DNA from: Maribacter sp. 4G9
GTDB taxonomy: Bacteria > Bacteroidota > Bacteroidia > Flavobacteriales > Flavobacteriaceae
Direction of reading: 5' to 3'
DNA length: 53,223 nt
Assembly: GCF_002742265.1 (NCBI RefSeq)
Contig: NZ_MDGL01000054.1
Location: 1 to 53,223, forward strand
The position numbers and the translations under genes were made by a program. The number at the start of each line of letters is the position of its first letter. Position 1 is the first letter of the stretch. This document shows, piece after piece, positions 1-53,223 of the stretch. The notes under the pieces are model-generated. The model saw only the letters and a list, made by a program, of their open reading frames with translations. It made no database searches and was not told the DNA's origin.

Positions 1-143
1 TCGCAGCTGTGGCCGTGGCCGCATTTGGGGCACCTGTAGCCCCCGTCCCACTTTAGCCAGGCCAGATGCGACAGGCAGCTGTCCGTGTCCGGGAATTTCT
101 CCATAAAGTCGAAAAGGGACATGCTTTTGAATCTTTGCTCCAT
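1..143 (-). CDS. IS1595-family transposase, N-terminal fragment (cut by window edge)
   Basis: Only the first 47 complete codons are in the window; the reading frame is open at the left edge. The visible protein begins MEQRFKSMSLFDFMEKFPD, followed by a run rich in Leu and Trp (LSHLAWLKWDGGYRCPKCG) and the first half of a zinc ribbon (CPKCGHGHSC). This is the arrangement of the transposase zinc-ribbon domain that precedes the ISXO2-like DDE domain in IS1595-family elements, where it probably binds the element ends. A second in-frame ATG lies at 120-122. Whether the rest is intact cannot be seen. No terminal inverted repeat was recognised between the start codon and the neighbouring protease gene. 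Confidence 0.72.
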   Translation of the reverse strand, partial: MEQRFKSMSLFDFMEKFPDTDSCLSHLAWLKWDGGYRCPKCGHGHSC

Positions 144-226
144 GTTCTTGATGTTTGTTTCCCCGAATTTACTACTTCTATCGTTATTGATTAAGTACCT
201 AAGTCAATAAATTTTTATCGAATAGA

Positions 227-922
227 TTAATCCCTACTTCCAAAAACCTGAAGTCCCCAATAGACAAGGGTGGCCAAGGAACCAATAGCAGCTACCAAAT
301 AAGTCCTTGCCGCCCATTTCAAGGCATCTTCGGAACCTTTGTATTCAGACTGTGTGACCATATTCCTATTCTTGAGCCATGCTAGGGCACGGTTGCTCGC
401 ATCATATTCAACAGGTAGGGTAATAAAACTGAACAATGTAGCCATTCCCATCATGATCAATCCGGCTACCGCCACCCAATATCCAAAGCCAACCCCCGCA
501 GCGGCACCCAGTGCCAAGCCGCCAAAAACGACCCAAGTGGACATTCCGGAGGTAACACTCACCACAGGTACCAATTTGGAACGCATGGTCAACCACTCGT
601 AAGCTTGTGCATGCTGCACGGCATGGCCACATTCATGGGCAGCCACCGCTGCGGCAGCAGCGTTGCGTTGGCTGTACACGCCTTCACTAAGGTTTACTGT
701 TTTGTTCTTTGGATTGTAGTGGTCCGATAACATCCCCGGTGTGGACACTACCTTTACGTCACGGATACCATGATCCGCCAACATTTTTTCGGCAATCTCG
801 GCCCCACTCATACCATTTTGTAAATGGACTTTTGAATAATGCTTAAACTTACTCTTTAATCGGCTACTTACGAGCCAACTCACCAAAGCAATGGCACCGA
901 TTAATATATAATATCCCATCAT
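227..922 (-). CDS. Zinc metallopeptidase, YugP family (membrane protein)
   Basis: A 231-residue membrane-bound zinc protease of the YugP / Zn_peptidase_2 family; its substrates are not established. An N-terminal membrane segment (about residues 4-20) is followed by the catalytic motif HECGH at residues 96-100. Two more hydrophobic segments follow (about 129-168), and a Glu in the motif LPVEYDAS (residue 172) is the likely third zinc ligand. Length and layout match the family. The start is MMG, so either of two adjacent ATGs could be used. It is a single gene on the minus strand between the transposase fragment and alanine dehydrogenase, with no sign of an operon. Confidence 0.9.
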   Translation of the reverse strand: MMGYYILIGAIALVSWLVSSRLKSKFKHYSKVHLQNGMSGAEIAEKMLADHGIRDVKVVSTPGMLSDHYNPKNKTVNLSEGVYSQRNAAAAAVAAHECGHAVQHAQAYEWLTMRSKLVPVVSVTSGMSTWVVFGGLALGAAAGVGFGYWVAVAGLIMMGMATLFSFITLPVEYDASNRALAWLKNRNMVTQSEYKGSEDALKWAARTYLVAAIGSLATLVYWGLQVFGSRD

Positions 923-1065
923 AACGTTTCAATTTTTAGTTTCAATAAATATACAGAAGATTCCCTTTTGAATAAGAATCATTTATTAAAATCAAAAACC
1001 CCGCCAAACCCGTGATTATATGATTGCGGTCCGGTGGGGTTTCCAAAAACTGACAAAATGTACCG

Positions 1066-2166
1066 TTATGCGAACACTTCTTTCCAGCCAAAGGCCTCAA
1101 TAATTTCCTCGTAAACCACTTTGCCGGACACAATATTCAATCCCTTTTCCAAGGAAGCATCCTTTTTACAAGCTTCTTCCCAGCCCAAATTGGCCAGTTT
1201 TAGGGCATAGGGCAAGGTAACATTGGTCAAGGCCATGGTAGACGTGTAGGGTAAGGCCCCGGGCATGTTCGCTACCGAGTAATGTACTACGTCATCAATA
1301 ATATATATGGGGTCTTCATGCGTTGTGGGCCTTGTAGTTTCCACACATCCGCCTTGGTCTACCGCCACATCCACGATCACGGTCCCGGGTCTCATGTCCT
1401 TCAACATATCCCTTGTGATCAAGTTTGGGGCTTTCGCTCCTTTTAAAAGAACCCCGCCAATGATCAAATCATGGGTCTTAATATGTTTTCTAATATTGAA
1501 TTCGTTCGAAAACTCTGTTACCACGTGTGGCGGCATGACATCGTTCACGTAACGCAAACGCTTCATATTGATATCCAAAATGGTTACGTGGGCACCCAGA
1601 CCGGCTGCCATTTTAGCAGCTTGTATCCCAACGACACCGGCTCCAAGGACCAACACCCTACCAGGGGCCACACCGGGAACGCCTCCTAAAAGTACGCCTC
1701 GCCCCTTAACCGGTTTCTCCAAATATTTGGCGCCCTGTTGAATGGCCATTCTACCCGCCACCTCTGACATCGGTGTCAACAAAGGCAAGGTTCCATCTTC
1801 GTCCTCCACAGTTTCATAGGCAATGCAAATAGCTTTTTGTTTGATCATGGCTTTTGTCAACGCTTCGCTGGAAGCAAAATGGAAATAGGTGAACAAAATC
1901 TGCCCCTCCTGAATCAGTTCATACTCTTCTTCTATGGGTTCCTTGACCTTTACGATCATCTCGCTCATGGCATATACTTGCCCAATAGTATCCAAAATGA
2001 CGGCCCCGGCCTGTTGATAATCCTTGTTGAAAAATCCGCTTCCTTCCCCTGCTCCGGACTGTACATACACGGTATGGTCGTTCTTTACCAATTCAAAAAC
2101 CCCGGCCGGTGTCATACCAACCCTGCTTTCATTGTTTTTAATCTCTTTTGGAATACCCACTATCAT
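1066..2166 (-). CDS. ald: Alanine dehydrogenase
   Basis: Catalyses the reversible NAD-dependent deamination of L-alanine to pyruvate and ammonia in the cytoplasm. The protein opens with MIVGIPKEIKNNESRVGMTP, the family N-terminus. Conserved Lys (MIVKVKEP, about residue 75) and His (TYFHFASS, about 96) match the catalytic pair. The Rossmann motif LVLGAGVVG lies at about 172-180 with the acidic strand end TILDIN after it. The start chosen is the ATG at 2166, giving 366 residues. A TTG three codons upstream would also be in frame, but the family normally begins at MIVGIPKE. It is monocistronic, with about 380 bp of upstream non-coding DNA. Confidence 0.95.
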   Translation of the reverse strand: MIVGIPKEIKNNESRVGMTPAGVFELVKNDHTVYVQSGAGEGSGFFNKDYQQAGAVILDTIGQVYAMSEMIVKVKEPIEEEYELIQEGQILFTYFHFASSEALTKAMIKQKAICIAYETVEDEDGTLPLLTPMSEVAGRMAIQQGAKYLEKPVKGRGVLLGGVPGVAPGRVLVLGAGVVGIQAAKMAAGLGAHVTILDINMKRLRYVNDVMPPHVVTEFSNEFNIRKHIKTHDLIIGGVLLKGAKAPNLITRDMLKDMRPGTVIVDVAVDQGGCVETTRPTTHEDPIYIIDDVVHYSVANMPGALPYTSTMALTNVTLPYALKLANLGWEEACKKDASLEKGLNIVSGKVVYEEIIEAFGWKEVFA

Positions 2167-2175
2167 AATGGTCAA

Positions 2176-2546
2176 TTTTTAAATTATGGGGTAAAGGTGC
2201 GATAATTTTAATTTTTAAGGAATAAATATTCGATAAAAGGAGGGGTTAATCCAATTAAAGTTCATTTTTTTTATATAATATCCCCATTAAATTTAGGGGT
2301 CTATATAAAAATAACTTATTTTAAAACGAAATACCCCCTCATCCAATAGAAAGATTGAAGAAGGTGGGATATTAAAAAATCTGATGGAACCTAGTTGGTT
2401 ATATCGTGTTGTCTCCGCAAAGGAAGTCGAGAGGTGACCCGAGATTTCGAATATTAAATAGGGTCTCGAATTGAAGTTTATCTGGAGCGAAGTCGAAAGA
2501 CTCGACCTGACAAAGAAATAATACAATTCGCCCTGCTTAAAGCGCG
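2176..2546. other. Non-coding spacer between leuS and ald with repeat-like sequence
   Basis: No convincing gene. The right half contains imperfect, self-complementary runs built on GTCGAGA / TCTCGA and on GAGCGAAGTCGAAAGACTCGAC (about 2418-2513). These resemble the TTCGACTCCGCTCAG-type repeat found inside leuS at 3936-3977. The left half, next to ald, is AT-rich and probably holds the ald promoter. I see no clear rho-independent terminator for leuS. Confidence 0.5.
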
Positions 2547-5500
2547 CTACCCTACGATGTTTACAATTTTACCGGGAACCACAATGACCTTTTTGGGTGT
2601 TCTTCCCTGTAATTGTTGTTGGGTTTTTTCATGGGCCATCACGGCAGCTTCAATTTCCTCTTTGGTCATGTCCATAGGCAGTTCCAATGTAAAACGCATT
2701 TTACCATTAAAGGAAACAGGATACTCCTTGCTGCTTTCTACCAGGTACTTTTCCTCAAACTTGGGAAAAGAAGCCGTAGCAATGGATGTGGTATGCCCCA
2801 ATTTCTCCCAAAGCTCCTCCGCGATATGCGGGGCATAAGGTGAAACCAAAATAGCCAAAGGTTCCAAAATGGCCCTACTATTACATTTTTGCGCGGAAAG
2901 TTCGTTGACACAGATCATAAACGTAGAAACCGAAGTATTAAAACTGAAGTTTTCGATATCCTCCTCTACTTTTTTGATGGTCTTGTGCAAAGTCTTGAAA
3001 GCCTCCCCCGACCCCTCCTTCGGAGGGGCGTCCGACACGTAGAATTCTCCGTTTGGACCGGAGTGATATAGCCTCCAAAGTTTTTTCAAGAAGGAATGCA
3101 CCCCTGTAATACCGGCCGTGTTCCAAGGTTTGGATTGCTCCAAGGGGCCCAGAAACATTTCGTACAACCGTAGACTGTCCGCCCCATATTCCTCACAAAT
3201 GGCATCGGGGTTGACGACATTGTATTTTGATTTGGACATTTTTTCAACCTCACGATAAACTTTTCCCAGAGTTTCTTTGGTCATTTTTTCGTTCGGTATA
3301 ATATTATCACCATCAAAATAGTGTGCGCTTCCAATTTCCGACAACCTAGGGTCATCTATTAAATCTAAAAACCTAAATTCATTTTTAAGATTAACAAAGT
3401 CAACACTTATTTGAGTCGATTTAAAGGCCTTATAATATCTATCATATTCACTAACATCAGGATTAAAATCTTGGTGATAGCTCAGTCTTTCATTCAAGAA
3501 AGACGATAACTTTTTAGGTAGTTGACCTAACATACCCTCATTATTTTCTAGGCTTTCATATAATTCTTTGCTCACAATAATTTGGCAATGTCCACTTACA
3601 TCTTCATTACCATTTCTTAATCTTCCCTCAATAATATTTACAAAAGCACTTTCGCCAGTAATCATCCCTTGATTAATCAACTTTTTGGCAAACTCGTCCT
3701 TGGGTACCCAGCCTTTATCGAACATAAATTTTTGCCAAAACCGGGAATACAATAAATGCCCGGTAGCATGTTCGCTACCGCCAATATATAGATCCACATC
3801 CTGCCAATAGTTAATGGCCTCCTGGGAAAAAATTTCCTCATCATTATGTGGATCCATATAGCGATTGAAATACTGGGAACTTCCGGCCCAACCCGGCATG
3901 GTGTTCAATTCTAGAGCCCCTCCCTTAATTTCGCCACTTCGACCTACTTCGACTCCGCTCAGCACAGGCTGCTCAGTGTCCGAAATGGCCCTCTCAAACT
4001 CTTCTTCAGAGACTACTTTTCCTTCATCCCCATATTGCAGCCAATGCCATTCTTTGGCATTGCCCAATGGCGGCTCTCCGCTTTCCGTAGGCAGGTATTT
4101 GTCTACTTCGGGCAATTCCAAGGGCAAGAACTTTTCATCTAGCATCTGGGGCATACCATCCGCATCATAATAGACCGGGAAGGGTTCGCCCCAATAGCGT
4201 TGCCGGCTGAAAACCGCATCGCGCAAACGATAATTCACCTTTCCTTTTCCCTGTCCTATTTTTTCAAGTTCAAAAATGGCGCGTTTTACGGCTTTTTTGT
4301 AAGGTAGCCCGTTCAAGAAATCGGAATTGGCAATTACCGTATTATCCTTATCGGCAAAAGCTTCCTCCGAAATATCTACCCCTTCGAATATATTGGGAAT
4401 AGGAATACCAAAATGTTTCGCAAAATCGTAATCCCGTTGATCACCACAAGGAACGGACATCACCGCACCGGTACCATAACCCGCCAACACATAATCCCCG
4501 ATCCAAATGGGCACCCGCTCTTTGGTGAAGGGATGCTCAGCATAGGCACCCGTAAAGGCCCCTGTGATGGTCTTAACATCTGCCATACGATCTCGTTCGG
4601 AACGTTTCGCCGTGGCCTCTATGTAGGCCTCAACCTCATCCTTTTGTTCAGGGGTGGTGATTTTGGACACCAATTCATGCTCCGGTGCCAAGGTCATAAA
4701 AGAAACCCCGAAAATGGTATCGGGCCGGGTGGTGAAGACTTCAATGGTGTCCCCTCCCCAACCCTCCCCTGAGGGGAGGGAGTGTAAAGTCTGTTCAATA
4801 TTACGTATGACATCCTCTAGATTATTCAAAACTTCCTCATTGGAAAACCGAATGACCTTGAATCCTTTCTTTTGTTCCAATTCCAATGTCCTTTGGGCAT
4901 CTTTGTCAAGTTGATATTCATGGATTTTTCCATCGACTTCAATAATCAGGTTCTTTTCAAGAGATACAAAATCAACAATGTATCTATAGATAGGATGCTG
5001 TCTTCTAAATTTTAAATCCAATTTTTTAGTGCGAAGTGCTTGCCACAAAACATTCTCAGCCTCTGTTGGGTTTTTTCGCATTTCTTTGGCCCGCTCCAGC
5101 AAAACACCGATAATGGAAGAATCCCCAGTAAGTCTCGAATGCTCTCCCCCTCCAATGGAGGGGGCCGGGGGGAGGACTTTAAAAGTGACAGAAGCCCCTT
5201 CAGAGCGCCCGATCCAATTGGTCTGGGAATCTTTAAGTGGTTGCGGCCAATCGATTTTATCGAGTCCGTCCAACAAACGTTGGGCGTAAGCCGTAATACG
5301 CATACTCCACTGCGTCATTTTCTTCCGAATCACAGGATGGCCACCACGCTCGGAAACCCCGTTTACAATTTCATCATTGGCCAAAACAGTACCCAATGCC
5401 GGACACCAGTTCACTTCGGTATCCGCTAAATACGTAAGTCTATATTTTAAAAGTAAGGCCTGTTTTTCCTTGGATGAAAATGCATTCCATAACTCCGCCG

Positions 5501-6056
5501 TAATATTAGGGGTATCGTCATCACATACCGCATTTACTTTGGTGTTTCCCTCCTTCTCGAAAATCTGGATCAGACTGTCTATAGCCTCTGCCTTATCGGT
5601 ATCCATATTATACCAGGAATTGAACAATTGTATAAAAATCCATTGGGTCCATTTATAGTAACTTGGATCCGAGGTACGTACCTCCCGGCTCCAATCAAAA
5701 GAGAAACCCAACTGGTCCAACTGCCTTCTATAGGTCTTAATGTTGGCCTCTGTGGTAATGGCAGGGTGCTGTCCCGTTTGAATGGCATATTGCTCCGCCG
5801 GTAAACCAAAGGAATCATAGCCCTGTGGATGCAACACATTGAAACCCTTATGCCTTTTGTAACGGGCATAGATATCACTGGCAATATACCCTAACGGATG
5901 CCCCACATGTAGCCCTGCCCCCGAAGGATATGGGAACATGTCCAAGACATAGAATTTTTCCTTTTCGGAATCGTTGTCCGCCTTAAAGGTTTGGTTTTCC
6001 GCCCAATATTTTTGCCACTTGGCCTCAATTTCGTTGAAATTGTAATTCATCTTCAC
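2547..6056 (-). CDS. leuS: Leucyl-tRNA synthetase with in-frame DUF559 nuclease cassette and other insertions
   Basis: Charges tRNA-Leu with leucine and edits mischarged tRNA. The HIGH motif is HVGH (residues 50-53), KMSKS is at 939-943, the WAGSS motif at about 723-727, the editing-site motif TTRPDT at 442-447, and an anticodon-binding region occupies about 1010-1110. At 1169 residues it is about 200 longer than I expect for the family. The excess sits in discrete places: a DUF559 nuclease domain (about 317-424) with palindrome-encoded flanks in a beta-hairpin loop just before TTRPDT; a palindrome-encoded stretch at about 694-707; an atypical AT-rich leucine-specific region at about 804-930; and a palindrome-encoded stretch at about 1008-1019. 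All are in frame and every catalytic motif is intact, so the enzyme is probably functional. The second Met (residue 3, MNYNFNEIEAKW) may be the true start. A TATTTTTG -7 element lies at 6130-6137 on this strand. Confidence 0.96.
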   Translation of the reverse strand: MKMNYNFNEIEAKWQKYWAENQTFKADNDSEKEKFYVLDMFPYPSGAGLHVGHPLGYIASDIYARYKRHKGFNVLHPQGYDSFGLPAEQYAIQTGQHPAITTEANIKTYRRQLDQLGFSFDWSREVRTSDPSYYKWTQWIFIQLFNSWYNMDTDKAEAIDSLIQIFEKEGNTKVNAVCDDDTPNITAELWNAFSSKEKQALLLKYRLTYLADTEVNWCPALGTVLANDEIVNGVSERGGHPVIRKKMTQWSMRITAYAQRLLDGLDKIDWPQPLKDSQTNWIGRSEGASVTFKVLPPAPSIGGGEHSRLTGDSSIIGVLLERAKEMRKNPTEAENVLWQALRTKKLDLKFRRQHPIYRYIVDFVSLEKNLIIEVDGKIHEYQLDKDAQRTLELEQKKGFKVIRFSNEEVLNNLEDVIRNIEQTLHSLPSGEGWGGDTIEVFTTRPDTIFGVSFMTLAPEHELVSKITTPEQKDEVEAYIEATAKRSERDRMADVKTITGAFTGAYAEHPFTKERVPIWIGDYVLAGYGTGAVMSVPCGDQRDYDFAKHFGIPIPNIFEGVDISEEAFADKDNTVIANSDFLNGLPYKKAVKRAIFELEKIGQGKGKVNYRLRDAVFSRQRYWGEPFPVYYDADGMPQMLDEKFLPLELPEVDKYLPTESGEPPLGNAKEWHWLQYGDEGKVVSEEEFERAISDTEQPVLSGVEVGRSGEIKGGALELNTMPGWAGSSQYFNRYMDPHNDEEIFSQEAINYWQDVDLYIGGSEHATGHLLYSRFWQKFMFDKGWVPKDEFAKKLINQGMITGESAFVNIIEGRLRNGNEDVSGHCQIIVSKELYESLENNEGMLGQLPKKLSSFLNERLSYHQDFNPDVSEYDRYYKAFKSTQISVDFVNLKNEFRFLDLIDDPRLSEIGSAHYFDGDNIIPNEKMTKETLGKVYREVEKMSKSKYNVVNPDAICEEYGADSLRLYEMFLGPLEQSKPWNTAGITGVHSFLKKLWRLYHSGPNGEFYVSDAPPKEGSGEAFKTLHKTIKKVEEDIENFSFNTSVSTFMICVNELSAQKCNSRAILEPLAILVSPYAPHIAEELWEKLGHTTSIATASFPKFEEKYLVESSKEYPVSFNGKMRFTLELPMDMTKEEIEAAVMAHEKTQQQLQGRTPKKVIVVPGKIVNIVG
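3000..3035 (-). repeat. Solo GC-rich palindrome read in frame within leuS
   Basis: On the plus strand CCCCTCC (3012-3018), loop TTC, GGAGGGG (3022-3028) forms a perfect 7-bp hairpin. It is preceded by a C-rich tail (CCTCCCCCGA). The same tail plus hairpin architecture forms each end of the DUF559 cassette at 4749-5177. Here it stands alone and encodes SDAPPKEGSGEA in LeuRS, in a loop that is short in the family as I recall it. It is probably a solo copy of the cassette-end repeat. Confidence 0.75.
3267..3647 (-). other. Atypical AT-rich leucine-specific domain segment of leuS
   Basis: This encodes residues about 804-930, between INQGMITGESAFV and REVEKMSKS. In related flavobacterial LeuRS, as I recall, this stretch is shorter and reads like a conserved domain ending AEFILEDGKYICG. 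Here the sequence is different (for example KKLSSFLNERLSYHQDF and FVNLKNEFRFLDLIDDPR), about 40 residues longer, and clearly richer in A and T than the rest of the gene. The ends are in frame and the KMSKS loop is intact. It may be a horizontally replaced or rapidly diverged leucine-specific domain. Confidence 0.5.
3936..3977 (-). repeat. TTCGACTCCGCTCAG-type repeat read in frame within leuS
   Basis: The plus strand contains CTTCGACTCCGCTCAG followed by CACAGGCTGCTCAG, a repeat type I recognise from flavobacterial spacers. Here it is inside a gene, encoding TEQPVLSGVEVGRS in LeuRS just before LELNTMPGWAGSS. The encoded residues interrupt a short acidic loop that normally links the zinc-finger-like region to the catalytic core. 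Related sequence lies in the spacer at about 2488-2513. Confidence 0.65.
4749..5177 (-). mobile_element. DUF559 nuclease cassette with terminal inverted repeats, inserted in leuS
   Basis: The 429-bp segment is exactly 143 codons. The left end (4749-4784) starts GTCCCCTCCCC and contains the perfect hairpin CCCTCCCC-TGA-GGGGAGGG (4762-4780). The right end (5141-5177), read on the other strand, starts GTCCTCCCCCC and contains CCCCCTCC-ATT-GGAGGGGG (5146-5164). The two ends are therefore imperfect inverted repeats of about 36 bp. Between them lies a DUF559 domain: the N-terminal helix with NPTEAENVLWQALR, then FRRQHPI, YIVDF, IIEVDGKIHE and GFKVIRFSNEEV. The acidic residues D362 (YIVDF), E373 and D375 (IIEVDG) match a PD-(D/E)XK / Vsr-type active site, so nuclease activity is plausible. 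There is no stop codon, intein or intron signature; the cassette is translated as part of LeuRS. Confidence 0.82.
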
Positions 6057-6147
6057 AGTACTAAAAGTTTGACCCGTATTGATTTTATTTAGTAAAAATA
6101 TCCTACTAGGCTAGAATTTCGTTAGGGCACAAAAATAGGCCTATTCG

Positions 6148-8118
6148 ATGAAAGTTGAAAAGATATTGATGAATTACACCTTACCTCTCATACAACCAAA
6201 AAATGAATACTTTCTATACCAAAACCGTATCTTTATTCCTGTGAATACAGCAGGTCCCAAATACTTTCTTTGCTTTCTCCTCCTCCTGGTTTTGGCCTCA
6301 TTGGAAGGAAGGGCCCAGCTAGGATTTTGTACAGGTAATTCCGGAGACCCTATTTTTACGGAGAATTTTGGGTCCGGTACCACGGATGGCCCTGCACTTC
6401 CACCCGGCACCACAACCTATAATTTCACCACTGGGACTCCCAATGACGGGGACTATACCATTTCCAGTACTACCAATTATTTTGATTGGCAAAACGTGGA
6501 CGACAATACCCCAGGCGACACAAATGGAAAAATGTTCATAGTGAACGCAAGTTTTACGGCCGGGGAGTTTTACCAGCGTGCCGTTACGGGTCTGTGCGAA
6601 AATACCACCTATGAGTTTTCATCTTGGTTGATAAACCTTTTACCTGCTAATTCTTGTGAAAGCAACGGTATCCCAATAAACGTACGGTTTCAGATATGGG
6701 ACGAGACGGACACAAATCTTCTGGCGCAGGGCGATACGGGCAACATACCGGCCAGAGCGTCCGCTAACTGGGAGCAATATGCCCTTGTATTTCAAACTCT
6801 TCCGGGACAGACTTCCGTCATCCTAAAAATGCGAAACAATAGCAATGGCGGTTGCGGCAACGATCTCGCCATCGATGATATCGTATTTAAGTCCTGTGGC
6901 GATTCCGTTACGGTCAATACAGACTTGGGTGAGGATAACCTAATAAGCTGCGAAAATCAAGGATCGGTTTCTGCTACTTTGGTGGCAACCCCAGACAATT
7001 CCATTTTTTCCACCCATGCCTACCAGTGGCAGGCAAGTACGGACAATCAAAATTGGACCAACATACCAGGTGAGAACACCAATACCTTTACGACCCCAAT
7101 GTTGAATACAACAAGTTTTTACCGGGTAAAGGTGGCAGAGGACCCCGTTAATGTCTCCAATGACCTTTGTAATGTACTATCCGATGTGTTCGAAATCAAT
7201 ATCGTACCCATCCCGCCGCCACCCATAAGCAATGGTGATGTATCCGTATGCGTGAATGAAACCGCCACTTTAAACGTGGATAGTGCTGATATTTATAGCG
7301 TAAATTGGTATGATTCCCCAACCGGGGGAAACCTGCTTTTGGAAAACAGTAGGGAGTTTTCCCCTACCGAAGCAGGCACGTACTATGCAGAAGCAAATTC
7401 CAATGAGGTTGATTGTCCGTCAGACACCAGAACGGCCATCACCTTAACCTTTAATCCGTTACCCCAGGTTTTTGACAGCATTGTAACTTTTTGCGAGGGA
7501 GATACGGCACTTTTGTCGGCTGAAATCGACAATGTCAGCTATACCTGGAGTACCGGGGAGGTTACACGGGATATTACGGTGGGCACTCCCGGAGAGTATT
7601 CCGTAACCGTAACGAATGCGAACGGATGTTCCAGTACAAGAACAATTGTTTTGGAACAGATAGATGCACCTCGATTGGATTCGGTTAGGACCAACGGGCG
7701 ATCTATTATCATAACGACCCAGAACGCAGGGGACTTTGAATTTTCCTTGGATGGTACCAATTTTCAGGACAGTCCTATTTTTGAAGCTGTTCTAGGAGGA
7801 ATGTATACTATTTATATTCGGGACAAGACCAACTGCGGCATCATCACGACCGATTTCCTTCATATTGTAGTCCCCAATTTTTTCACACCAAACGGGGACA
7901 CAACCAATGACGTTCTAATTCCGGAAGGAATAGCATCCTTTAGCGAGGTTGAACTTTCCATTTACAACCGATATGGCAAACTATTGAAATATGGAAAAGG
8001 GGAGAATGCTTCTTGGGACGGCACCTTTTTGGGTGCCCCTATGCCGGAGTCCGATTATTGGTACCGCCTACAATTGGATACTTTGGTGCGCAAGGGGCAT
8101 TTTACCTTGAAGCGATGA
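6148..8118 (+). CDS. Secreted protein with Ig-like repeats and type B T9SS C-terminal sorting domain
   Basis: A 656-residue exported protein. A hydrophobic stretch ending LASLEGRAQ (about 38-57) is a signal peptide. An in-frame GTG at 6241 (residue 32) would give a normal-length signal and may be the true start, because ATG starts at 6148 or 6169 leave an unusually long N-terminus. The mature part begins with a Cys-containing beta-sandwich region (about 60-250), followed by Ig/PKD-like modules (about 260-560) with SVCVNETATLNV and VTFCEGDTALLSA repeats. The C-terminal 83 residues (VVPNFFTPNGDTTND to the end) are the gliding-motility-associated / type B T9SS sorting domain, so the protein should cross the outer membrane through T9SS and stay on or near the surface. 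Its ligand is unknown. Confidence 0.88.
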   Translation: MKVEKILMNYTLPLIQPKNEYFLYQNRIFIPVNTAGPKYFLCFLLLLVLASLEGRAQLGFCTGNSGDPIFTENFGSGTTDGPALPPGTTTYNFTTGTPNDGDYTISSTTNYFDWQNVDDNTPGDTNGKMFIVNASFTAGEFYQRAVTGLCENTTYEFSSWLINLLPANSCESNGIPINVRFQIWDETDTNLLAQGDTGNIPARASANWEQYALVFQTLPGQTSVILKMRNNSNGGCGNDLAIDDIVFKSCGDSVTVNTDLGEDNLISCENQGSVSATLVATPDNSIFSTHAYQWQASTDNQNWTNIPGENTNTFTTPMLNTTSFYRVKVAEDPVNVSNDLCNVLSDVFEINIVPIPPPPISNGDVSVCVNETATLNVDSADIYSVNWYDSPTGGNLLLENSREFSPTEAGTYYAEANSNEVDCPSDTRTAITLTFNPLPQVFDSIVTFCEGDTALLSAEIDNVSYTWSTGEVTRDITVGTPGEYSVTVTNANGCSSTRTIVLEQIDAPRLDSVRTNGRSIIITTQNAGDFEFSLDGTNFQDSPIFEAVLGGMYTIYIRDKTNCGIITTDFLHIVVPNFFTPNGDTTNDVLIPEGIASFSEVELSIYNRYGKLLKYGKGENASWDGTFLGAPMPESDYWYRLQLDTLVRKGHFTLKR

Positions 8119-8294
8119 TAGTTTTTGGTTTTGTGATTCATTGTATCCGTTCGTTTTATTTTTTTCTATTGGTCATGCCCCGACTGTGCTCGGCACAGGA
8201 ATATAATTCCCTATGCAACTTCTAGTTGCGTATCACGATTTGTTATGGCTCATGTCACATTACTTTTCTATTTTTACATCACTATTGGTTATTT

Positions 8295-9173
8295 ATGAGC
8301 AAAGCATTTGAAAGATATCAAAGAAGAAAATTGATTTCGTCCTATTTCTCGGTCGTATTGAGTATTGCCTTGGTGTTGTTTCTATTGGGTATCCTAGGTC
8401 TTCTGGTACTGAACACCAAAAAAATGGCCGATCGTTCCAAGGAGCAGATTACTATTTCCGTGTTTTTAAAAGAGGATGCGAAGGATATGGAGGTAGAACA
8501 ATTGCAGAAAACCCTGGCTATGTCAGAATACACCAAGTCTGCCACCTATGTATCCAAAGAGGAGGCGGCCGCCCAACATAGTAAGGAGATAGGAGAGGAT
8601 TTTGTGGATTATTTGGGTTATAATCCGCTCAAGAATTCCATAGATGTTAAATTAAATGCCGATTTTGTCACCGCGGAGAAGGTTGCGGAAATCGCAGCCA
8701 CCCTTGAAGAAAAAAGCTATGTGGACGAGGTAAGCTATGACCGTGTATTAGTAAGTATGGTCGCCAAGAGCGTGGAAAAAATAGGGTTTTGGATTTTGGT
8801 CGCCAGTGCCATTTTTACCATAATCGCCGTTTTGTTGATCAACAGCTCCATACGACTATCCATTTATTCCAAACGCTTTATTATCAAGACCATGCAAATG
8901 GTAGGGGCGACCAAGAGTTTTATTCGCAAGCCATTTATCTGGCAGAACATAAAGTTGGGAATGTTGGGGGCCCTCATTGCACTTATTGCCATAGCGGGTG
9001 TCATCTATTATGTAAACACCAATTTTCAAGATCTGGGACTTTTGGAAGACCCTTTGATACTAGTGATTCTTTTAGTAGGTGTGTTTCTTTTGGGGATGAT
9101 TATTTCCTTGCTCAGCACCTACTTTGCCACCCAACGTTTCTTAAATCTCAGAACAGACGAATTATATTATTAA
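8295..9173 (+). CDS. ftsX: Cell division protein FtsX (permease-like)
   Basis: Inner-membrane partner of the ATPase FtsE, controlling cell-wall hydrolases at the septum. The start chosen is the ATG at 8295 (MSKAFERYQRRKLISSYFS), which matches the family N-terminus and gives 292 residues; an upstream in-frame extension to 8226 has no family resemblance. One membrane segment at about 21-43 is followed by a periplasmic domain (about 50-155) and then a block of three segments. The loop SKRFIIKTMQMVGATKSFIRKPF is the conserved cytoplasmic FtsX signature. ftsE is not adjacent. It heads a tight run with DUF3098, uppP and truB. Confidence 0.9.
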   Translation: MSKAFERYQRRKLISSYFSVVLSIALVLFLLGILGLLVLNTKKMADRSKEQITISVFLKEDAKDMEVEQLQKTLAMSEYTKSATYVSKEEAAAQHSKEIGEDFVDYLGYNPLKNSIDVKLNADFVTAEKVAEIAATLEEKSYVDEVSYDRVLVSMVAKSVEKIGFWILVASAIFTIIAVLLINSSIRLSIYSKRFIIKTMQMVGATKSFIRKPFIWQNIKLGMLGALIALIAIAGVIYYVNTNFQDLGLLEDPLILVILLVGVFLLGMIISLLSTYFATQRFLNLRTDELYY

Positions 9174-9182
9174 ATTTGCCCT

Positions 9183-9446
9183 ATGAGCAAAAAGGACAAA
9201 GTGGAACAGGCCCCAAGACGTGAATTTATTTTTCAGAAAAAGAATTACCTCTTCATGTTCATTGGCGTTGCGTTTTTAGCATTGGGATTTATTTTGATGA
9301 GTGGTGGGGGTAGCGATGACCCAAACGTTTTTAATCCGGAAATCTTTAATTTTAGAAGAATCCGTTTGGCACCTACCCTGGTCTTGATAGGACTAGGAAT
9401 AGAGGTCTACGCCATTTTATTGAATCCTCACAAAAAGAAAGACTAA
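9183..9446 (+). CDS. DUF3098 small membrane protein
   Basis: An 87-residue protein of the DUF3098 family. A basic N-terminus (MSKKDKVEQAPRREFIFQKK) is followed by two membrane segments (about 22-40 and 63-80) joined by a polar loop with SDDPNVFNPEIFNFRRI, and a Lys-rich tail. It starts 10 bp after ftsX and ends 1 bp before the uppP start, so the genes are co-transcribed. Function is unknown; its fixed place between ftsX and uppP suggests an envelope role. Confidence 0.88.
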   Translation: MSKKDKVEQAPRREFIFQKKNYLFMFIGVAFLALGFILMSGGGSDDPNVFNPEIFNFRRIRLAPTLVLIGLGIEVYAILLNPHKKKD

Positions 9447-9447
9447 T

Positions 9448-10245
9448 TTGGATATTTTAGACGCAATTATTCTCGGAATCGTTCAAGGGCTGACCGAGTT
9501 TCTACCCGTTTCCTCAAGCGGACATCTGGAATTGGGCAAGGCTATTTTGGGCGACAACTCCGTTCCCGAGGAAAGTCTATTATTTACCGTAGTATTACAT
9601 TTCGCCACGGCATTAAGTACCATAGTGGTGTTTAGAAAGGATGTTTGGGAAATCCTTAGAGGGTTATTTCAATTGAAATGGAACGAGGAAAGTCAATTCA
9701 CTGCGAAAATCATCGTTTCCATGTTACCCGCCGTTTTTGTGGGCCTCTTCTTTGAGAAGCAGCTGGAAGCCTTTTTTGGGGGCAATGTTATGTTCGTTGG
9801 TTTTATGTTGCTTATTACTGCCATCCTATTATATTTTGCCGATAAAGCAAAGGATACCGGTAAAAAGGTTGGCTTTGGTAGTGCGTTTATCATTGGAGTT
9901 TCCCAGGCCATCGCCATGTTGCCAGGAATTTCGCGGAGTGGAGCCACTATTTCTACCTCCGTACTCCTGGGCGTAGACAAATCAAAATCCGCCAGATTTT
10001 CCTTTTTGATGGTGGTGCCGCTGATATTCGGTAAAATTGCAAAGGACCTAATGGGTGGTGAACTCACATTTAACGGAGAAAACAATTTGGCTATGGGAGC
10101 AGGTTTTTTAGCCGCTTTTATTGCAGGATTGGCCGCATGTACCTGGATGATTCGCCTTGTTCGTAAAAGCAAACTTTCCTACTTCGCAATCTATTGCCTA
10201 ATTGTTGGACTTATTGCCATCATCTACGGACTGACGAATAGGTAA
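9448..10245 (+). CDS. uppP: Undecaprenyl-diphosphate phosphatase
   Basis: Dephosphorylates undecaprenyl diphosphate in the inner membrane, recycling the lipid carrier for peptidoglycan and O-antigen synthesis; it can also confer bacitracin tolerance. Family motifs are present: GLTEFLPVSSSGHLELG near the N-terminus and LPGISRSGATIS in the middle, carrying the catalytic Glu, Ser, His and Arg. The 265 residues with about eight hydrophobic segments fit the family. The start is a TTG at 9448, one base after the DUF3098 stop; no ATG is available that keeps the first conserved helix. Confidence 0.95.
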   Translation: MDILDAIILGIVQGLTEFLPVSSSGHLELGKAILGDNSVPEESLLFTVVLHFATALSTIVVFRKDVWEILRGLFQLKWNEESQFTAKIIVSMLPAVFVGLFFEKQLEAFFGGNVMFVGFMLLITAILLYFADKAKDTGKKVGFGSAFIIGVSQAIAMLPGISRSGATISTSVLLGVDKSKSARFSFLMVVPLIFGKIAKDLMGGELTFNGENNLAMGAGFLAAFIAGLAACTWMIRLVRKSKLSYFAIYCLIVGLIAIIYGLTNR

Positions 10246-10265
10246 TCCATAAAACAGAAACCGTA

Positions 10266-10964
10266 ATGGAAATCTTGACCAAGGAAGATTATTTAAATGG
10301 TCAGCTTATACTCATAGACAAGCCTTTGGGGTGGTCCTCCTTTCAGGCGGTGAACAAATTAAAATGGGCCATCCGGAAAAAATTCGGCCTTAAAAAAATC
10401 AAGATTGGCCATGCGGGTACCTTAGATCCCCTCGCCACCGGACTTTTAATAATCTGTACCGGGAAGTTTACCAAAAAAATTCAGGAATATCAGGGACAAT
10501 CCAAGGAATATACAGGCACAATCACATTGGGCAGTACGACGCCCTCCTATGATTTGGAAACCGAAATAAATGAAAGTTTCCCTACAGCCCATATTACCAA
10601 AGACCTAATCACTAGAACCACATCCCAATTTATAGGGGAGATCGAGCAGGCCCCTCCGGTTTTTTCGGCCATTAAAAAAGACGGAAAGCGCTTGTACGAA
10701 TATGCCAGGGAAGGGAAGGACGTTCCCATCCAAAAGAGAAAAGTGTTGATCCATTCCTTTGAAATAACGGATGTTCGATTGCCCGAAGTAGACTTTAGAA
10801 TCACCTGCAGCAAAGGAACTTATATACGTTCCATTGCCCACGATTTTGGAAAGGCCCTGGATTCGGGCGGGTATCTGTCCAAGCTCAGAAGAACCAAAAT
10901 AGGTGATTTTACCGTAAATATAGCGTTGGACCCATCGGTCTTATCGGAACGGATTTTGCAGTAA
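10266..10964 (+). CDS. truB: tRNA pseudouridine(55) synthase
   Basis: Converts U55 to pseudouridine in the T-loop of tRNAs. The motif GHAGTLDPLATGLL carries the catalytic Asp (residue 54). The KEYTGTI and RKV-type segments and GTYIRSIAHDFG near the C-terminus are also conserved. At 232 residues it lacks the longer C-terminal PUA extension of some bacterial enzymes, which is usual in this phylum. It starts 20 bp after uppP and ends the ftsX-DUF3098-uppP-truB run. A hairpin with arms TAGTAAAT / ATTTACTA (10985-11012) follows. Confidence 0.95.
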   Translation: MEILTKEDYLNGQLILIDKPLGWSSFQAVNKLKWAIRKKFGLKKIKIGHAGTLDPLATGLLIICTGKFTKKIQEYQGQSKEYTGTITLGSTTPSYDLETEINESFPTAHITKDLITRTTSQFIGEIEQAPPVFSAIKKDGKRLYEYAREGKDVPIQKRKVLIHSFEITDVRLPEVDFRITCSKGTYIRSIAHDFGKALDSGGYLSKLRRTKIGDFTVNIALDPSVLSERILQ

Positions 10965-11044
10965 CAGTTATATCGATGGATTTTTAGTAAATTCCCGTTC
11001 GTCGATTTACTATACTATTTTTAGAAAAAATCGGTTATATACAC

Positions 11045-11770
11045 ATGAATTTCAACAGACAACAATTATCCTTTTTGATTACCCTATTTTCCATGGGTAT
11101 CGTTGTCTTGACGTTATACAATATCCACTTGGGCGGCCAAGAGGAAGATGACGACGACTATGTGGTGGAAATGGTCTTGGAAGAACCCGAAGAACTTACA
11201 GAGGAAGAGCAGGAAATCCTTGAAGAACTTGCCAAGGCGGAAGCCATAAAAAGTCATATGGCCTTTAACGAAACTGCCAAACCCAGTGTTGGCAACCCGG
11301 AACCTTTGCAGACCTTGGAGGAAATTATGGAGGAAAGGGCCATGGAAAATAATGGGGAACTTGCCGAAAACCTTATGTCTGATGGGGATTTTGTAGAGAG
11401 GGTCAAGGAACTGGCAAAAAAAAGGGAGGAAAAAAAGCAAATGCTCGGTGAAAAGGAAGCAAAAAAGGAGGAATACACGAACTATCTGGCCGAAAGGCGA
11501 ACCTCCATTTCCTTCTCGTTGGTCGATAGAAATGGATACCGATTACCTCCACCAATATATACCTGTATAGAAGGCGGAAAAGTAGTTGTCAATATAGAGG
11601 TGAATAACCTAGGTCAAGTGACGGATGTCAGTTTCAATGAAAAAAGTTCCGGAACATCCAACGGCTGCCTTGTGGATAATGCTATTGCTTATGCTTATAA
11701 GGCGCAATTTAGCACTTCCGATAAACCAAGTCAAAAAGGCACGATTACGTATCTATTTCAAGGCAAGTAG
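11045..11770 (+). CDS. Membrane-anchored TonB-like protein with acidic coiled-coil region
   Basis: A 241-residue protein with one N-terminal membrane anchor (about 8-26), a very acidic stretch (about 33-67, with DDDDY and EEPEELTEEEQEIL), a charged helical region (about 112-150, KKREEKKQMLGEKEAKKEE) and a C-terminal folded domain (about 155-241). The last part (PPPIYTCIEGGKVVVNIEVNNLGQVTDV) looks like a TonB C-terminal domain. The proline-rich span of classical TonB is absent. It follows truB by 80 bp. The last 18 bp overlap the convergent thioredoxin-fold gene. A role as an energy transducer or envelope spacer is an inference. Confidence 0.7.
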   Translation: MNFNRQQLSFLITLFSMGIVVLTLYNIHLGGQEEDDDDYVVEMVLEEPEELTEEEQEILEELAKAEAIKSHMAFNETAKPSVGNPEPLQTLEEIMEERAMENNGELAENLMSDGDFVERVKELAKKREEKKQMLGEKEAKKEEYTNYLAERRTSISFSLVDRNGYRLPPPIYTCIEGGKVVVNIEVNNLGQVTDVSFNEKSSGTSNGCLVDNAIAYAYKAQFSTSDKPSQKGTITYLFQGK

Positions 11771-12382
11771 CAACAACAGATCCCCAAGGATACTCTGCCC
11801 CTTATCCTTATTATACCATATTTGAAGGCTTTCCCGGAACGCAGCGGTCAAGGCCCCATGTTGCATTTTAAAAGCTTCTACCAATTGGGTCGCTTGGGTA
11901 GAACGGGGGCCCCAGGTCCCTAAAATTCTATTGGTTTGAGGTTCAAGCTGCACGAGCTTGGGAATGGACCATGCACCGTTCGTTAAAAACCGTTGCATGA
12001 GTTCTGGATGTTCATCCCTTAAAATAATTTTCAACGCAATATTGGGGTTGATTTCTGTAATCTTTTGCATTACGGGCAGGGCGGGAGATGCGTCACCGCA
12101 CCAACTTTCTGTAAATACCAACCAATTCACTTCGTTGGAAAAAGATTTTATGGAAGCTATATCGGCTTCAGTAAATGTAAGGGTCTTGTCCCATCGCTGC
12201 ATTCTCCGTGCGTTCAACTTTGTATAATTTATATAGGCATCCGTAGGTGCTTCCCCAGTAGACTTTCCCTCATTCGCCATGGTTCTCACGAGGTCCGCAT
12301 ATTGTTGATAGGTAAAGGCTACCTCAAGGGCTTGAGCCAAGGATGTTTTCTCAGAAACTTTCATATGACTGTAAATTGACAT
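11753..12382 (-). CDS. Thioredoxin-fold protein lacking the CXXC pair
   Basis: A 209-residue cytoplasmic protein of the Thioredoxin_9-like family. The active-site region reads FTESWCGDASPALPVM: Cys95 is present but the second position of a CXXC motif is Ala, followed by Ser. The cis-Pro loop is conserved (GAWSIPKLV, Pro140). It therefore cannot form the usual CXXC disulfide within the motif, and a single-Cys redox or non-redox role is more likely. Met7 (12364) is an alternative start. It converges with the TonB-like gene and overlaps it by 18 bp. Confidence 0.72.
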   Translation of the reverse strand: MSIYSHMKVSEKTSLAQALEVAFTYQQYADLVRTMANEGKSTGEAPTDAYINYTKLNARRMQRWDKTLTFTEADIASIKSFSNEVNWLVFTESWCGDASPALPVMQKITEINPNIALKIILRDEHPELMQRFLTNGAWSIPKLVQLEPQTNRILGTWGPRSTQATQLVEAFKMQHGALTAAFRESLQIWYNKDKGQSILGDLLLLLALK

Positions 12383-12536
12383 GGAGTTTATTGGTTGGAA
12401 ATATACCGCAAACCTTACAATCCAATAAAATCATTTTAGGTAAATCATCTAAGAACAGGCCCAGAAGGCGTTCGTTGAATACATGTTTTAATGTCAAGAT
12501 AGGCCCATGGATATGGGGTACTTTGGCGGTAGCCAT

Positions 12537-12574
12537 AAAAAAAGGCTGGTCTTAAAAAAGAGTCAAGACCAGCC
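12537..12574 (-). terminator. Rho-independent terminator after the small secreted protein gene
   Basis: Perfect 10-bp arms GGCTGGTCTT (12544-12553) and AAGACCAGCC (12565-12574). On the minus strand the hairpin is followed by a run of seven T residues, placed 25 bp after the stop at 12599. Confidence 0.85.
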
Positions 12575-12598
12575 CAAACCAACCAAACCAAACAAAAC

Positions 12599-12967
12599 TC
12601 AAATACCCGAATAAGGGTTAAAATTCTTAGGCAAATAAAGGGAAGTATCAAAATCCAAAATAACTTCTTCTTCCTCTAATGGATTTAGCGAATCAAGGTT
12701 TAACTCCATTCCACAATAAGGGTCAAAATCAGGTGAAAGAAACAGATAGGGATCAAAACCTAAATCTACCTCATGTTCTACCTCATTCAAGGATAATCCC
12801 TCATTTAGAGTGAATTTGGGGGTGCTGCTTAGGTCATTACAGTCCATTAACTTGCATACCATGGAGCCCTCGCTAGTTATAAGTTCAATATTTTGATCCA
12901 CGTCTTTGGCATGGACCATCGAAAAAGTCACACACGAAATCAACAAAAAATAAAAATTATTCTTCAT
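12599..12967 (-). CDS. Small secreted protein with repeated F(D/N)PY motif
   Basis: A 122-residue protein with a clear signal peptide (MKNNFYFLLISCVTFSMVHA). The mature part is acidic and contains three copies of a short motif: DLGFDPYLFLSPDFDPYCGM and LPKNFNPYSGI, each with F(D/N)PY. I recognise this pattern from small flavobacterial exported proteins of unknown function. A -7 promoter element TATCTTTG lies at 12991-12998 on this strand, and a 17-bp palindrome at 13059-13075 matches one upstream of the TetR gene, so this gene may belong to the same regulon. It has its own terminator. Confidence 0.7.
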   Translation of the reverse strand: MKNNFYFLLISCVTFSMVHAKDVDQNIELITSEGSMVCKLMDCNDLSSTPKFTLNEGLSLNEVEHEVDLGFDPYLFLSPDFDPYCGMELNLDSLNPLEEEEVILDFDTSLYLPKNFNPYSGI

Positions 12968-13058
12968 AATATTTAATTAATAATATGGTGCAAAGATAAT
13001 GTCGAACGGACAGGTTTGAAGTATTTACTCTGTTAATTGGGTGTTAAACTTTCTTTTT

Positions 13059-13075
13059 TGATAGTATTACTATCA
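13059..13075. promoter_or_regulatory. Predicted TetR operator (downstream copy)
   Basis: The sequence TGATAGTATTACTATCA is a perfect palindrome with 8-bp arms around a central T. It overlaps the end of the YitT gene and lies about 60 bp upstream of the -7 element of the small secreted protein gene. It matches the palindrome at 19117-19133 at 14 of 17 positions. Confidence 0.55.
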
Positions 13076-13954
13076 TTTAATAGTCCTTTTCTTTATCATC
13101 CCTCCCCTCGTATCGTTTATTTTACTCATAACCACAAAGGCCTTAGGGTCGATTTTTGAGATTTCAATATTCAATTTTCTTATCTCCAATCTTGTAATGA
13201 CCGTAAAAAGCACATCATACTCATTGTGTACACCATTTTTTCCGTAGCCCCCTTTTGCCTGATAGATGGTTACTCCCCTTCCTAAAACGTTCGTAATCAT
13301 TTCCCGAAGCTCCTCACTGGAATCCGATATAATGGTTACGCCGGTATATTCCTCAATACCTTCTATTACAAAGTCCAGTGTCTTGGATGCCGCTAAATAC
13401 GTCAGCATCGAATACAGGGCGGATTCTACAGAAAGTAGATAGGCGGCTGCCAAAAAAACTAGGATGTTAATAAGTATAATAATATCACCTATGGTAGTTC
13501 CCAACTTTCTACTGAGATAAATGGCCAGGATTTCAGTACCGTCAAGAACGCCACCCCCACGGATTGATAGCCCTATTCCTGCCCCAAGAAAGAAACCGCC
13601 AAATACAGCAACCAAAAGTTTGTCCTGAGTAACTTCAGGAAAATCCAAGGTTACCAAAACCAGGGCCAAACCTATAATGGCCAAAGAAGTCTTGATGGTA
13701 AACTGCCTTCCTATGACCTTATATCCCAAAAAAATGAACGGAATGTTGACCAAAATGATCAGAACATATAAAGGTATTTCATAGACTTCTGCCATAAGCA
13801 GTGAAATACCTGTGGCACCTCCATCAATAAATTGGTTTGGCAAAAGGAAACTTTCCAGTCCAAAGGCTGCGGAGAGGATTCCACCTGCCAAAAAAAAAGT
13901 ATCCTTCATCAATAATTTTACATTGGGACCAATATTAAACGGAGATTGTGCCAT
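13073..13954 (-). CDS. YitT family membrane protein
   Basis: A 293-residue protein of the YitT family (DUF161 membrane domain followed by DUF2179). About six membrane segments fill residues 15-200, with the conserved GLESFLLPNQFIDGGATGISLL near the start. The cytoplasmic C-terminal domain (about 210-290) reads GVTIISDSSEELREMI and YDVLFTVITRLEIRKL. Function in this phylum is unknown. The gene follows the TolC-like gene by 11 bp and ends the TetR-ABC-HlyD-TolC run. The true N-terminus is uncertain; an ATG inside (MKDTFFLAGG) would also keep the membrane domain. Confidence 0.88.
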   Translation of the reverse strand: MAQSPFNIGPNVKLLMKDTFFLAGGILSAAFGLESFLLPNQFIDGGATGISLLMAEVYEIPLYVLIILVNIPFIFLGYKVIGRQFTIKTSLAIIGLALVLVTLDFPEVTQDKLLVAVFGGFFLGAGIGLSIRGGGVLDGTEILAIYLSRKLGTTIGDIIILINILVFLAAAYLLSVESALYSMLTYLAASKTLDFVIEGIEEYTGVTIISDSSEELREMITNVLGRGVTIYQAKGGYGKNGVHNEYDVLFTVITRLEIRKLNIEISKIDPKAFVVMSKINDTRGGMIKKRTIK

Positions 13955-13965
13955 GAAAAGAATCT

Positions 13966-15372
13966 TTAAAGGTTTTCAGGGTTTACCGCCAAACTATTGA
14001 AAAGCTTTGCCTTGGCCGTATAGTATTTGTTCTGTACGGCATTTTGTTTTAGCACAGCATCTATCAATTTGCTTTCCCTTGAATTGATAAGGAAAAGGGA
14101 ACTTTCCCCAAAACTGAACTTTCGCTCCTCGGCGGTCAACAGGCTTTGATAGTTCGTGACAATATCCTGTATAAGCTGGTTTTGATTATCAAATGAGTCC
14201 AACTCATTGTATATGGCTATTACCTTGTTTTGAATGGCCACTTCTGCATTGTCAAATTCGAATTGGGCATCTTGTAATTTGATTTTGGCCAATCTTAAGT
14301 CACCACGCTCCTTTCTTAGAAACAAAGGTAACTGAAAGGTTACCCCGCCTTTGTACTGATTTGTATCAAAGGAGTTGATAAATTCTGGTGTTTCCGTAAG
14401 AAAATTGTATTCAAGGTCGATGGTTGGTAGGAGCTTGTTCGTTTTCAATTGTTTATCCACCCGCAGTCCATCTACCTTAAAGCCAAGACTTTTCAATTTT
14501 GGATGGTTTTCCAATGAGAAACTGTCGAGGGGTTTGCCCAATATCTCAAAAGTCTGGTCTATCTCCATATCAAGATCCTCTTCTGGAATGACATTGGGTT
14601 GTAAGTTGACTGGTATATTGTCCCCCAACCATAAAAAGTTGGACAGTTCCATAGATTGGTTGACCAAGGTAACCTTTGCCTGCTCCAATTCCAGGGCCCT
14701 ATTTTGAACGGCAATTTTGGCCTCTACCGTATCAATGGCCGGTATATCTCCAGCAAGAGCACTCTTTTTGATTCCCACAAACCGAATTTGCGCGTTATCC
14801 AAAAAATTGGAGTACACCTTGCTGTCCCTGTAGGCCTGTAACCACTTAAAATAGGCTAGGGACGCATCGAAAAGGATTTGGTTGACCAGCAAATCACGGT
14901 CGGCCTTGCTTTGTTCCCTAAAAAACTTGGCCCGTTTAAGGGTCGCCATACGTTCGTTTATCCACGAACCACGTCCCAAAGACATCGCTACCCCGGCACT
15001 GTAGAGTCCATTTTCAGGAACGGATTCCTCCGGATTTAAAAATGCTCCGTCATTTTGTTCAAAGTTTCCCTTGAGTTCAATGCCGTACCAAGTGGGTATC
15101 TTAAAAGTAGCGTTTAAGCGGTCATAGTACTCCGTACCCTTAAAATCCTTTCGTTCGTAGTCCACATCCAACTTTGGGTCAAAACCGCCCCTAGCCTTTA
15201 AGAGATTGGCCTGTCCTGAACTCAAGGCCAATTCTGCCTGCTTGGCGATGGGATGGAACCTTTTGACATACCCAAGATATTCGTTGAACTTAAGGACCAA
15301 CGTATCGTTCTGCTGTCCATGCACCAAAAAACTACTACAAAAAAGTAGGCTTAGGATAAAATACTTGTTCAT
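13966..15372 (-). CDS. TolC-family outer membrane efflux protein
   Basis: A 468-residue outer membrane channel of the TolC family. The signal peptide is MNKYFILSLLFCSSFLVHGQ. Two repeated helical hairpin regions follow, with AELALSSGQANLLKARGGFDPKL near the N-terminus and a C-terminal repeat with FSFGESSLFLINSRE, a typical outer-membrane-efflux motif. It should connect to the HlyD-like adaptor encoded 2 bp upstream and to the inner-membrane ABC protein, forming a three-part exporter. Confidence 0.9.
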   Translation of the reverse strand: MNKYFILSLLFCSSFLVHGQQNDTLVLKFNEYLGYVKRFHPIAKQAELALSSGQANLLKARGGFDPKLDVDYERKDFKGTEYYDRLNATFKIPTWYGIELKGNFEQNDGAFLNPEESVPENGLYSAGVAMSLGRGSWINERMATLKRAKFFREQSKADRDLLVNQILFDASLAYFKWLQAYRDSKVYSNFLDNAQIRFVGIKKSALAGDIPAIDTVEAKIAVQNRALELEQAKVTLVNQSMELSNFLWLGDNIPVNLQPNVIPEEDLDMEIDQTFEILGKPLDSFSLENHPKLKSLGFKVDGLRVDKQLKTNKLLPTIDLEYNFLTETPEFINSFDTNQYKGGVTFQLPLFLRKERGDLRLAKIKLQDAQFEFDNAEVAIQNKVIAIYNELDSFDNQNQLIQDIVTNYQSLLTAEERKFSFGESSLFLINSRESKLIDAVLKQNAVQNKYYTAKAKLFNSLAVNPENL

Positions 15373-15374
15373 AT

Positions 15375-16727
15375 TTATTTTTTGACCGGTTCCCCTTGTG
15401 CTCCCTCAGGTTGGTAATAATTTGGAGGGAATCCATTTAACTGTCTCCATAGTTCAAACCAAATAGGAACATCCTCCAACAAGGCAATGGTTCTTGCACC
15501 AGAACCCACCCGGATGGCGTCTGGCCAAGGATGATCATCTTCGTCAGGAGCTACCAGAATACGATATTTTCCATTGGAACTTATAAAGGTTTCTATGGCA
15601 ACGACCGTACCGCCGTAGGTTCCATAGGATACATTGGGCCAGCCACTGAATACAATTACAGGCCAACCATCGAACTGAATCCTAATTTTTTCCCCTAAAT
15701 GAATCAACGGAAGGTCTATGGGTTCTACAAATGTCTCTACGGCTACATCGTAATCTGAAGGCATGATACCCACCAAGCGGTCACCCTCCTTAAAAGTCTC
15801 CCCAATTCCCGCCTGAATAGCCTTGTTTATAAAACCATTTTGCGGAGCCCGGATGTAATATAGATCGTTCCGTATTTCATAATTGGTCACTTCACTCTCC
15901 AACTTATTGACCTGTGCCTCAGAATCAAATTGATTGGACTGGGCAGTAAACATTTCGCTCTGGGCCTTGGATATCTTGTCTGTATACTCTGCCTGTACCC
16001 TGTTGATTTCAACCTCAGAATTGATTACCTCATTCTTGGCCGCCAAAAGTTTATTTTCCTGGGATATCAATTTTGCCTGACTTTCTTGAAGTTTCATTCG
16101 CTTCTCTTCAACATCGGTAACCGCCTTTAATCCTTCACTTTCCAGTTGTTGGGTACGATCAAACTGTCTTTGCGCTATTAAAATATTCGTCTTTGCCGCT
16201 TCCAGGTCGATACTATCGCTCTGAACCTTAAGTTTGGCCTGCAACAGCTTATTTTGGGCCTGTTGCAATTTGAGTCCCCGTTCCTTGACCAAGGCTTCGA
16301 TTTGTACATTGAGTGCCTTAACCTTTCCTTGGTATGAATTAACCGAGGCCTCTTTTGCCTTTAACTGATTGCCGGTTCTTTCCACCAATCTTGGGTCAAA
16401 ATATTCATTTTTAATTTCCGAAATAAACAGTATGGTATCCCCTTTTTTTACGTAGTCCCCCTCACGTACGAACCACTTCTCTATTTTACCAGGAATAGGG
16501 GATTGAATCGTTTGCGGGCGTTGATCGGGTGTTAAGGTCGTTACAGAACCTGTTCCCATAATATTCTGCGTCCAAGGCAAAAAAAGTATTATAACCCCAA
16601 TAATGGCAAAAGTCAAAAGGAATCTGTTGAAATGCTTATAGTGCCTTTGATGGAACACTTTTTGCACAGAAATAAAGTGCTCTATAGAAACACTTTTATT
16701 TAGTTTATTGTGTGAAATGTTCAACAT
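15375..16727 (-). CDS. HlyD-family periplasmic adaptor protein
   Basis: A 450-residue membrane-fusion protein. It has one membrane segment (about 37-56, LLTFAIIGVIILFLPWTQN), a lipoyl half-motif (IPGKIEKWFVREGDYVKKGDTILFIS, about 93-119) and a long coiled coil (about 135-290, rich in Gln, Lys and Glu). The second lipoyl half follows (RAPQNGFINKAIQAGIGETFKEGDRL), then a beta-barrel region. It links the ABC protein (4 bp upstream) to the TolC-like channel (2 bp downstream). Substrate unknown. Confidence 0.92.
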   Translation of the reverse strand: MLNISHNKLNKSVSIEHFISVQKVFHQRHYKHFNRFLLTFAIIGVIILFLPWTQNIMGTGSVTTLTPDQRPQTIQSPIPGKIEKWFVREGDYVKKGDTILFISEIKNEYFDPRLVERTGNQLKAKEASVNSYQGKVKALNVQIEALVKERGLKLQQAQNKLLQAKLKVQSDSIDLEAAKTNILIAQRQFDRTQQLESEGLKAVTDVEEKRMKLQESQAKLISQENKLLAAKNEVINSEVEINRVQAEYTDKISKAQSEMFTAQSNQFDSEAQVNKLESEVTNYEIRNDLYYIRAPQNGFINKAIQAGIGETFKEGDRLVGIMPSDYDVAVETFVEPIDLPLIHLGEKIRIQFDGWPVIVFSGWPNVSYGTYGGTVVAIETFISSNGKYRILVAPDEDDHPWPDAIRVGSGARTIALLEDVPIWFELWRQLNGFPPNYYQPEGAQGEPVKK

Positions 16728-16731
16728 AACC

Positions 16732-18405
16732 TTATTTATATTTTTCGTTTACAACCTTACCCTTTTCCAAAGTAACCACACCATTGCAGTACTTGGACCA
16801 TAAATCGTTCTCACTAACTACTAAAAGTGCCCATCCATTTGAAGGATCTGTGAGAAACTTGATTATTTTTTCAGCTTCCTCTTTGCCTATCTGATCCAAG
16901 GGATCCTTTAACACTAGCAACTTAGGCTTGATTACAATACTTCTGGCCAACACGATTCTTTTCGAAATAGTATATGGAATCTGCTTTCCTTCCGGATAAA
17001 TAATCGTTTGAAGACCATTGGGTTGTTCCTTGACAAAACTGGTCAGCCCCACTTTGTCCATGGCCCAATATATCTGTTCCTCTGAAATCGACTTGTCCCC
17101 AAAGGTGATGTTGTCAAGAATGGTTCCCTCAAAAGGGGATTCCTCCAATAGGGATTGCCCAACGTGAGAACGGTAAAAATTTAGGTTCATGCCCCTTAAA
17201 GAGGCATTGTTGACATAGACTCTACCGGAATCCGGTTCCAGGATACCCGCAACTACCCTTAAAAAGCTCGTCCTGCCAGAATTGCGCCCTCCTTTTAAAT
17301 GTATTATACTTTTGGGTGTGATTGTTAGATTGATGCCATTGAGAACCTTTTTGCCGGTATCGGGCAGGCTATAATGCACATTGTCCAATTCTATGGTAAA
17401 ACCCGCCCCTTCTACAAAAGGCCTTTCCCCCTCTTGCGTCTCCAATTCCTTATCCACTACTTGTCCCATTTTTTCAAGGGAAGTAAGCAGGTCATAAAAT
17501 GTTTCTAGACCCAAAATCAATTTTTCGACAGAATTTATAACCAGAAGTATTATAATTTCCGCTCCCACAAATTGACCGATATTCATTTCTTGGTTCAAGA
17601 CCAACAACCCACCAATCAAAAGTAATCCAGCAGTAACCAATACCTTAAAACCGATCATTTGAATCAATTGTATGACCAAAATCCTAAAATGGTTTTCCCT
17701 GGCTTCCAAATATTTGGAAACTAGTTTGTCATTTTTGTCAATTGCATGGGAAGTCTTACCTGAAAGCTTAAAGCTAATGATGGACCTAGCTACCTCCTGT
17801 ATCCAGTGGGCCACTTTATATTTGTTCTTGGATTCATCCAAACTGGTATCCAGGCCCTTTTTTGCAGTGAACCTGAATACCACATAAATAAGTCCCAATA
17901 ACAAAATACCTAAGATTATGAAGAATGGGTGGTAAAAACACAGCAACAATAAACCAAAGATTATTTGCAACAGGGCAGCCGGAAAATCAATCAATACCTT
18001 GGATAACGATTTTTGAATCGTAAGGACATCGAAAAAACGGTTGGCCAGCTCGGGCGGATAATAATTATAGAGTTCCTTCATTTTTATTTTGGGAAACCTA
18101 TAAGCAAACTCGAAAGAGGCCCTTGTAAATATTTTTTGCTGAAGGTTTTCAATAATACGTATCTGCATTAACTGCAATATACCTACGAAAACTACCCCTA
18201 AAGTAACCAGAACTACAAGCACGATCCATGAAGTACTGATTTGGGCGCCTTGTATCAAATTGATAATTGCCTGAATCCCCAACGGAAGGGAAAGACTCAC
18301 AAGACCCGCAAAGATAGCGTAGTAGAAAATTTGAAAGACGTCCCGCTTATCCAAACGCAACATACCCAGTAGCCGTTGCCAAGGGGTCAATACCTCTTTA
18401 TTCAT
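16732..18405 (-). CDS. ABC transporter protein (fused membrane and nucleotide-binding domains) with degenerate ATPase motifs
   Basis: A 557-residue half-transporter of the type used in type I secretion: a six-segment membrane domain (about 22-310) and a nucleotide-binding domain (about 335-557). The ATPase motifs are all altered. Walker A is GGRNSGRTS (372-380), with Arg378 in place of the catalytic Lys. The LSGGQ signature is YTISKR (478-483). Walker B ends LLVLKD (496-501), with Lys where the Mg-binding Asp is expected and Asp in place of the Glu. The switch His is replaced (VVSENDL, 529-535). Overall fold and length are normal and the frame is intact, so this is not a pseudogene. It may bind but not hydrolyse ATP, or act with an unlinked partner. 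It overlaps the TetR gene by 8 bp and is followed by HlyD at 4 bp. Confidence 0.85.
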   Translation of the reverse strand: MNKEVLTPWQRLLGMLRLDKRDVFQIFYYAIFAGLVSLSLPLGIQAIINLIQGAQISTSWIVLVVLVTLGVVFVGILQLMQIRIIENLQQKIFTRASFEFAYRFPKIKMKELYNYYPPELANRFFDVLTIQKSLSKVLIDFPAALLQIIFGLLLLCFYHPFFIILGILLLGLIYVVFRFTAKKGLDTSLDESKNKYKVAHWIQEVARSIISFKLSGKTSHAIDKNDKLVSKYLEARENHFRILVIQLIQMIGFKVLVTAGLLLIGGLLVLNQEMNIGQFVGAEIIILLVINSVEKLILGLETFYDLLTSLEKMGQVVDKELETQEGERPFVEGAGFTIELDNVHYSLPDTGKKVLNGINLTITPKSIIHLKGGRNSGRTSFLRVVAGILEPDSGRVYVNNASLRGMNLNFYRSHVGQSLLEESPFEGTILDNITFGDKSISEEQIYWAMDKVGLTSFVKEQPNGLQTIIYPEGKQIPYTISKRIVLARSIVIKPKLLVLKDPLDQIGKEEAEKIIKFLTDPSNGWALLVVSENDLWSKYCNGVVTLEKGKVVNEKYK

Positions 18406-19084
18406 TTGAGTCTTGTTTTAAAACATTGAAAACCAAGTTCGTTAGATATTCAGTAGGTGTTATATCACCGCCACAATCCGTCATGGAAGAAAAGTGATCC
18501 TTAAGAAAATGTTGGTGCAGGGCACCGCCTAAAATGGTACTGGCCAAACTAGAAGGGTATTTATAATGTGGATTGTATTGCCTAATCATTTCACTCAACC
18601 TTTTTGCCAATCGCTTGTAGCTGGCAAAATATCCTTCTTTATCTTCCTCGTCCACCTCTTTGGTCAAATAGGATTTGGAATATTCGTTAATTACGATTTG
18701 GTTCAACAATACCTCATTGATATGGGAAAAATTGGAATCTTCGGTAATCTCGCGCGTAATCATATAGATTGCCTTTGTCAATTTATCATTGGGCTCCGGA
18801 ATGTTATGGGTGGCAAATACAAGTTGGTACTCCATCCAACCCCAATACCAAGAGGTTAAATAAAGTAGAAGTTTGTGCTTGTTCTCAAAATAGCGATAAA
18901 TGGAACTTTCGTTCGATCCAATTCTCTCGCCCAATTTTCTAAAATTAAATTTTTCAAAACCAAGCTCCCCCATCATTACAATACTCATCTTTATAATGGA
19001 TTTTCCCAGTTCCGAAGATTCTGGATCTTTGACAAACAACTTGTCGTTCACGCGAATTTTTACACCTTGAAAAAGCTCTTCCAT
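18398..19084 (-). CDS. TetR/AcrR-family transcriptional regulator
   Basis: A 228-residue regulator. The N-terminal helix-turn-helix region (about 28-75) reads LGKSIIKMSIVMMGELGFEKFNFRKLGERIGSNESSIYRYF, with the family ending SSIYRYFENKHKLLLYL. The C-terminal ligand-binding domain is all-helical and Trp-rich (SWYWGWMEYQL). It is the first gene of the operon with ABC, HlyD, TolC and YitT. A 17-bp palindrome at 19117-19133, 33-49 bp upstream of the start codon, is the probable autoregulatory operator. Confidence 0.88.
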   Translation of the reverse strand: MEELFQGVKIRVNDKLFVKDPESSELGKSIIKMSIVMMGELGFEKFNFRKLGERIGSNESSIYRYFENKHKLLLYLTSWYWGWMEYQLVFATHNIPEPNDKLTKAIYMITREITEDSNFSHINEVLLNQIVINEYSKSYLTKEVDEEDKEGYFASYKRLAKRLSEMIRQYNPHYKYPSSLASTILGGALHQHFLKDHFSSMTDCGGDITPTEYLTNLVFNVLKQDSNE

Positions 19085-19116
19085 TCCAAAATTTTAATAA
19101 TTAACACCCGCTAAGA

Positions 19117-19133
19117 TAATAGCATTACTATTA
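19117..19133. promoter_or_regulatory. Predicted TetR operator (upstream copy)
   Basis: The sequence TAATAGCATTACTATTA is nearly palindromic (arms TAATAG / CTATTA) and shares 14 of 17 positions with the palindrome at 13059-13075. It lies just upstream of the TetR start codon, where an autoregulatory site would be expected. Confidence 0.55.
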
Positions 19134-19329
19134 TTTATTGAAAGTTTAACTTATTTTAACAGAAGTTATACTTTTATGTCCATAAGATTTTATATTTTTG
19201 AATTGAAAGTTTTATGGGAATATTCTGAGAATATGATAAATTAAAAGATGTATATTTTTAAAATATTTATTTTCAGTTCCTATCAGACTGGTTTAACAAC
19301 CTAATTATTAACCCAAAATTGAAAGAACT

Positions 19330-19707
19330 ATGAAACATTTACTATCATTATTAACATTATTTTTAGTCTCTTTTGGTGCTTTTTCCCAAACAGAATCGGC
19401 CGAAATTAAGGTTGGAGATATATTCAGTATTCAAAAAAGCAGCAACCTGCCCTTTGATCACATTCATTTTCCAAAGGCAAATTTTATCATAAAACGTGGA
19501 GGCATTGCCAATTATAAAGGTCTTGACGATGTCAAGGTAAAGGTTGTGGAATTACTGGACGATGGAATGGCCAAGCTTACATCGGTCAATGGTAAAAAAT
19601 TCTTTAATACGTATAAATATGTTAAGGCCGATATGGCTCAAGCCCTTGAGGATGGCGAGTTGCAATACCTTGATTTGAGAAGTAAATCGACCGTAGCTAC
19701 AAATTAG
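19330..19707 (+). CDS. Small secreted protein, function unknown
   Basis: A 125-residue protein with a signal peptide (MKHLLSLLTLFLVSFGAFSQ). The mature part contains IKVGDIFSIQKSSNLPFDHIHFPKANFIIKRGGIANY and later KKFFNTYKYVKADMAQALEDGEL, a pattern I recall from short flavobacterial exported proteins, some misannotated as dihydroorotase; no catalytic motif of that enzyme is present. It has about 245 bp of AT-rich upstream DNA and its own terminator, so it is probably transcribed alone. Confidence 0.7.
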   Translation: MKHLLSLLTLFLVSFGAFSQTESAEIKVGDIFSIQKSSNLPFDHIHFPKANFIIKRGGIANYKGLDDVKVKVVELLDDGMAKLTSVNGKKFFNTYKYVKADMAQALEDGELQYLDLRSKSTVATN

Positions 19708-19770
19708 TCCCTCCCTAAAGATAAGTGCTTCTGCCCTTATTTATAATTTGGGAACAAATACTGAAACAAA

Positions 19771-19806
19771 AATCCCGCCGCAAAAATACTTGTGGCGGGA
19801 TTTTTT
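19771..19806 (+). terminator. Rho-independent terminator after the small secreted protein
   Basis: The arms AATCCCGCC (19771-19779) and GGCGGGATT (19794-19802) pair perfectly and are followed by a T run. It separates the secreted protein gene from tag. Confidence 0.88.
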
Positions 19807-19833
19807 ACTTTTGCCTTAAAGGTAGTTTAAGGT

Positions 19834-20412
19834 ATGAAAGCAAATCAAGATGAACCCAAACGATGTGGTTGGTGTATGGGCGACCCATTATACAAAGCCT
19901 ATCACGATACGGAATGGGGCGTACCTGTTATGGATGATGCCACGTTGTTCGAATTTCTCATATTGGAAACCTTTCAAGCGGGACTTAGTTGGATCACTAT
20001 CTTAAAGAAACGAGAGAATTTTAGAAAAGCATTTGATCAATTCGACTACAAAAAAATAGCCCTGTACGATCAAAATAAAATAAACGAACTTTTGGAAAAC
20101 GAAGGTATCATTAGAAACAAGTTAAAGGTACATGCAACGGTTTCCAATGCAACTGCCTTTATGGAAATCCAAAATGAATATGGAAGTTTCAGTACGTATT
20201 ATTGGGCATTCGTAGACAACAAACCAATAAAAAATAAAGTTTCCCATTATAAAGAAGCCCCTGGCACAACGCCTCTTTCAGATACCATAAGCAAGGATTT
20301 AAAAAAAAGAGGCTTCAAGTTTGTGGGGAGCACCGTGGTCTATGCAATGATGCAAGCGACCGGAATGGTGAACGACCACGAAACAAGTTGTTTTAGATAT
20401 GAAGAGATATAG
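19834..20412 (+). CDS. tag: DNA-3-methyladenine glycosylase I
   Basis: Removes 3-methyladenine from alkylated DNA as the first step of base excision repair. The 192-residue protein has the family motif RCGWCMGDPLYKAYHDTEWGVPV at its N-terminus, where the first Cys and the His supply part of the structural zinc site. QAGLSWITILKKRENFRKAF lines the base pocket. The C-terminal GSTVVYAMMQATGMVNDHETSCFRY supplies the remaining zinc ligands. The last 14 bp overlap the next gene, suggesting co-transcription. Confidence 0.96.
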   Translation: MKANQDEPKRCGWCMGDPLYKAYHDTEWGVPVMDDATLFEFLILETFQAGLSWITILKKRENFRKAFDQFDYKKIALYDQNKINELLENEGIIRNKLKVHATVSNATAFMEIQNEYGSFSTYYWAFVDNKPIKNKVSHYKEAPGTTPLSDTISKDLKKRGFKFVGSTVVYAMMQATGMVNDHETSCFRYEEI

Positions 20413-20983
20413 CTCGGTTCTGATTTTTTTACTTCTGGTAGGATGTTTTGTAAACGCCCAAAACAAATATGAGCGGGAATTTAGAATACGGAAATCACAG
20501 TTTCCACCAGCAGCCATTGGTCTTATTCAAGATAAACTGGAAGACGCCAAAAGAATCAAATACTACAAGGAAACGGATAGTACCAAGATCAGTTATGAGG
20601 CCAAGTTTAAAAAAGATAGGCTATGGTATAGTATTGAGTTTGATAAAGAGGGAACCTTGGAGGACGTTGAAATCCTAATCAAGGAAGTGGATATCCCGTC
20701 TGAGCCCATGCAGGAAATAAGGAAGTATCTAGATAAATCCTTTGGCAAATACCGTATCAAAAGAATTCAGCAGCAATATCCAACCTCCATAAAAGAGCCA
20801 ACCGATGAAACTATAAAGAACGCTTTTCAAAATTTGATCTTGCCCACCATAAATTACGAATTCATAGTAGCAGGAAAAAATGACGAGGAATACTTTGATT
20901 ACGAGCTGCTTTTTGGGGCTAATGGACGTTTTAAAAACATGAGGAAGTCCCTACCTCCAAATTACGACCATGTCCTATACTAA
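20399..20983 (+). CDS. Exported protein of unknown function (PepSY-like)
   Basis: A 194-residue protein with a signal peptide (MKRYSSVLIFLLLVGCFVNAQ); Cys16 lies inside the hydrophobic core, so this is probably not a lipoprotein. The mature part has two alpha/beta repeats with the pattern KYYKETDSTKISYEAKFKKDRLWYSIEFDKEG, which resembles PepSY-like beta-lactamase-inhibitor folds. It overlaps tag by 14 bp at its start and the DUF2490 gene by 14 bp at its end, so the three genes form one transcript. Function unknown. Confidence 0.7.
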   Translation: MKRYSSVLIFLLLVGCFVNAQNKYEREFRIRKSQFPPAAIGLIQDKLEDAKRIKYYKETDSTKISYEAKFKKDRLWYSIEFDKEGTLEDVEILIKEVDIPSEPMQEIRKYLDKSFGKYRIKRIQQQYPTSIKEPTDETIKNAFQNLILPTINYEFIVAGKNDEEYFDYELLFGANGRFKNMRKSLPPNYDHVLY

Positions 20984-21662
20984 AAAATCCTGCCTGTTTT
21001 TTTTTCCATTTGCTTTAATGGTTCCATCGATACTCTTGGCACAGGACAATCTTACGGGCTATTGGAATCCACAAGTGGCCCTCAATTATGACGTAACACC
21101 AAACTATTCCCACAATTTTTCAGTTGAAAACCGTTCCTTTCTTTATAGGAACTCCCAGGCACAATTTACGGTGAGGCAAATGGATTTGAATCATTTTTCC
21201 AACCTTAGGATACGGGATAACCAAAGTATTGGATTTGGCGTAAAATATAGGTTTCGCAATCCGTTCAATAGCGATGCAAATAATGAACTTAGACTTACCC
21301 AACAGTTCAACGTTACCTTTAAAAGAGGAAGCATTCGGTATGGAAATCGATTTAGGGCGGAGCAAAGGATTACCAGCGAAAATACCGTTCACAGGTTTAG
21401 GTACCGTTTTGCCCTGGATTTTCCGTTAATGGGGGAAAAGCTGGATGTTGGCGAACCTTATCTGGTCCTCACTACTGAATCCCTTCTAAGTGCGGGTAGA
21501 TCTATGGTTCCTGAATACGACCAAAGGATAACACCCAAATTGGGTTGGGTTCTAAGCCCAACCACCAAATTTCAGATTGGAGGGGAATACAGGGCGGAAA
21601 ATTACGCACAAACGACAGAAAATGTATTTTTCTTTTTAACAGAACTTGTCCTAAGCCTTTAA
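20970..21662 (+). CDS. DUF2490 outer membrane protein
   Basis: A 230-residue beta-barrel-type protein of the DUF2490 family, with a signal peptide (MSYTKKSCLFFFPFALMVPSILLAQ). The mature part is rich in alternating aromatic and polar residues (GYWNPQVALNYDVTPNYSHNFSVENRSF; GFGVKYRFRNPF) and ends in a beta-strand closing with an aliphatic residue, typical of small outer membrane barrels. Function unknown. It overlaps the preceding gene by 14 bp and converges on aat with a 12-bp overlap. Confidence 0.82.
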   Translation: MSYTKKSCLFFFPFALMVPSILLAQDNLTGYWNPQVALNYDVTPNYSHNFSVENRSFLYRNSQAQFTVRQMDLNHFSNLRIRDNQSIGFGVKYRFRNPFNSDANNELRLTQQFNVTFKRGSIRYGNRFRAEQRITSENTVHRFRYRFALDFPLMGEKLDVGEPYLVLTTESLLSAGRSMVPEYDQRITPKLGWVLSPTTKFQIGGEYRAENYAQTTENVFFFLTELVLSL

Positions 21663-22307
21663 TTGTTCCATAAAAGATTCCCTGGAAATTTCCCTGGCAC
21701 CTAGACTTGATAAATGGTCCGTGTACAATTGGCAATCTATAAAACGATACCCTTTTGCCTGCAAATCATGGGCAAGTCTTATAAAGGCGAACTTTGATGC
21801 ATTTGATTTTTTACTGAACATACTCTCGCCACAAAACACGTGACCTAGGTCCACCCCGTACAATCCTCCTACCAATTCTTCGTCCTCCCATACCTCATAG
21901 GATTTTGCAACACCTATTTCGTGTAGTTTGATATAGGCAGACTTCATTTCCGGAGTAATCCATGTACCCTTTTGCCCTTCCCGCTTTATAGCGGAGCAGT
22001 GTTCCACCACGCTTTCAAAACACCTGTTCATGGTGATACTAAAATGACCCTTTGCAATGACCCTTGCCATACTTTTAGAGACCTTAATCTCGTTTGGATA
22101 GAGCACCATTCTAGGATCTGGGCTCCACCATAAGATCAACGAATCCTCGTTAAACCAAGGAAATATTCCGCTTCTGTAGGCTAATAGCAATCTTTCTGGG
22201 GATAGGTCTCCCCCCACGGCCAATAATCCTTCTGAATTGGCCCTGTTCACAGGAGGAAAGTAGAGTTCCGTATCCAAAAAATATATTGAATTTTGACCTC
22301 GCTGCAA
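21651..22307 (-). CDS. aat: Leucyl/phenylalanyl-tRNA--protein transferase
   Basis: Adds Leu or Phe from aminoacyl-tRNA to proteins with N-terminal Arg or Lys, marking them for ClpS/ClpAP degradation (N-degron pathway). The 218-residue protein has the family N-terminus FPPVNRANSEGLLAVGGDLSPERLLLAYRSGIFPWF, the WWSPDPRMVL strand and the GESMFSKKSNASKFAFIRL motif. It ends 12 bp inside the convergent DUF2490 gene. A terminator-like hairpin at 22345-22387 separates it from DUF3127. Confidence 0.95.
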   Translation of the reverse strand: MQRGQNSIYFLDTELYFPPVNRANSEGLLAVGGDLSPERLLLAYRSGIFPWFNEDSLILWWSPDPRMVLYPNEIKVSKSMARVIAKGHFSITMNRCFESVVEHCSAIKREGQKGTWITPEMKSAYIKLHEIGVAKSYEVWEDEELVGGLYGVDLGHVFCGESMFSKKSNASKFAFIRLAHDLQAKGYRFIDCQLYTDHLSSLGAREISRESFMEQLKA

Positions 22308-22344
22308 TGTAAATTCTTTTAGCTTAAATTACACATTTGAGCAA

Positions 22345-22387
22345 AAAAGCAAAAACTTGTTTAACCTTTTCAGGCTAAACAAGTTTT
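22345..22387 (-). terminator. Terminator after the DUF3127 gene
   Basis: Perfect 12-bp arms AAAACTTGTTTA (22352-22363) and TAAACAAGTTTT (22376-22387). On the minus strand the hairpin is followed by a T-rich tract, 45 bp after the DUF3127 stop. AT-rich but well formed. Confidence 0.7.
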
Positions 22388-22431
22388 CAATTTTATGATG
22401 CTCTAATGATTTTACCTCCTACACAAATTGT

Positions 22432-22806
22432 TTAGAAAGGTAAATCATCATGATCTTCCTCATTCAGATTGTCCACTGGCTCAAAAGCTTCCATGGGTGG
22501 CACTGGCGGCATTCCATCGGGCTGTGAAGGGGCTTGTGTTTCTATCCTCCAGCCTTGTATGGAATTGAAATATTTAGTCTCTCCTTGAGGGTTTGTCCAT
22601 TCCCGGCCTCTTAAATTGATACCGATTTTAACATCCTGCCCTACCTTATAACTGTTCAACAAATCACATTTGTCCTGAACAAACTCCACCATGATGTGTT
22701 GCGGGTACTGCTCGTCCGTGGTCACTACCACCTCTCTTTTCCTAAAACCATTGTTTCCAAAAGTTTTGGTATCGCCTATCAATTTGATTTTTCCTTCTAA
22801 TTCCAT
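22432..22806 (-). CDS. DUF3127 OB-fold protein with SSB-like acidic C-terminal tip
   Basis: A 124-residue protein. The DUF3127 domain (about 1-92) has five-stranded OB-fold-like spacing (LEGKIKLIGDTKTFGNNGFRKREVVV; PQHIMVEFVQDKC; VGQDVKIGINLRGREW). A disordered Pro-rich linker (about 93-110) leads to the acidic end NEEDHDDLPF. The last residues DDLPF are identical to the tip of the SSB encoded at 49086-49547 in this window. In SSB that tip recruits repair and replication proteins, so this protein may dock to the same partners. That role is an inference; the family's function is not established. Confidence 0.88.
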   Translation of the reverse strand: MELEGKIKLIGDTKTFGNNGFRKREVVVTTDEQYPQHIMVEFVQDKCDLLNSYKVGQDVKIGINLRGREWTNPQGETKYFNSIQGWRIETQAPSQPDGMPPVPPMEAFEPVDNLNEEDHDDLPF

Positions 22807-23129
22807 CTTAATGCTCTTTTACTACAGAAATCAAAAATAAACAAAATGAGCGGGGAAATAAAGAATTTCTTGAAACCAACTATCCCCTAGGTAAATCATA
22901 TAGGCATAGTACCGATTTCATTTCGGCCCGAAAATCCAAAATAGATCCCAAAAGCTTTCGGTACCGTATTTTGCCTCATCCGAATCCCAAAAATTTGCGA
23001 TTCGACCTCCCTTAATGAGCGGTTAATACGGAAACCCCGATACAGCGCATCGCGAAATGATCTAGATAAACTCCCAAGCACAACAAATAATTACATTTTA
23101 GGTTATCTTTAATAGTATAAAATTTCTGG
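22807..23129. other. Divergent intergenic region, no gene seen
   Basis: About 320 bp between the divergent DUF3127 and histidine kinase genes. It presumably contains both promoters. No convincing ORF, RNA gene or repeat was recognised. Confidence 0.5.
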
Positions 23130-24278
23130 ATGAATTTTAGTCCTAAAAACAAGACTACGAACATATTCCTTGTTATTGGCTCCTTTATTGTGGTGAGTTT
23201 GATTCTTTGGAATACCAATAGCTTTTTTAAGACCTTCAAGGAGGAAGAGCGTTTAAAAATGGAGATTTGGGCCACGGCCCAATCGGAATTTTTACAATCT
23301 GCGGAAGACGTTGATTTAGGGAGTCTTCACTTAAAGGTTTTCCAAAACAATACCTCAACGCCCATGATCCTTATAAACAAGGATAGTTCCATAAGGACCA
23401 ACAATATTCCTTCTGTGTTGGCTACCGATTCTCTATACATTTCCAAAAAGTTACAACAGTTCCAGAACGAGAACGTTCCCATCTCCATAGATCAGCAGGG
23501 AGAACATTTGGCGACACTCTACTACGGTAATTCTGAAGTATTGAACAAATTGAAGTTTTACCCCATCGCCCTGTTATTGATCATTCTGTTGTTTGGGGCG
23601 GTCATCTATTTTCTTTTTAAAACGAACAAGGCATCGGAACAGAACAAACTGTGGGCCGGAATGGCCAAGGAAACGGCACACCAAATTGGCACCCCACTTT
23701 CCTCCCTTTTAGGATGGAACGAGCTATTGAAAACAGAGAATATAAGTACGGACATCACCAAGGAAATAGAAAAGGACATTGCCCGGTTGCAGACCATAAC
23801 GGAACGGTTTTCAAAAATTGGCTCCCTGCCAAAATTGGATGCATGCGATATTGTCGTTGAGACTAGAAATGCCTATGATTATCTAAAAAGGAGGAGTTCC
23901 AAATTGATACATTTCACTTTCAATTCAAAACTGGATGCTGCCTTGGTGTTAATGAACAGATCGCTCTACAACTGGACCATTGAGAACTTGGTTAAGAACG
24001 GAATCGATGCTATGAAAGGCAAGGGAAGTATCGCCATTGAGATTGTTCCCAATGGGAAATTCGTGAATATCCTCGTTGCCGATACCGGTCACGGAATCCC
24101 CAAAAGTAATTTTAATACTATTTTTAACCCCGGAGTAACTACGAAAAAACGGGGTTGGGGCCTTGGCCTATCCCTTGTAAAAAGAATTGTTGAGGAATAT
24201 CATAACGGAAAAATAAAAGTGCTTTCCTCTGGAAAAGAAGGAACCATCATGCAAATCACACTTAAAGTACATCAATAA
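23130..24278 (+). CDS. Sensor histidine kinase
   Basis: A 382-residue membrane kinase. Two membrane segments (about 10-28 and 147-165) bracket a short extracytoplasmic sensor domain, with no HAMP domain. The dimerisation/phosphoacceptor box reads MAKETAHQIGTPLSSLLGW, with His in AHQIGTP as the phosphorylated residue. The ATP-binding domain has NLVKNGIDAM (N box), ADTGHGIP (G1) and GWGLGLSLVKRIV (G2). The HQIGTPLSSL form of the H box is common in flavobacterial kinases. No response regulator is adjacent. It is followed after 2 bp by a small zinc-ribbon gene. Confidence 0.93.
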   Translation: MNFSPKNKTTNIFLVIGSFIVVSLILWNTNSFFKTFKEEERLKMEIWATAQSEFLQSAEDVDLGSLHLKVFQNNTSTPMILINKDSSIRTNNIPSVLATDSLYISKKLQQFQNENVPISIDQQGEHLATLYYGNSEVLNKLKFYPIALLLIILLFGAVIYFLFKTNKASEQNKLWAGMAKETAHQIGTPLSSLLGWNELLKTENISTDITKEIEKDIARLQTITERFSKIGSLPKLDACDIVVETRNAYDYLKRRSSKLIHFTFNSKLDAALVLMNRSLYNWTIENLVKNGIDAMKGKGSIAIEIVPNGKFVNILVADTGHGIPKSNFNTIFNPGVTTKKRGWGLGLSLVKRIVEEYHNGKIKVLSSGKEGTIMQITLKVHQ

Positions 24279-24280
24279 TC

Positions 24281-24637
24281 ATGGCAAAGGAAAAACTGAA
24301 AGTAATTAAGGAAGCAGACTTGAACAATAATTGTCCGGAGTGTTTTAATCAGGATTTAAAGCTCACTTTTTACCAAAAGCACACCTACGGTGCCTTTTTC
24401 CATAAGACTACGAACGAGATTACCAATCAAATCGTTTGCAGAAAGTGTAACTCCATGATCTATCCTGTAAAATGGACCGATGATATTGAACGTATGTTCG
24501 ACTATTATCAGAAAACCGTCGTACCGGAAAAAAAATCCACCAAACCTACCTTCCTGTTTTTTATAATCCTGTTGCTCATGATTGCCGTGGTGGGTATTGG
24601 GGTGTACTTCTTTTTGGGAGGAACCATTAAAGTTTAG
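24281..24637 (+). CDS. Zinc-ribbon membrane protein, function unknown
   Basis: A 118-residue protein with an N-terminal zinc-ribbon-like module, made of the pairs NCPECFN and VCRKCNS about 33 residues apart, and one C-terminal membrane segment (about 90-112, TFLFFIILLLMIAVVGIGVYFF). It starts 2 bp after the histidine kinase stop, so it is probably co-expressed and might be an accessory to the kinase. Its last 11 bp overlap the convergent HIT gene. Confidence 0.65.
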   Translation: MAKEKLKVIKEADLNNNCPECFNQDLKLTFYQKHTYGAFFHKTTNEITNQIVCRKCNSMIYPVKWTDDIERMFDYYQKTVVPEKKSTKPTFLFFIILLLMIAVVGIGVYFFLGGTIKV

Positions 24638-25016
24638 AAGCGATCGCTTCGGCTACCTGAATAAATTCCTCTTCCGATAGTTTTACCTTCTTTTGAAAAG
24701 TAGCGTCCTGCATGGAATTCAACGGAATCAAATGCACATGAACGTGTGGCACTTCCAGACCGATGACCGTTAGACCCACCCTTTTGCAATCCATTGCCTT
24801 TTGAACGGCCTTCCCAACCTTTCTTGAAAACGCCATCAACCCCATATAGGTGGTTTCATCCAAATCCAGGATTTTGTCTACCTCAACCTTGGGTATACAC
24901 AAGGTATGACCTTTTGCATTGGGATTGATGTCCAAAAACGCCAGATAGTTCTCGTCCTCCGCGATTTTGTAGCAGGGTATTTCGCCGTTGATGATTTTAG
25001 TGAAGATGGTTGCCAT
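24627..25016 (-). CDS. HIT family nucleotide hydrolase/transferase
   Basis: A 129-residue histidine-triad protein, binding purine nucleotides and probably hydrolysing AMP conjugates. The triad is HVHVHLIP, and the N-terminus MATIFTKIINGEIPCYKIAEDENYLAFLDINP is typical. The start chosen is the ATG at 25016; an in-frame extension to 25091 has no family resemblance. In relatives, as I recall, this gene lies next to greA. Here about 3.9 kb of accessory DNA separates them. Confidence 0.93.
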   Translation of the reverse strand: MATIFTKIINGEIPCYKIAEDENYLAFLDINPNAKGHTLCIPKVEVDKILDLDETTYMGLMAFSRKVGKAVQKAMDCKRVGLTVIGLEVPHVHVHLIPLNSMQDATFQKKVKLSEEEFIQVAEAIASKL

Positions 25017-25106
25017 GGTTTTAATTTTAAATAAAAATACGATGGATATATCGAATTTTAAAGGGTCCTTTTTTAAGGGAAGCTTACACATCTTGTGTGT
25101 AGTTTT

Positions 25107-25409
25107 TTATTTCAGGCGTTTTTTAACATCCATCCTTTGGTGTAAAACTCTCACAATTTCCACGATATCATTTTCCACTTTTCTGTAAAAGATCAGATGT
25201 GATTTTATTTTAGTTACTCGATAGTTTTTTCGGGTTTGTTCAGCGGATTTTCCGATCGGATAATTGTTCGCTATAAATTCAATTTCATCAATTATAACGT
25301 TATAATATCTGTCGGCTTGTTCTTTGGACCATTTGTGAAAAGTATAAATCCAAATATCATTTAAATCATCAATCGCTTGTTTACTTATGTGATATTTGTT
25401 TTTACTCAT
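25107..25409 (-). CDS. RelE/ParE-family toxin
   Basis: A 100-residue toxin of a type II toxin-antitoxin pair. It has the ParE pattern: ISKQAIDDLNDIWIYTFHKWSKEQADRYY at the N-terminus, then NYPIGKSAEQTRKNYRVTKIKSHLIFYRKVENDIVEIVRVLHQRMD. ParE proteins poison DNA gyrase and RelE proteins cleave ribosome-bound mRNA; the sequence is closer to ParE. It overlaps the antitoxin stop by 4 bp, the usual antitoxin-first coupling. Confidence 0.9.
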   Translation of the reverse strand: MSKNKYHISKQAIDDLNDIWIYTFHKWSKEQADRYYNVIIDEIEFIANNYPIGKSAEQTRKNYRVTKIKSHLIFYRKVENDIVEIVRVLHQRMDVKKRLK

Positions 25410-25648
25410 AAGTGTTGGCGATGTAATTCGGCCAAATTTTGTTTAGGGTCAAAATTCTCAATAAATCCACTTTGTTCTCCTATTTCAAGTGCTTTAATTA
25501 GTTCTCTTTCTTTTTTTTCTTCGCTTTCTAAAAGTCTCAAAGCAGAACGAATAACTTCACTTACAGAACCGTATCTTCCAGATTTCACTTCTTCTCTGAT
25601 AAAATTCTCAAAATGATCCCCGAGTGATATTGATGTGTTTTTTCCCAT
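25406..25648 (-). CDS. ParD-like antitoxin (ribbon-helix-helix)
   Basis: An 80-residue antitoxin beginning MGKNTSISLGDHFENFIREEVKSG. A ribbon-helix-helix DNA-binding domain (about 3-47, including GSVSEVIRSALRLLE) is followed by a toxin-neutralising tail. The start chosen is the ATG at 25648; an in-frame extension to 25678 is possible but not family-like. It should repress its own promoter together with the downstream toxin. Confidence 0.88.
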   Translation of the reverse strand: MGKNTSISLGDHFENFIREEVKSGRYGSVSEVIRSALRLLESEEKKERELIKALEIGEQSGFIENFDPKQNLAELHRQHL

Positions 25649-25742
25649 TTTGACTATAATTTTACCCAAATATACCAAATCTTGGTAACCTAGAAAAATT
25701 GCATAAAATGAAAGGTTTTCAAATAGTCTGACAACCTTCTAT

Positions 25743-25798
25743 GCGACGTTTGCAACTTCGTACTCCATCAATGCATCATCTACTTTAAAACTTTGTGC
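25743..25798. repeat. 56-bp direct repeat, copy 1 (part of a long hairpin)
   Basis: It shares 52 of 56 positions with the copy at 26676-26731, and the two flank the CAT-like gene. Copy 1 also forms the left half of a long hairpin: GTTTGCAACTTCG (25748-25760) pairs perfectly with CGAAGTTGCAAAC (25801-25813) across 40 bp. In copy 2 the right arm is replaced by the 63-bp repeat at 26738-26800. Confidence 0.8.
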
Positions 25799-25866
25799 TT
25801 CGAAGTTGCAAACTTAGAAGAGCGGGCGTACCGACCACACGAACGCTAGTTATTGGCGGTAGTGTT

Positions 25867-26490
25867 TTATTCATCTAATTGTTTTTGAAATTCGTCTATA
25901 AATTGTCCTACTTGAAAGCCGTCCATTAAAGCGTGGTGTCCGTGAATGGAAATTGGCATTGACTTTTTTCCGTTGGTTTCTGTCATTTTACCAAACGATA
26001 TTTTTGGGCAACTGTCTGGGTGAGAAAAACTTCTTGCGTGTGAAATACTTGTGAAGTCTATCCAAGGAATTGCTGAAAAGTGAATCACATTTTCACCTGA
26101 AACTGCTGGTAAAAGGCTGTTTGTGTTTTGCACATTATTGATTTCTTCCATTGCTTTTCGATAAAATTCATCTTCATTTTCCACATAATCCATATAGGCA
26201 AATCCAAATGTTCCGTTTGGTCGATTTATGGTTGGCGAGGCATTTACAACATCAAATTCATAGACCTTCCCGTCAATTATTCTATATTTGAAATTGTGGA
26301 TTTTATTGGCAGATTTCAATGCTCGATACAGATAATAAAGGAAGAATGAAATTTGCTTTTCTTTGGCTTTTGAATAAGCATTTGTGCATTCAACATTAAC
26401 CGTTACACCAAAAAATGGTTCGGAAAATTTTGAAAAAAACTTAAAGTGTTCCTTTCTAATCCAACTCTCAATATCTATTAATTTTTTCAT
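25867..26490 (-). CDS. Chloramphenicol acetyltransferase-like enzyme (type A)
   Basis: A 207-residue acyl-CoA-dependent acetyltransferase of the CAT trimer family. The catalytic motif HHALMDGF (family HHxxxDG) is present near the C-terminus, and the N-terminus has the expected aromatic-rich segment (WIRKEHFKFFSKFSEPFFGVTVNVE). SAIPWIDFTSISHA and PKISFGK match the substrate-pocket strands. Chloramphenicol is the classical substrate; whether this chromosomal protein confers resistance cannot be read from sequence. It is AT-rich and flanked by 56-bp direct repeats (25743-25798 and 26676-26731), which suggests it arrived as a unit. Confidence 0.88.
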   Translation of the reverse strand: MKKLIDIESWIRKEHFKFFSKFSEPFFGVTVNVECTNAYSKAKEKQISFFLYYLYRALKSANKIHNFKYRIIDGKVYEFDVVNASPTINRPNGTFGFAYMDYVENEDEFYRKAMEEINNVQNTNSLLPAVSGENVIHFSAIPWIDFTSISHARSFSHPDSCPKISFGKMTETNGKKSMPISIHGHHALMDGFQVGQFIDEFQKQLDE

Positions 26491-26555
26491 TTTTCTTCAA
26501 TGAGATTCTCAAGTTTATGTTCTCAGATGATTAGGTGTTTACATTCTGACTAACA

Positions 26556-26642
26556 TCAATTAAGTGTTTTATAAAATCCCAGATCTTCAGGTTTCAGTTC
26601 AAGTTTATCGATTTGTTTTTTGATTCTCTTAGCCAGTCCCAT
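26556..26642 (-). CDS. Tiny ORF, possibly a gene remnant
   Basis: A 28-codon ORF (MGLAKRIKKQIDKLELKPED then LGFYKTLN). Amphipathic and Lys-rich, with codon use like neighbouring genes. It may be a real micro-protein or the end of a decayed gene. It sits between the CAT-like gene and copy 2 of the 56-bp repeat. Confidence 0.25.
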   Translation of the reverse strand: MGLAKRIKKQIDKLELKPEDLGFYKTLN

Positions 26643-26675
26643 GTTTCTTTTTTGGTCAAGGCAGAGACGCACTGT

Positions 26676-26731
26676 GCGAGGTTTACAACTTCGTACTTCA
26701 TCAATGCATCATCTACTTTAAAACCTTGTGC
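26676..26731. repeat. 56-bp direct repeat, copy 2
   Basis: It matches copy 1 (25743-25798) at 52 of 56 positions in the same orientation, with the start points 933 bp apart. It is followed almost directly by the 63-bp repeat at 26738-26800. Confidence 0.8.
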
Positions 26732-26737
26732 CCGCTC

Positions 26738-26800
26738 GCTAGCGCAAGGGTCACGCTTGTGCTGGGGTCAGAGGCACAAGCAAGATGCTCGCGCCAGCAG
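26738..26800. repeat. 63-bp palindromic interspersed repeat, copy 1
   Basis: It shares 58 of 63 positions with 27873-27935. The ends are inverted repeats (GCTAGCGC and GCGCCAGC), and an inner pair GCTTGTGC / GCACAAGC adds a second stem, so the whole unit folds as a hairpin like REP/BIME elements. It is GC-rich in an otherwise AT-rich island. The transposase that might move it is not in the window. Confidence 0.85.
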
Positions 26801-26903
26801 CGGGAATAATCGAGAATAATTTCATATTTCAACAATGAAAAATAAAAGTACCAATAGTTTTGTAACTTCCCTACAGAACATAGTTCAGAAAAGCGAATCA
26901 TAA

Positions 26904-27071
26904 ATGTGGAGAATTTTCAGAGATATAGGAGGCCTATTTTGGTGGTGCTTTGTTAAACTTGGAAGAACCAAACTTGAAAGTGAACAGTCTAAAGTTAATT
27001 GGTCTAGGAATTTATTGGTATCTATCTGCTTAACATTATTGGCCACATTTTTATTTTTAAAGTTCAAATAA
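26904..27071 (+). CDS. Small membrane protein, 55 residues
   Basis: An intact ORF encoding a basic, Trp-rich N-terminus (MWRIFRDIGGLFWWCFVKLG), a hydrophilic middle (RTKLESEQSKVNWSRN) and a C-terminal membrane helix (LLVSICLTLLATFLFLKF). The layout, with positive charges at both ends of one helix, looks like a genuine micro-protein. It lies 8 bp upstream of the next gene on the same strand, consistent with co-expression. No family recognised. Confidence 0.55.
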   Translation: MWRIFRDIGGLFWWCFVKLGRTKLESEQSKVNWSRNLLVSICLTLLATFLFLKFK

Positions 27072-27079
27072 AGAATTAT

Positions 27080-27604
27080 ATGCGCAATTTAATATACATT
27101 ATACTTCTTCTCGTGAACTATGTAGGTTATTCATGCTCTTGTAATCCATATAGATTAATGGAGCAACAGCAGAGAGAAATGCAGTCCGAATGTATTTTTA
27201 TTGGAAAGGTAATTAAGGTAAACGATGATTTAACCTATAAAATACAGGTAGTTGAATCCCTTGATGGTGGGGATGTTCAGGATAATATTTACATAGGACA
27301 GAATTGGAAAACTTGCTACCCTTATATTGAGGAAAATGGCTTTTGGCTTTTTTATGGTAGAATTGTAGATGGTTTTTTTAAAGTTAATAGGTGCGGTCTA
27401 AGTCGTCCATTTGACCATCCTTTTGCATCTTTGTCTGATTCAGATGAAGTGCAAAAATTGAGTAGAAAACTTGATTCTGAAAACCTAGTTGAGAAAGAAG
27501 CCGATATTATATTTAAACAAATGCAATTGATGGATTTGGCAAACGAAATTAAAGCTTTGAGAAGAAGGCGAGATTCATACTTAAGGCCCAATAAGATTAA
27601 TTGA
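27080..27604 (+). CDS. Exported TIMP/NTR-like protein
   Basis: A 174-residue protein with a hydrophobic signal (MRNLIYIILLLVNYVGYSCS). CSCNPYRLMEQQQREMQSECIFIGKV follows, a pattern reminiscent of the N-terminal CxC of tissue-inhibitor-of-metalloprotease / netrin-like domains found in many Bacteroidota exported proteins. A partner Cys occurs in NWKTCYPYIEENGFWLFYG. A Cys at residues 19-21 could alternatively be lipidated. The C-terminal third is helical. Function unknown. Confidence 0.55.
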   Translation: MRNLIYIILLLVNYVGYSCSCNPYRLMEQQQREMQSECIFIGKVIKVNDDLTYKIQVVESLDGGDVQDNIYIGQNWKTCYPYIEENGFWLFYGRIVDGFFKVNRCGLSRPFDHPFASLSDSDEVQKLSRKLDSENLVEKEADIIFKQMQLMDLANEIKALRRRRDSYLRPNKIN

Positions 27605-27685
27605 TTACGAAATTCACAAATGGTTCAAAGTCAATGGGACAATGACTGGAAATTCAGAGTTTCAAAGGACTTAACACAATAATAA

Positions 27686-27877
27686 ATGACCAAAAGAGAT
27701 TTTTTCAGAATTGTAATAAGGCTTTTTGCCCTTTATCTTTTACTCCTAACTGTAATTAATTTTATTCCTGCCAACATTAGTTACTTGACATTTGATTTTT
27801 CAATTTGGCCAGTTTTGATCATTCTTGGTTCTGCGGTATTGATGTTATCATTATTCTTTTTTTTACTCCCCCGCTAG
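27686..27877 (+). pseudogene. Membrane protein gene truncated by the 63-bp repeat
   Basis: A 63-residue ORF with two membrane segments (about 10-28 and 38-61) starting MTKRDFFRIVIRLFALYLL. It ends FFFLLPR just inside the GC-rich repeat beginning at 27873, which supplies the stop codon. The abrupt switch from AT-rich coding sequence to the repeat suggests that a longer membrane protein lost its C-terminus when the repeat arrived. Confidence 0.55.
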
Positions 27878-27935
27878 CGCCAGCGTCCCGCTTGTGCTGG
27901 AGTCAGAGGCACGAGCAAGATGCTCGCGCCAGCAG
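27873..27935. repeat. 63-bp palindromic interspersed repeat, copy 2
   Basis: It matches 26738-26800 at 58 of 63 positions in the same orientation, with GCTAGCGC and GCGCCAGC at its ends and the inner stem GCTTGTGC / GCACGAGC. It overlaps the 3' end of the truncated membrane protein gene. Confidence 0.85.
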
Positions 27936-27967
27936 GTGTTTATAGGTGTTGTTATCTTTAATGTTTT

Positions 27968-28300
27968 CTACGCAACCTTGAATTCCTGTGTGTCCATTTG
28001 CACGCTAAACTTAACATTTGCTTTTAAAGCGTTAAAAACTTTTAAAATGGTTTCGATGGTAACATTCTTGGCACTTCGCTCCAGTTTTGAAATTTGAGAC
28101 TTTTGAACTCCGATCAATTCTCCGAGTTGCTCTTGGGTCAGTTTCCTTTCTTTTCTGACCGACTTTATCATTTCCCCAAGGATTTCCATTCTCAGATCAA
28201 ATTCATATTTGTCCCTGTCCGCTGTTCCAATTTTTCCGATGTCCTTGTCCTTCATTTGGTCAAGGGTCATAATTTTCATTTTTTTCTTTTTTGTAGCCAT
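27968..28300 (-). CDS. HigA-like antitoxin (XRE-type helix-turn-helix)
   Basis: A 110-residue antitoxin. A Lys-rich N-terminus is followed by a Cro/C1-type helix-turn-helix domain (about 45-100): MIKSVRKERKLTQEQLGELIGVQKSQISKLERSAKNV. The start chosen is the ATG at 28300, which begins 10 bp after the toxin stop; an in-frame extension to 28396 would overlap the toxin gene. Toxin-first order is characteristic of HigBA-type pairs. Confidence 0.88.
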   Translation of the reverse strand: MATKKKKMKIMTLDQMKDKDIGKIGTADRDKYEFDLRMEILGEMIKSVRKERKLTQEQLGELIGVQKSQISKLERSAKNVTIETILKVFNALKANVKFSVQMDTQEFKVA

Positions 28301-28310
28301 GACTTTGTTT

Positions 28311-28643
28311 TTATTGTTCGAAATATTCCGTTCGAATCTGTTTTGCTTTCTCGATTTCAGCTTTTGGGACCTTGTCCGTTTTCTTGACCATTCCATGTGT
28401 GGAAATCACAAGCGTTTTGGTTTTGCCTTTTCTGTCCCAGAATGCAAATAGTCGGTATTGAAGTCCACCATATTTAATCCTGAATTCCCAAATATCGTCC
28501 GTTAGTTTTTTGAACAGTTTTGGGTCAAGTCCGAGTTTTGCCTTATCCAGATTATAATAAATTTTGGCTTTTGCTTTCTTGTCGACCTTAGCCATAAAAT
28601 CAATGGCTTGTTCAAGAAAAACAACTTCAAATCTTCTTTTCAT
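28311..28643 (-). CDS. HigB / Gp49-like toxin
   Basis: A 110-residue toxin of the RelE superfamily, phage-derived Gp49-like group. It starts MKRRFEVVFLEQAIDFMAKVD and contains the core IWEFRIKYGGLQYRLFAFWDRKGKTKTLVISTHGMVKKTDKVP, with the basic and Tyr/Phe residues typical of mRNA-cleaving HigB/RelE toxins, and the usual Lys/Glu-rich end. It is encoded immediately upstream of its antitoxin. Confidence 0.88.
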   Translation of the reverse strand: MKRRFEVVFLEQAIDFMAKVDKKAKAKIYYNLDKAKLGLDPKLFKKLTDDIWEFRIKYGGLQYRLFAFWDRKGKTKTLVISTHGMVKKTDKVPKAEIEKAKQIRTEYFEQ

Positions 28644-28882
28644 TTGGAATTAGTGTCCTTTTATGGATACAAATATAAATAAAAAAGTTGATTTATATGG
28701 AAACTTTTGGAATTTGGTCAACATTAAAGCAAACAGTTATAAATAGAAACAAGTTACTATATTTCCATTTTAAACGTAAGATACTTATTTTGTAGCGTAC
28801 ATAGACGACCCAAAAGCACAGCATATTGTTTCCTTTAAGCTAGTAAACTAAATCTCCATAATCTTCCAAAATAGCATTTAGC

Positions 28883-28917
28883 AAAAAAAATCCCACCATA
28901 ATAATTATCGTGGGATT
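28883..28917 (-). terminator. Rho-independent terminator after greA
   Basis: Arms AATCCCAC (28889-28896) and GTGGGATT (28910-28917). On the minus strand the hairpin is followed by a run of T residues, about 23 bp after the greA stop. Confidence 0.88.
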
Positions 28918-28939
28918 CAAATTAGGTGACTCAAATCTA

Positions 28940-29416
28940 TTATTCCCGTGTGATTTCAAGAATATCGAATTTCATAGTGCCGTTGGGAACGGAAATCTCA
29001 GCTGTATCTCCAACGCTTTTCCCCAACAATCCTTTTCCAATGGGAGAGTTCACGGAAATTTTACCGGATTTTAAATCGGCTTCGCTTTCCGCCACTAGTT
29101 TATACTTCATTTCCATACCGTTGGTCTGGTTCTTTAGCTTTACCGTGGACAACACCAAGACTTTTGAGGTATCCAACTGGGACTCGTCTATAAGTCTTGC
29201 ATTGGCCAAGGTAGCTTCCATTTTTGAAATTTTCATCTCCAACAAACCTTGGGCCTCCTTGGCGGCATCATATTCGGCATTTTCGGACAAATCCCCTTTA
29301 TCCCGCGCATCGGCAATGGCTTGGGAAGCTTTTGGCCGTTCCACATCCCTCAAGTAATTCAGCTCCTCCTTTAACTTTTTTAGTCCTTCCGCAGTATAAT
29401 ATGATACGTTACCCAT
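28940..29416 (-). CDS. greA: Transcription elongation factor GreA
   Basis: Rescues backtracked RNA polymerase by stimulating transcript cleavage in the secondary channel. The 158-residue protein has the N-terminal coiled coil (about 1-75) with the tip DARDKGDLSENAEYDAAKE carrying the acidic catalytic residues. The FKBP-like C-terminal domain ends INSPIGKGLLGKSVGDTAEISVPNG-like. A TATATTTG -7 element lies at 29493-29500 on this strand. It has its own terminator. The accessory island between this gene and the HIT gene interrupts the arrangement I recall from relatives. Confidence 0.96.
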   Translation of the reverse strand: MGNVSYYTAEGLKKLKEELNYLRDVERPKASQAIADARDKGDLSENAEYDAAKEAQGLLEMKISKMEATLANARLIDESQLDTSKVLVLSTVKLKNQTNGMEMKYKLVAESEADLKSGKISVNSPIGKGLLGKSVGDTAEISVPNGTMKFDILEITRE

Positions 29417-29549
29417 AGTGTCGTCGTTTTATAAATAGCAAAATCCTCCATAACAGCCACATACTCATGACTTTTTTAGAGAGGATTTCCCACAAATATA
29501 TATAATTTTACACAAATTAATATATCCATTCCCCAAACATTCTTACAGC

Positions 29550-29987
29550 ATGAAACGAATATCAGGTCTCGTCATTTTTCTGCTTTTTTTGGCTTGTGAC
29601 AACAACACCACAAACCGTAACCCCTTTCTACAAGAGATAAATTTTAGGTTTGATGCCAACTTGAACCTCCCCCTGTACAGTCCTTTGACCAATACGGGGA
29701 GTGCTGTCCTGGTCACACAGGACGGTGTAGGAACACGAGGGATATTCATCATAAACGCCGGGTTCAATCAATTTAGGGCCTTTGAGGCCAGTTGCCCCAA
29801 CCACGCACCCAACGATTGCTCCACGATGACCTTTAACGGCCAAGTGGCCACCTGCCCTTGCGAGGAGTATGAATACAGCCTTTTTACCGGCCAAATGCTG
29901 AACAGACCGGACGATGGAAATCGCTATTACGATATGTTGGAGTACAGGACCAGTTTTGGGGGCAATAGTGTTACAGTGACCAATTAA
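29550..29987 (+). CDS. Lipoprotein with degenerate Rieske-like domain
   Basis: A 145-residue protein with a lipobox (LVIFLLFLACDN), so it should be anchored in a membrane. The C-terminal half has Rieske-like architecture: EASCPNHAP followed by TCPCEEYEYSLFTGQ. In true Rieske domains the second motif is CPxH; here the ligand His is replaced by Glu (residue 105) and the first motif has irregular spacing. A 2Fe-2S cluster is therefore unlikely to form normally. Function unknown; similar degenerate proteins seem common in flavobacteria. Confidence 0.72.
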   Translation: MKRISGLVIFLLFLACDNNTTNRNPFLQEINFRFDANLNLPLYSPLTNTGSAVLVTQDGVGTRGIFIINAGFNQFRAFEASCPNHAPNDCSTMTFNGQVATCPCEEYEYSLFTGQMLNRPDDGNRYYDMLEYRTSFGGNSVTVTN

Positions 29988-30048
29988 ATAAAAAGCCCCA
30001 AGCAAACAAAGTGGTTACTTGGGACTTACAATTAGTTACTTGCTACCT

Positions 30049-32229
30049 TTAAAAATTTACCGTGGTGCCCAATAAAAAGTTGATACCGGCCTGAGGATAA
30101 TATCCGGCGCCCTCTACAGTAGTAATGACGCCAGGATTCGAAAAGTCATCATCGAACGTAAAGAAATATCCATTCGATACGATAGCGGCATCAAATAGGT
30201 TATTTACCAAGCCCGAAAATACAATGTTCTTTATAAAACCATTGAAGGGTAGTTCATACTGAAAATTTAAATCGGTCTGGGAATAGGCATCCAATACGGA
30301 GCTTTCGGCATCTATATTGCCCATATATTGTTTGCCCACGTATTTGGTCAACAGGGAAACCTGAAATGCCTCAACCGGACTATAGGTTATCAAGTTTCCT
30401 GCAATAATATCTGGGGAGTAGGCGATGTTGGTATTCCCCAGATTTTGCAGTACACCGTCCCTTTGAAACACAAAATCTCTATTTTTATTGGTACTTAAAG
30501 TAACGTTAGGTCTCCAAGTAAATTTATCGCTTATTTGCACTTGTGCGTCAACTTCCAGCCCCAAACGGTAACTATCCCCCACATTGGCCCTTAGCGGGGC
30601 CCCAACATCGTTCAGTTCACCGGTCAATACCAATTGGTCCTGATACTTCATATAGTACAAGTTCGTGTTCACTTGAACATCTGGAGAAATATAGCGCCAC
30701 CCCAATTCCCAATCGTCCAATTTTTCCGGTCTTGGGCTTCCATTTTCATAGTCGTTCCTGTTGGGTTCCCTATTGGCACGGGCATAGGAGAAATAGAAAT
30801 TATTGTTCCGGTTTAAATCATAGGTCACACCTGCCTTGGGGTTGAAAAAGTCGAAGGTATCATCCACCAAACCTGTGTCCTCGCCATTGGCCCGATAACC
30901 AACGGTTCTGTACTGTAGGTCACCGTAGAGCGACCAACGGTCGTTAAGCTTGTAATTAGCCTTGGAATAGAAGTTAAAATCCGACTTTTTGGAGGTGTCA
31001 TCATAATAGCGGTCCCTGTACTCACTATTGCTGGCAAACCTTGCCCAAATGACTTCCCCAAAATGATCCCCTTCATAATTGTTCCATCCCCCTCCAAGAA
31101 TAAGGTTTAGGTTTTCCTTGTTATAGGTTGCGGAAAAGACCGTTCCGTAAAAATCATTGTCCAACCAACGCCGTCGGATCAGGTCAGTAGTGTTCACTTC
31201 TTCCCCATTCACGTTGAGTGGTTCAAAACCATAGGTTTCAAAAGCATCGTCTTCCCTAAACTGTTCAAAAAAACCCCTTCCCCGGGTGTAATGCAAGGCG
31301 ATGTTGGTACTCCAAGAATCGGACAACCGTTCGTTCCACAATAATTGGGCATGGTCCTGCTTATAATCGTCCACCTCGTTTTCATAGAATTGAATAGTAC
31401 CATTTTCGTCCGTATAAATTCCCGAAGGATTGAAGGTCCTATCCGTACGTAAGGTCTCGGCATCAATACCGTACCAAGCTTGGTAAGTGATTTCATGACC
31501 TCCAAAAAGCAAGGCCTTGATCAAGGTATTGTCATCTTTGTAGGCCCCTTGTAGAAAATAGGAATCCAGATCTGATGAAGCCCTGTCGATATAACCATCG
31601 GAATTTATCCTGGACAACCTCCCTGAAATCTCGACCCTGTCGTTCAAAAGACCGGTGCTGAATTTCATATTACGCCTAAACGTATTAAAACTGCCGTACG
31701 AGGAAGAAACTTGCGCATAGGCATCTTCGGAAAATCCATCGGTCAACAAATTAAGACTGGCACCAAAGGCTCCGGCTCCGTTGGTAGAGGTTCCCACGCC
31801 ACGCTGTAGCTGTAAACTCTCGGTAGAGGAAGCAAAATCGGGCATGTTGACCCAAAACGTCCCTTGCGATTCCGCGTCGTTGTAAGGGATACCATTAATA
31901 GTGACATTTACCCTTGTGGCATCGCTACCGCGTACGCGTATACCTGTATAGCCCACTCCGGCCCCAGCATCGGAGGTCGTAACCACCGAAGGCAAAAAGT
32001 TCATTAAAATAGGAATGTCCTGGCCCAGGTTTCTTGGTTTGATATCTTCCTTTGTTAAATTGGAAAAGGTTACCGGGGACTCCTTGGTAACCCGTACTGC
32101 CGATACAAATACTTCGTCCAGTACTACTTTCTTCCCTTCAAGGGAATCCGTTTCCGCTGGTTGTTGTTGGGCGTACGCGCCCATGGTTAGGCCCAGTAAG
32201 GCCAATGTTGCGAACATAGATTGTTTCAT
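30049..32229 (-). CDS. TonB-dependent outer membrane receptor, probably for thiamine
   Basis: A 726-residue receptor with signal peptide MKQSMFATLALLGLTMGAYA. The plug domain (about 35-170) has VLDEVFVSAVRVTKESP, IPILMNFLPSVVTTSDAG and GIRVRGSDATRVNVTINGIPYND; a 22-strand-type barrel follows, ending in a strand that closes with Phe (LLGTTVNF). Substrate assignment comes from the leader: a TPP (THI-box) riboswitch at 32325-32410 and a promoter directly upstream. Bacteroidota use such receptors for thiamine or its phosphates. No SusD partner is adjacent. A hairpin that includes the start codon (32228-32248) may be the expression platform. Confidence 0.9.
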   Translation of the reverse strand: MKQSMFATLALLGLTMGAYAQQQPAETDSLEGKKVVLDEVFVSAVRVTKESPVTFSNLTKEDIKPRNLGQDIPILMNFLPSVVTTSDAGAGVGYTGIRVRGSDATRVNVTINGIPYNDAESQGTFWVNMPDFASSTESLQLQRGVGTSTNGAGAFGASLNLLTDGFSEDAYAQVSSSYGSFNTFRRNMKFSTGLLNDRVEISGRLSRINSDGYIDRASSDLDSYFLQGAYKDDNTLIKALLFGGHEITYQAWYGIDAETLRTDRTFNPSGIYTDENGTIQFYENEVDDYKQDHAQLLWNERLSDSWSTNIALHYTRGRGFFEQFREDDAFETYGFEPLNVNGEEVNTTDLIRRRWLDNDFYGTVFSATYNKENLNLILGGGWNNYEGDHFGEVIWARFASNSEYRDRYYDDTSKKSDFNFYSKANYKLNDRWSLYGDLQYRTVGYRANGEDTGLVDDTFDFFNPKAGVTYDLNRNNNFYFSYARANREPNRNDYENGSPRPEKLDDWELGWRYISPDVQVNTNLYYMKYQDQLVLTGELNDVGAPLRANVGDSYRLGLEVDAQVQISDKFTWRPNVTLSTNKNRDFVFQRDGVLQNLGNTNIAYSPDIIAGNLITYSPVEAFQVSLLTKYVGKQYMGNIDAESSVLDAYSQTDLNFQYELPFNGFIKNIVFSGLVNNLFDAAIVSNGYFFTFDDDFSNPGVITTVEGAGYYPQAGINFLLGTTVNF

Positions 32230-32248
32230 TCGTAAAAGTGTTACGAAT
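32228..32248 (-). promoter_or_regulatory. Hairpin covering the receptor start codon (possible riboswitch expression platform)
   Basis: Perfect 8-bp arms ATTCGTAA (32228-32235) and TTACGAAT (32241-32248) with a 5-nt loop. On the mRNA the second arm contains the first two bases of the ATG. It lies about 77 nt downstream of the TPP aptamer and could hide the start site when TPP is bound. Confidence 0.4.
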
Positions 32249-32324
32249 AAAAGGGGCTATTATTCTAAATTAAACTTGATTTTTGTCCATCTAAGGACCT
32301 TTGATAATCCAAATTTGGCGTTTG

Positions 32325-32410
32325 CCATCCCTTGGCAGCATTACCTGCCCAGGTTCATTGGGTATAATCTCAGCTTCCTCCTTTTAAGATTCGGCACCCC
32401 TTTGAGATGG
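32325..32410 (-). ncRNA. TPP riboswitch (THI element)
   Basis: On the minus strand, in order: GGGGTGCC (32400-32393), CTGAGA (32373-32368), ACCC (32363-32360), GAACCTG (32356-32350), GGTAATGC (32345-32338) and GGGATGG (32331-32325). These are the conserved THI-box elements in the right order and spacing. The ends CCATC / GATGG pair to close P1. It lies in the leader of the TonB-dependent receptor. Confidence 0.93.
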
Positions 32411-32412
32411 CG

Positions 32413-32443
32413 CAAAAATACATTGCTTGTTTCAATAAATCAA
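32413..32443 (-). promoter_or_regulatory. Predicted promoter of the riboswitch-receptor transcript
   Basis: A TATTTTTG -7 element (32420-32413 on the minus strand) and TTG 20 bp upstream (32443-32441) match the Bacteroidota sigma consensus. Transcription would begin at the P1 stem of the TPP aptamer. Confidence 0.6.
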
Positions 32444-32463
32444 TATAGGCCGATAAAAAATTG

Positions 32464-32497
32464 AAAAAAAAAGGGAGCCGACTGACCAGCTCCCTTT
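32464..32497 (-). terminator. Rho-independent terminator upstream of the receptor promoter
   Basis: Arms AAAGGGAGC (32470-32478) and GCTCCCTTT (32489-32497), followed on the minus strand by a long T run. It ends any transcript coming from the right before the TPP-controlled unit. Confidence 0.85.
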
Positions 32498-32812
32498 ACC
32501 ACCATCAAGCTATATTACAGAACCAAACCTAGGGTACAACAACCAAAACCTTTTGAAAACTCCCTAAACAGGACTATTACAAATCGCATTAGCCTATTTC
32601 TGTTGAATCATCCTGAAACTTAATGGTCCCTTTACAGTTAACGGTTAGTGTTTGACTTTCGAGGGTTTTTAAATTTCTTTACAATTAGTAAGACACAGGA
32701 AGCGTCTTTTGGTCACATCAAATGAAAAATTTACCCTAGAAATAATTAAAAACTTCTTTAAACCGACTTTTCGTGGGGATGTTCTAGTGGGATATCAATT
32801 GGATTAAATAGT
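32498..32812. other. Non-coding region between two minus-strand terminators
   Basis: About 315 bp with no ORF. A hairpin with a long T run closes its left side (32464-32497), although the upstream gene already has its own terminator near 32813-32840. The second terminator suggests a short RNA made on the minus strand; a TAGGTTTG element lies at 32524-32531 but is too close to the hairpin to explain it well. Confidence 0.35.
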
Positions 32813-32840
32813 CAAAAAAAAGACCGCAAGGCGGCCTTTA
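32813..32840 (-). terminator. Probable terminator after the small exported protein gene
   Basis: The stem AAAGACCGC / GCGGCCTTT has one A-C mismatch and is followed on the minus strand by a T run, 20 bp after the stop at 32860. Confidence 0.65.
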
Positions 32841-32859
32841 ATAAATTATTCTATAATGA

Positions 32860-33165
32860 TTACTTCTTCTTTGTAATCCAATTTCCATACGGATCAATAT
32901 AGACCGTACGTCTAGTGCCGCTTTTTAAAACCATGATCAGTTTGAAAATTCCTTTTGAATTTCTGTAGGCCGCTCCCAATTTAGAGGTTGGATATTCTTT
33001 TAATATTTCTTCCACAACGGCGGGAGTCAGTTCGCTGGAAGGGATTCTTTCGTAATCGTCATTTATTACTTCAATTTTTGAAATCTTGTCCATTTGGCAA
33101 GGATTTGCATGGGTGTTCAATATCGTTCCAAAAACAACTACGCAAATTATGATATACTTTTTCAT
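32860..33165 (-). CDS. Small exported protein, PepSY-like
   Basis: A 101-residue protein with signal peptide MKKYIIICVVVFGTILNTHA. The mature part (YERIPSSELTPAVVEEILKEYPTSKLGAAYRNSKG) has the helix-then-strand pattern of small PepSY-like periplasmic proteins (ELP..V...I...YP), followed by strands FKLIMVLKSGTRRTVYIDPYGNWI. Function unknown. It is transcribed alone, with a terminator on each side. Confidence 0.65.
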   Translation of the reverse strand: MKKYIIICVVVFGTILNTHANPCQMDKISKIEVINDDYERIPSSELTPAVVEEILKEYPTSKLGAAYRNSKGIFKLIMVLKSGTRRTVYIDPYGNWITKKK

Positions 33166-33348
33166 TATATGATCTATGTTAATGATTCGTACTTATCGTT
33201 ATTTACGAAGCCTTAACCAAATTGGATGTTCAACTATAAAGATCTTTGCTTTTTTTAACGGAAAAGAAGATAGAAAAGAGGCCATATCCAGAATATTTCC
33301 AAAACATAAACCATTATGGCCGATGTTAAAACACTACTATTTGGAATA

Positions 33349-33380
33349 AAAAAAGTGTGTAACAAGTACACACTTTTTAA
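33349..33380. terminator. Bidirectional terminator after the kinase-DUF4301 gene
   Basis: Perfect 11-bp arms AAAAAGTGTGT (33350-33360) and ACACACTTTTT (33368-33378) around a 7-nt loop, about 20 bp after the stop at 33399. The A and T runs are built into the stem, so it can act in either direction. Confidence 0.82.
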
Positions 33381-33398
33381 ACTTACTTCTTGGTTAAT

Positions 33399-35498
33399 TT
33401 AAGCCTGATGCGAACCCTTTAATAAATCTAAAACCGTCTTCACCGGATTAAAGGTTACCAAAGGCACCTCTACCATAATGGTATTCCAATGTGCCATGGC
33501 ACCGTTCCAAAGACCTGGAAGCTCCAAGGCCTTTAATTCCTTTCCATTCATGGTTTTGCCCGTTATAAATCCCTGTTTAGGGTCTACAAAGTCCAACAGG
33601 TTGAATTTATTTCCTTTGTAATCACGAATTCCGCAAACCAAGTCCACCGGATTAAAATGGGTAGAATTTTGCAAAATATCCACTTGCTCCGGGTTATCCA
33701 TATCTATTTGGGCGGATTCTATGATCTGAAGTGAAACCTCCCCATTGGCATTTCTAATCCAGAATGGTCCCCCACCGGGTTCCCCTTCGTTCTTGACCAT
33801 GCCACAAATACGGATAGGCCTATTGATTCTATTTTTAAGTAGCGATATTTTAGCATCCGTTGAGAAGGAATCAAAATCCTTAGTAAACTTCACATTTAAT
33901 TCGTCCGCCAAAAACGAGGTTATTGTACTGATACCATCTTCTGAAATAGCACCTTCATCCAACATTTTAGCATATTCAAAAGCCTTCTTTTGGACTTTTA
34001 ACAAGACCCCGGCCAAAACTTTTTTACTGTCCGCCACGGCCTTGGCATCTTGCATTACCGCCACATTGTCTATGTTCTTTATAAAAATAACATCGGCATC
34101 CTGATCATTTAAATTTTCGATCAAGGCACCATGTCCACCTGGTCTGAACAAAACGGCACCATCCGTATTCCTAAATGGTTTATTGTCCATGTCTACGGCA
34201 ATCGTATCCGTTGAAGGTTTCTGAAACGAATAATCCACGGTATAGTTTATCCCTGTTTCTTTGGAAACCCTTTCCCCTACAAGGTTCAACTCTTCCTTAA
34301 ACATTTCTTCATGTTGTTCAGAAATCGTAAAATGCAGCTTACTTCCATTGGTGGAACTTGCATACAAGGCACCTTCTTTCAAGTGTTCCTGGAAAGGGGT
34401 TGCCGTGTTATCGCCATATTTATGAAAAGGCAATAAGCCCTTGGGGTAAAAGCCATAGTTTAAGGCATCTTCGCCTAACAGTTCCTTTACGAATAAATAG
34501 ACCTTTTCCCCTTGAGAATTAAAATTCTTGGGTAGCCTGTCCATAACCTTTCTGTAAAAAGGCATTTTTTCCAGACCTTCCGAAAGCTTTTTTATATCCT
34601 TGTCACCCGTCCTTTCCAGGTAATCCCCGAGGGATTCCTTGGCAGGGTCATAGCTATCCAAAAAAGAAAAAAGAGCCTTGAACATTCTAGAAGCTGCACC
34701 GGATGCAGGCACGAACTTAAGTATTTCCAAATTGGATGCTTTAGATTCATAATAATGGATCAACTCACTTTCTTCCTCCTCACTAAAACGAAGAATGCCG
34801 TTACCTACTACGGCGGCACTTTGTAAGTCCACAAAGGGAATGCCCTCCATAAAGGTATTGATCTGATTCTCGACTTTTTCCTTGGCAATCCCCTTGTTTG
34901 CCATTTGTTTTATATCCTGTTCAGAAATTGCTATCATTTTTGTACGTAATTTATCTATGTGTTCGACTGCACGCTTTAAGCGCTCTTTTTTATTTCCCTT
35001 TAAGATAATAAAATTGCGTTCATACTTTTCCAAGGTAGCCTTAAAATATTCGAACATCTGCTCCCTTTCATTAGGTTTGTCCCTAAGGTCGTCCGCCTCC
35101 CAAGGAATATCTATATAGGTTAGCAAGTAAAGGTCATATTGGTTCTCTAAGGCGTATTTTTCAAGTACCGGGTCACAGTTTCCAATATAATATGCTTCGG
35201 AATATACTTTAGTTTCCAATAGATCGGTATCGCAAACAAGAATTTCCGTTGCTTTTTTGGTCAGTTCGTTTTCCAGTCGCATTTGACCTTCGGCGATAGG
35301 TAACAAATCTTCCGGCTCACAGGTCTTTCGTTCGTTGTTCCATTTGTTCTGAAGATATTCCCGTGCATATTCTGGAACCCAGACCGTATTATAATGTCTT
35401 GCGAGTTGTTCCGATAAGGTGGTCTTTCCTGTCGATTCCGGACCAAAAAGAACTACTTTTAGGACGTTCGAAGGCTGTTGTCTATACTTTTCTTCCAT
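33399..35498 (-). CDS. Fusion of a NadR-like P-loop kinase and a DUF4301 protein
   Basis: A 699-residue protein of two parts. Residues 1-185 are an AAA_28 / NadR C-terminal-like nucleoside kinase: Walker A GPESTGKTT (19-27), EYAREYLQ (43-50), CDTDLLETKVYSE and a DLRDKPNEREQMF lid. Residues 188-699 are a complete DUF4301 domain, starting MIAISEQDIKQMANKGIAKEKVE, with PASGAASRMFKAL, FRPGGHGALIENLNDQDADVIFIKNIDN and EPGGGPFWI. Met188 (34937) is where a stand-alone DUF4301 protein would start, so the two may have fused by loss of a stop codon. The kinase may phosphorylate nicotinamide riboside or, given the thiamine context, thiamine. The first 40 bp overlap pnuC, so the two are translationally coupled. 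Confidence 0.85.
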   Translation of the reverse strand: MEEKYRQQPSNVLKVVLFGPESTGKTTLSEQLARHYNTVWVPEYAREYLQNKWNNERKTCEPEDLLPIAEGQMRLENELTKKATEILVCDTDLLETKVYSEAYYIGNCDPVLEKYALENQYDLYLLTYIDIPWEADDLRDKPNEREQMFEYFKATLEKYERNFIILKGNKKERLKRAVEHIDKLRTKMIAISEQDIKQMANKGIAKEKVENQINTFMEGIPFVDLQSAAVVGNGILRFSEEEESELIHYYESKASNLEILKFVPASGAASRMFKALFSFLDSYDPAKESLGDYLERTGDKDIKKLSEGLEKMPFYRKVMDRLPKNFNSQGEKVYLFVKELLGEDALNYGFYPKGLLPFHKYGDNTATPFQEHLKEGALYASSTNGSKLHFTISEQHEEMFKEELNLVGERVSKETGINYTVDYSFQKPSTDTIAVDMDNKPFRNTDGAVLFRPGGHGALIENLNDQDADVIFIKNIDNVAVMQDAKAVADSKKVLAGVLLKVQKKAFEYAKMLDEGAISEDGISTITSFLADELNVKFTKDFDSFSTDAKISLLKNRINRPIRICGMVKNEGEPGGGPFWIRNANGEVSLQIIESAQIDMDNPEQVDILQNSTHFNPVDLVCGIRDYKGNKFNLLDFVDPKQGFITGKTMNGKELKALELPGLWNGAMAHWNTIMVEVPLVTFNPVKTVLDLLKGSHQA

Positions 35499-36091
35499 TC
35501 AAAATAACCTTGGATAGCCAAGATGGTAAATATAAGATATTGCAAGGAAAGCATGCCCCAGCCCCTGTAGGCATATAATGGCACCGTAATTACATCGGCC
35601 AAAATCCAAAGTGTCCAATTCTCCAATTTTTTAAGGGCCATGTACCACATTCCTGTAAAGAAGACACCCGAGGTAAAAATATCAATATAGTTTGATGGAC
35701 CTACTTCCACATCAAAAATTCGGTATACGATATAGGTAACGACCATTGTTAGAAGGAAAAGTACAAAACCAATAATTTTCTCCTTTGCATTGGTCCTGGA
35801 AATATGTACGACCTTTTTATTGTTTTTAGTCCTGGCCCAATTCCACCAACCGTAAACACTCATGATGGAGAAATAGAAGTTCATCATCATATCACCTAAC
35901 AACTGGTCCCGATACAAAAGATACACGGTAAGGACCGTAGCTACCAATCCCGTAGGGTACACCCAAATATGTTCCTTTTTTGCGTACCAGACACTTAATA
36001 TGCCGGTAACAAAGACAATGGCTTCGATTACAATAATGAAGGTCTCCTTATCCCGGTAGGGCCCGAGGAAAAAATCAAAAATGGGGCTCAT
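35459..36091 (-). CDS. pnuC: PnuC-family vitamin transporter (nicotinamide riboside or thiamine)
   Basis: A 210-residue inner-membrane transporter of the PnuC family with about seven hydrophobic segments and the motif MMMNFYFSIMSVYGWWNWAR. PnuC carries nicotinamide riboside; the related PnuT carries thiamine. Sequence alone does not separate them here. Context is mixed: the downstream kinase resembles NadR (nicotinamide), but the upstream gene is a YkoF-like thiamine binder and the next outer membrane receptor is TPP-riboswitch-controlled. It overlaps the YkoF-like gene by 17 bp and the kinase gene by 40 bp. Confidence 0.9.
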   Translation of the reverse strand: MSPIFDFFLGPYRDKETFIIVIEAIVFVTGILSVWYAKKEHIWVYPTGLVATVLTVYLLYRDQLLGDMMMNFYFSIMSVYGWWNWARTKNNKKVVHISRTNAKEKIIGFVLFLLTMVVTYIVYRIFDVEVGPSNYIDIFTSGVFFTGMWYMALKKLENWTLWILADVITVPLYAYRGWGMLSLQYLIFTILAIQGYFEWKKSIDNSLRTS

Positions 36092-36335
36092 ACGCGCTTC
36101 TATCGGACTTCACCAATTTCATATACATAAGTCCTTTGTCCATGAGTTCAAAGGCTGTTTTGATTTCGGTTTTAAGCACTTCCATCACCGTATCATAAGG
36201 ACCAAAAACCTGGGTGCTTAAAGGATTTTCCAAAATGACCAGACCGGAATTTCTCAGTTTTTTGATAAAGTTGATGATATGTTCCTCAAAATCGTCCTGT
36301 AAAGGGGAAAAGGTAAGTTCTACGGATATATCCAT
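36075..36335 (-). CDS. YkoF-like thiamine/hydroxymethylpyrimidine-binding protein
   Basis: An 86-residue single-domain protein of the YkoF / MTH1187 (DUF77-like) thiamine-binding superfamily: ISVELTFSPLQDDFEEHIINFIKKLR, then STQVFGPYDTVMEVLKTEI, matching the ferredoxin-like fold whose loops hold thiamine or HMP. YkoF in Bacillus has two such domains; this is a single copy that would act as an oligomer. It overlaps pnuC by 17 bp, supporting a shared transport function. Confidence 0.8.
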   Translation of the reverse strand: MDISVELTFSPLQDDFEEHIINFIKKLRNSGLVILENPLSTQVFGPYDTVMEVLKTEIKTAFELMDKGLMYMKLVKSDRSAYEPHF

Positions 36336-36378
36336 GAAATTATGTTTTGGTAAAGATATTTGATTCTAGGCGCAAAAA

Positions 36379-37020
36379 CTATCCTGTTTTTTGCCTAATG
36401 CCATAGACAAGGGTAAAACCTTCAAACTCCATAAAATGCACATGGTACTGGGAAACCTGCCCCTCAAAGATAATTTCGGCAGTTGTTTGAGTGTCAGAAA
36501 AGGAGAAATCGGCCACATGGATATGATGTAGAAAACTGATGCCCTGTTGCCCGTAAATTTTGTAGAGCGATTCCTTGGCTCCCCAAACGATGGTCAGTTT
36601 TCGGATAATGGCCTCCGTATTTGCCAAAGTCCGGTACTCTTCAAAAGGGGTGAACTTATGCGAGATCCTAAGAATCTTTTCCCTGTTCTTTTCTATATCG
36701 ATGCCTACCTCCTCCGTTTTACTAACGATAATTGCCGTAAAATGATGTGAGTGGGTAATGGAAATAAAATTGCCGTCCTTCAAATGGGGTTTCCCAAATT
36801 CGCTATAATACAAATCCTTATCCTCGTATCCATAAAGCGCCATTAGATGTCGAATACTTAAGAAAGCCCTCCGGTGCAATTCGGATTTCATACCGTTATA
36901 TCGGGTCTGACATTGTGATGTCAACCGGATGCCCTGTTCCAGAAAAGTTTCGGTCTCCTCTACCTTCCAAATGGCTATGGAAGTATTCAAATTTACTGTT
37001 ATAGTTTTGTAAAGAGGCAT
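36379..37020 (-). CDS. 4'-phosphopantetheinyl transferase superfamily protein
   Basis: Transfers the phosphopantetheine arm of CoA to a carrier-protein serine. The 213-residue protein has the two signature motifs: VGIDIEKNREKILRISHKF (Mg-binding Asp and Glu) and WGAKESLYKIYG (WxxKEaxxK). It lies divergent from ahcY; its start codon abuts the predicted ahcY promoter. It is upstream of the YkoF-like gene by 43 bp on the same strand. Confidence 0.92.
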   Translation of the reverse strand: MPLYKTITVNLNTSIAIWKVEETETFLEQGIRLTSQCQTRYNGMKSELHRRAFLSIRHLMALYGYEDKDLYYSEFGKPHLKDGNFISITHSHHFTAIIVSKTEEVGIDIEKNREKILRISHKFTPFEEYRTLANTEAIIRKLTIVWGAKESLYKIYGQQGISFLHHIHVADFSFSDTQTTAEIIFEGQVSQYHVHFMEFEGFTLVYGIRQKTG

Positions 37021-37047
37021 TGATTTTTCATGTATTTTGTACCTTTG
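37020..37047 (+). promoter_or_regulatory. Predicted ahcY promoter
   Basis: TTG at 37020-37022 and TACCTTTG at 37040-37047, 17 bp apart, fit the Bacteroidota promoter consensus. It is placed 54 bp before the ahcY ATG and touches the divergent phosphopantetheinyl transferase start. Confidence 0.5.
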
Positions 37048-37100
37048 AAACTTATAAAATAGCTAGTCGTAGTTAAACGAAAGTAAAAAGAAAATAATAT

Positions 37101-38417
37101 ATGAGCACAACAACCATTCCCTACATTCCTTTCAAGGTCAAAGATATGAGTCTTGCAGCATGGGGGAGAAAAGAAATAGAACTGGCGGAAGCCGAAATGC
37201 CCGGTTTAATGTCCCTGCGTGAGGAATACAAAGACGAACAACCCTTAAAAGGGGCGCGTATTGCAGGTTGTTTGCACATGACCATTCAAACGGCGGTTTT
37301 AATAGAGACCCTCGTGGCCTTGGGAGCAGAGGTCACTTGGAGTTCGTGTAATATTTTTTCCACTCAGGATCAAGCCGCTGCCGCAATAGCGGAAGCTGGT
37401 ATACCCGTATATGCTTGGAAAGGAATGAACGAAAAGGAATTCGATTGGTGTATTGAACAAACGCTTTTCTTTGGTGAGGATAGAAAACCTTTGAACATGA
37501 TCTTGGACGACGGTGGAGACCTTACCAATATGGTATTGGACAAATATCCGGAGTTGGCCAGTGGTATTAAAGGGTTATCCGAAGAAACGACTACCGGGGT
37601 ACATCGTTTATACGAGCGAGTTAAAAAAGGAACACTTCCAATGCCTGCTATAAACGTGAACGATTCCGTTACCAAATCCAAATTCGATAATAAATATGGC
37701 TGCAAGGAAAGCGCCGTAGATGCCATTAGAAGGGCCACGGACACCATGCTTGCCGGAAAAAGGGTGGTCGTAGCTGGTTATGGTGACGTTGGTAAAGGTA
37801 CGGCCGCTTCCTTTAAAGGAGCCGGTTCCATTGTAACGGTTACTGAAATTGACCCTATTTGCGCATTGCAAGCCTGTATGGACGGTTTTGAAGTGAAAAA
37901 ATTGGAAACGGTGATTGGCAATGCCGATATCGTAATTACCTCCACAGGTAACAAAGATATCATTAGAGGGGAGCATTTTGAGGCCCTTAAGGATAAGGCC
38001 ATCGTCTGCAATATTGGCCATTTTGACAATGAAATCGATATGGCATGGTTGAACAAAAACTATGGCGATACCAAGGACGAAATAAAACCCCAAGTGGATA
38101 AATACACCATCAATGGAAAGGATGTGATTGTTCTTGCGGAAGGAAGGTTGGTAAACTTAGGATGTGCCACCGGTCATCCAAGTTTTGTGATGAGTAACTC
38201 CTTTACCAATCAGACTTTGGCACAAATCGAACTTTGGAAAAACCACGGAAATTATGAAAACCAGGTGTATATGTTACCAAAGCACTTGGATGAAAAAGTG
38301 GCGAAATTGCATTTGGAGCGCCTTGGGGCCGAATTAACGGAACTTAATGAGGAGCAAGCGGAATATATTGGGGTTACGATTGTAGGACCTTTCAAGCCTG
38401 ATTATTACAGATACTAA
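37101..38417 (+). CDS. ahcY: Adenosylhomocysteinase
   Basis: Hydrolyses S-adenosylhomocysteine to adenosine and homocysteine, relieving inhibition of methyltransferases. The 438-residue protein has the substrate region [43 protein letters not shown], the NAD-binding motif [20 protein letters not shown], and the C-terminal KPDYYRY that contributes to the neighbouring subunit's NAD site. Length is normal. It is monocistronic with a strong terminator. Confidence 0.98.
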
Positions 38418-38433
38418 ACCCAATACTTTCTAA

Positions 38434-38472
38434 ATAAAGCCCTTACAAAAATAGTAAGGGCTTTATTTTTTT
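38434..38472 (+). terminator. Rho-independent terminator after ahcY
   Basis: Perfect 13-bp arms ATAAAGCCCTTAC (38434-38446) and GTAAGGGCTTTAT (38454-38466) followed by a T run. Confidence 0.92.
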
Positions 38473-38566
38473 ATGCTAATGGTTTTTCTTTACTGGATTA
38501 TCCGTTAAATTCACGCTTAGAACTTAAACCCAAAGTTGAACCTCCATTTATAGATCACAAAAGCGT

Positions 38567-39862
38567 ATGAACAAAAAATTTTTAATAGCCTTGACAACCT
38601 TGTTGGTCGTACATATTTCAAAGGCACAGGATGACATTTCAATCGACAAAAAATATGCAAAGGAAATTGATCGGTTGGCCAAGGATAAAAAGGTACGATC
38701 TGCTTTTGGGTACATTGAGGGGCAAAAGGAAGAAACGACCTTAGATCATATTGCCCTTACCGAAATTTTGGCCGCACCGTTTAAGGAGGATAAAAGAGGA
38801 ATAGCTTTCGCCAAACTACTTGAGGAGGCAGGCGTGGATAGTCTATGGACGGACAAGGCAGGAAATGTAATAGGCCTTAGGAAGGGTACGAGTGGAGAAT
38901 CTGGATATGTGGGGATCGATGCCCATCTTGACGTAGTATTTCCGGAAGGTACGGACGTTTCCGTCAAAAAAGTTGGTGACACCTTGAAAGCCCCTGGCGT
39001 TGGAGATGATACAAGGGCTTTGGCCAATCTCATTTCCATGTTGAAAGGCATGAACAAAGCAGCCCTAAAAACGGAAAAGGATGTACTCATAGTTGGGTCG
39101 GTAGGTGAGGAAGGATTGGGCGATTTGCGGGGAATGAAATATATATTCAATGAATCCGGAATGGATATCGATTCCTGGATCGCCATAGACGGCGGGAGCA
39201 TGGGAAGAATCAGCAATGCGGGATTGGGTTCCAAAAGGTATAAACTTGTGGTCAAGGGAAAAGGAGGCCACTCATGGGGAGCCTTCGGACTTGCCAACCC
39301 GCACCACGCACTGGGTAAGGCTATTGACCTATTTTCCAAAGCTGCTTGGGACTATACTTCCGGCGACATTCCAAAGACCAGTTTTAACGTGGGCCGCATG
39401 GGTGGTGGCACTTCCGTGAATTCCATTCCTTTTGAATCCTGGATGGAGGTGGACATGCGAGCCATCAGTCCAAAAAACCTGGATGAAATCGAAGAAATTT
39501 TTAAGTCATCGATAGAAAAGGCAATAGCCGATTATAATGCCAGCGGTATTGAGGATCAAGTAACCTATGAACTCATCAAGATCGGTGACAGGCCCTCGGG
39601 CGAACTGCCTGCGGATATTGCCTTGGTTCAAAGGAGCATGGCCGCCACCAAATATTTTGGCGGTACGCCCTCATTGGGTAGGGGCTCCACCAATATCAAC
39701 ATTCCCGTTTCCAAAGGCATCCCGGCCGTATGCATCGGCAGGGGCGGTTCTGGAGGCGGGGCGCATTCCTTGCACGAGTGGTATGTGAACGACGAGCCAT
39801 CCGAAGAATCCATTAAACTCGCTCTAATGATTACCTTGGCTCAAGCCGGATTGAGTAAATAA
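38567..39862 (+). CDS. Exported M20-family metallopeptidase
   Basis: A 431-residue di-zinc peptidase with signal peptide MNKKFLIALTTLLVVHISKA. Metal-binding motifs are present: GIDAHLDVV (His and Asp), GVGDDTRALA (bridging Asp), GSVGEEGLGD (general-base Glu and ligand Glu) and the C-terminal GGGAHSLHEW (His). KGKGGHSWGAFGLANPHHAL is the lid domain's dimer strand. Probably a periplasmic di-/tripeptidase. It is followed 14 bp later by the 5' nucleotidase gene. Confidence 0.93.
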   Translation: MNKKFLIALTTLLVVHISKAQDDISIDKKYAKEIDRLAKDKKVRSAFGYIEGQKEETTLDHIALTEILAAPFKEDKRGIAFAKLLEEAGVDSLWTDKAGNVIGLRKGTSGESGYVGIDAHLDVVFPEGTDVSVKKVGDTLKAPGVGDDTRALANLISMLKGMNKAALKTEKDVLIVGSVGEEGLGDLRGMKYIFNESGMDIDSWIAIDGGSMGRISNAGLGSKRYKLVVKGKGGHSWGAFGLANPHHALGKAIDLFSKAAWDYTSGDIPKTSFNVGRMGGGTSVNSIPFESWMEVDMRAISPKNLDEIEEIFKSSIEKAIADYNASGIEDQVTYELIKIGDRPSGELPADIALVQRSMAATKYFGGTPSLGRGSTNINIPVSKGIPAVCIGRGGSGGGAHSLHEWYVNDEPSEESIKLALMITLAQAGLSK

Positions 39863-39876
39863 AAAGAGAGTAGCCT

Positions 39877-40398
39877 ATGACAATTTATGTGGATATGGAC
39901 GAGGTTTTGGCAGATACCTATGGCGCCCATATAGATCTTTACAACAAAGAATTCAGTGGCAATCTCACCGAAGAGTTCTGTATGGGTAAGGAAGTTTGGC
40001 ACGTGGTACCCGAAGCTCATCAGGCAAGTGTTAGGAACCATGCTAGAAGAAGGGGATTCTTCAGGAATTTAAAACCTATTGCCAACAGTCAGGAAATCTT
40101 AAGGCAACTGGCTGAAAAATACGAGCTCTATATCGCCTCTGCGGCCATGCAATTCCCTAATTCCCTGGAAGAAAAAAGTGATTGGCTGGATGAACATTTC
40201 CCTTTCATTCCATGGCAGAATAGAATTTTATGTGGTCACAAACATATTTTAAAAGGAGATGTTCTGATTGACGATAGAAGTTATAACCTCACCAATTTTG
40301 ATGGTAGACCCTTACTTTTTACTTCTCCCCATAATATCCATACAACAGGTATTGAGCGGGTTAATTCTTGGCAAGAGGTAGCTAAAAAACTCCTGTAA
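39877..40398 (+). CDS. 5'(3')-deoxyribonucleotidase, HAD superfamily
   Basis: A 173-residue phosphatase of the NT5C group, which dephosphorylates deoxynucleoside monophosphates. The HAD motif I is VDMDEVLADTYG (Asp nucleophile and Asp acid/base). Motif II is in LYIASAAMQFPNSLEEK, and motif IV in DVLIDDRSYNLTNF. It lies 14 bp after the M20 peptidase gene on the same strand and ends in a shared terminator. Confidence 0.9.
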   Translation: MTIYVDMDEVLADTYGAHIDLYNKEFSGNLTEEFCMGKEVWHVVPEAHQASVRNHARRRGFFRNLKPIANSQEILRQLAEKYELYIASAAMQFPNSLEEKSDWLDEHFPFIPWQNRILCGHKHILKGDVLIDDRSYNLTNFDGRPLLFTSPHNIHTTGIERVNSWQEVAKKLL

Positions 40399-40404
40399 TA
40401 ACAA

Positions 40405-40437
40405 AAACCCTCACAATGTGAGGGTTTCATTTTTTTT
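40405..40437. terminator. Bidirectional terminator between nucleotidase and rpmA
   Basis: Arms AAACCCTCAC (40405-40414) and GTGAGGGTTT (40418-40427), followed by a T run on the plus strand and by AAAA-complement T residues on the minus strand. It serves both convergent genes. Confidence 0.9.
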
Positions 40438-40451
40438 GTAGCGAACGTTTA

Positions 40452-40712
40452 TTAAGCTTCAAAAGGCTCAATGGAAACATAGGACTTACCGCCCGCTTTT
40501 TTCTCGAATTTTACAAGACCGTCTACTCGGGCATGTAACGTATGGTCCTTACCGGCATATACGTTCTCACCTGGATTGTGTTTTGTACCTCGTTGTCTAA
40601 CGATAATGTTACCGGCAATTGCCGCCTGGCCACCAAAAATCTTAACGCCCAAGCGTTTCGATTCTGATTCCCTACCGTTTTTAGAACTACCTACACCTTT
40701 CTTATGTGCCAT
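40452..40712 (-). CDS. rpmA: Ribosomal protein bL27
   Basis: The 86-residue 50S subunit protein near the peptidyl-transferase centre. It starts [24 protein letters not shown] and continues with [35 protein letters not shown], the family signature. The N-terminus begins directly with the functional tail, so no Firmicute-type processing is needed. It lies downstream of rplU in the usual two-gene operon. Confidence 0.98.
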
Positions 40713-40754
40713 AATTTTAAGGTTTTATATTGTTATACTTTGAAAGCAACGCGG

Positions 40755-41423
40755 TTAAGCCTTACCTCCGTCTAATTCGTCTTGCCATTTCTTCAACTCA
40801 TCCCACTTACCTTCAGCAGCCAATTTGGCTTGTGCAGGCCATGTATCCGTAACGTGGTTACCTCTTACATCAGCAATGATTTCAGCGATTTTCTCAGGAG
40901 TTGATTTAGCTAATTCTGCAAATGTCGTAATACCTGCGGCATTCAATGTTTCTGCAATTTTTGGGCCGATCCCCTCAACCTTTTTAAGGTCATCTGCAGT
41001 AGCTTTTGCTTTAGCAGCCTTTGGTTTAGATGCAACCGACTTCTCAACCGGGGCCTCCTTTTTAGCCGTAGGTTTCTCTTCCTTCTTGGCCGGTTCCGCT
41101 TTTTTAGCACCTTTTGCCACTATGGATTCAATAACAATCTCTGTCAAAGATTGTCTGTGTCCATTTTTCTTTCTGTAACCCTTACGTCTTTTTTTGTGAA
41201 AAACGATTACCTTATCTCCTCTAAGGTGTTTAATGACTTTGACCTCAACAGCGGCTCCGTCTATAGCTGGGGCGCCAACAGTTATGTTCTTACCATCGTC
41301 CAAAAGAAGTACATTGTCAAAAGTCACCTTTTTTCCTTCTTCCGTTTGTAAACGGTGAACATACACTTTCTGGTCTTTTGCAACTTTAAATTGCTGCCCT
41401 GCCATCTCTACAATTGCGTACAT
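40755..41423 (-). CDS. rplU: Ribosomal protein bL21 with C-terminal helix-hairpin-helix extension
   Basis: Residues 1-103 are a standard bL21 (MYAIVEMAGQQFKVAKDQKVYVHRL; GDKVIVFHKKRRKGYRKKNGHRQ). A Lys/Ala/Pro-rich linker (about 104-142) and a C-terminal domain (about 143-222) follow, with DDLKKVEGIGPKIAETLNAAGITTFAELAKSTPEKI, a tandem helix-hairpin-helix fold that usually binds nucleic acid. This extension is common in flavobacterial L21; its function is not established, with rRNA or tRNA contact being plausible. It is first in the operon with rpmA; a promoter lies at 41478-41507. Confidence 0.96.
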   Translation of the reverse strand: MYAIVEMAGQQFKVAKDQKVYVHRLQTEEGKKVTFDNVLLLDDGKNITVGAPAIDGAAVEVKVIKHLRGDKVIVFHKKRRKGYRKKNGHRQSLTEIVIESIVAKGAKKAEPAKKEEKPTAKKEAPVEKSVASKPKAAKAKATADDLKKVEGIGPKIAETLNAAGITTFAELAKSTPEKIAEIIADVRGNHVTDTWPAQAKLAAEGKWDELKKWQDELDGGKA

Positions 41424-41477
41424 AGCGTTAAAAAAATGTATTGTTAAAACCTATTGGATTTTTTCCAAAGGCGGGTG

Positions 41478-41507
41478 CAAATATACTGCTTATTCCTTAA
41501 CTCACAA
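41478..41507 (-). promoter_or_regulatory. Predicted rplU-rpmA promoter
   Basis: On the minus strand: TTG (41507-41505), a 19-bp spacer, then TATATTTG (41485-41478). This is a textbook Bacteroidota promoter placed about 55 bp before the rplU start. Confidence 0.7.
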
Positions 41508-41523
41508 GGGATTTTTAAGTATT

Positions 41524-41979
41524 TTATCCCCTTCCTTTTTTTAAGTTATTGGACGGTTTGAAAAGTTGCATAAACGAAAGTGTGAGCACCAAGGACGTCA
41601 CGAATCCCATGGTTGCCACCACTAAAAAAACAATGGCCTCAAAATTTTCATATTCCTTGGCCCATTTGGTGGAAAGCTCTTCCAAAAATCCGGGTGCCAA
41701 CTCCGTAGAATAAAAGGCGAAAAACAGCGTAAAAATAAGTGTGGCCAAGCCTCCCGTAACCAGGCCGGCAACAAAACCGGTACCATATTCGAAAGTATCA
41801 GATCTTTTGATTTTTAGGTATTTTATAGTTTCATAAATACCAAATCCGGTAATAATCACATTAAATAGACTATAGAAAACATTGGTATGAAGTTCCAATA
41901 ATGCCAAAATCAAAAAATAGGCGATAAGGCAGGCACTTGTTACGATTCCAAATCTGATGGGGAGTGTATAATTCTTAAT
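41524..41979 (-). CDS. DUF4199 membrane protein, apparent ATT start
   Basis: A DUF4199 protein with four hydrophobic segments. The conserved family N-terminus is visible in frame as (I)KNYTLPIRFGIVTSACLIAY, but the codon where ATG is expected, at 41979, reads ATT. No ATG, GTG or TTG lies between it and the upstream in-frame stop. The first ordinary start codon downstream (a TTG at about residue 25) would cut into the first membrane helix. The ATT start gives 151 residues, the usual length. Either a rare ATT start is used, as in infC, or the start codon has been lost. Function of the family is unknown. Confidence 0.72.
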   Translation of the reverse strand: MKNYTLPIRFGIVTSACLIAYFLILALLELHTNVFYSLFNVIITGFGIYETIKYLKIKRSDTFEYGTGFVAGLVTGGLATLIFTLFFAFYSTELAPGFLEELSTKWAKEYENFEAIVFLVVATMGFVTSLVLTLSFMQLFKPSNNLKKGRG

Positions 41980-42109
41980 TTCGTTTCTTTTTATTCTTAT
42001 AAGTTAAGAAATCTTGATCTAAAATGTAACCAAAACGATGACAAAAGGACACCCGGCAATAAGACTAACCCTACAAAAAGAGTATTTTAGCGTAACATTT
42101 CCAATAAAA

Positions 42110-42126
42110 CAATACTAATAGTATTG
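42110..42126. promoter_or_regulatory. 17-bp palindrome upstream of the M16 peptidase pair
   Basis: CAATACTAATAGTATTG is a perfect inverted repeat with 8-bp arms around a central A, ending 22 bp before the ATG at 42149. It could be an operator or a leader-RNA hairpin. It differs from the TetR-linked palindromes. Confidence 0.4.
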
Positions 42127-42148
42127 AAGAACACTAAACATTAAAAAA

Positions 42149-43471
42149 ATGAAGAAAAATTTAATTGGGGTTGTCGCTCTTTTAGTTTCTTGTACACCAC
42201 TTCTTGCGCAAGAGGTCGAATACGAAGAATATGATCTTGAAAATGGGCTTCATGTAATCCTTCACCAAGATAATACGGCTCCTGTGGTGACTACCTCGGT
42301 CATGTACCATGTTGGCGGTAAAGACAGAACGGAAGGCAGGACAGGGTTTGCACATCTTTTTGAACATTTGTTATTTGAAGGTACCAAAAACATAGAAAAA
42401 GGAAAATGGTTTGAGATCTTATCCTCGAATGGGGGTACCAACAACGCGAACACGACCCAGGACAGAACCTATTATTACGAGGTTTTCCCGTCCAACAATC
42501 TTGAGCTGGGGCTTTGGCTGGAATCTGAAAGAATGCTGCATCCCGTTATCAATCAGGATGGTGTGGATACCCAAATCGAAGTTGTAAAAGAGGAGAAACG
42601 ACTGCGATATGACAATTCGCCCTATGGCCAATTACTTCCTGTTTTAGGGGAAAATCTTTTTGAAAAGCATCCCTATAAAGATCCCAACATAGGGTATATG
42701 AAGGATTTGGAAGCTGCCACCTTAGAAGATGTTAAGGCCTACAATGAAAAATACTACGTACCCAACAATGCGGTACTCGTTGTTGCAGGTGATATTGATA
42801 TAGTAAAAACGAAAAGTCTCGTACAGGACTATTTTGGACCGATTCCAAAAGGTACCGATGTTTCCCGGAACTATCCAAAAGAAACTCCAATTACCACAGA
42901 AAGAAGGGTGCAATTCTATGACCCAAATATTCAAATCCCCGCTGCGGGGTTAGCCTACAGAACACCGGGTTTTAAGGAACGGGATGCCTATGTATTGGAT
43001 ATGATATCGACCTATTTAAGTGATGGTCCCACTTCGAAACTTTACAAGAAAATGGTGGATGACCAAAAACAGGCCTTACAGGTGGGAGCTTTCAATATTC
43101 CGCAAGAAGATTATAGCATGTATTTTGTCTTCGCCCTACCCGTTGGTGAGACTTCCTTGGATACCTTGATTTCCGAGATGGAAGAAGAAATTGCTAAAGT
43201 CCGTACAGAACCTATCTCAGAAAGGGATTACCAAAAACTTCAAAATAAGTTTGAAAATCAATTTGTAAACTCAAATTCAAGTGTTGAGGGTATTGCCAAT
43301 TCGTTGGCCAGAAACTATATGTTGTATGGTGATACGGCATTAATCAACAAAGAAATCGAGATTTATCGTTCCGTGACCCGGGAAGAAATCATGGAAGTGG
43401 CCAATAAATATCTAAAACCCAATCAACGGGTCATTATCGACTATTTACCCGAAGAAAAACCTTCAAACTAA
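42149..43471 (+). CDS. M16 zinc peptidase, catalytic subunit
   Basis: A 440-residue exported peptidase with signal peptide MKKNLIGVVALLVSCTPLLA. The inverted zinc motif HLFEH is at residues 69-73 with a third ligand Glu at about 149 (VVKEEKRLRYD), so it is the active partner. The second half has the R/Y-containing substrate strand (YVLDMISTYLSDGPTSKLYKKM). It is encoded 7 bp upstream of an M16 gene lacking these residues; such pairs form one clam-shell enzyme in the periplasm. Confidence 0.95.
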   Translation: MKKNLIGVVALLVSCTPLLAQEVEYEEYDLENGLHVILHQDNTAPVVTTSVMYHVGGKDRTEGRTGFAHLFEHLLFEGTKNIEKGKWFEILSSNGGTNNANTTQDRTYYYEVFPSNNLELGLWLESERMLHPVINQDGVDTQIEVVKEEKRLRYDNSPYGQLLPVLGENLFEKHPYKDPNIGYMKDLEAATLEDVKAYNEKYYVPNNAVLVVAGDIDIVKTKSLVQDYFGPIPKGTDVSRNYPKETPITTERRVQFYDPNIQIPAAGLAYRTPGFKERDAYVLDMISTYLSDGPTSKLYKKMVDDQKQALQVGAFNIPQEDYSMYFVFALPVGETSLDTLISEMEEEIAKVRTEPISERDYQKLQNKFENQFVNSNSSVEGIANSLARNYMLYGDTALINKEIEIYRSVTREEIMEVANKYLKPNQRVIIDYLPEEKPSN

Positions 43472-43478
43472 AACGGAA

Positions 43479-45551
43479 ATGAAAAAGATACACCTATTTC
43501 TATTAAGTATATTTTTAACCACAGCTGTCCAAGCACAGGTGGATAGAAGTACCATGCCAAAACCAGGGCCTGCCCCTGAGATAAACCTGGATGAACCCCA
43601 AAGTTTCAGTCTTAACAACGGATTGAAGGTAATGGTCGTAGAAAACCATAAACTACCAACGGTTTCCATTCAACTGACCATTGATAATCCCCCAATTTTG
43701 GAAGGCGATAAAGCGGGCGTTTCCAGCTTAACGGGATCCTTGATGGGTCAAGGTTCCACCAATATCCCAAAGGACGAGTTCAATGAGGAAGTGGATTTTC
43801 TTGGCGCTCGACTGAGTTTTGGGGCGCAAAGCGCCTTTGCAAGTTCACTTTCAAAATATTTTCCTCGGATGATGGAGCTGATGGCCGATGCCGCCATCAA
43901 CCCTAACTTTACCCAAGAGGAATTCGACAAGGAAAAAGACATATTGATAACCGCGTTAAAAGCTGAGGAAAAGGATGTATCTGCGATTAGTGGCAGGGTT
44001 CAACGGGCATTGGCCTATGGAAAGGACCATCCCTATGGGGAGTTCACTACTATTGAGACGGTTAACAATGTAAAATTGGAAGATGTAAAAACCTTCTACA
44101 GGGATTATTTTGTTCCTGCAAACGCCTATTTGGTAGTAGTTGGCGATGTAAATTTTGACGAAGTAAAGGAATTGACCGAAAAGTATTTTACATCTTGGAC
44201 CAAAGCGGTTCCCCCATCGTTCACCTATAGCAAGCCAAAGGACGTTTACAATACTCAGATCAGTTTTGTGGACATGCCAAACGCCGTACAATCGGAAATT
44301 ACGGTTCAGAACATTGTAAACTTGAAGATGAAGGATCCCGATTATCTGCCTGCATTAATAGCCAACCAAATCTTGGGAGGCGGTGGTGAAGCCAGATTGT
44401 TCCTGAACCTACGTGAGGATAAAGGGTATACCTACGGGTCTTATTCCGCCATTGGCGATGACAAGTATGAACCATCCAGATTTAGGGCCACGGCCAGTGT
44501 ACGAAATGCCGTAACCGATAGCTCGGTAGTAGAAATCCTAAAGGAAATCGATAGGATCATCACCGAACCGGTATCGGAAAAAGAATTGAAAAACACCAAG
44601 GCCAAATATGCCGGTAGATTCGTTATGGCGCTGGAGCAACCCCAGACCATTGCCAATTATGCCTTGAACATAGAAAAAGAAGGGTTGCCAAAAGACTTTT
44701 ACAAGACCTATTTGGAAAGACTGGAGAAAATAACGGTTGATGATGTTCAAAAAGCGGCACAAAAATATTTTAGTTCCTCCAACGCCCGTATTGTAGTTAC
44801 CGGTAAGGGCAGTGAGGTGTTGGAAAACCTTGAAAAAGTGGAATTCAAAGGAAAAAAACTACCGGTGCTTTTTTATACAAAGACGGCGGAACGGACTGAA
44901 AAACCAAATTATAATGCCGCAACACCAGAAGGTTTGAAAGCGGAAACCGTCATTGAAAACTACTTAAAGGCAATAGGCGGGAAAGAGGCCCTAGAAGCGG
45001 TAGAATCCTATTCGATGACCGCAGAAGCGGAAATGCAGGGGATGAAGCTGAATTTAGAACTAAAGAAAACCTCCAAGGACCAGTTCATGCAGGATATCCA
45101 GATGATGGGGAACTCGCTAAGCAAACAGGTGCTGGACGGTGATACCGGCTATATGGTGGCACAGGGCCAGCGCAAGGATTTTTCTGAAGAGGAAATTATA
45201 AAGATAAAAGAAGAATCAGCGCCCTTCCCGGAACTGAACTATCTGGCCGCCGGAGGAATTTCTTTGGAAGGTACCGATATGGTGGGGGACAGGAAGGCGT
45301 ATAAGGTCAAAATAACAGATAATAAATCGGCTTTTTACGACACTGAAACCGGACTAAAACTTCAGGAAGTAAATGTTTTGGAAATGCAGGGCCAGACCAT
45401 GCAACAGACCATGATGCTCGAAGATTACAAGGAGGTGTCCGGAATTTTATTTCCATATAAACTGATACAAAGCATGGGGCCACAGAATATTGAGTTCATT
45501 GTATCGGAAATCAAGGTCAATGAAGGGGTCTCCCCGGCAGATTTTGAATAA
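43479..45551 (+). CDS. M16 peptidase-like non-catalytic subunit fused to a LolA-like C-terminal domain
   Basis: A 690-residue exported protein with signal peptide MKKIHLFLLSIFLTTAVQA. Residues about 30-465 are M16-like, but the HxxEH site is replaced by AGVSSLTGSLMGQGS, so no zinc site. The conserved substrate-binding strand GGGGEARLFLNLREDKGYTYGSYS is intact, as expected for the regulatory half. Residues about 480-690 form an extra domain (ENYLKAIGGKEALEAVESYSMTAEAEM; PFPELNYLAAGGISLEG; FPYKLIQSMGPQNIEFIVSEIKVNEG) resembling the half-barrel of LolA/outer-membrane lipoprotein-sorting proteins. It might bind lipid or peptide products. Confidence 0.9.
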   Translation: MKKIHLFLLSIFLTTAVQAQVDRSTMPKPGPAPEINLDEPQSFSLNNGLKVMVVENHKLPTVSIQLTIDNPPILEGDKAGVSSLTGSLMGQGSTNIPKDEFNEEVDFLGARLSFGAQSAFASSLSKYFPRMMELMADAAINPNFTQEEFDKEKDILITALKAEEKDVSAISGRVQRALAYGKDHPYGEFTTIETVNNVKLEDVKTFYRDYFVPANAYLVVVGDVNFDEVKELTEKYFTSWTKAVPPSFTYSKPKDVYNTQISFVDMPNAVQSEITVQNIVNLKMKDPDYLPALIANQILGGGGEARLFLNLREDKGYTYGSYSAIGDDKYEPSRFRATASVRNAVTDSSVVEILKEIDRIITEPVSEKELKNTKAKYAGRFVMALEQPQTIANYALNIEKEGLPKDFYKTYLERLEKITVDDVQKAAQKYFSSSNARIVVTGKGSEVLENLEKVEFKGKKLPVLFYTKTAERTEKPNYNAATPEGLKAETVIENYLKAIGGKEALEAVESYSMTAEAEMQGMKLNLELKKTSKDQFMQDIQMMGNSLSKQVLDGDTGYMVAQGQRKDFSEEEIIKIKEESAPFPELNYLAAGGISLEGTDMVGDRKAYKVKITDNKSAFYDTETGLKLQEVNVLEMQGQTMQQTMMLEDYKEVSGILFPYKLIQSMGPQNIEFIVSEIKVNEGVSPADFE

Positions 45552-45577
45552 TCATACCTTCACAATGGTTTTAATGG

Positions 45578-45606
45578 GCCCACTTGAACTTCAAGTGGGC
45601 TTTTCT
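45578..45606 (+). terminator. Rho-independent terminator after the M16 pair
   Basis: Perfect 10-bp arms GCCCACTTGA (45578-45587) and TCAAGTGGGC (45591-45600) followed by TTTTC. Confidence 0.9.
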
Positions 45607-45707
45607 CATTTTAAATTTTATAACTGGAGTTTTAGTATATATAACTAATAACCCTATTTGGTATCTTTGCATCATAATTGATCTTATACTTTAATAAGAA
45701 TACATAC

Positions 45708-46130
45708 ATGAAAAAATATTTTATCCCAATCCTAAGTTGCTTATTGCTTTTTATCTCATGCAAGGAAGAAAAGAAAGACGCAACCCCTACCCAAATGGAA
45801 CAGGTGATGGCAATTCATGATGAGGTTATGCCCAAAATGGGACAATTGGGAAAACTGGTTGGTCAGTTAAAACCCATGGCAGATTCATTGGGGGCAGATT
45901 CACCCCAAGCCAAGGCGATGCGCGATTTACAGGATGCCAACAAATCCATGATGGATTGGATGCAAGGTTTTGGAGCTAGGTTTGAGCCGGAAGAAATCAT
46001 GGATGGCAAGGAACTTAGCGAAGAAAAAAAGCAATGGTTGAACGAGGAGGAAGAAAAGGTCAAGGAAGTTAAGGAGAAAATAAATTCCAGTATTGCCAAT
46101 GCTAAAACGCTTTTGAACCCCAAGAAGTAA
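45708..46130 (+). CDS. Small lipoprotein with coiled-coil, function unknown
   Basis: A 140-residue lipoprotein. The signal MKKYFIPILSCLLLFISCKEEKK ends in a lipobox with the lipidated Cys in FISCK. The mature part is helical, with Met- and Gln-rich (QMEQVMAIHDEVMPKMGQLGKLVGQLKPMADSL) and acidic segments (SEEKKQWLNEEEEKVKEVKEKI). The start chosen is the ATG at 45708; an in-frame extension to 45678 is not signal-like. A TATCTTTG -7 element lies at 45662-45669. Confidence 0.75.
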   Translation: MKKYFIPILSCLLLFISCKEEKKDATPTQMEQVMAIHDEVMPKMGQLGKLVGQLKPMADSLGADSPQAKAMRDLQDANKSMMDWMQGFGARFEPEEIMDGKELSEEKKQWLNEEEEKVKEVKEKINSSIANAKTLLNPKK

Positions 46131-46230
46131 ATTCAATACAAATCTACCTATTTGGAAAGATATAGCTCAATTTCTCCTGTTGATGCTGTTATTTAGATAT
46201 TACTTGGATAGTTTGCCAATACTAAAATAT

Positions 46231-47178
46231 TTAAAATGGCAACTGGTTCAAATCCACATTACCACCGGAGATAATTATACCTACTTTTTTATTTTGAAAC
46301 TCCAGGGGATTCCCTTGATTATCTTTAATCAAGGCCGCAAAGGCAACAGCGCTCGAAGGTTCGATTATGATCTTCATCCGCTCCCAAACGAGGCGCATGG
46401 CCAAAACTATTTCCGCCTCAGTAACCCGTACGATCTTGGAAACATTATCCTGTATTATCGGGAAATTAATATCGCCCAATGTGGTTCTTAAACCATCGGC
46501 AATAGTGTTTATGGTCTCATTCCCCTCGATTTTTCCAGAAATCAATGATCGGTACGCATCATCGGCCTCAAAAGGTTCGCCCCCAATAACCTTGCAATCC
46601 TGCCCAAAATATTTGGCTGACAAGGAAGAACCTGCAATTAAACCTCCCCCTCCTACGGGACAGAAAATAAAACTTAAATCTGGCTGTTCAGCCAGCAATT
46701 CCAAAGCTGCGGTTCCCTGACCTATGATCACATTCAAATCATTTGACGGATGTAAAAACACCGCACCTGTTTCGGCTGCAATTCTATCCGCCATGGATTG
46801 CCTGGCCTCCACCGTGGGTTCACATTCGTAGATATGTCCACCATAGGCAATAACACCTTCCTTTTTTACTTTAGGGGCCGAAGTGGGCATGACGATATGG
46901 GCCGTAATCCCTATGCTCTTGGCGGCCAATGAAACGGCCTGGGCAAAATTTCCCGAAGAGTGGGTAACTACACCGTTCTTTCTTTGTGCCTCGTTCAGCT
47001 CCAAAATGGCATTTGTAGCACCCCTGATTTTATAGGCGCCCGCCCTTTGAAAGTTTTCACACTTAAAAAACACCTTACATCCCAGACTTTCATTAATTAA
47101 GGTTGAGGTAAGCACCGCGGTCCCGTGGACAAAAGGAGCGATTCTATTGTGGCAATCAGTAAGTGCTTTTTTGTCCAT
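46231..47178 (-). CDS. Threonine/serine dehydratase-like PLP enzyme (no ACT domain)
   Basis: A 315-residue fold-type II PLP enzyme. The Schiff-base Lys is in QRAGAYKIRGA (Lys50), SSGNFAQAVSLAAK is the asparagine loop, and VGGGGLIAGSSL is the phosphate-binding loop. Without the C-terminal regulatory ACT domain of biosynthetic IlvA it is more like catabolic threonine dehydratase or serine racemase. Which reaction it performs cannot be decided from sequence. It is followed by gldD on the same strand after 12 bp. Confidence 0.9.
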   Translation of the reverse strand: MDKKALTDCHNRIAPFVHGTAVLTSTLINESLGCKVFFKCENFQRAGAYKIRGATNAILELNEAQRKNGVVTHSSGNFAQAVSLAAKSIGITAHIVMPTSAPKVKKEGVIAYGGHIYECEPTVEARQSMADRIAAETGAVFLHPSNDLNVIIGQGTAALELLAEQPDLSFIFCPVGGGGLIAGSSLSAKYFGQDCKVIGGEPFEADDAYRSLISGKIEGNETINTIADGLRTTLGDINFPIIQDNVSKIVRVTEAEIVLAMRLVWERMKIIIEPSSAVAFAALIKDNQGNPLEFQNKKVGIIISGGNVDLNQLPF

Positions 47179-47190
47179 CCCTTATAAAAA

Positions 47191-47745
47191 TTACTTCCAT
47201 TCCAAGGTTTCCATGATTCTTCTAATGTCGTTTTGCAGATAGGCAGCCGCCGGCAATATGGAATCATAGTTGGGTTTTACATAAAAATATACAGAACCTG
47301 CCAGAAAGTGTTCCGTACTATCGGTCACAAAGAACTGGGACTGGGATGCCGCGTTCCCCTGTACCTCGAACAAGGACCCAAAAATCTTTTTATTGGGGTT
47401 TACATAGGGTTGCTCCACAATATTATCGGCCTTAGCGGCATGCTCATAGCTGAGCCGCTTGGCATCCACGATCAATTTTTTCAGGTTGGAGTCTACCTTT
47501 ATGTAAGTCAGAAATATGGCACCTTTCATCTCTGGGTACTCCAAGGAAAAGGAATTTTCAGAATCCAAATTGGGCGTTGCCAATTGATTGTATTGAAATT
47601 TGAAGTTTTCCGTTTCAAAAGGCGAAGATGCTCCCTCCGGATATTCCAAGCGCATTTGGGCCCTTGGTTTGGGTATGGCTTGATCTTCGCACGATCCTAA
47701 AAGCAGGACGATCACTAATATAAGTACGGATGTATCAAACTTCAT
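47191..47745 (-). CDS. gldD: Gliding motility lipoprotein GldD
   Basis: A 184-residue lipoprotein (lipobox LLLGSCED) of the GldD family, required for gliding motility in flavobacteria and linked to T9SS function. Family features are PKPRAQMRLEYPE, YPEMKGAIFLTYIKVDSNLKKLI and FFVTDSTEHFLAGSVYFYVKPNYDSILP. It starts 11 bp inside the gldE gene end, as usual for this operon. It shows that the organism probably glides or descends from a glider. Confidence 0.95.
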   Translation of the reverse strand: MKFDTSVLILVIVLLLGSCEDQAIPKPRAQMRLEYPEGASSPFETENFKFQYNQLATPNLDSENSFSLEYPEMKGAIFLTYIKVDSNLKKLIVDAKRLSYEHAAKADNIVEQPYVNPNKKIFGSLFEVQGNAASQSQFFVTDSTEHFLAGSVYFYVKPNYDSILPAAAYLQNDIRRIMETLEWK

Positions 47746-49063
47746 GGGGCAATGTCACTTTAATTTGTTTTAATCTCTTTTTATCGAAACTTTCCACTAC
47801 AAATTTATAATCCTTAAAAATAACCTCCTCGCCTCTTTTGGGAAAACTACCGGCCATCTCCAAAACAAAACCGGCTATGGTTTCTGACTCGCCCTTGTTT
47901 TCCTCAAAAATATCCTCATCGGTAAGCTTGATGACCCTATAGAAATCCTTTAGGGTCGTTTTTCCTTCAAAGACATAGTTGTAATCGTCCAATTTGGAAA
48001 AAACCAGGTCCTCATCATCAAACTCGTCGCTTATATCCCCAACTATTTCCTCAATGATATCCTCCAAGGTCACAATACCGGAGGTACCCCCATATTCGTC
48101 CACGACCACGGCCAAATGGTTTTTCTTGGTCTGAAAATCGGCCAAGAGATCATCCAATTTCTTGTTCTCCGGAACAAAGTAGGGTTCCCGTATCAATGAC
48201 ATCCAATTAAGGGACTTCCTGTCAAGGTAGGGCAGAAGGTCCTTTACGTATAAAACTCCCAGAACATTGTCCAAATTTTCCGAAAAAACGGGAATCCTTG
48301 AATATCCGTTCTTTTTGATTTCCTCCAATACTTCGGGAAACTTCATTTGATCGTTCAATGCGAAAATATCTATCCTAGGCCTCATGACCTGTTTGGTATC
48401 GGTATTCCCAAAAGTAACGATGCCCTGTAAAATCTTTTGTTCTTCCTTGGTGGTATCCCCATCTGAGGTAAGTTCCAGGGCCTGGGACAAATGGTCCACA
48501 CTTAAATTCGATTTTTCCTTTCCCAGCTTATTGTATAAAAAGAGGGTTCCGGAGCGCATGGGCAGGCTCAAAGGGGAAAAGATAAAGTCCAATACCTTTA
48601 AGGGATAGGCCATGAAGTTGGAGAAGCTCAATCGGTTTCTATTGGCGTAGACCTTGGGCAATATTTCCCCGAACATTAGAATCAAAAATGTAGCTACGAC
48701 CACTTCCAAAAGAAACCTGACCGATACAATATTGAATAGAACCGTATTTATTTCGGAGAACAGGGTGTCCCCTATCAAATTAAAAATCAATACCACGCCA
48801 ATGTTGATGGCGTTATTGGCAATAAGTATGGTAGCCAATAATTTTTTTGGCCGTTCCAACAATCTTATAAGGATAGTGCCCCTATCCGTTTTCTGATCCT
48901 TTATTTCGTTGATTTCGGTCACCGAGAGTCCAAACATGGCCACCTCTGCCCCTGAAATGAGGGCAGAACATAAAAGAAGAAGTATCAAGACGGCGATATT
49001 GAGTGCGAATGCACTATCCATTGCCATAAAAAACGATGCCAGTGGTAAAGGGTCGGGATCCAC
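47735..49063 (-). CDS. gldE: Gliding motility-associated protein GldE (CBS/CNNM-type)
   Basis: A 442-residue membrane protein. A DUF21 (CNNM) membrane domain (about 15-205) is followed by two CBS domains (about 220-340; KQVMRPRIDIFALNDQM and NHLAVVVDEYGGTSGIVTLEDIIEEIVGDISDEFDDE) and a CorC_HlyC transporter-associated domain (about 350-440). It is the flavobacterial GldE by gene order with ssb upstream and gldD downstream; partial functional overlap with GldD is known in this group. Possible role in ion transport. Confidence 0.95.
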   Translation of the reverse strand: MDPDPLPLASFFMAMDSAFALNIAVLILLLLCSALISGAEVAMFGLSVTEINEIKDQKTDRGTILIRLLERPKKLLATILIANNAINIGVVLIFNLIGDTLFSEINTVLFNIVSVRFLLEVVVATFLILMFGEILPKVYANRNRLSFSNFMAYPLKVLDFIFSPLSLPMRSGTLFLYNKLGKEKSNLSVDHLSQALELTSDGDTTKEEQKILQGIVTFGNTDTKQVMRPRIDIFALNDQMKFPEVLEEIKKNGYSRIPVFSENLDNVLGVLYVKDLLPYLDRKSLNWMSLIREPYFVPENKKLDDLLADFQTKKNHLAVVVDEYGGTSGIVTLEDIIEEIVGDISDEFDDEDLVFSKLDDYNYVFEGKTTLKDFYRVIKLTDEDIFEENKGESETIAGFVLEMAGSFPKRGEEVIFKDYKFVVESFDKKRLKQIKVTLPHEV

Positions 49064-49085
49064 TTTCTATAATTTAATATCCAAA

Positions 49086-49547
49086 TTAGAAAGGTAGGTC
49101 ATCATCCTCATCCTGACTCAAAGGTGCAGGTGATTTTGCAGGTGTCCTTTCATCATGCTGCATTGGTTGCGGCTGGGAAGATTGGCCAGAGCTATTCTCC
49201 ATACTTTCCTGTTTTGTGGTCAAAAAGGTGAAGTCCTGCACATGTACCTCTGTAGTATAACGGGTATTCCCGTCCTCTCCCTGCCATTGACGGTTCTTTA
49301 AACGACCTTCAACATATACCTTATCACCTTTGCTCAAGTATTTTTCACAGATTTCAGCGGCCTTGTTCCGCACCACGATATTATGCCAATCCGTATTGGT
49401 AACGCGTTCCCCCGTCTGCTTGTTTGTATACGTCTCGTTCGTGGCCAAAGGAAAGCGCCCGATGCAACCTCCGCCTTCAAAATAGTGCATCTTGACTTCG
49501 TCTCCCAAATGCCCGATCAGCATCACTTTGTTTAATGTCCCGCTCAT
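49086..49547 (-). CDS. ssb: Single-stranded DNA-binding protein
   Basis: Binds single-stranded DNA during replication and repair. The 153-residue protein has an OB-fold (about 1-106: LNKVMLIGHLGDEVKMHYF, TDWHNIVVRNKAAEICEKYLSKGDKVYVEGRLKNRQW). A Gln/Pro/Ser-rich linker leads to the acidic tip DEDDDLPF, which recruits partner proteins. It lies between mutY and gldE in the canonical flavobacterial order. The same DDLPF ending occurs in the DUF3127 protein at 22432-22806. Confidence 0.97.
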   Translation of the reverse strand: MSGTLNKVMLIGHLGDEVKMHYFEGGGCIGRFPLATNETYTNKQTGERVTNTDWHNIVVRNKAAEICEKYLSKGDKVYVEGRLKNRQWQGEDGNTRYTTEVHVQDFTFLTTKQESMENSSGQSSQPQPMQHDERTPAKSPAPLSQDEDDDLPF

Positions 49548-49662
49548 AGTTTTTTCACGTTTAAAATTACGTCAACTACCTGATATTTAATCATTACCCT
49601 ATGTGTGGGTATGTAATTTGACTCGCAGAATCCCTCTTTTGGGTTTCTTCCCTTCAAAAGTA

Positions 49663-50718
49663 CTAAAATTTAAATGTATTCATGAATTCCGCTATCAATA
49701 CGGGCACGGGATAATTTTTCAGATTTGATACATCTATTGCATCCGTATGAAAAAAGGTCCCTTCCAATATCCAAAATTTGGTATGTAGATGCTGATGCGA
49801 CAATTTATGGACAATGGTGTCCGTATTAAATAGGTTGATTTCTGGCGGTTTTTTGAATTTCAAAACCTCTGAATACCGAGTTTCTATTTCCTGTAATGTA
49901 ACTTCACGCTCCGTTTCCAACAAAGGGAATTCCCAAAGGTTTTGCCATATCCCTTTTCCCTTTCTTTGACGCAGTTGCGTGTAAACCGCATCACTTTGCC
50001 GATGCTCCAAGGGTACCAAGTAATTAAAATAGCGCTTCTTAATTTTGGCCTTTCCAATTTTAACGGGCAAATTCTTGACACTTCCCTTCTCAAGAGCCTG
50101 ACATTCATTGGCCAACGGACACACCGCACAGTTGGGGTTTTGAGGTGTACACTGTAACGCACCAAACTCCATAATGCCTTGATTGTAATCCCTTGTATTG
50201 CTGGTATGCAATACCTCAAGGGCCAGTTTTTTAAAATATTTGATACCCGCTGTACTGTTGATAGGTATGTCCACTCCAAAATAACGGGACAACACTCGGT
50301 ATACATTGCCATCTACCACCGCTTGCGGCTCATTATAACAAATGGAAGCAATGGCACTGGCCGTATAATCCCCTACACCCTTGAGTTTCAATAAGTCCTT
50401 ATAGGTTTTTGGAAATTCCCCTTTAAAATCATCTACTACCATTTTGGAGGCCGCATGTAAATTTCGGGCCCTGGAGTAATAGCCTAACCCTTGCCATAAT
50501 TTTAGCACCTGCCCTTCCTCTGCTTTCGCCAAATCCCGAACCTTAGGAAAGGTATCTATAAACTTGTAGTAATAGGGTATTCCCTGCGCAACACGGGTTT
50601 GTTGCAATAGTATTTCAGACAACCAGATTTTATAGGGATCTACCGTATCCCGCCAAGGCAGGCTACGCTTATTTTCATGGTACCACGACAAAATTTTATC
50701 AGAAAAAGACATTCCCAA
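49663..50718 (-). CDS. mutY: A/G-specific adenine glycosylase
   Basis: Removes adenine mispaired with 8-oxoguanine. The 351-residue protein has the catalytic Glu region (EILLQQTRVAQGIPYYYKF), the helix-hairpin-helix LKGVGDYTASAIASICYNEPQAVVDGNVYRVL with the catalytic Asp, the iron-sulfur ligands CTPQNPNCAVCPLANEC (C-x6-C-x2-C-x5-C), and a C-terminal NUDIX-like domain that recognises 8-oxoG. Met3 (MSFSDKIL) is an equally good start. It is first in the mutY-ssb-gldE-gldD run and divergent from HU. Confidence 0.97.
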   Translation of the reverse strand: MGMSFSDKILSWYHENKRSLPWRDTVDPYKIWLSEILLQQTRVAQGIPYYYKFIDTFPKVRDLAKAEEGQVLKLWQGLGYYSRARNLHAASKMVVDDFKGEFPKTYKDLLKLKGVGDYTASAIASICYNEPQAVVDGNVYRVLSRYFGVDIPINSTAGIKYFKKLALEVLHTSNTRDYNQGIMEFGALQCTPQNPNCAVCPLANECQALEKGSVKNLPVKIGKAKIKKRYFNYLVPLEHRQSDAVYTQLRQRKGKGIWQNLWEFPLLETEREVTLQEIETRYSEVLKFKKPPEINLFNTDTIVHKLSHQHLHTKFWILEGTFFHTDAIDVSNLKNYPVPVLIAEFMNTFKF

Positions 50719-50838
50719 AAATAATAAGCGTCAAAAGTATCAGTTTAAATACTTAAAATTAGATTATTAGAAAGAAAGATTGAATTTAATTTATATATTT
50801 GCAACCCGAAAAAAATACAGAAAATCTAATATTGTAAG

Positions 50839-51129
50839 ATGACGAAAGCGGAAATTGTATCGAAGATCTCAGACAAACTGGGAATTGAAAAAGGAGATGT
50901 ACAAGCGACAGTTGAATCCTTTATGGAAGAAGTAAAGACTTCTTTGGAAAGTGGAGATAATGTGTACCTGAGAGGTTTTGGCAGTTTTATAATCAAGACC
51001 AGGGCAGAGAAAACCGGTAGGAACATCTCGAAAAATACTACCATCAAAATCCCCGCCCATAACATTCCTGCATTTAAGCCGGCAAAGGTTTTTGTTGAAG
51101 GTGTAAAAAGCAACGTACAAGTAAAATAA
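50839..51129 (+). CDS. HU/IHF-family DNA-binding protein
   Basis: A 96-residue nucleoid protein: MTKAEIVSKISDKLGIEKGDVQATVESFMEEVKTSL helices, then the DNA-clasping arm GDNVYLRGFGSFIIKTRAEKTGRNISKNTTIKIPAHNIPAFKPAKVF, with Pro at the intercalating position. It bends and compacts DNA. A TATATTTG -7 element lies at 50794-50801. A 29-residue mS38-like gene follows 20 bp later on the same strand, so the two are probably co-transcribed. Confidence 0.96.
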   Translation: MTKAEIVSKISDKLGIEKGDVQATVESFMEEVKTSLESGDNVYLRGFGSFIIKTRAEKTGRNISKNTTIKIPAHNIPAFKPAKVFVEGVKSNVQVK

Positions 51130-51149
51130 TAATCTAAAAGAAGAACTTT

Positions 51150-51239
51150 ATGCCGAGCGGTAAGAAAAGAAAAAGACATAAGGTAGCTACCCATAAGCGT
51201 AAGAAGCGCAGAAGAGCTAACCGACACAAGAAAAAGTAG
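51150..51239 (+). CDS. 29-residue basic protein, AURKAIP1/COX24 (mS38)-like, probably ribosomal
   Basis: The ORF encodes MPSGKKRKRHKVATHKRKKR then RRANRHKKK: 18 of 29 residues are Lys or Arg. The pattern matches the AURKAIP1/COX24 domain, whose mitochondrial member mS38 is a small-subunit ribosomal protein. I recall this mini-gene between HU and rng in many Bacteroidota, which argues for a real protein. The stop codon sits inside the stem of the terminator at 51231-51257. It is too short for usual gene finders. Confidence 0.78.
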   Translation: MPSGKKRKRHKVATHKRKKRRRANRHKKK

Positions 51240-51262
51240 TTTTAGAAACTACTTTTTCGTTT
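51231..51262 (+). terminator. Terminator overlapping the mS38-like stop codon
   Basis: Perfect 12-bp arms AAAAAGTAGTTT (51231-51242) and AAACTACTTTTT (51246-51257). The left arm contains the TAG stop codon of the mini-gene. Confidence 0.82.
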
Positions 51263-51344
51263 TAATACCTACGTTCCTTGACATAGAGATTCCAAAGAGA
51301 CTCTCGGCAGATTTTTTAAATCTGTTTCAAGCATTGTTTAATCC

Positions 51345-51372
51345 ATCTATCCTACACTAACTGGGGATAGAT
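51345..51372 (+). other. Leader hairpin before rng
   Basis: Arms ATCTATCC (51345-51352) and GGATAGAT (51365-51372) pair perfectly, ending 14 nt before the GTG start. It may influence translation or be a cleavage site for the enzyme itself; RNase E/G genes are often autoregulated through leader structures. Confidence 0.35.
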
Positions 51373-51386
51373 ACAAATACATTCAG

Positions 51387-52934
51387 GTGAATAGAGAATT
51401 AATCGTAAGATCTAGTTCCAATGCCGTTGAATTTGCCATGCTAAAAGACGGAAAACTCACTGAACTCCATAAAGAGGAAGACAATAACGACTTTTCGGTA
51501 GGGGATATATTCCTTGCCAAAATTCGTAAACCCGTAACAGGTCTAAATGCCGCATTCGTTAATGTGGGTTACGAAAAAGACGCGTTCCTTCATTATCATG
51601 ATTTGGGACCACAACTGTCTTCTATGTTGAAGTTTATTAAACAGGTGAGTACCGGAAAACTAAAGGATTATTCCTTAAAAAACTTTCCGTTCGAAAAAGA
51701 TATTGACAAAAATGGTGTCATAACGGATGCCATTAAGGCCAATCAATCCCTTTTAGTGCAAATTGTAAAAGAACCGATATCGACCAAAGGACCCAGAATA
51801 AGTTCCGAGCTATCCATTGCCGGACGTTACCTGGTCATGGTGCCCTTTTCCGATCGTGTCTCCGTATCGCAGAAAATTGAAAGCAAAGAGGAGAAAGACC
51901 GATTGAAAAGACTTGTAAAAAGTATAAAACCAAAAGGTTTCGGGGTTATTATCAGAACGGTTGCAGAAGGCAAAAAAGTTGCGGAACTGGACAAAGACCT
52001 AGCAAACTTGCTGAATAAATGGTCGGCAATGTGCAAAAAATTATACAAGGCCCAGACGCCTTCAAAAGTATTAGTGGAGCTCAATAGGGCTTCCTCCATC
52101 CTTAGGGATGTCTTTAACGATAGCTTTACCGGAATTTATGTTGACGATCCCACATTATACGGGGAAATCAAGGACTATGTTGCCGAGATAGCCCCGGAGA
52201 AGGAATCCATAGTTAAACACTACAATACCAATGTCCCTATATTCGAAAAATTTGGAATAGACAGACAAATCAAGACTTCCTTTGGCCGCACGGCGACCAT
52301 GAGCAAAGGTGCTTACCTTATCATTGAACATACCGAGGCGTTACATGTAATTGACGTCAATAGCGGTAACCGTTCCAACAAGGCCAAGAACCAAGAAGAC
52401 ACTGCATTGGAAGTAAACCTTTTGGCGGCCTCGGAAATTGCGAGACAACTTCGCCTAAGGGATATGGGAGGCATCATCGTAGTGGATTTTATCGATATGG
52501 TAAAATCACAACATAGAAAGAAACTTTTTGACCATCTTAGGGATGAGATGAAAGACGACCGGGCAAAGCACAAAATTTTACCTCCCAGTAAATTTGGGCT
52601 CATTCAAATTACACGACAGCGTGTAAGGCCCGAAATGAATATTAAAACAACCGAAGAGAATCCAAACAAAGGCGGACAGGAGATTGAAGCTCCCATCGTT
52701 TTGATCAACAAAATCAACGTGGATTTGGAACGGCTCTTGAAAGGACCTGCAAAAGACAGCAGCATAACATTAAACATACATCCTTTCATAGCGGCCTACA
52801 TTTCAAAGGGATTCCCGTCCATTCGTACCAAGTGGTTCCTGGAACACAAGCGATGGATAAAGATTCAACCAAGGGATGCGTATACGTATCTCGAATACCG
52901 TTTTAAGAATAAGGACGGCAAAACAATATATTAA
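51387..52934 (+). CDS. rng: Ribonuclease G/E-family endoribonuclease
   Basis: Single-strand-specific endoribonuclease for rRNA maturation and mRNA decay. The 515-residue protein has an S1-like domain (about 35-125: VGDIFLAKIRKPVTGLNAAFVNVGYEKDAFLHYHDLG) and an RNase E/G catalytic core with LHVIDVNSGN (first metal-binding Asp) and RDMGGIIVVDFIDM (second Asp). ITRQRVRPEMN follows. The scaffold tail of RNase E is absent, as in RNase G. It starts with GTG at 51387 (NRELIVRSSSNAVEFAMLKDG matches the family start). A terminator follows. Confidence 0.96.
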   Translation: MNRELIVRSSSNAVEFAMLKDGKLTELHKEEDNNDFSVGDIFLAKIRKPVTGLNAAFVNVGYEKDAFLHYHDLGPQLSSMLKFIKQVSTGKLKDYSLKNFPFEKDIDKNGVITDAIKANQSLLVQIVKEPISTKGPRISSELSIAGRYLVMVPFSDRVSVSQKIESKEEKDRLKRLVKSIKPKGFGVIIRTVAEGKKVAELDKDLANLLNKWSAMCKKLYKAQTPSKVLVELNRASSILRDVFNDSFTGIYVDDPTLYGEIKDYVAEIAPEKESIVKHYNTNVPIFEKFGIDRQIKTSFGRTATMSKGAYLIIEHTEALHVIDVNSGNRSNKAKNQEDTALEVNLLAASEIARQLRLRDMGGIIVVDFIDMVKSQHRKKLFDHLRDEMKDDRAKHKILPPSKFGLIQITRQRVRPEMNIKTTEENPNKGGQEIEAPIVLINKINVDLERLLKGPAKDSSITLNIHPFIAAYISKGFPSIRTKWFLEHKRWIKIQPRDAYTYLEYRFKNKDGKTIY

Positions 52935-52942
52935 ATATTAAA

Positions 52943-52972
52943 GGCGACTTCCAAAAGAGGTCGCTTTTTTTG
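52943..52972 (+). terminator. Rho-independent terminator after rng
   Basis: Stem GGCGAC / GTCGCT-type (52943-52948 with 52960-52965) with additional pairing around CTTCC/GAGG, followed by a long T run, about 10 bp after the rng stop. Confidence 0.75.
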
Positions 52973-53133
52973 TTTCCGATTTTAAAATCAAATTTTATAA
53001 GGTCTGTACTTTATCTTAATGGACCGGATAGCATCATTCCTTGAATTGAAGTGGTTTAAACTTTTTTTGGATCGAAAGACAGGGTTGCAGAGATTTGTGT
53101 TGTGAAACATAAGTCAAACCAAAACAACCCTTT

Positions 53134-53223
53134 ATGTACTTTATTCTTGACAAAGATATGATAGAAGAATCAATAGTCGCATACCTTCCTTCACCTAGTC
53201 GTGGCTTTAACGTTACGGTACCC
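53134..53223 (+). CDS. Probable IS5-family transposase, N-terminal fragment (cut by window edge)
   Basis: Thirty codons are visible and the frame is open at the right edge: MYFILDKDMIEESIVAYLPS then PSRGFNVTVP. The pattern (a short acidic start, then I..YLP...RGF) resembles the N-terminal domain of IS5-group transposases of Bacteroidota, where RGFK.. is followed by a helix ending in a Trp-rich motif. Only the first part can be judged. The upstream 150 bp have no recognisable inverted repeat. Confidence 0.45.
   Translation, partial: MYFILDKDMIEESIVAYLPSPSRGFNVTVP

Follow-up and report, generated by a model that had tools for sequence, protein, structure and literature searches.

Within the leuS gene of Maribacter sp. 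4G9 lies an in-frame element of 429 bp, in which a DUF559 domain is set between inverted hairpin ends, and comparison with its relatives in leuS and in other genes, some of these relatives having moved between species after their host genes had diverged, speaks for a selfish element sheltered, unspliced, within essential genes. The anatomy of this element, its mobility and its wide host range are well supported. Its best reading, which we consider probable, is that of a homing-type nuclease element surviving unspliced in permissive protein loops. The window is the whole stretch of DNA analysed (contig NZ_MDGL01000054.1, 53,223 nt), and the features discussed are collected in Table 1.

Table 1. 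Coordinates, in the window, of leuS, of the element and of the features related to it.
Feature	Position	Strand	Basis or remark
leuS, host gene, 1169 codons	2547..6056	-	TIGR00396 match, single copy in own genome
In-frame element, 429 bp	4749..5177	-	open frame, DUF559, hairpin ends, relatives compared
DUF559 (EDxHD/Vsr-like) putative nuclease domain, LeuRS residues 321-424	4785..5096	-	
5′ hairpin of the element (gene sense)	5146..5164	.	perfect 19-bp palindrome
C-rich tail outside the 5′ hairpin	5165..5177	.	sequence; related inserts share the tail
3′ hairpin of the element (gene sense)	4762..4780	.	perfect 19-bp palindrome
G-rich (gene sense) tail outside the 3′ hairpin, the 5′ tail inverted	4749..4761	.	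sequence; related inserts
LeuRS editing motif TTRPDT, immediately downstream of the element	4716..4733	-	translation
Lone hairpin-plus-tail like those of the element, in frame in the C-terminal part of leuS (DAPPKEGSGE)	3003..3032	-	pattern search, own genome

The element and its slot in leuS

The host protein (1169 aa) matches TIGR00396 at 899 bits, against a cut-off of 548, and the assembly holds one leuS match only (E≤1e-50). The original prediction of a stop-free DUF559 segment just before the editing motif is confirmed by the frame check and by profiles: the leuS frame is open across the element, whereas each of the five other frames has 2 to 14 stops over a 447-nt span (i.e., the segment plus a few flanking codons), and DUF559 is matched with an E-value of 3.4e-34 in the whole protein and of 9e-36 in the segment alone. 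The element occupies the tip of a LeuRS hairpin, TIEVF-TTRPDT coming next downstream, and its ends are indeed the inverted C-rich tails and hairpins that had been described, which in this copy do read through in frame. An intein or intron, of which no feature had been noticed at first either, is rejected: no intein family is among the Pfam and NCBIfam matches of the whole LeuRS protein, no intron family appears in an Rfam scan of positions 2400-6200 (E≤1; three matches, all far under their gathering scores), and the frame is open throughout. LeuRS and DUF559 are thus probably translated as one chain, and the open frames, together with the selection described below, suggest that the palindromic insertion is itself translated. 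An assembly or reading-frame artefact, which the 196 contigs of this assembly might bring to mind, is hardly credible in view of the 47 leuS inserts that come from separate records, including single-contig assemblies (e.g., G125, G215 and G131), all of them open through the insert, as their extraction required.

The encoded domain is DUF559 with the PD-(D/E)XK/Vsr-like fold, i.e., a catalytic domain of the Vsr-like restriction-endonuclease kind, and both its fold and its profile match the homing endonuclease I-Bth0305I (the fold comparison used a model of the 143 residues, that of the full-length LeuRS being poor, with a pLDDT of 52.6 and 21 sequences). Its acidic residues are intact, as had been read from the sequence: D66, E77 and D79, together with H83, are kept in 97-100% of the family's copies, be they in leuS (43), in other hosts (33) or free (31). 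Among the 47 leuS inserts, catalytic residues are lost in that of G002 only, and that of L009 deviates solely at the neighbouring G. The G002 insert (L205), still in frame, without palindromes and with the catalytic D and H gone, looks like a decayed copy, the end stage of the element. Judged from these residues and the fold, DUF559 probably has nuclease activity.

Among the 36 genomes of the genus that were searched, 34 (this one included; all but G324 and G326) could be read at the slot. DUF559 is present in five (G000, which is the present genome, G300, G304, G321 and G323), the native 31-residue NWIG...TTRPDT stretch, with a tip such as SAVFNVKDHDEK-IEVF, in 17, and other short sequences of 34-50 residues, some of them palindromic, in 12. 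In G307 and G320 (flanks near-identical, 95% over residues 2-296) the same slot holds a short sequence with GTCACTGAGCGTAGCCGAAGTGAC, and in G314 a remnant-like CCTCCAAAGGAGG. The family sample comprised 110 genomes, 108 of them with a match: a DUF559-sized insert is found in five (G000, G002, G023, G036 and G050), and eight more have a 40-70-residue stretch of other, often palindromic, sequence. The expectation that relatives would lack the segment precisely therefore holds in part. The segment is absent from close relatives (29 of the 34 genus genomes are without DUF559, contrary to the alternative that all of them share it), but the bare join VTFK/TIEVF expected after its removal was not found in them; since they have the native tip or another short sequence instead, the cassette replaces the tip. 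The other, often palindromic, sequences held by the slot in relatives imply that it is permissive for many guests, DUF559 being one of them; repeats seem to use this LeuRS hairpin as a general landing site. The idea of an ancient LeuRS domain, present across the phylum, is rejected, because close relatives are without the segment and the domain is not a general one in LeuRS.

Unrelated short in-frame sequences, often palindromic, are seen in the slot across genera (L100, L102, L103, L206, L208, L210, L211, L213 and L214). Elsewhere in LeuRS, the alignment shows residues about 801-934, upstream of KMSKS, to be long, poorly conserved and highly variable among carriers. An extra in-frame stretch, SDTEQPVLSGVEVGRSGEIKGG, lies at 3918-3983 (minus strand), just ahead of TMPGWAGSS, and CTGAGCGGAGTCGAAG within it is similar to repeats at the hairpin slot of relatives; three other Bacteroidota genomes (L258, L262 and L266) have a DUF559 insert at the TMPGWAGSS-side position.

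Age, ancestry and boundaries of the inserts

In several lineages the insert is of more recent origin than the gene that hosts it. In the ten closest leuS pairs, which belong to four lineages, the dS of the insert is 2.3-5.2-fold below that of LeuRS (e.g., 0.147 vs 0.651 in L028/L029, 0.210 vs 0.654 in G304/G321 and 0.234 vs 1.210 in L007/L009) and its omega is 0.05-0.14; in none of the three pairs named is any equal-sized LeuRS window as alike as the insert. Counts at the same codons over 1029 non-independent pairs gave 14 in which the insert is significantly more alike (at 1e-3) and none in the opposite direction, and the small general excess of same-codon identity that inserts show in 618 of these pairs may be compositional. 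At the other sites the signal (p<1e-3) was found in one of 105 metH1 pairs, in one of 45 recG pairs (G412/G609, 6e-9) and nowhere else; one of six hsdR pairs goes in the same direction. Insert and LeuRS are at parity in Aequorivita (L018/L019 and L018/L056), i.e., inheritance there is vertical.

On the LeuRS tree (115 rows, 49 with DUF559; a carrier-enriched set with a few identical rows), the presence of DUF559 takes 24 changes, 16 of them forced by well supported branches, against 37.1 when shuffled. Insert and host trees, built for 39 of the 47 inserts (identical ones, L027, G002 and G023 being excluded), reject each other (AU 4e-63 and 2e-27; RF 60 of 72). The DUF559 tree, with 107 domains (what was left of 143 matches once duplicates and short or weak ones were removed), clusters by insertion site, with 12 label changes against a minimum of 10 and a shuffled mean of 55.9: hemD and recG form one clade each (support 98 and 91), metH1 goes with one metH2 (99), glf stands together (100), and the leuS domains fall into two large groups and one outlier, many of the deep forks being poorly supported. 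Aequorivita apart, occupancy is site-specific, patchy and horizontally spreading, as is that of homing endonucleases. A domesticated DUF559, i.e., a functional accessory domain of LeuRS (for tRNA or DNA binding, or regulation), would fit the kept frame and the selection acting on it; we hold it to be very improbable, as the domain is absent from most relatives, its trees depart from the host tree and it is also found in metH, recG, hsdR and others.

The clearest view of the moving unit comes from G304 and G321. Their inserts are near-identical, the downstream flanks match those of insert-less neighbours (G302 for G321, G327 for G304), and upstream of the insert they have only TCAGTCACG (~9 bp) in common, where G302, G327 and G328 differ. 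What moved is thus hardly more than the cassette itself, which together with these ~9 bp is the sole difference from the recipient lineage. No long co-conversion tract was found, similarity not being raised next to the insert, unlike in long-tract homing, and no target duplication was seen at the cassette borders, where host codons are replaced. Cassette boundaries are thus tighter than in classical long-tract homing, which leaves room for a transposition-like route. Ordinary horizontal exchange, in which homologous recombination moves leuS cassettes and the nuclease is a tolerated passenger without a role, would agree with the Aequorivita pairs, whose inserts have the history of the host, and with the unrelated short sequences that also occupy the slot. 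It is nonetheless an improbable explanation, given the purifying selection, the catalytic residues kept in nearly every copy, the missing common flank in the recent pair G304/G321 and a domain that recurs in many unrelated hosts.

Hairpin ends and other host genes

Perfect stems of at least 7 bp are found in the 75-nt ends of 68% (5′) and 53% (3′) of the 47 leuS inserts, compared to 2.0% of 357 insert-internal windows and 5.5% of 2118 LeuRS windows, and both ends have a stem of at least 6 bp in 25 of the 47. Palindromes at the ends of leuS inserts are thus strongly enriched, yet not in every copy; related inserts have the same end plan, with a sequence specific to the site group. Hairpins of the type CCCCTCCN{1,7}GGAGGGG (a variable-loop pattern, used because one with a fixed 4-base loop has no match in this genome, where the loop is shorter) occur at eight sites in the present genome, five of these lying in frame within leuS and a type ISP gene, against none for the control, and 103 times across the 36 genus genomes, against two. 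Among the 75 matches listed, a DUF559 gene lies no more than 5 kb away in 34 and no more than 100 bp away in 10, where 0.25 and 0.013, respectively, would be expected if they were uniform. A second hairpin pattern has four sites in the 36 genomes, three of which are ends of leuS inserts, and does not behave as a dispersed repeat in them. A hairpin like the DAPPKEGSGE one is also listed inside the leuS of G305 (C1:2257811).

The supposition that DUF559 would turn up in other Bacteroidota genes was borne out, in frame in many of them and in many with palindromic borders. In the whole-genome surveys, which covered Bacteroidota, DUF559 was matched in 143 of 299 genomes of the family (46 of the 150 matches listed lie in stop-to-stop frames of at least 290 aa) and in 222 of 395 genomes of the phylum. 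The host frames, named by profile with one example each, belong to 18 families besides leuS, some with the insert at a terminus only: metH (at three sites), recG, ileS, hsdR, icmF, hisD (C-terminal), hisF and hemF (N-terminal), UDP-galactopyranose mutase, type I hsdM, rnhA (N-terminal), a BREX/type II-like methylase, a RecB-like helicase, hemD (N-terminal), a type ISP restriction enzyme, a UvrD helicase, a GATase_5 protein (C-terminal) and an N6/N4 methylase; there is also a second site in leuS. Matches to the host family on both sides of the insert are clearest in metH, recG, ileS, hsdR, icmF, UDP-galactopyranose mutase, type ISP and UvrD, and since the open frames were taken from stop to stop, the N-terminal cases (hemD, hemF, hisF and rnhA) may not be translated as fusions. 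The 15-aa windows downstream of the inserts rank high in conservation (percentiles of 0.93 in leuS1, 0.992 in metH1, 0.958 in recG, 0.925 in leuS2 and 0.994 in hsdR), and because upstream windows are high too at four of these five sites and the motifs were picked post hoc, adjacency to motifs is only a hint.

The present genome has a second in-frame DUF559 in the type ISP restriction-modification gene (L146, G000:C26, ORF 3550-7263, minus strand) and a free-standing DUF559 ORF amid hairpin repeats (L002, 1200-2100, G000:C124). The type ISP gene also has a third, solo hairpin, an insert sits at the place corresponding to that of the type ISP insert in G514 (L263), and in the L002 array tandem CCCCTCTTT...AAAGAGGGG hairpin units with GATTCGG...CGAATCGGGGAG tails lie around the DUF559 ORF. 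G215, a single contig, has three DUF559 copies, two of them within one metH and the third in leuS. The two metH inserts (L147, ORF 3386-6862, minus strand), ~1.2 kb apart, are each other's nearest relatives, and as sisters in the tree (support 90) they suggest copying to a new site. Phage or plasmid cargo was considered and rejected, the plasmid matches (37 records) being all below 60% identity and the phage match (1 record) at 32.5%.

Such hairpins recall REP/REPIN sequences and RAYTs, where inverted hairpin-plus-tail pairs lie around or near the gene of a DNA-cutting enzyme; here, too, inverted hairpin-plus-tail units are repeated and linked to DUF559 genes, at low copy numbers. RAYTs have the HUH Y1 fold, whereas the partner of these hairpins is DUF559, with its PD-(D/E)XK/Vsr-like fold, and several copies are intragenic. 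In a REP/RAYT-like transposition, DUF559 would recognise the hairpin ends and mobilise cassette and solo hairpins as (single-stranded) DNA, protein loops being merely where insertions survive. The form of the ends, the solo hairpins of the same type well above their controls in this genome and in the genus, their closeness to DUF559 genes among the matches listed, the host families (at least 19) and the tight boundaries without co-conversion all speak for it. We regard it as unlikely, if worth keeping in mind, as insert trees cluster by site (i.e., most spread goes to the same site), host codons are replaced with no target duplication seen, and the restriction-endonuclease-like fold is unlike that of RAYTs.

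Known relatives, likely mechanism and meaning

The preferred reading, a homing-type nuclease element, had been suggested as a likeness from the outset, and it is supported by the I-Bth0305I match, by the clustering by site and by inserts younger than the host gene. EDxHD homing endonucleases are described in PMC3943268, and PMC9403480 places a DUF559 gene in their family. They have the catalytic fold in common with the DUF559 insert, with a detectable profile similarity, and likewise a patchy occupancy clustered by site. I-Bth0305I is a ‘mobile intron protein’ in the PDB, whereas the DUF559 insert is without intron or intein and stays in the host protein; in addition, the extended DNA-binding region of the known EDxHD enzymes is not evident in the DUF559 domain, which counts against homing, as do the flat similarity beside the insert, the vertical Aequorivita pairs and the mostly non-significant age signal at other sites.

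Other systems share parts of this plan. According to PMC2988022, mobE in nrdA of phage Aeh1 and mobA in the T4 topoisomerase are nuclease genes that invade a conserved host gene whose enzyme stays functional, as is probable for the leuS element too; they split it into two polypeptides, whereas the leuS element keeps the frame and probably one chain. Rickettsia palindromic elements, as far as the text available in PMC10969869 goes, are inserted in frame in genes and translated, in which the leuS element, in frame and probably translated, resembles them, but they are ~150 bp long with a short conserved peptide only, whereas the leuS element has 429 bp, a putative nuclease and signs of transfer between species. 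Caulobacter VsrA, a DUF559 protein linked to DNA damage in vivo, appears in PMC12907096 as a stand-alone host protein with a proposed mismatch-repair role and, unlike the leuS element, not mobile. A literature search, with most subscription journals outside its scope, returned no description of an in-frame, unspliced DUF559 element.

If the preferred reading is correct, a DUF559 (EDxHD/Vsr-like) nuclease frame between inverted hairpin-plus-tail ends would take the place of a tolerant LeuRS surface hairpin tip, keeping the frame, with no splicing or excision, and would pass from the leuS of one species to that of another, uncoupled from the rest of the gene. Most likely, the nuclease would break or nick insert-less alleles and repair would copy the cassette with very short flanks; this cutting, by which the nuclease would drive its own spread, is the likeliest mechanism. 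Rarer jumps to new permissive loops would have founded the lineages in metH, recG, hsdR and others. In an essential gene the element would also be protected, because the host would not survive most of the deletions or frameshifts by which it could be lost. One may go one step further and suppose, with a confidence that falls somewhat short of even, that hairpin-bounded DUF559 forms a homing class without intron, intein or gene splitting, which invades permissive loops beside conserved motifs (in housekeeping and restriction-modification proteins of Bacteroidota), remains on permanent display in the host enzyme, acts from that position on insert-less alleles and mobilises a REP-like hairpin family.

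To our knowledge, the survival of selfish nucleases in essential genes has been taken to depend on self-splicing, gene ends or gene splitting. Should our interpretation be true, an unspliced nuclease that persists and spreads while translated within enzymes such as aminoacyl-tRNA synthetases, methionine synthase or RecG would be a further answer to the problem of host damage. It would also account for the odd DUF559 ‘fusions’ in annotated proteins, flag loops where essential enzymes can accommodate an entire additional domain, and provide a REP-like hairpin family lacking a RAYT with a candidate enzyme.
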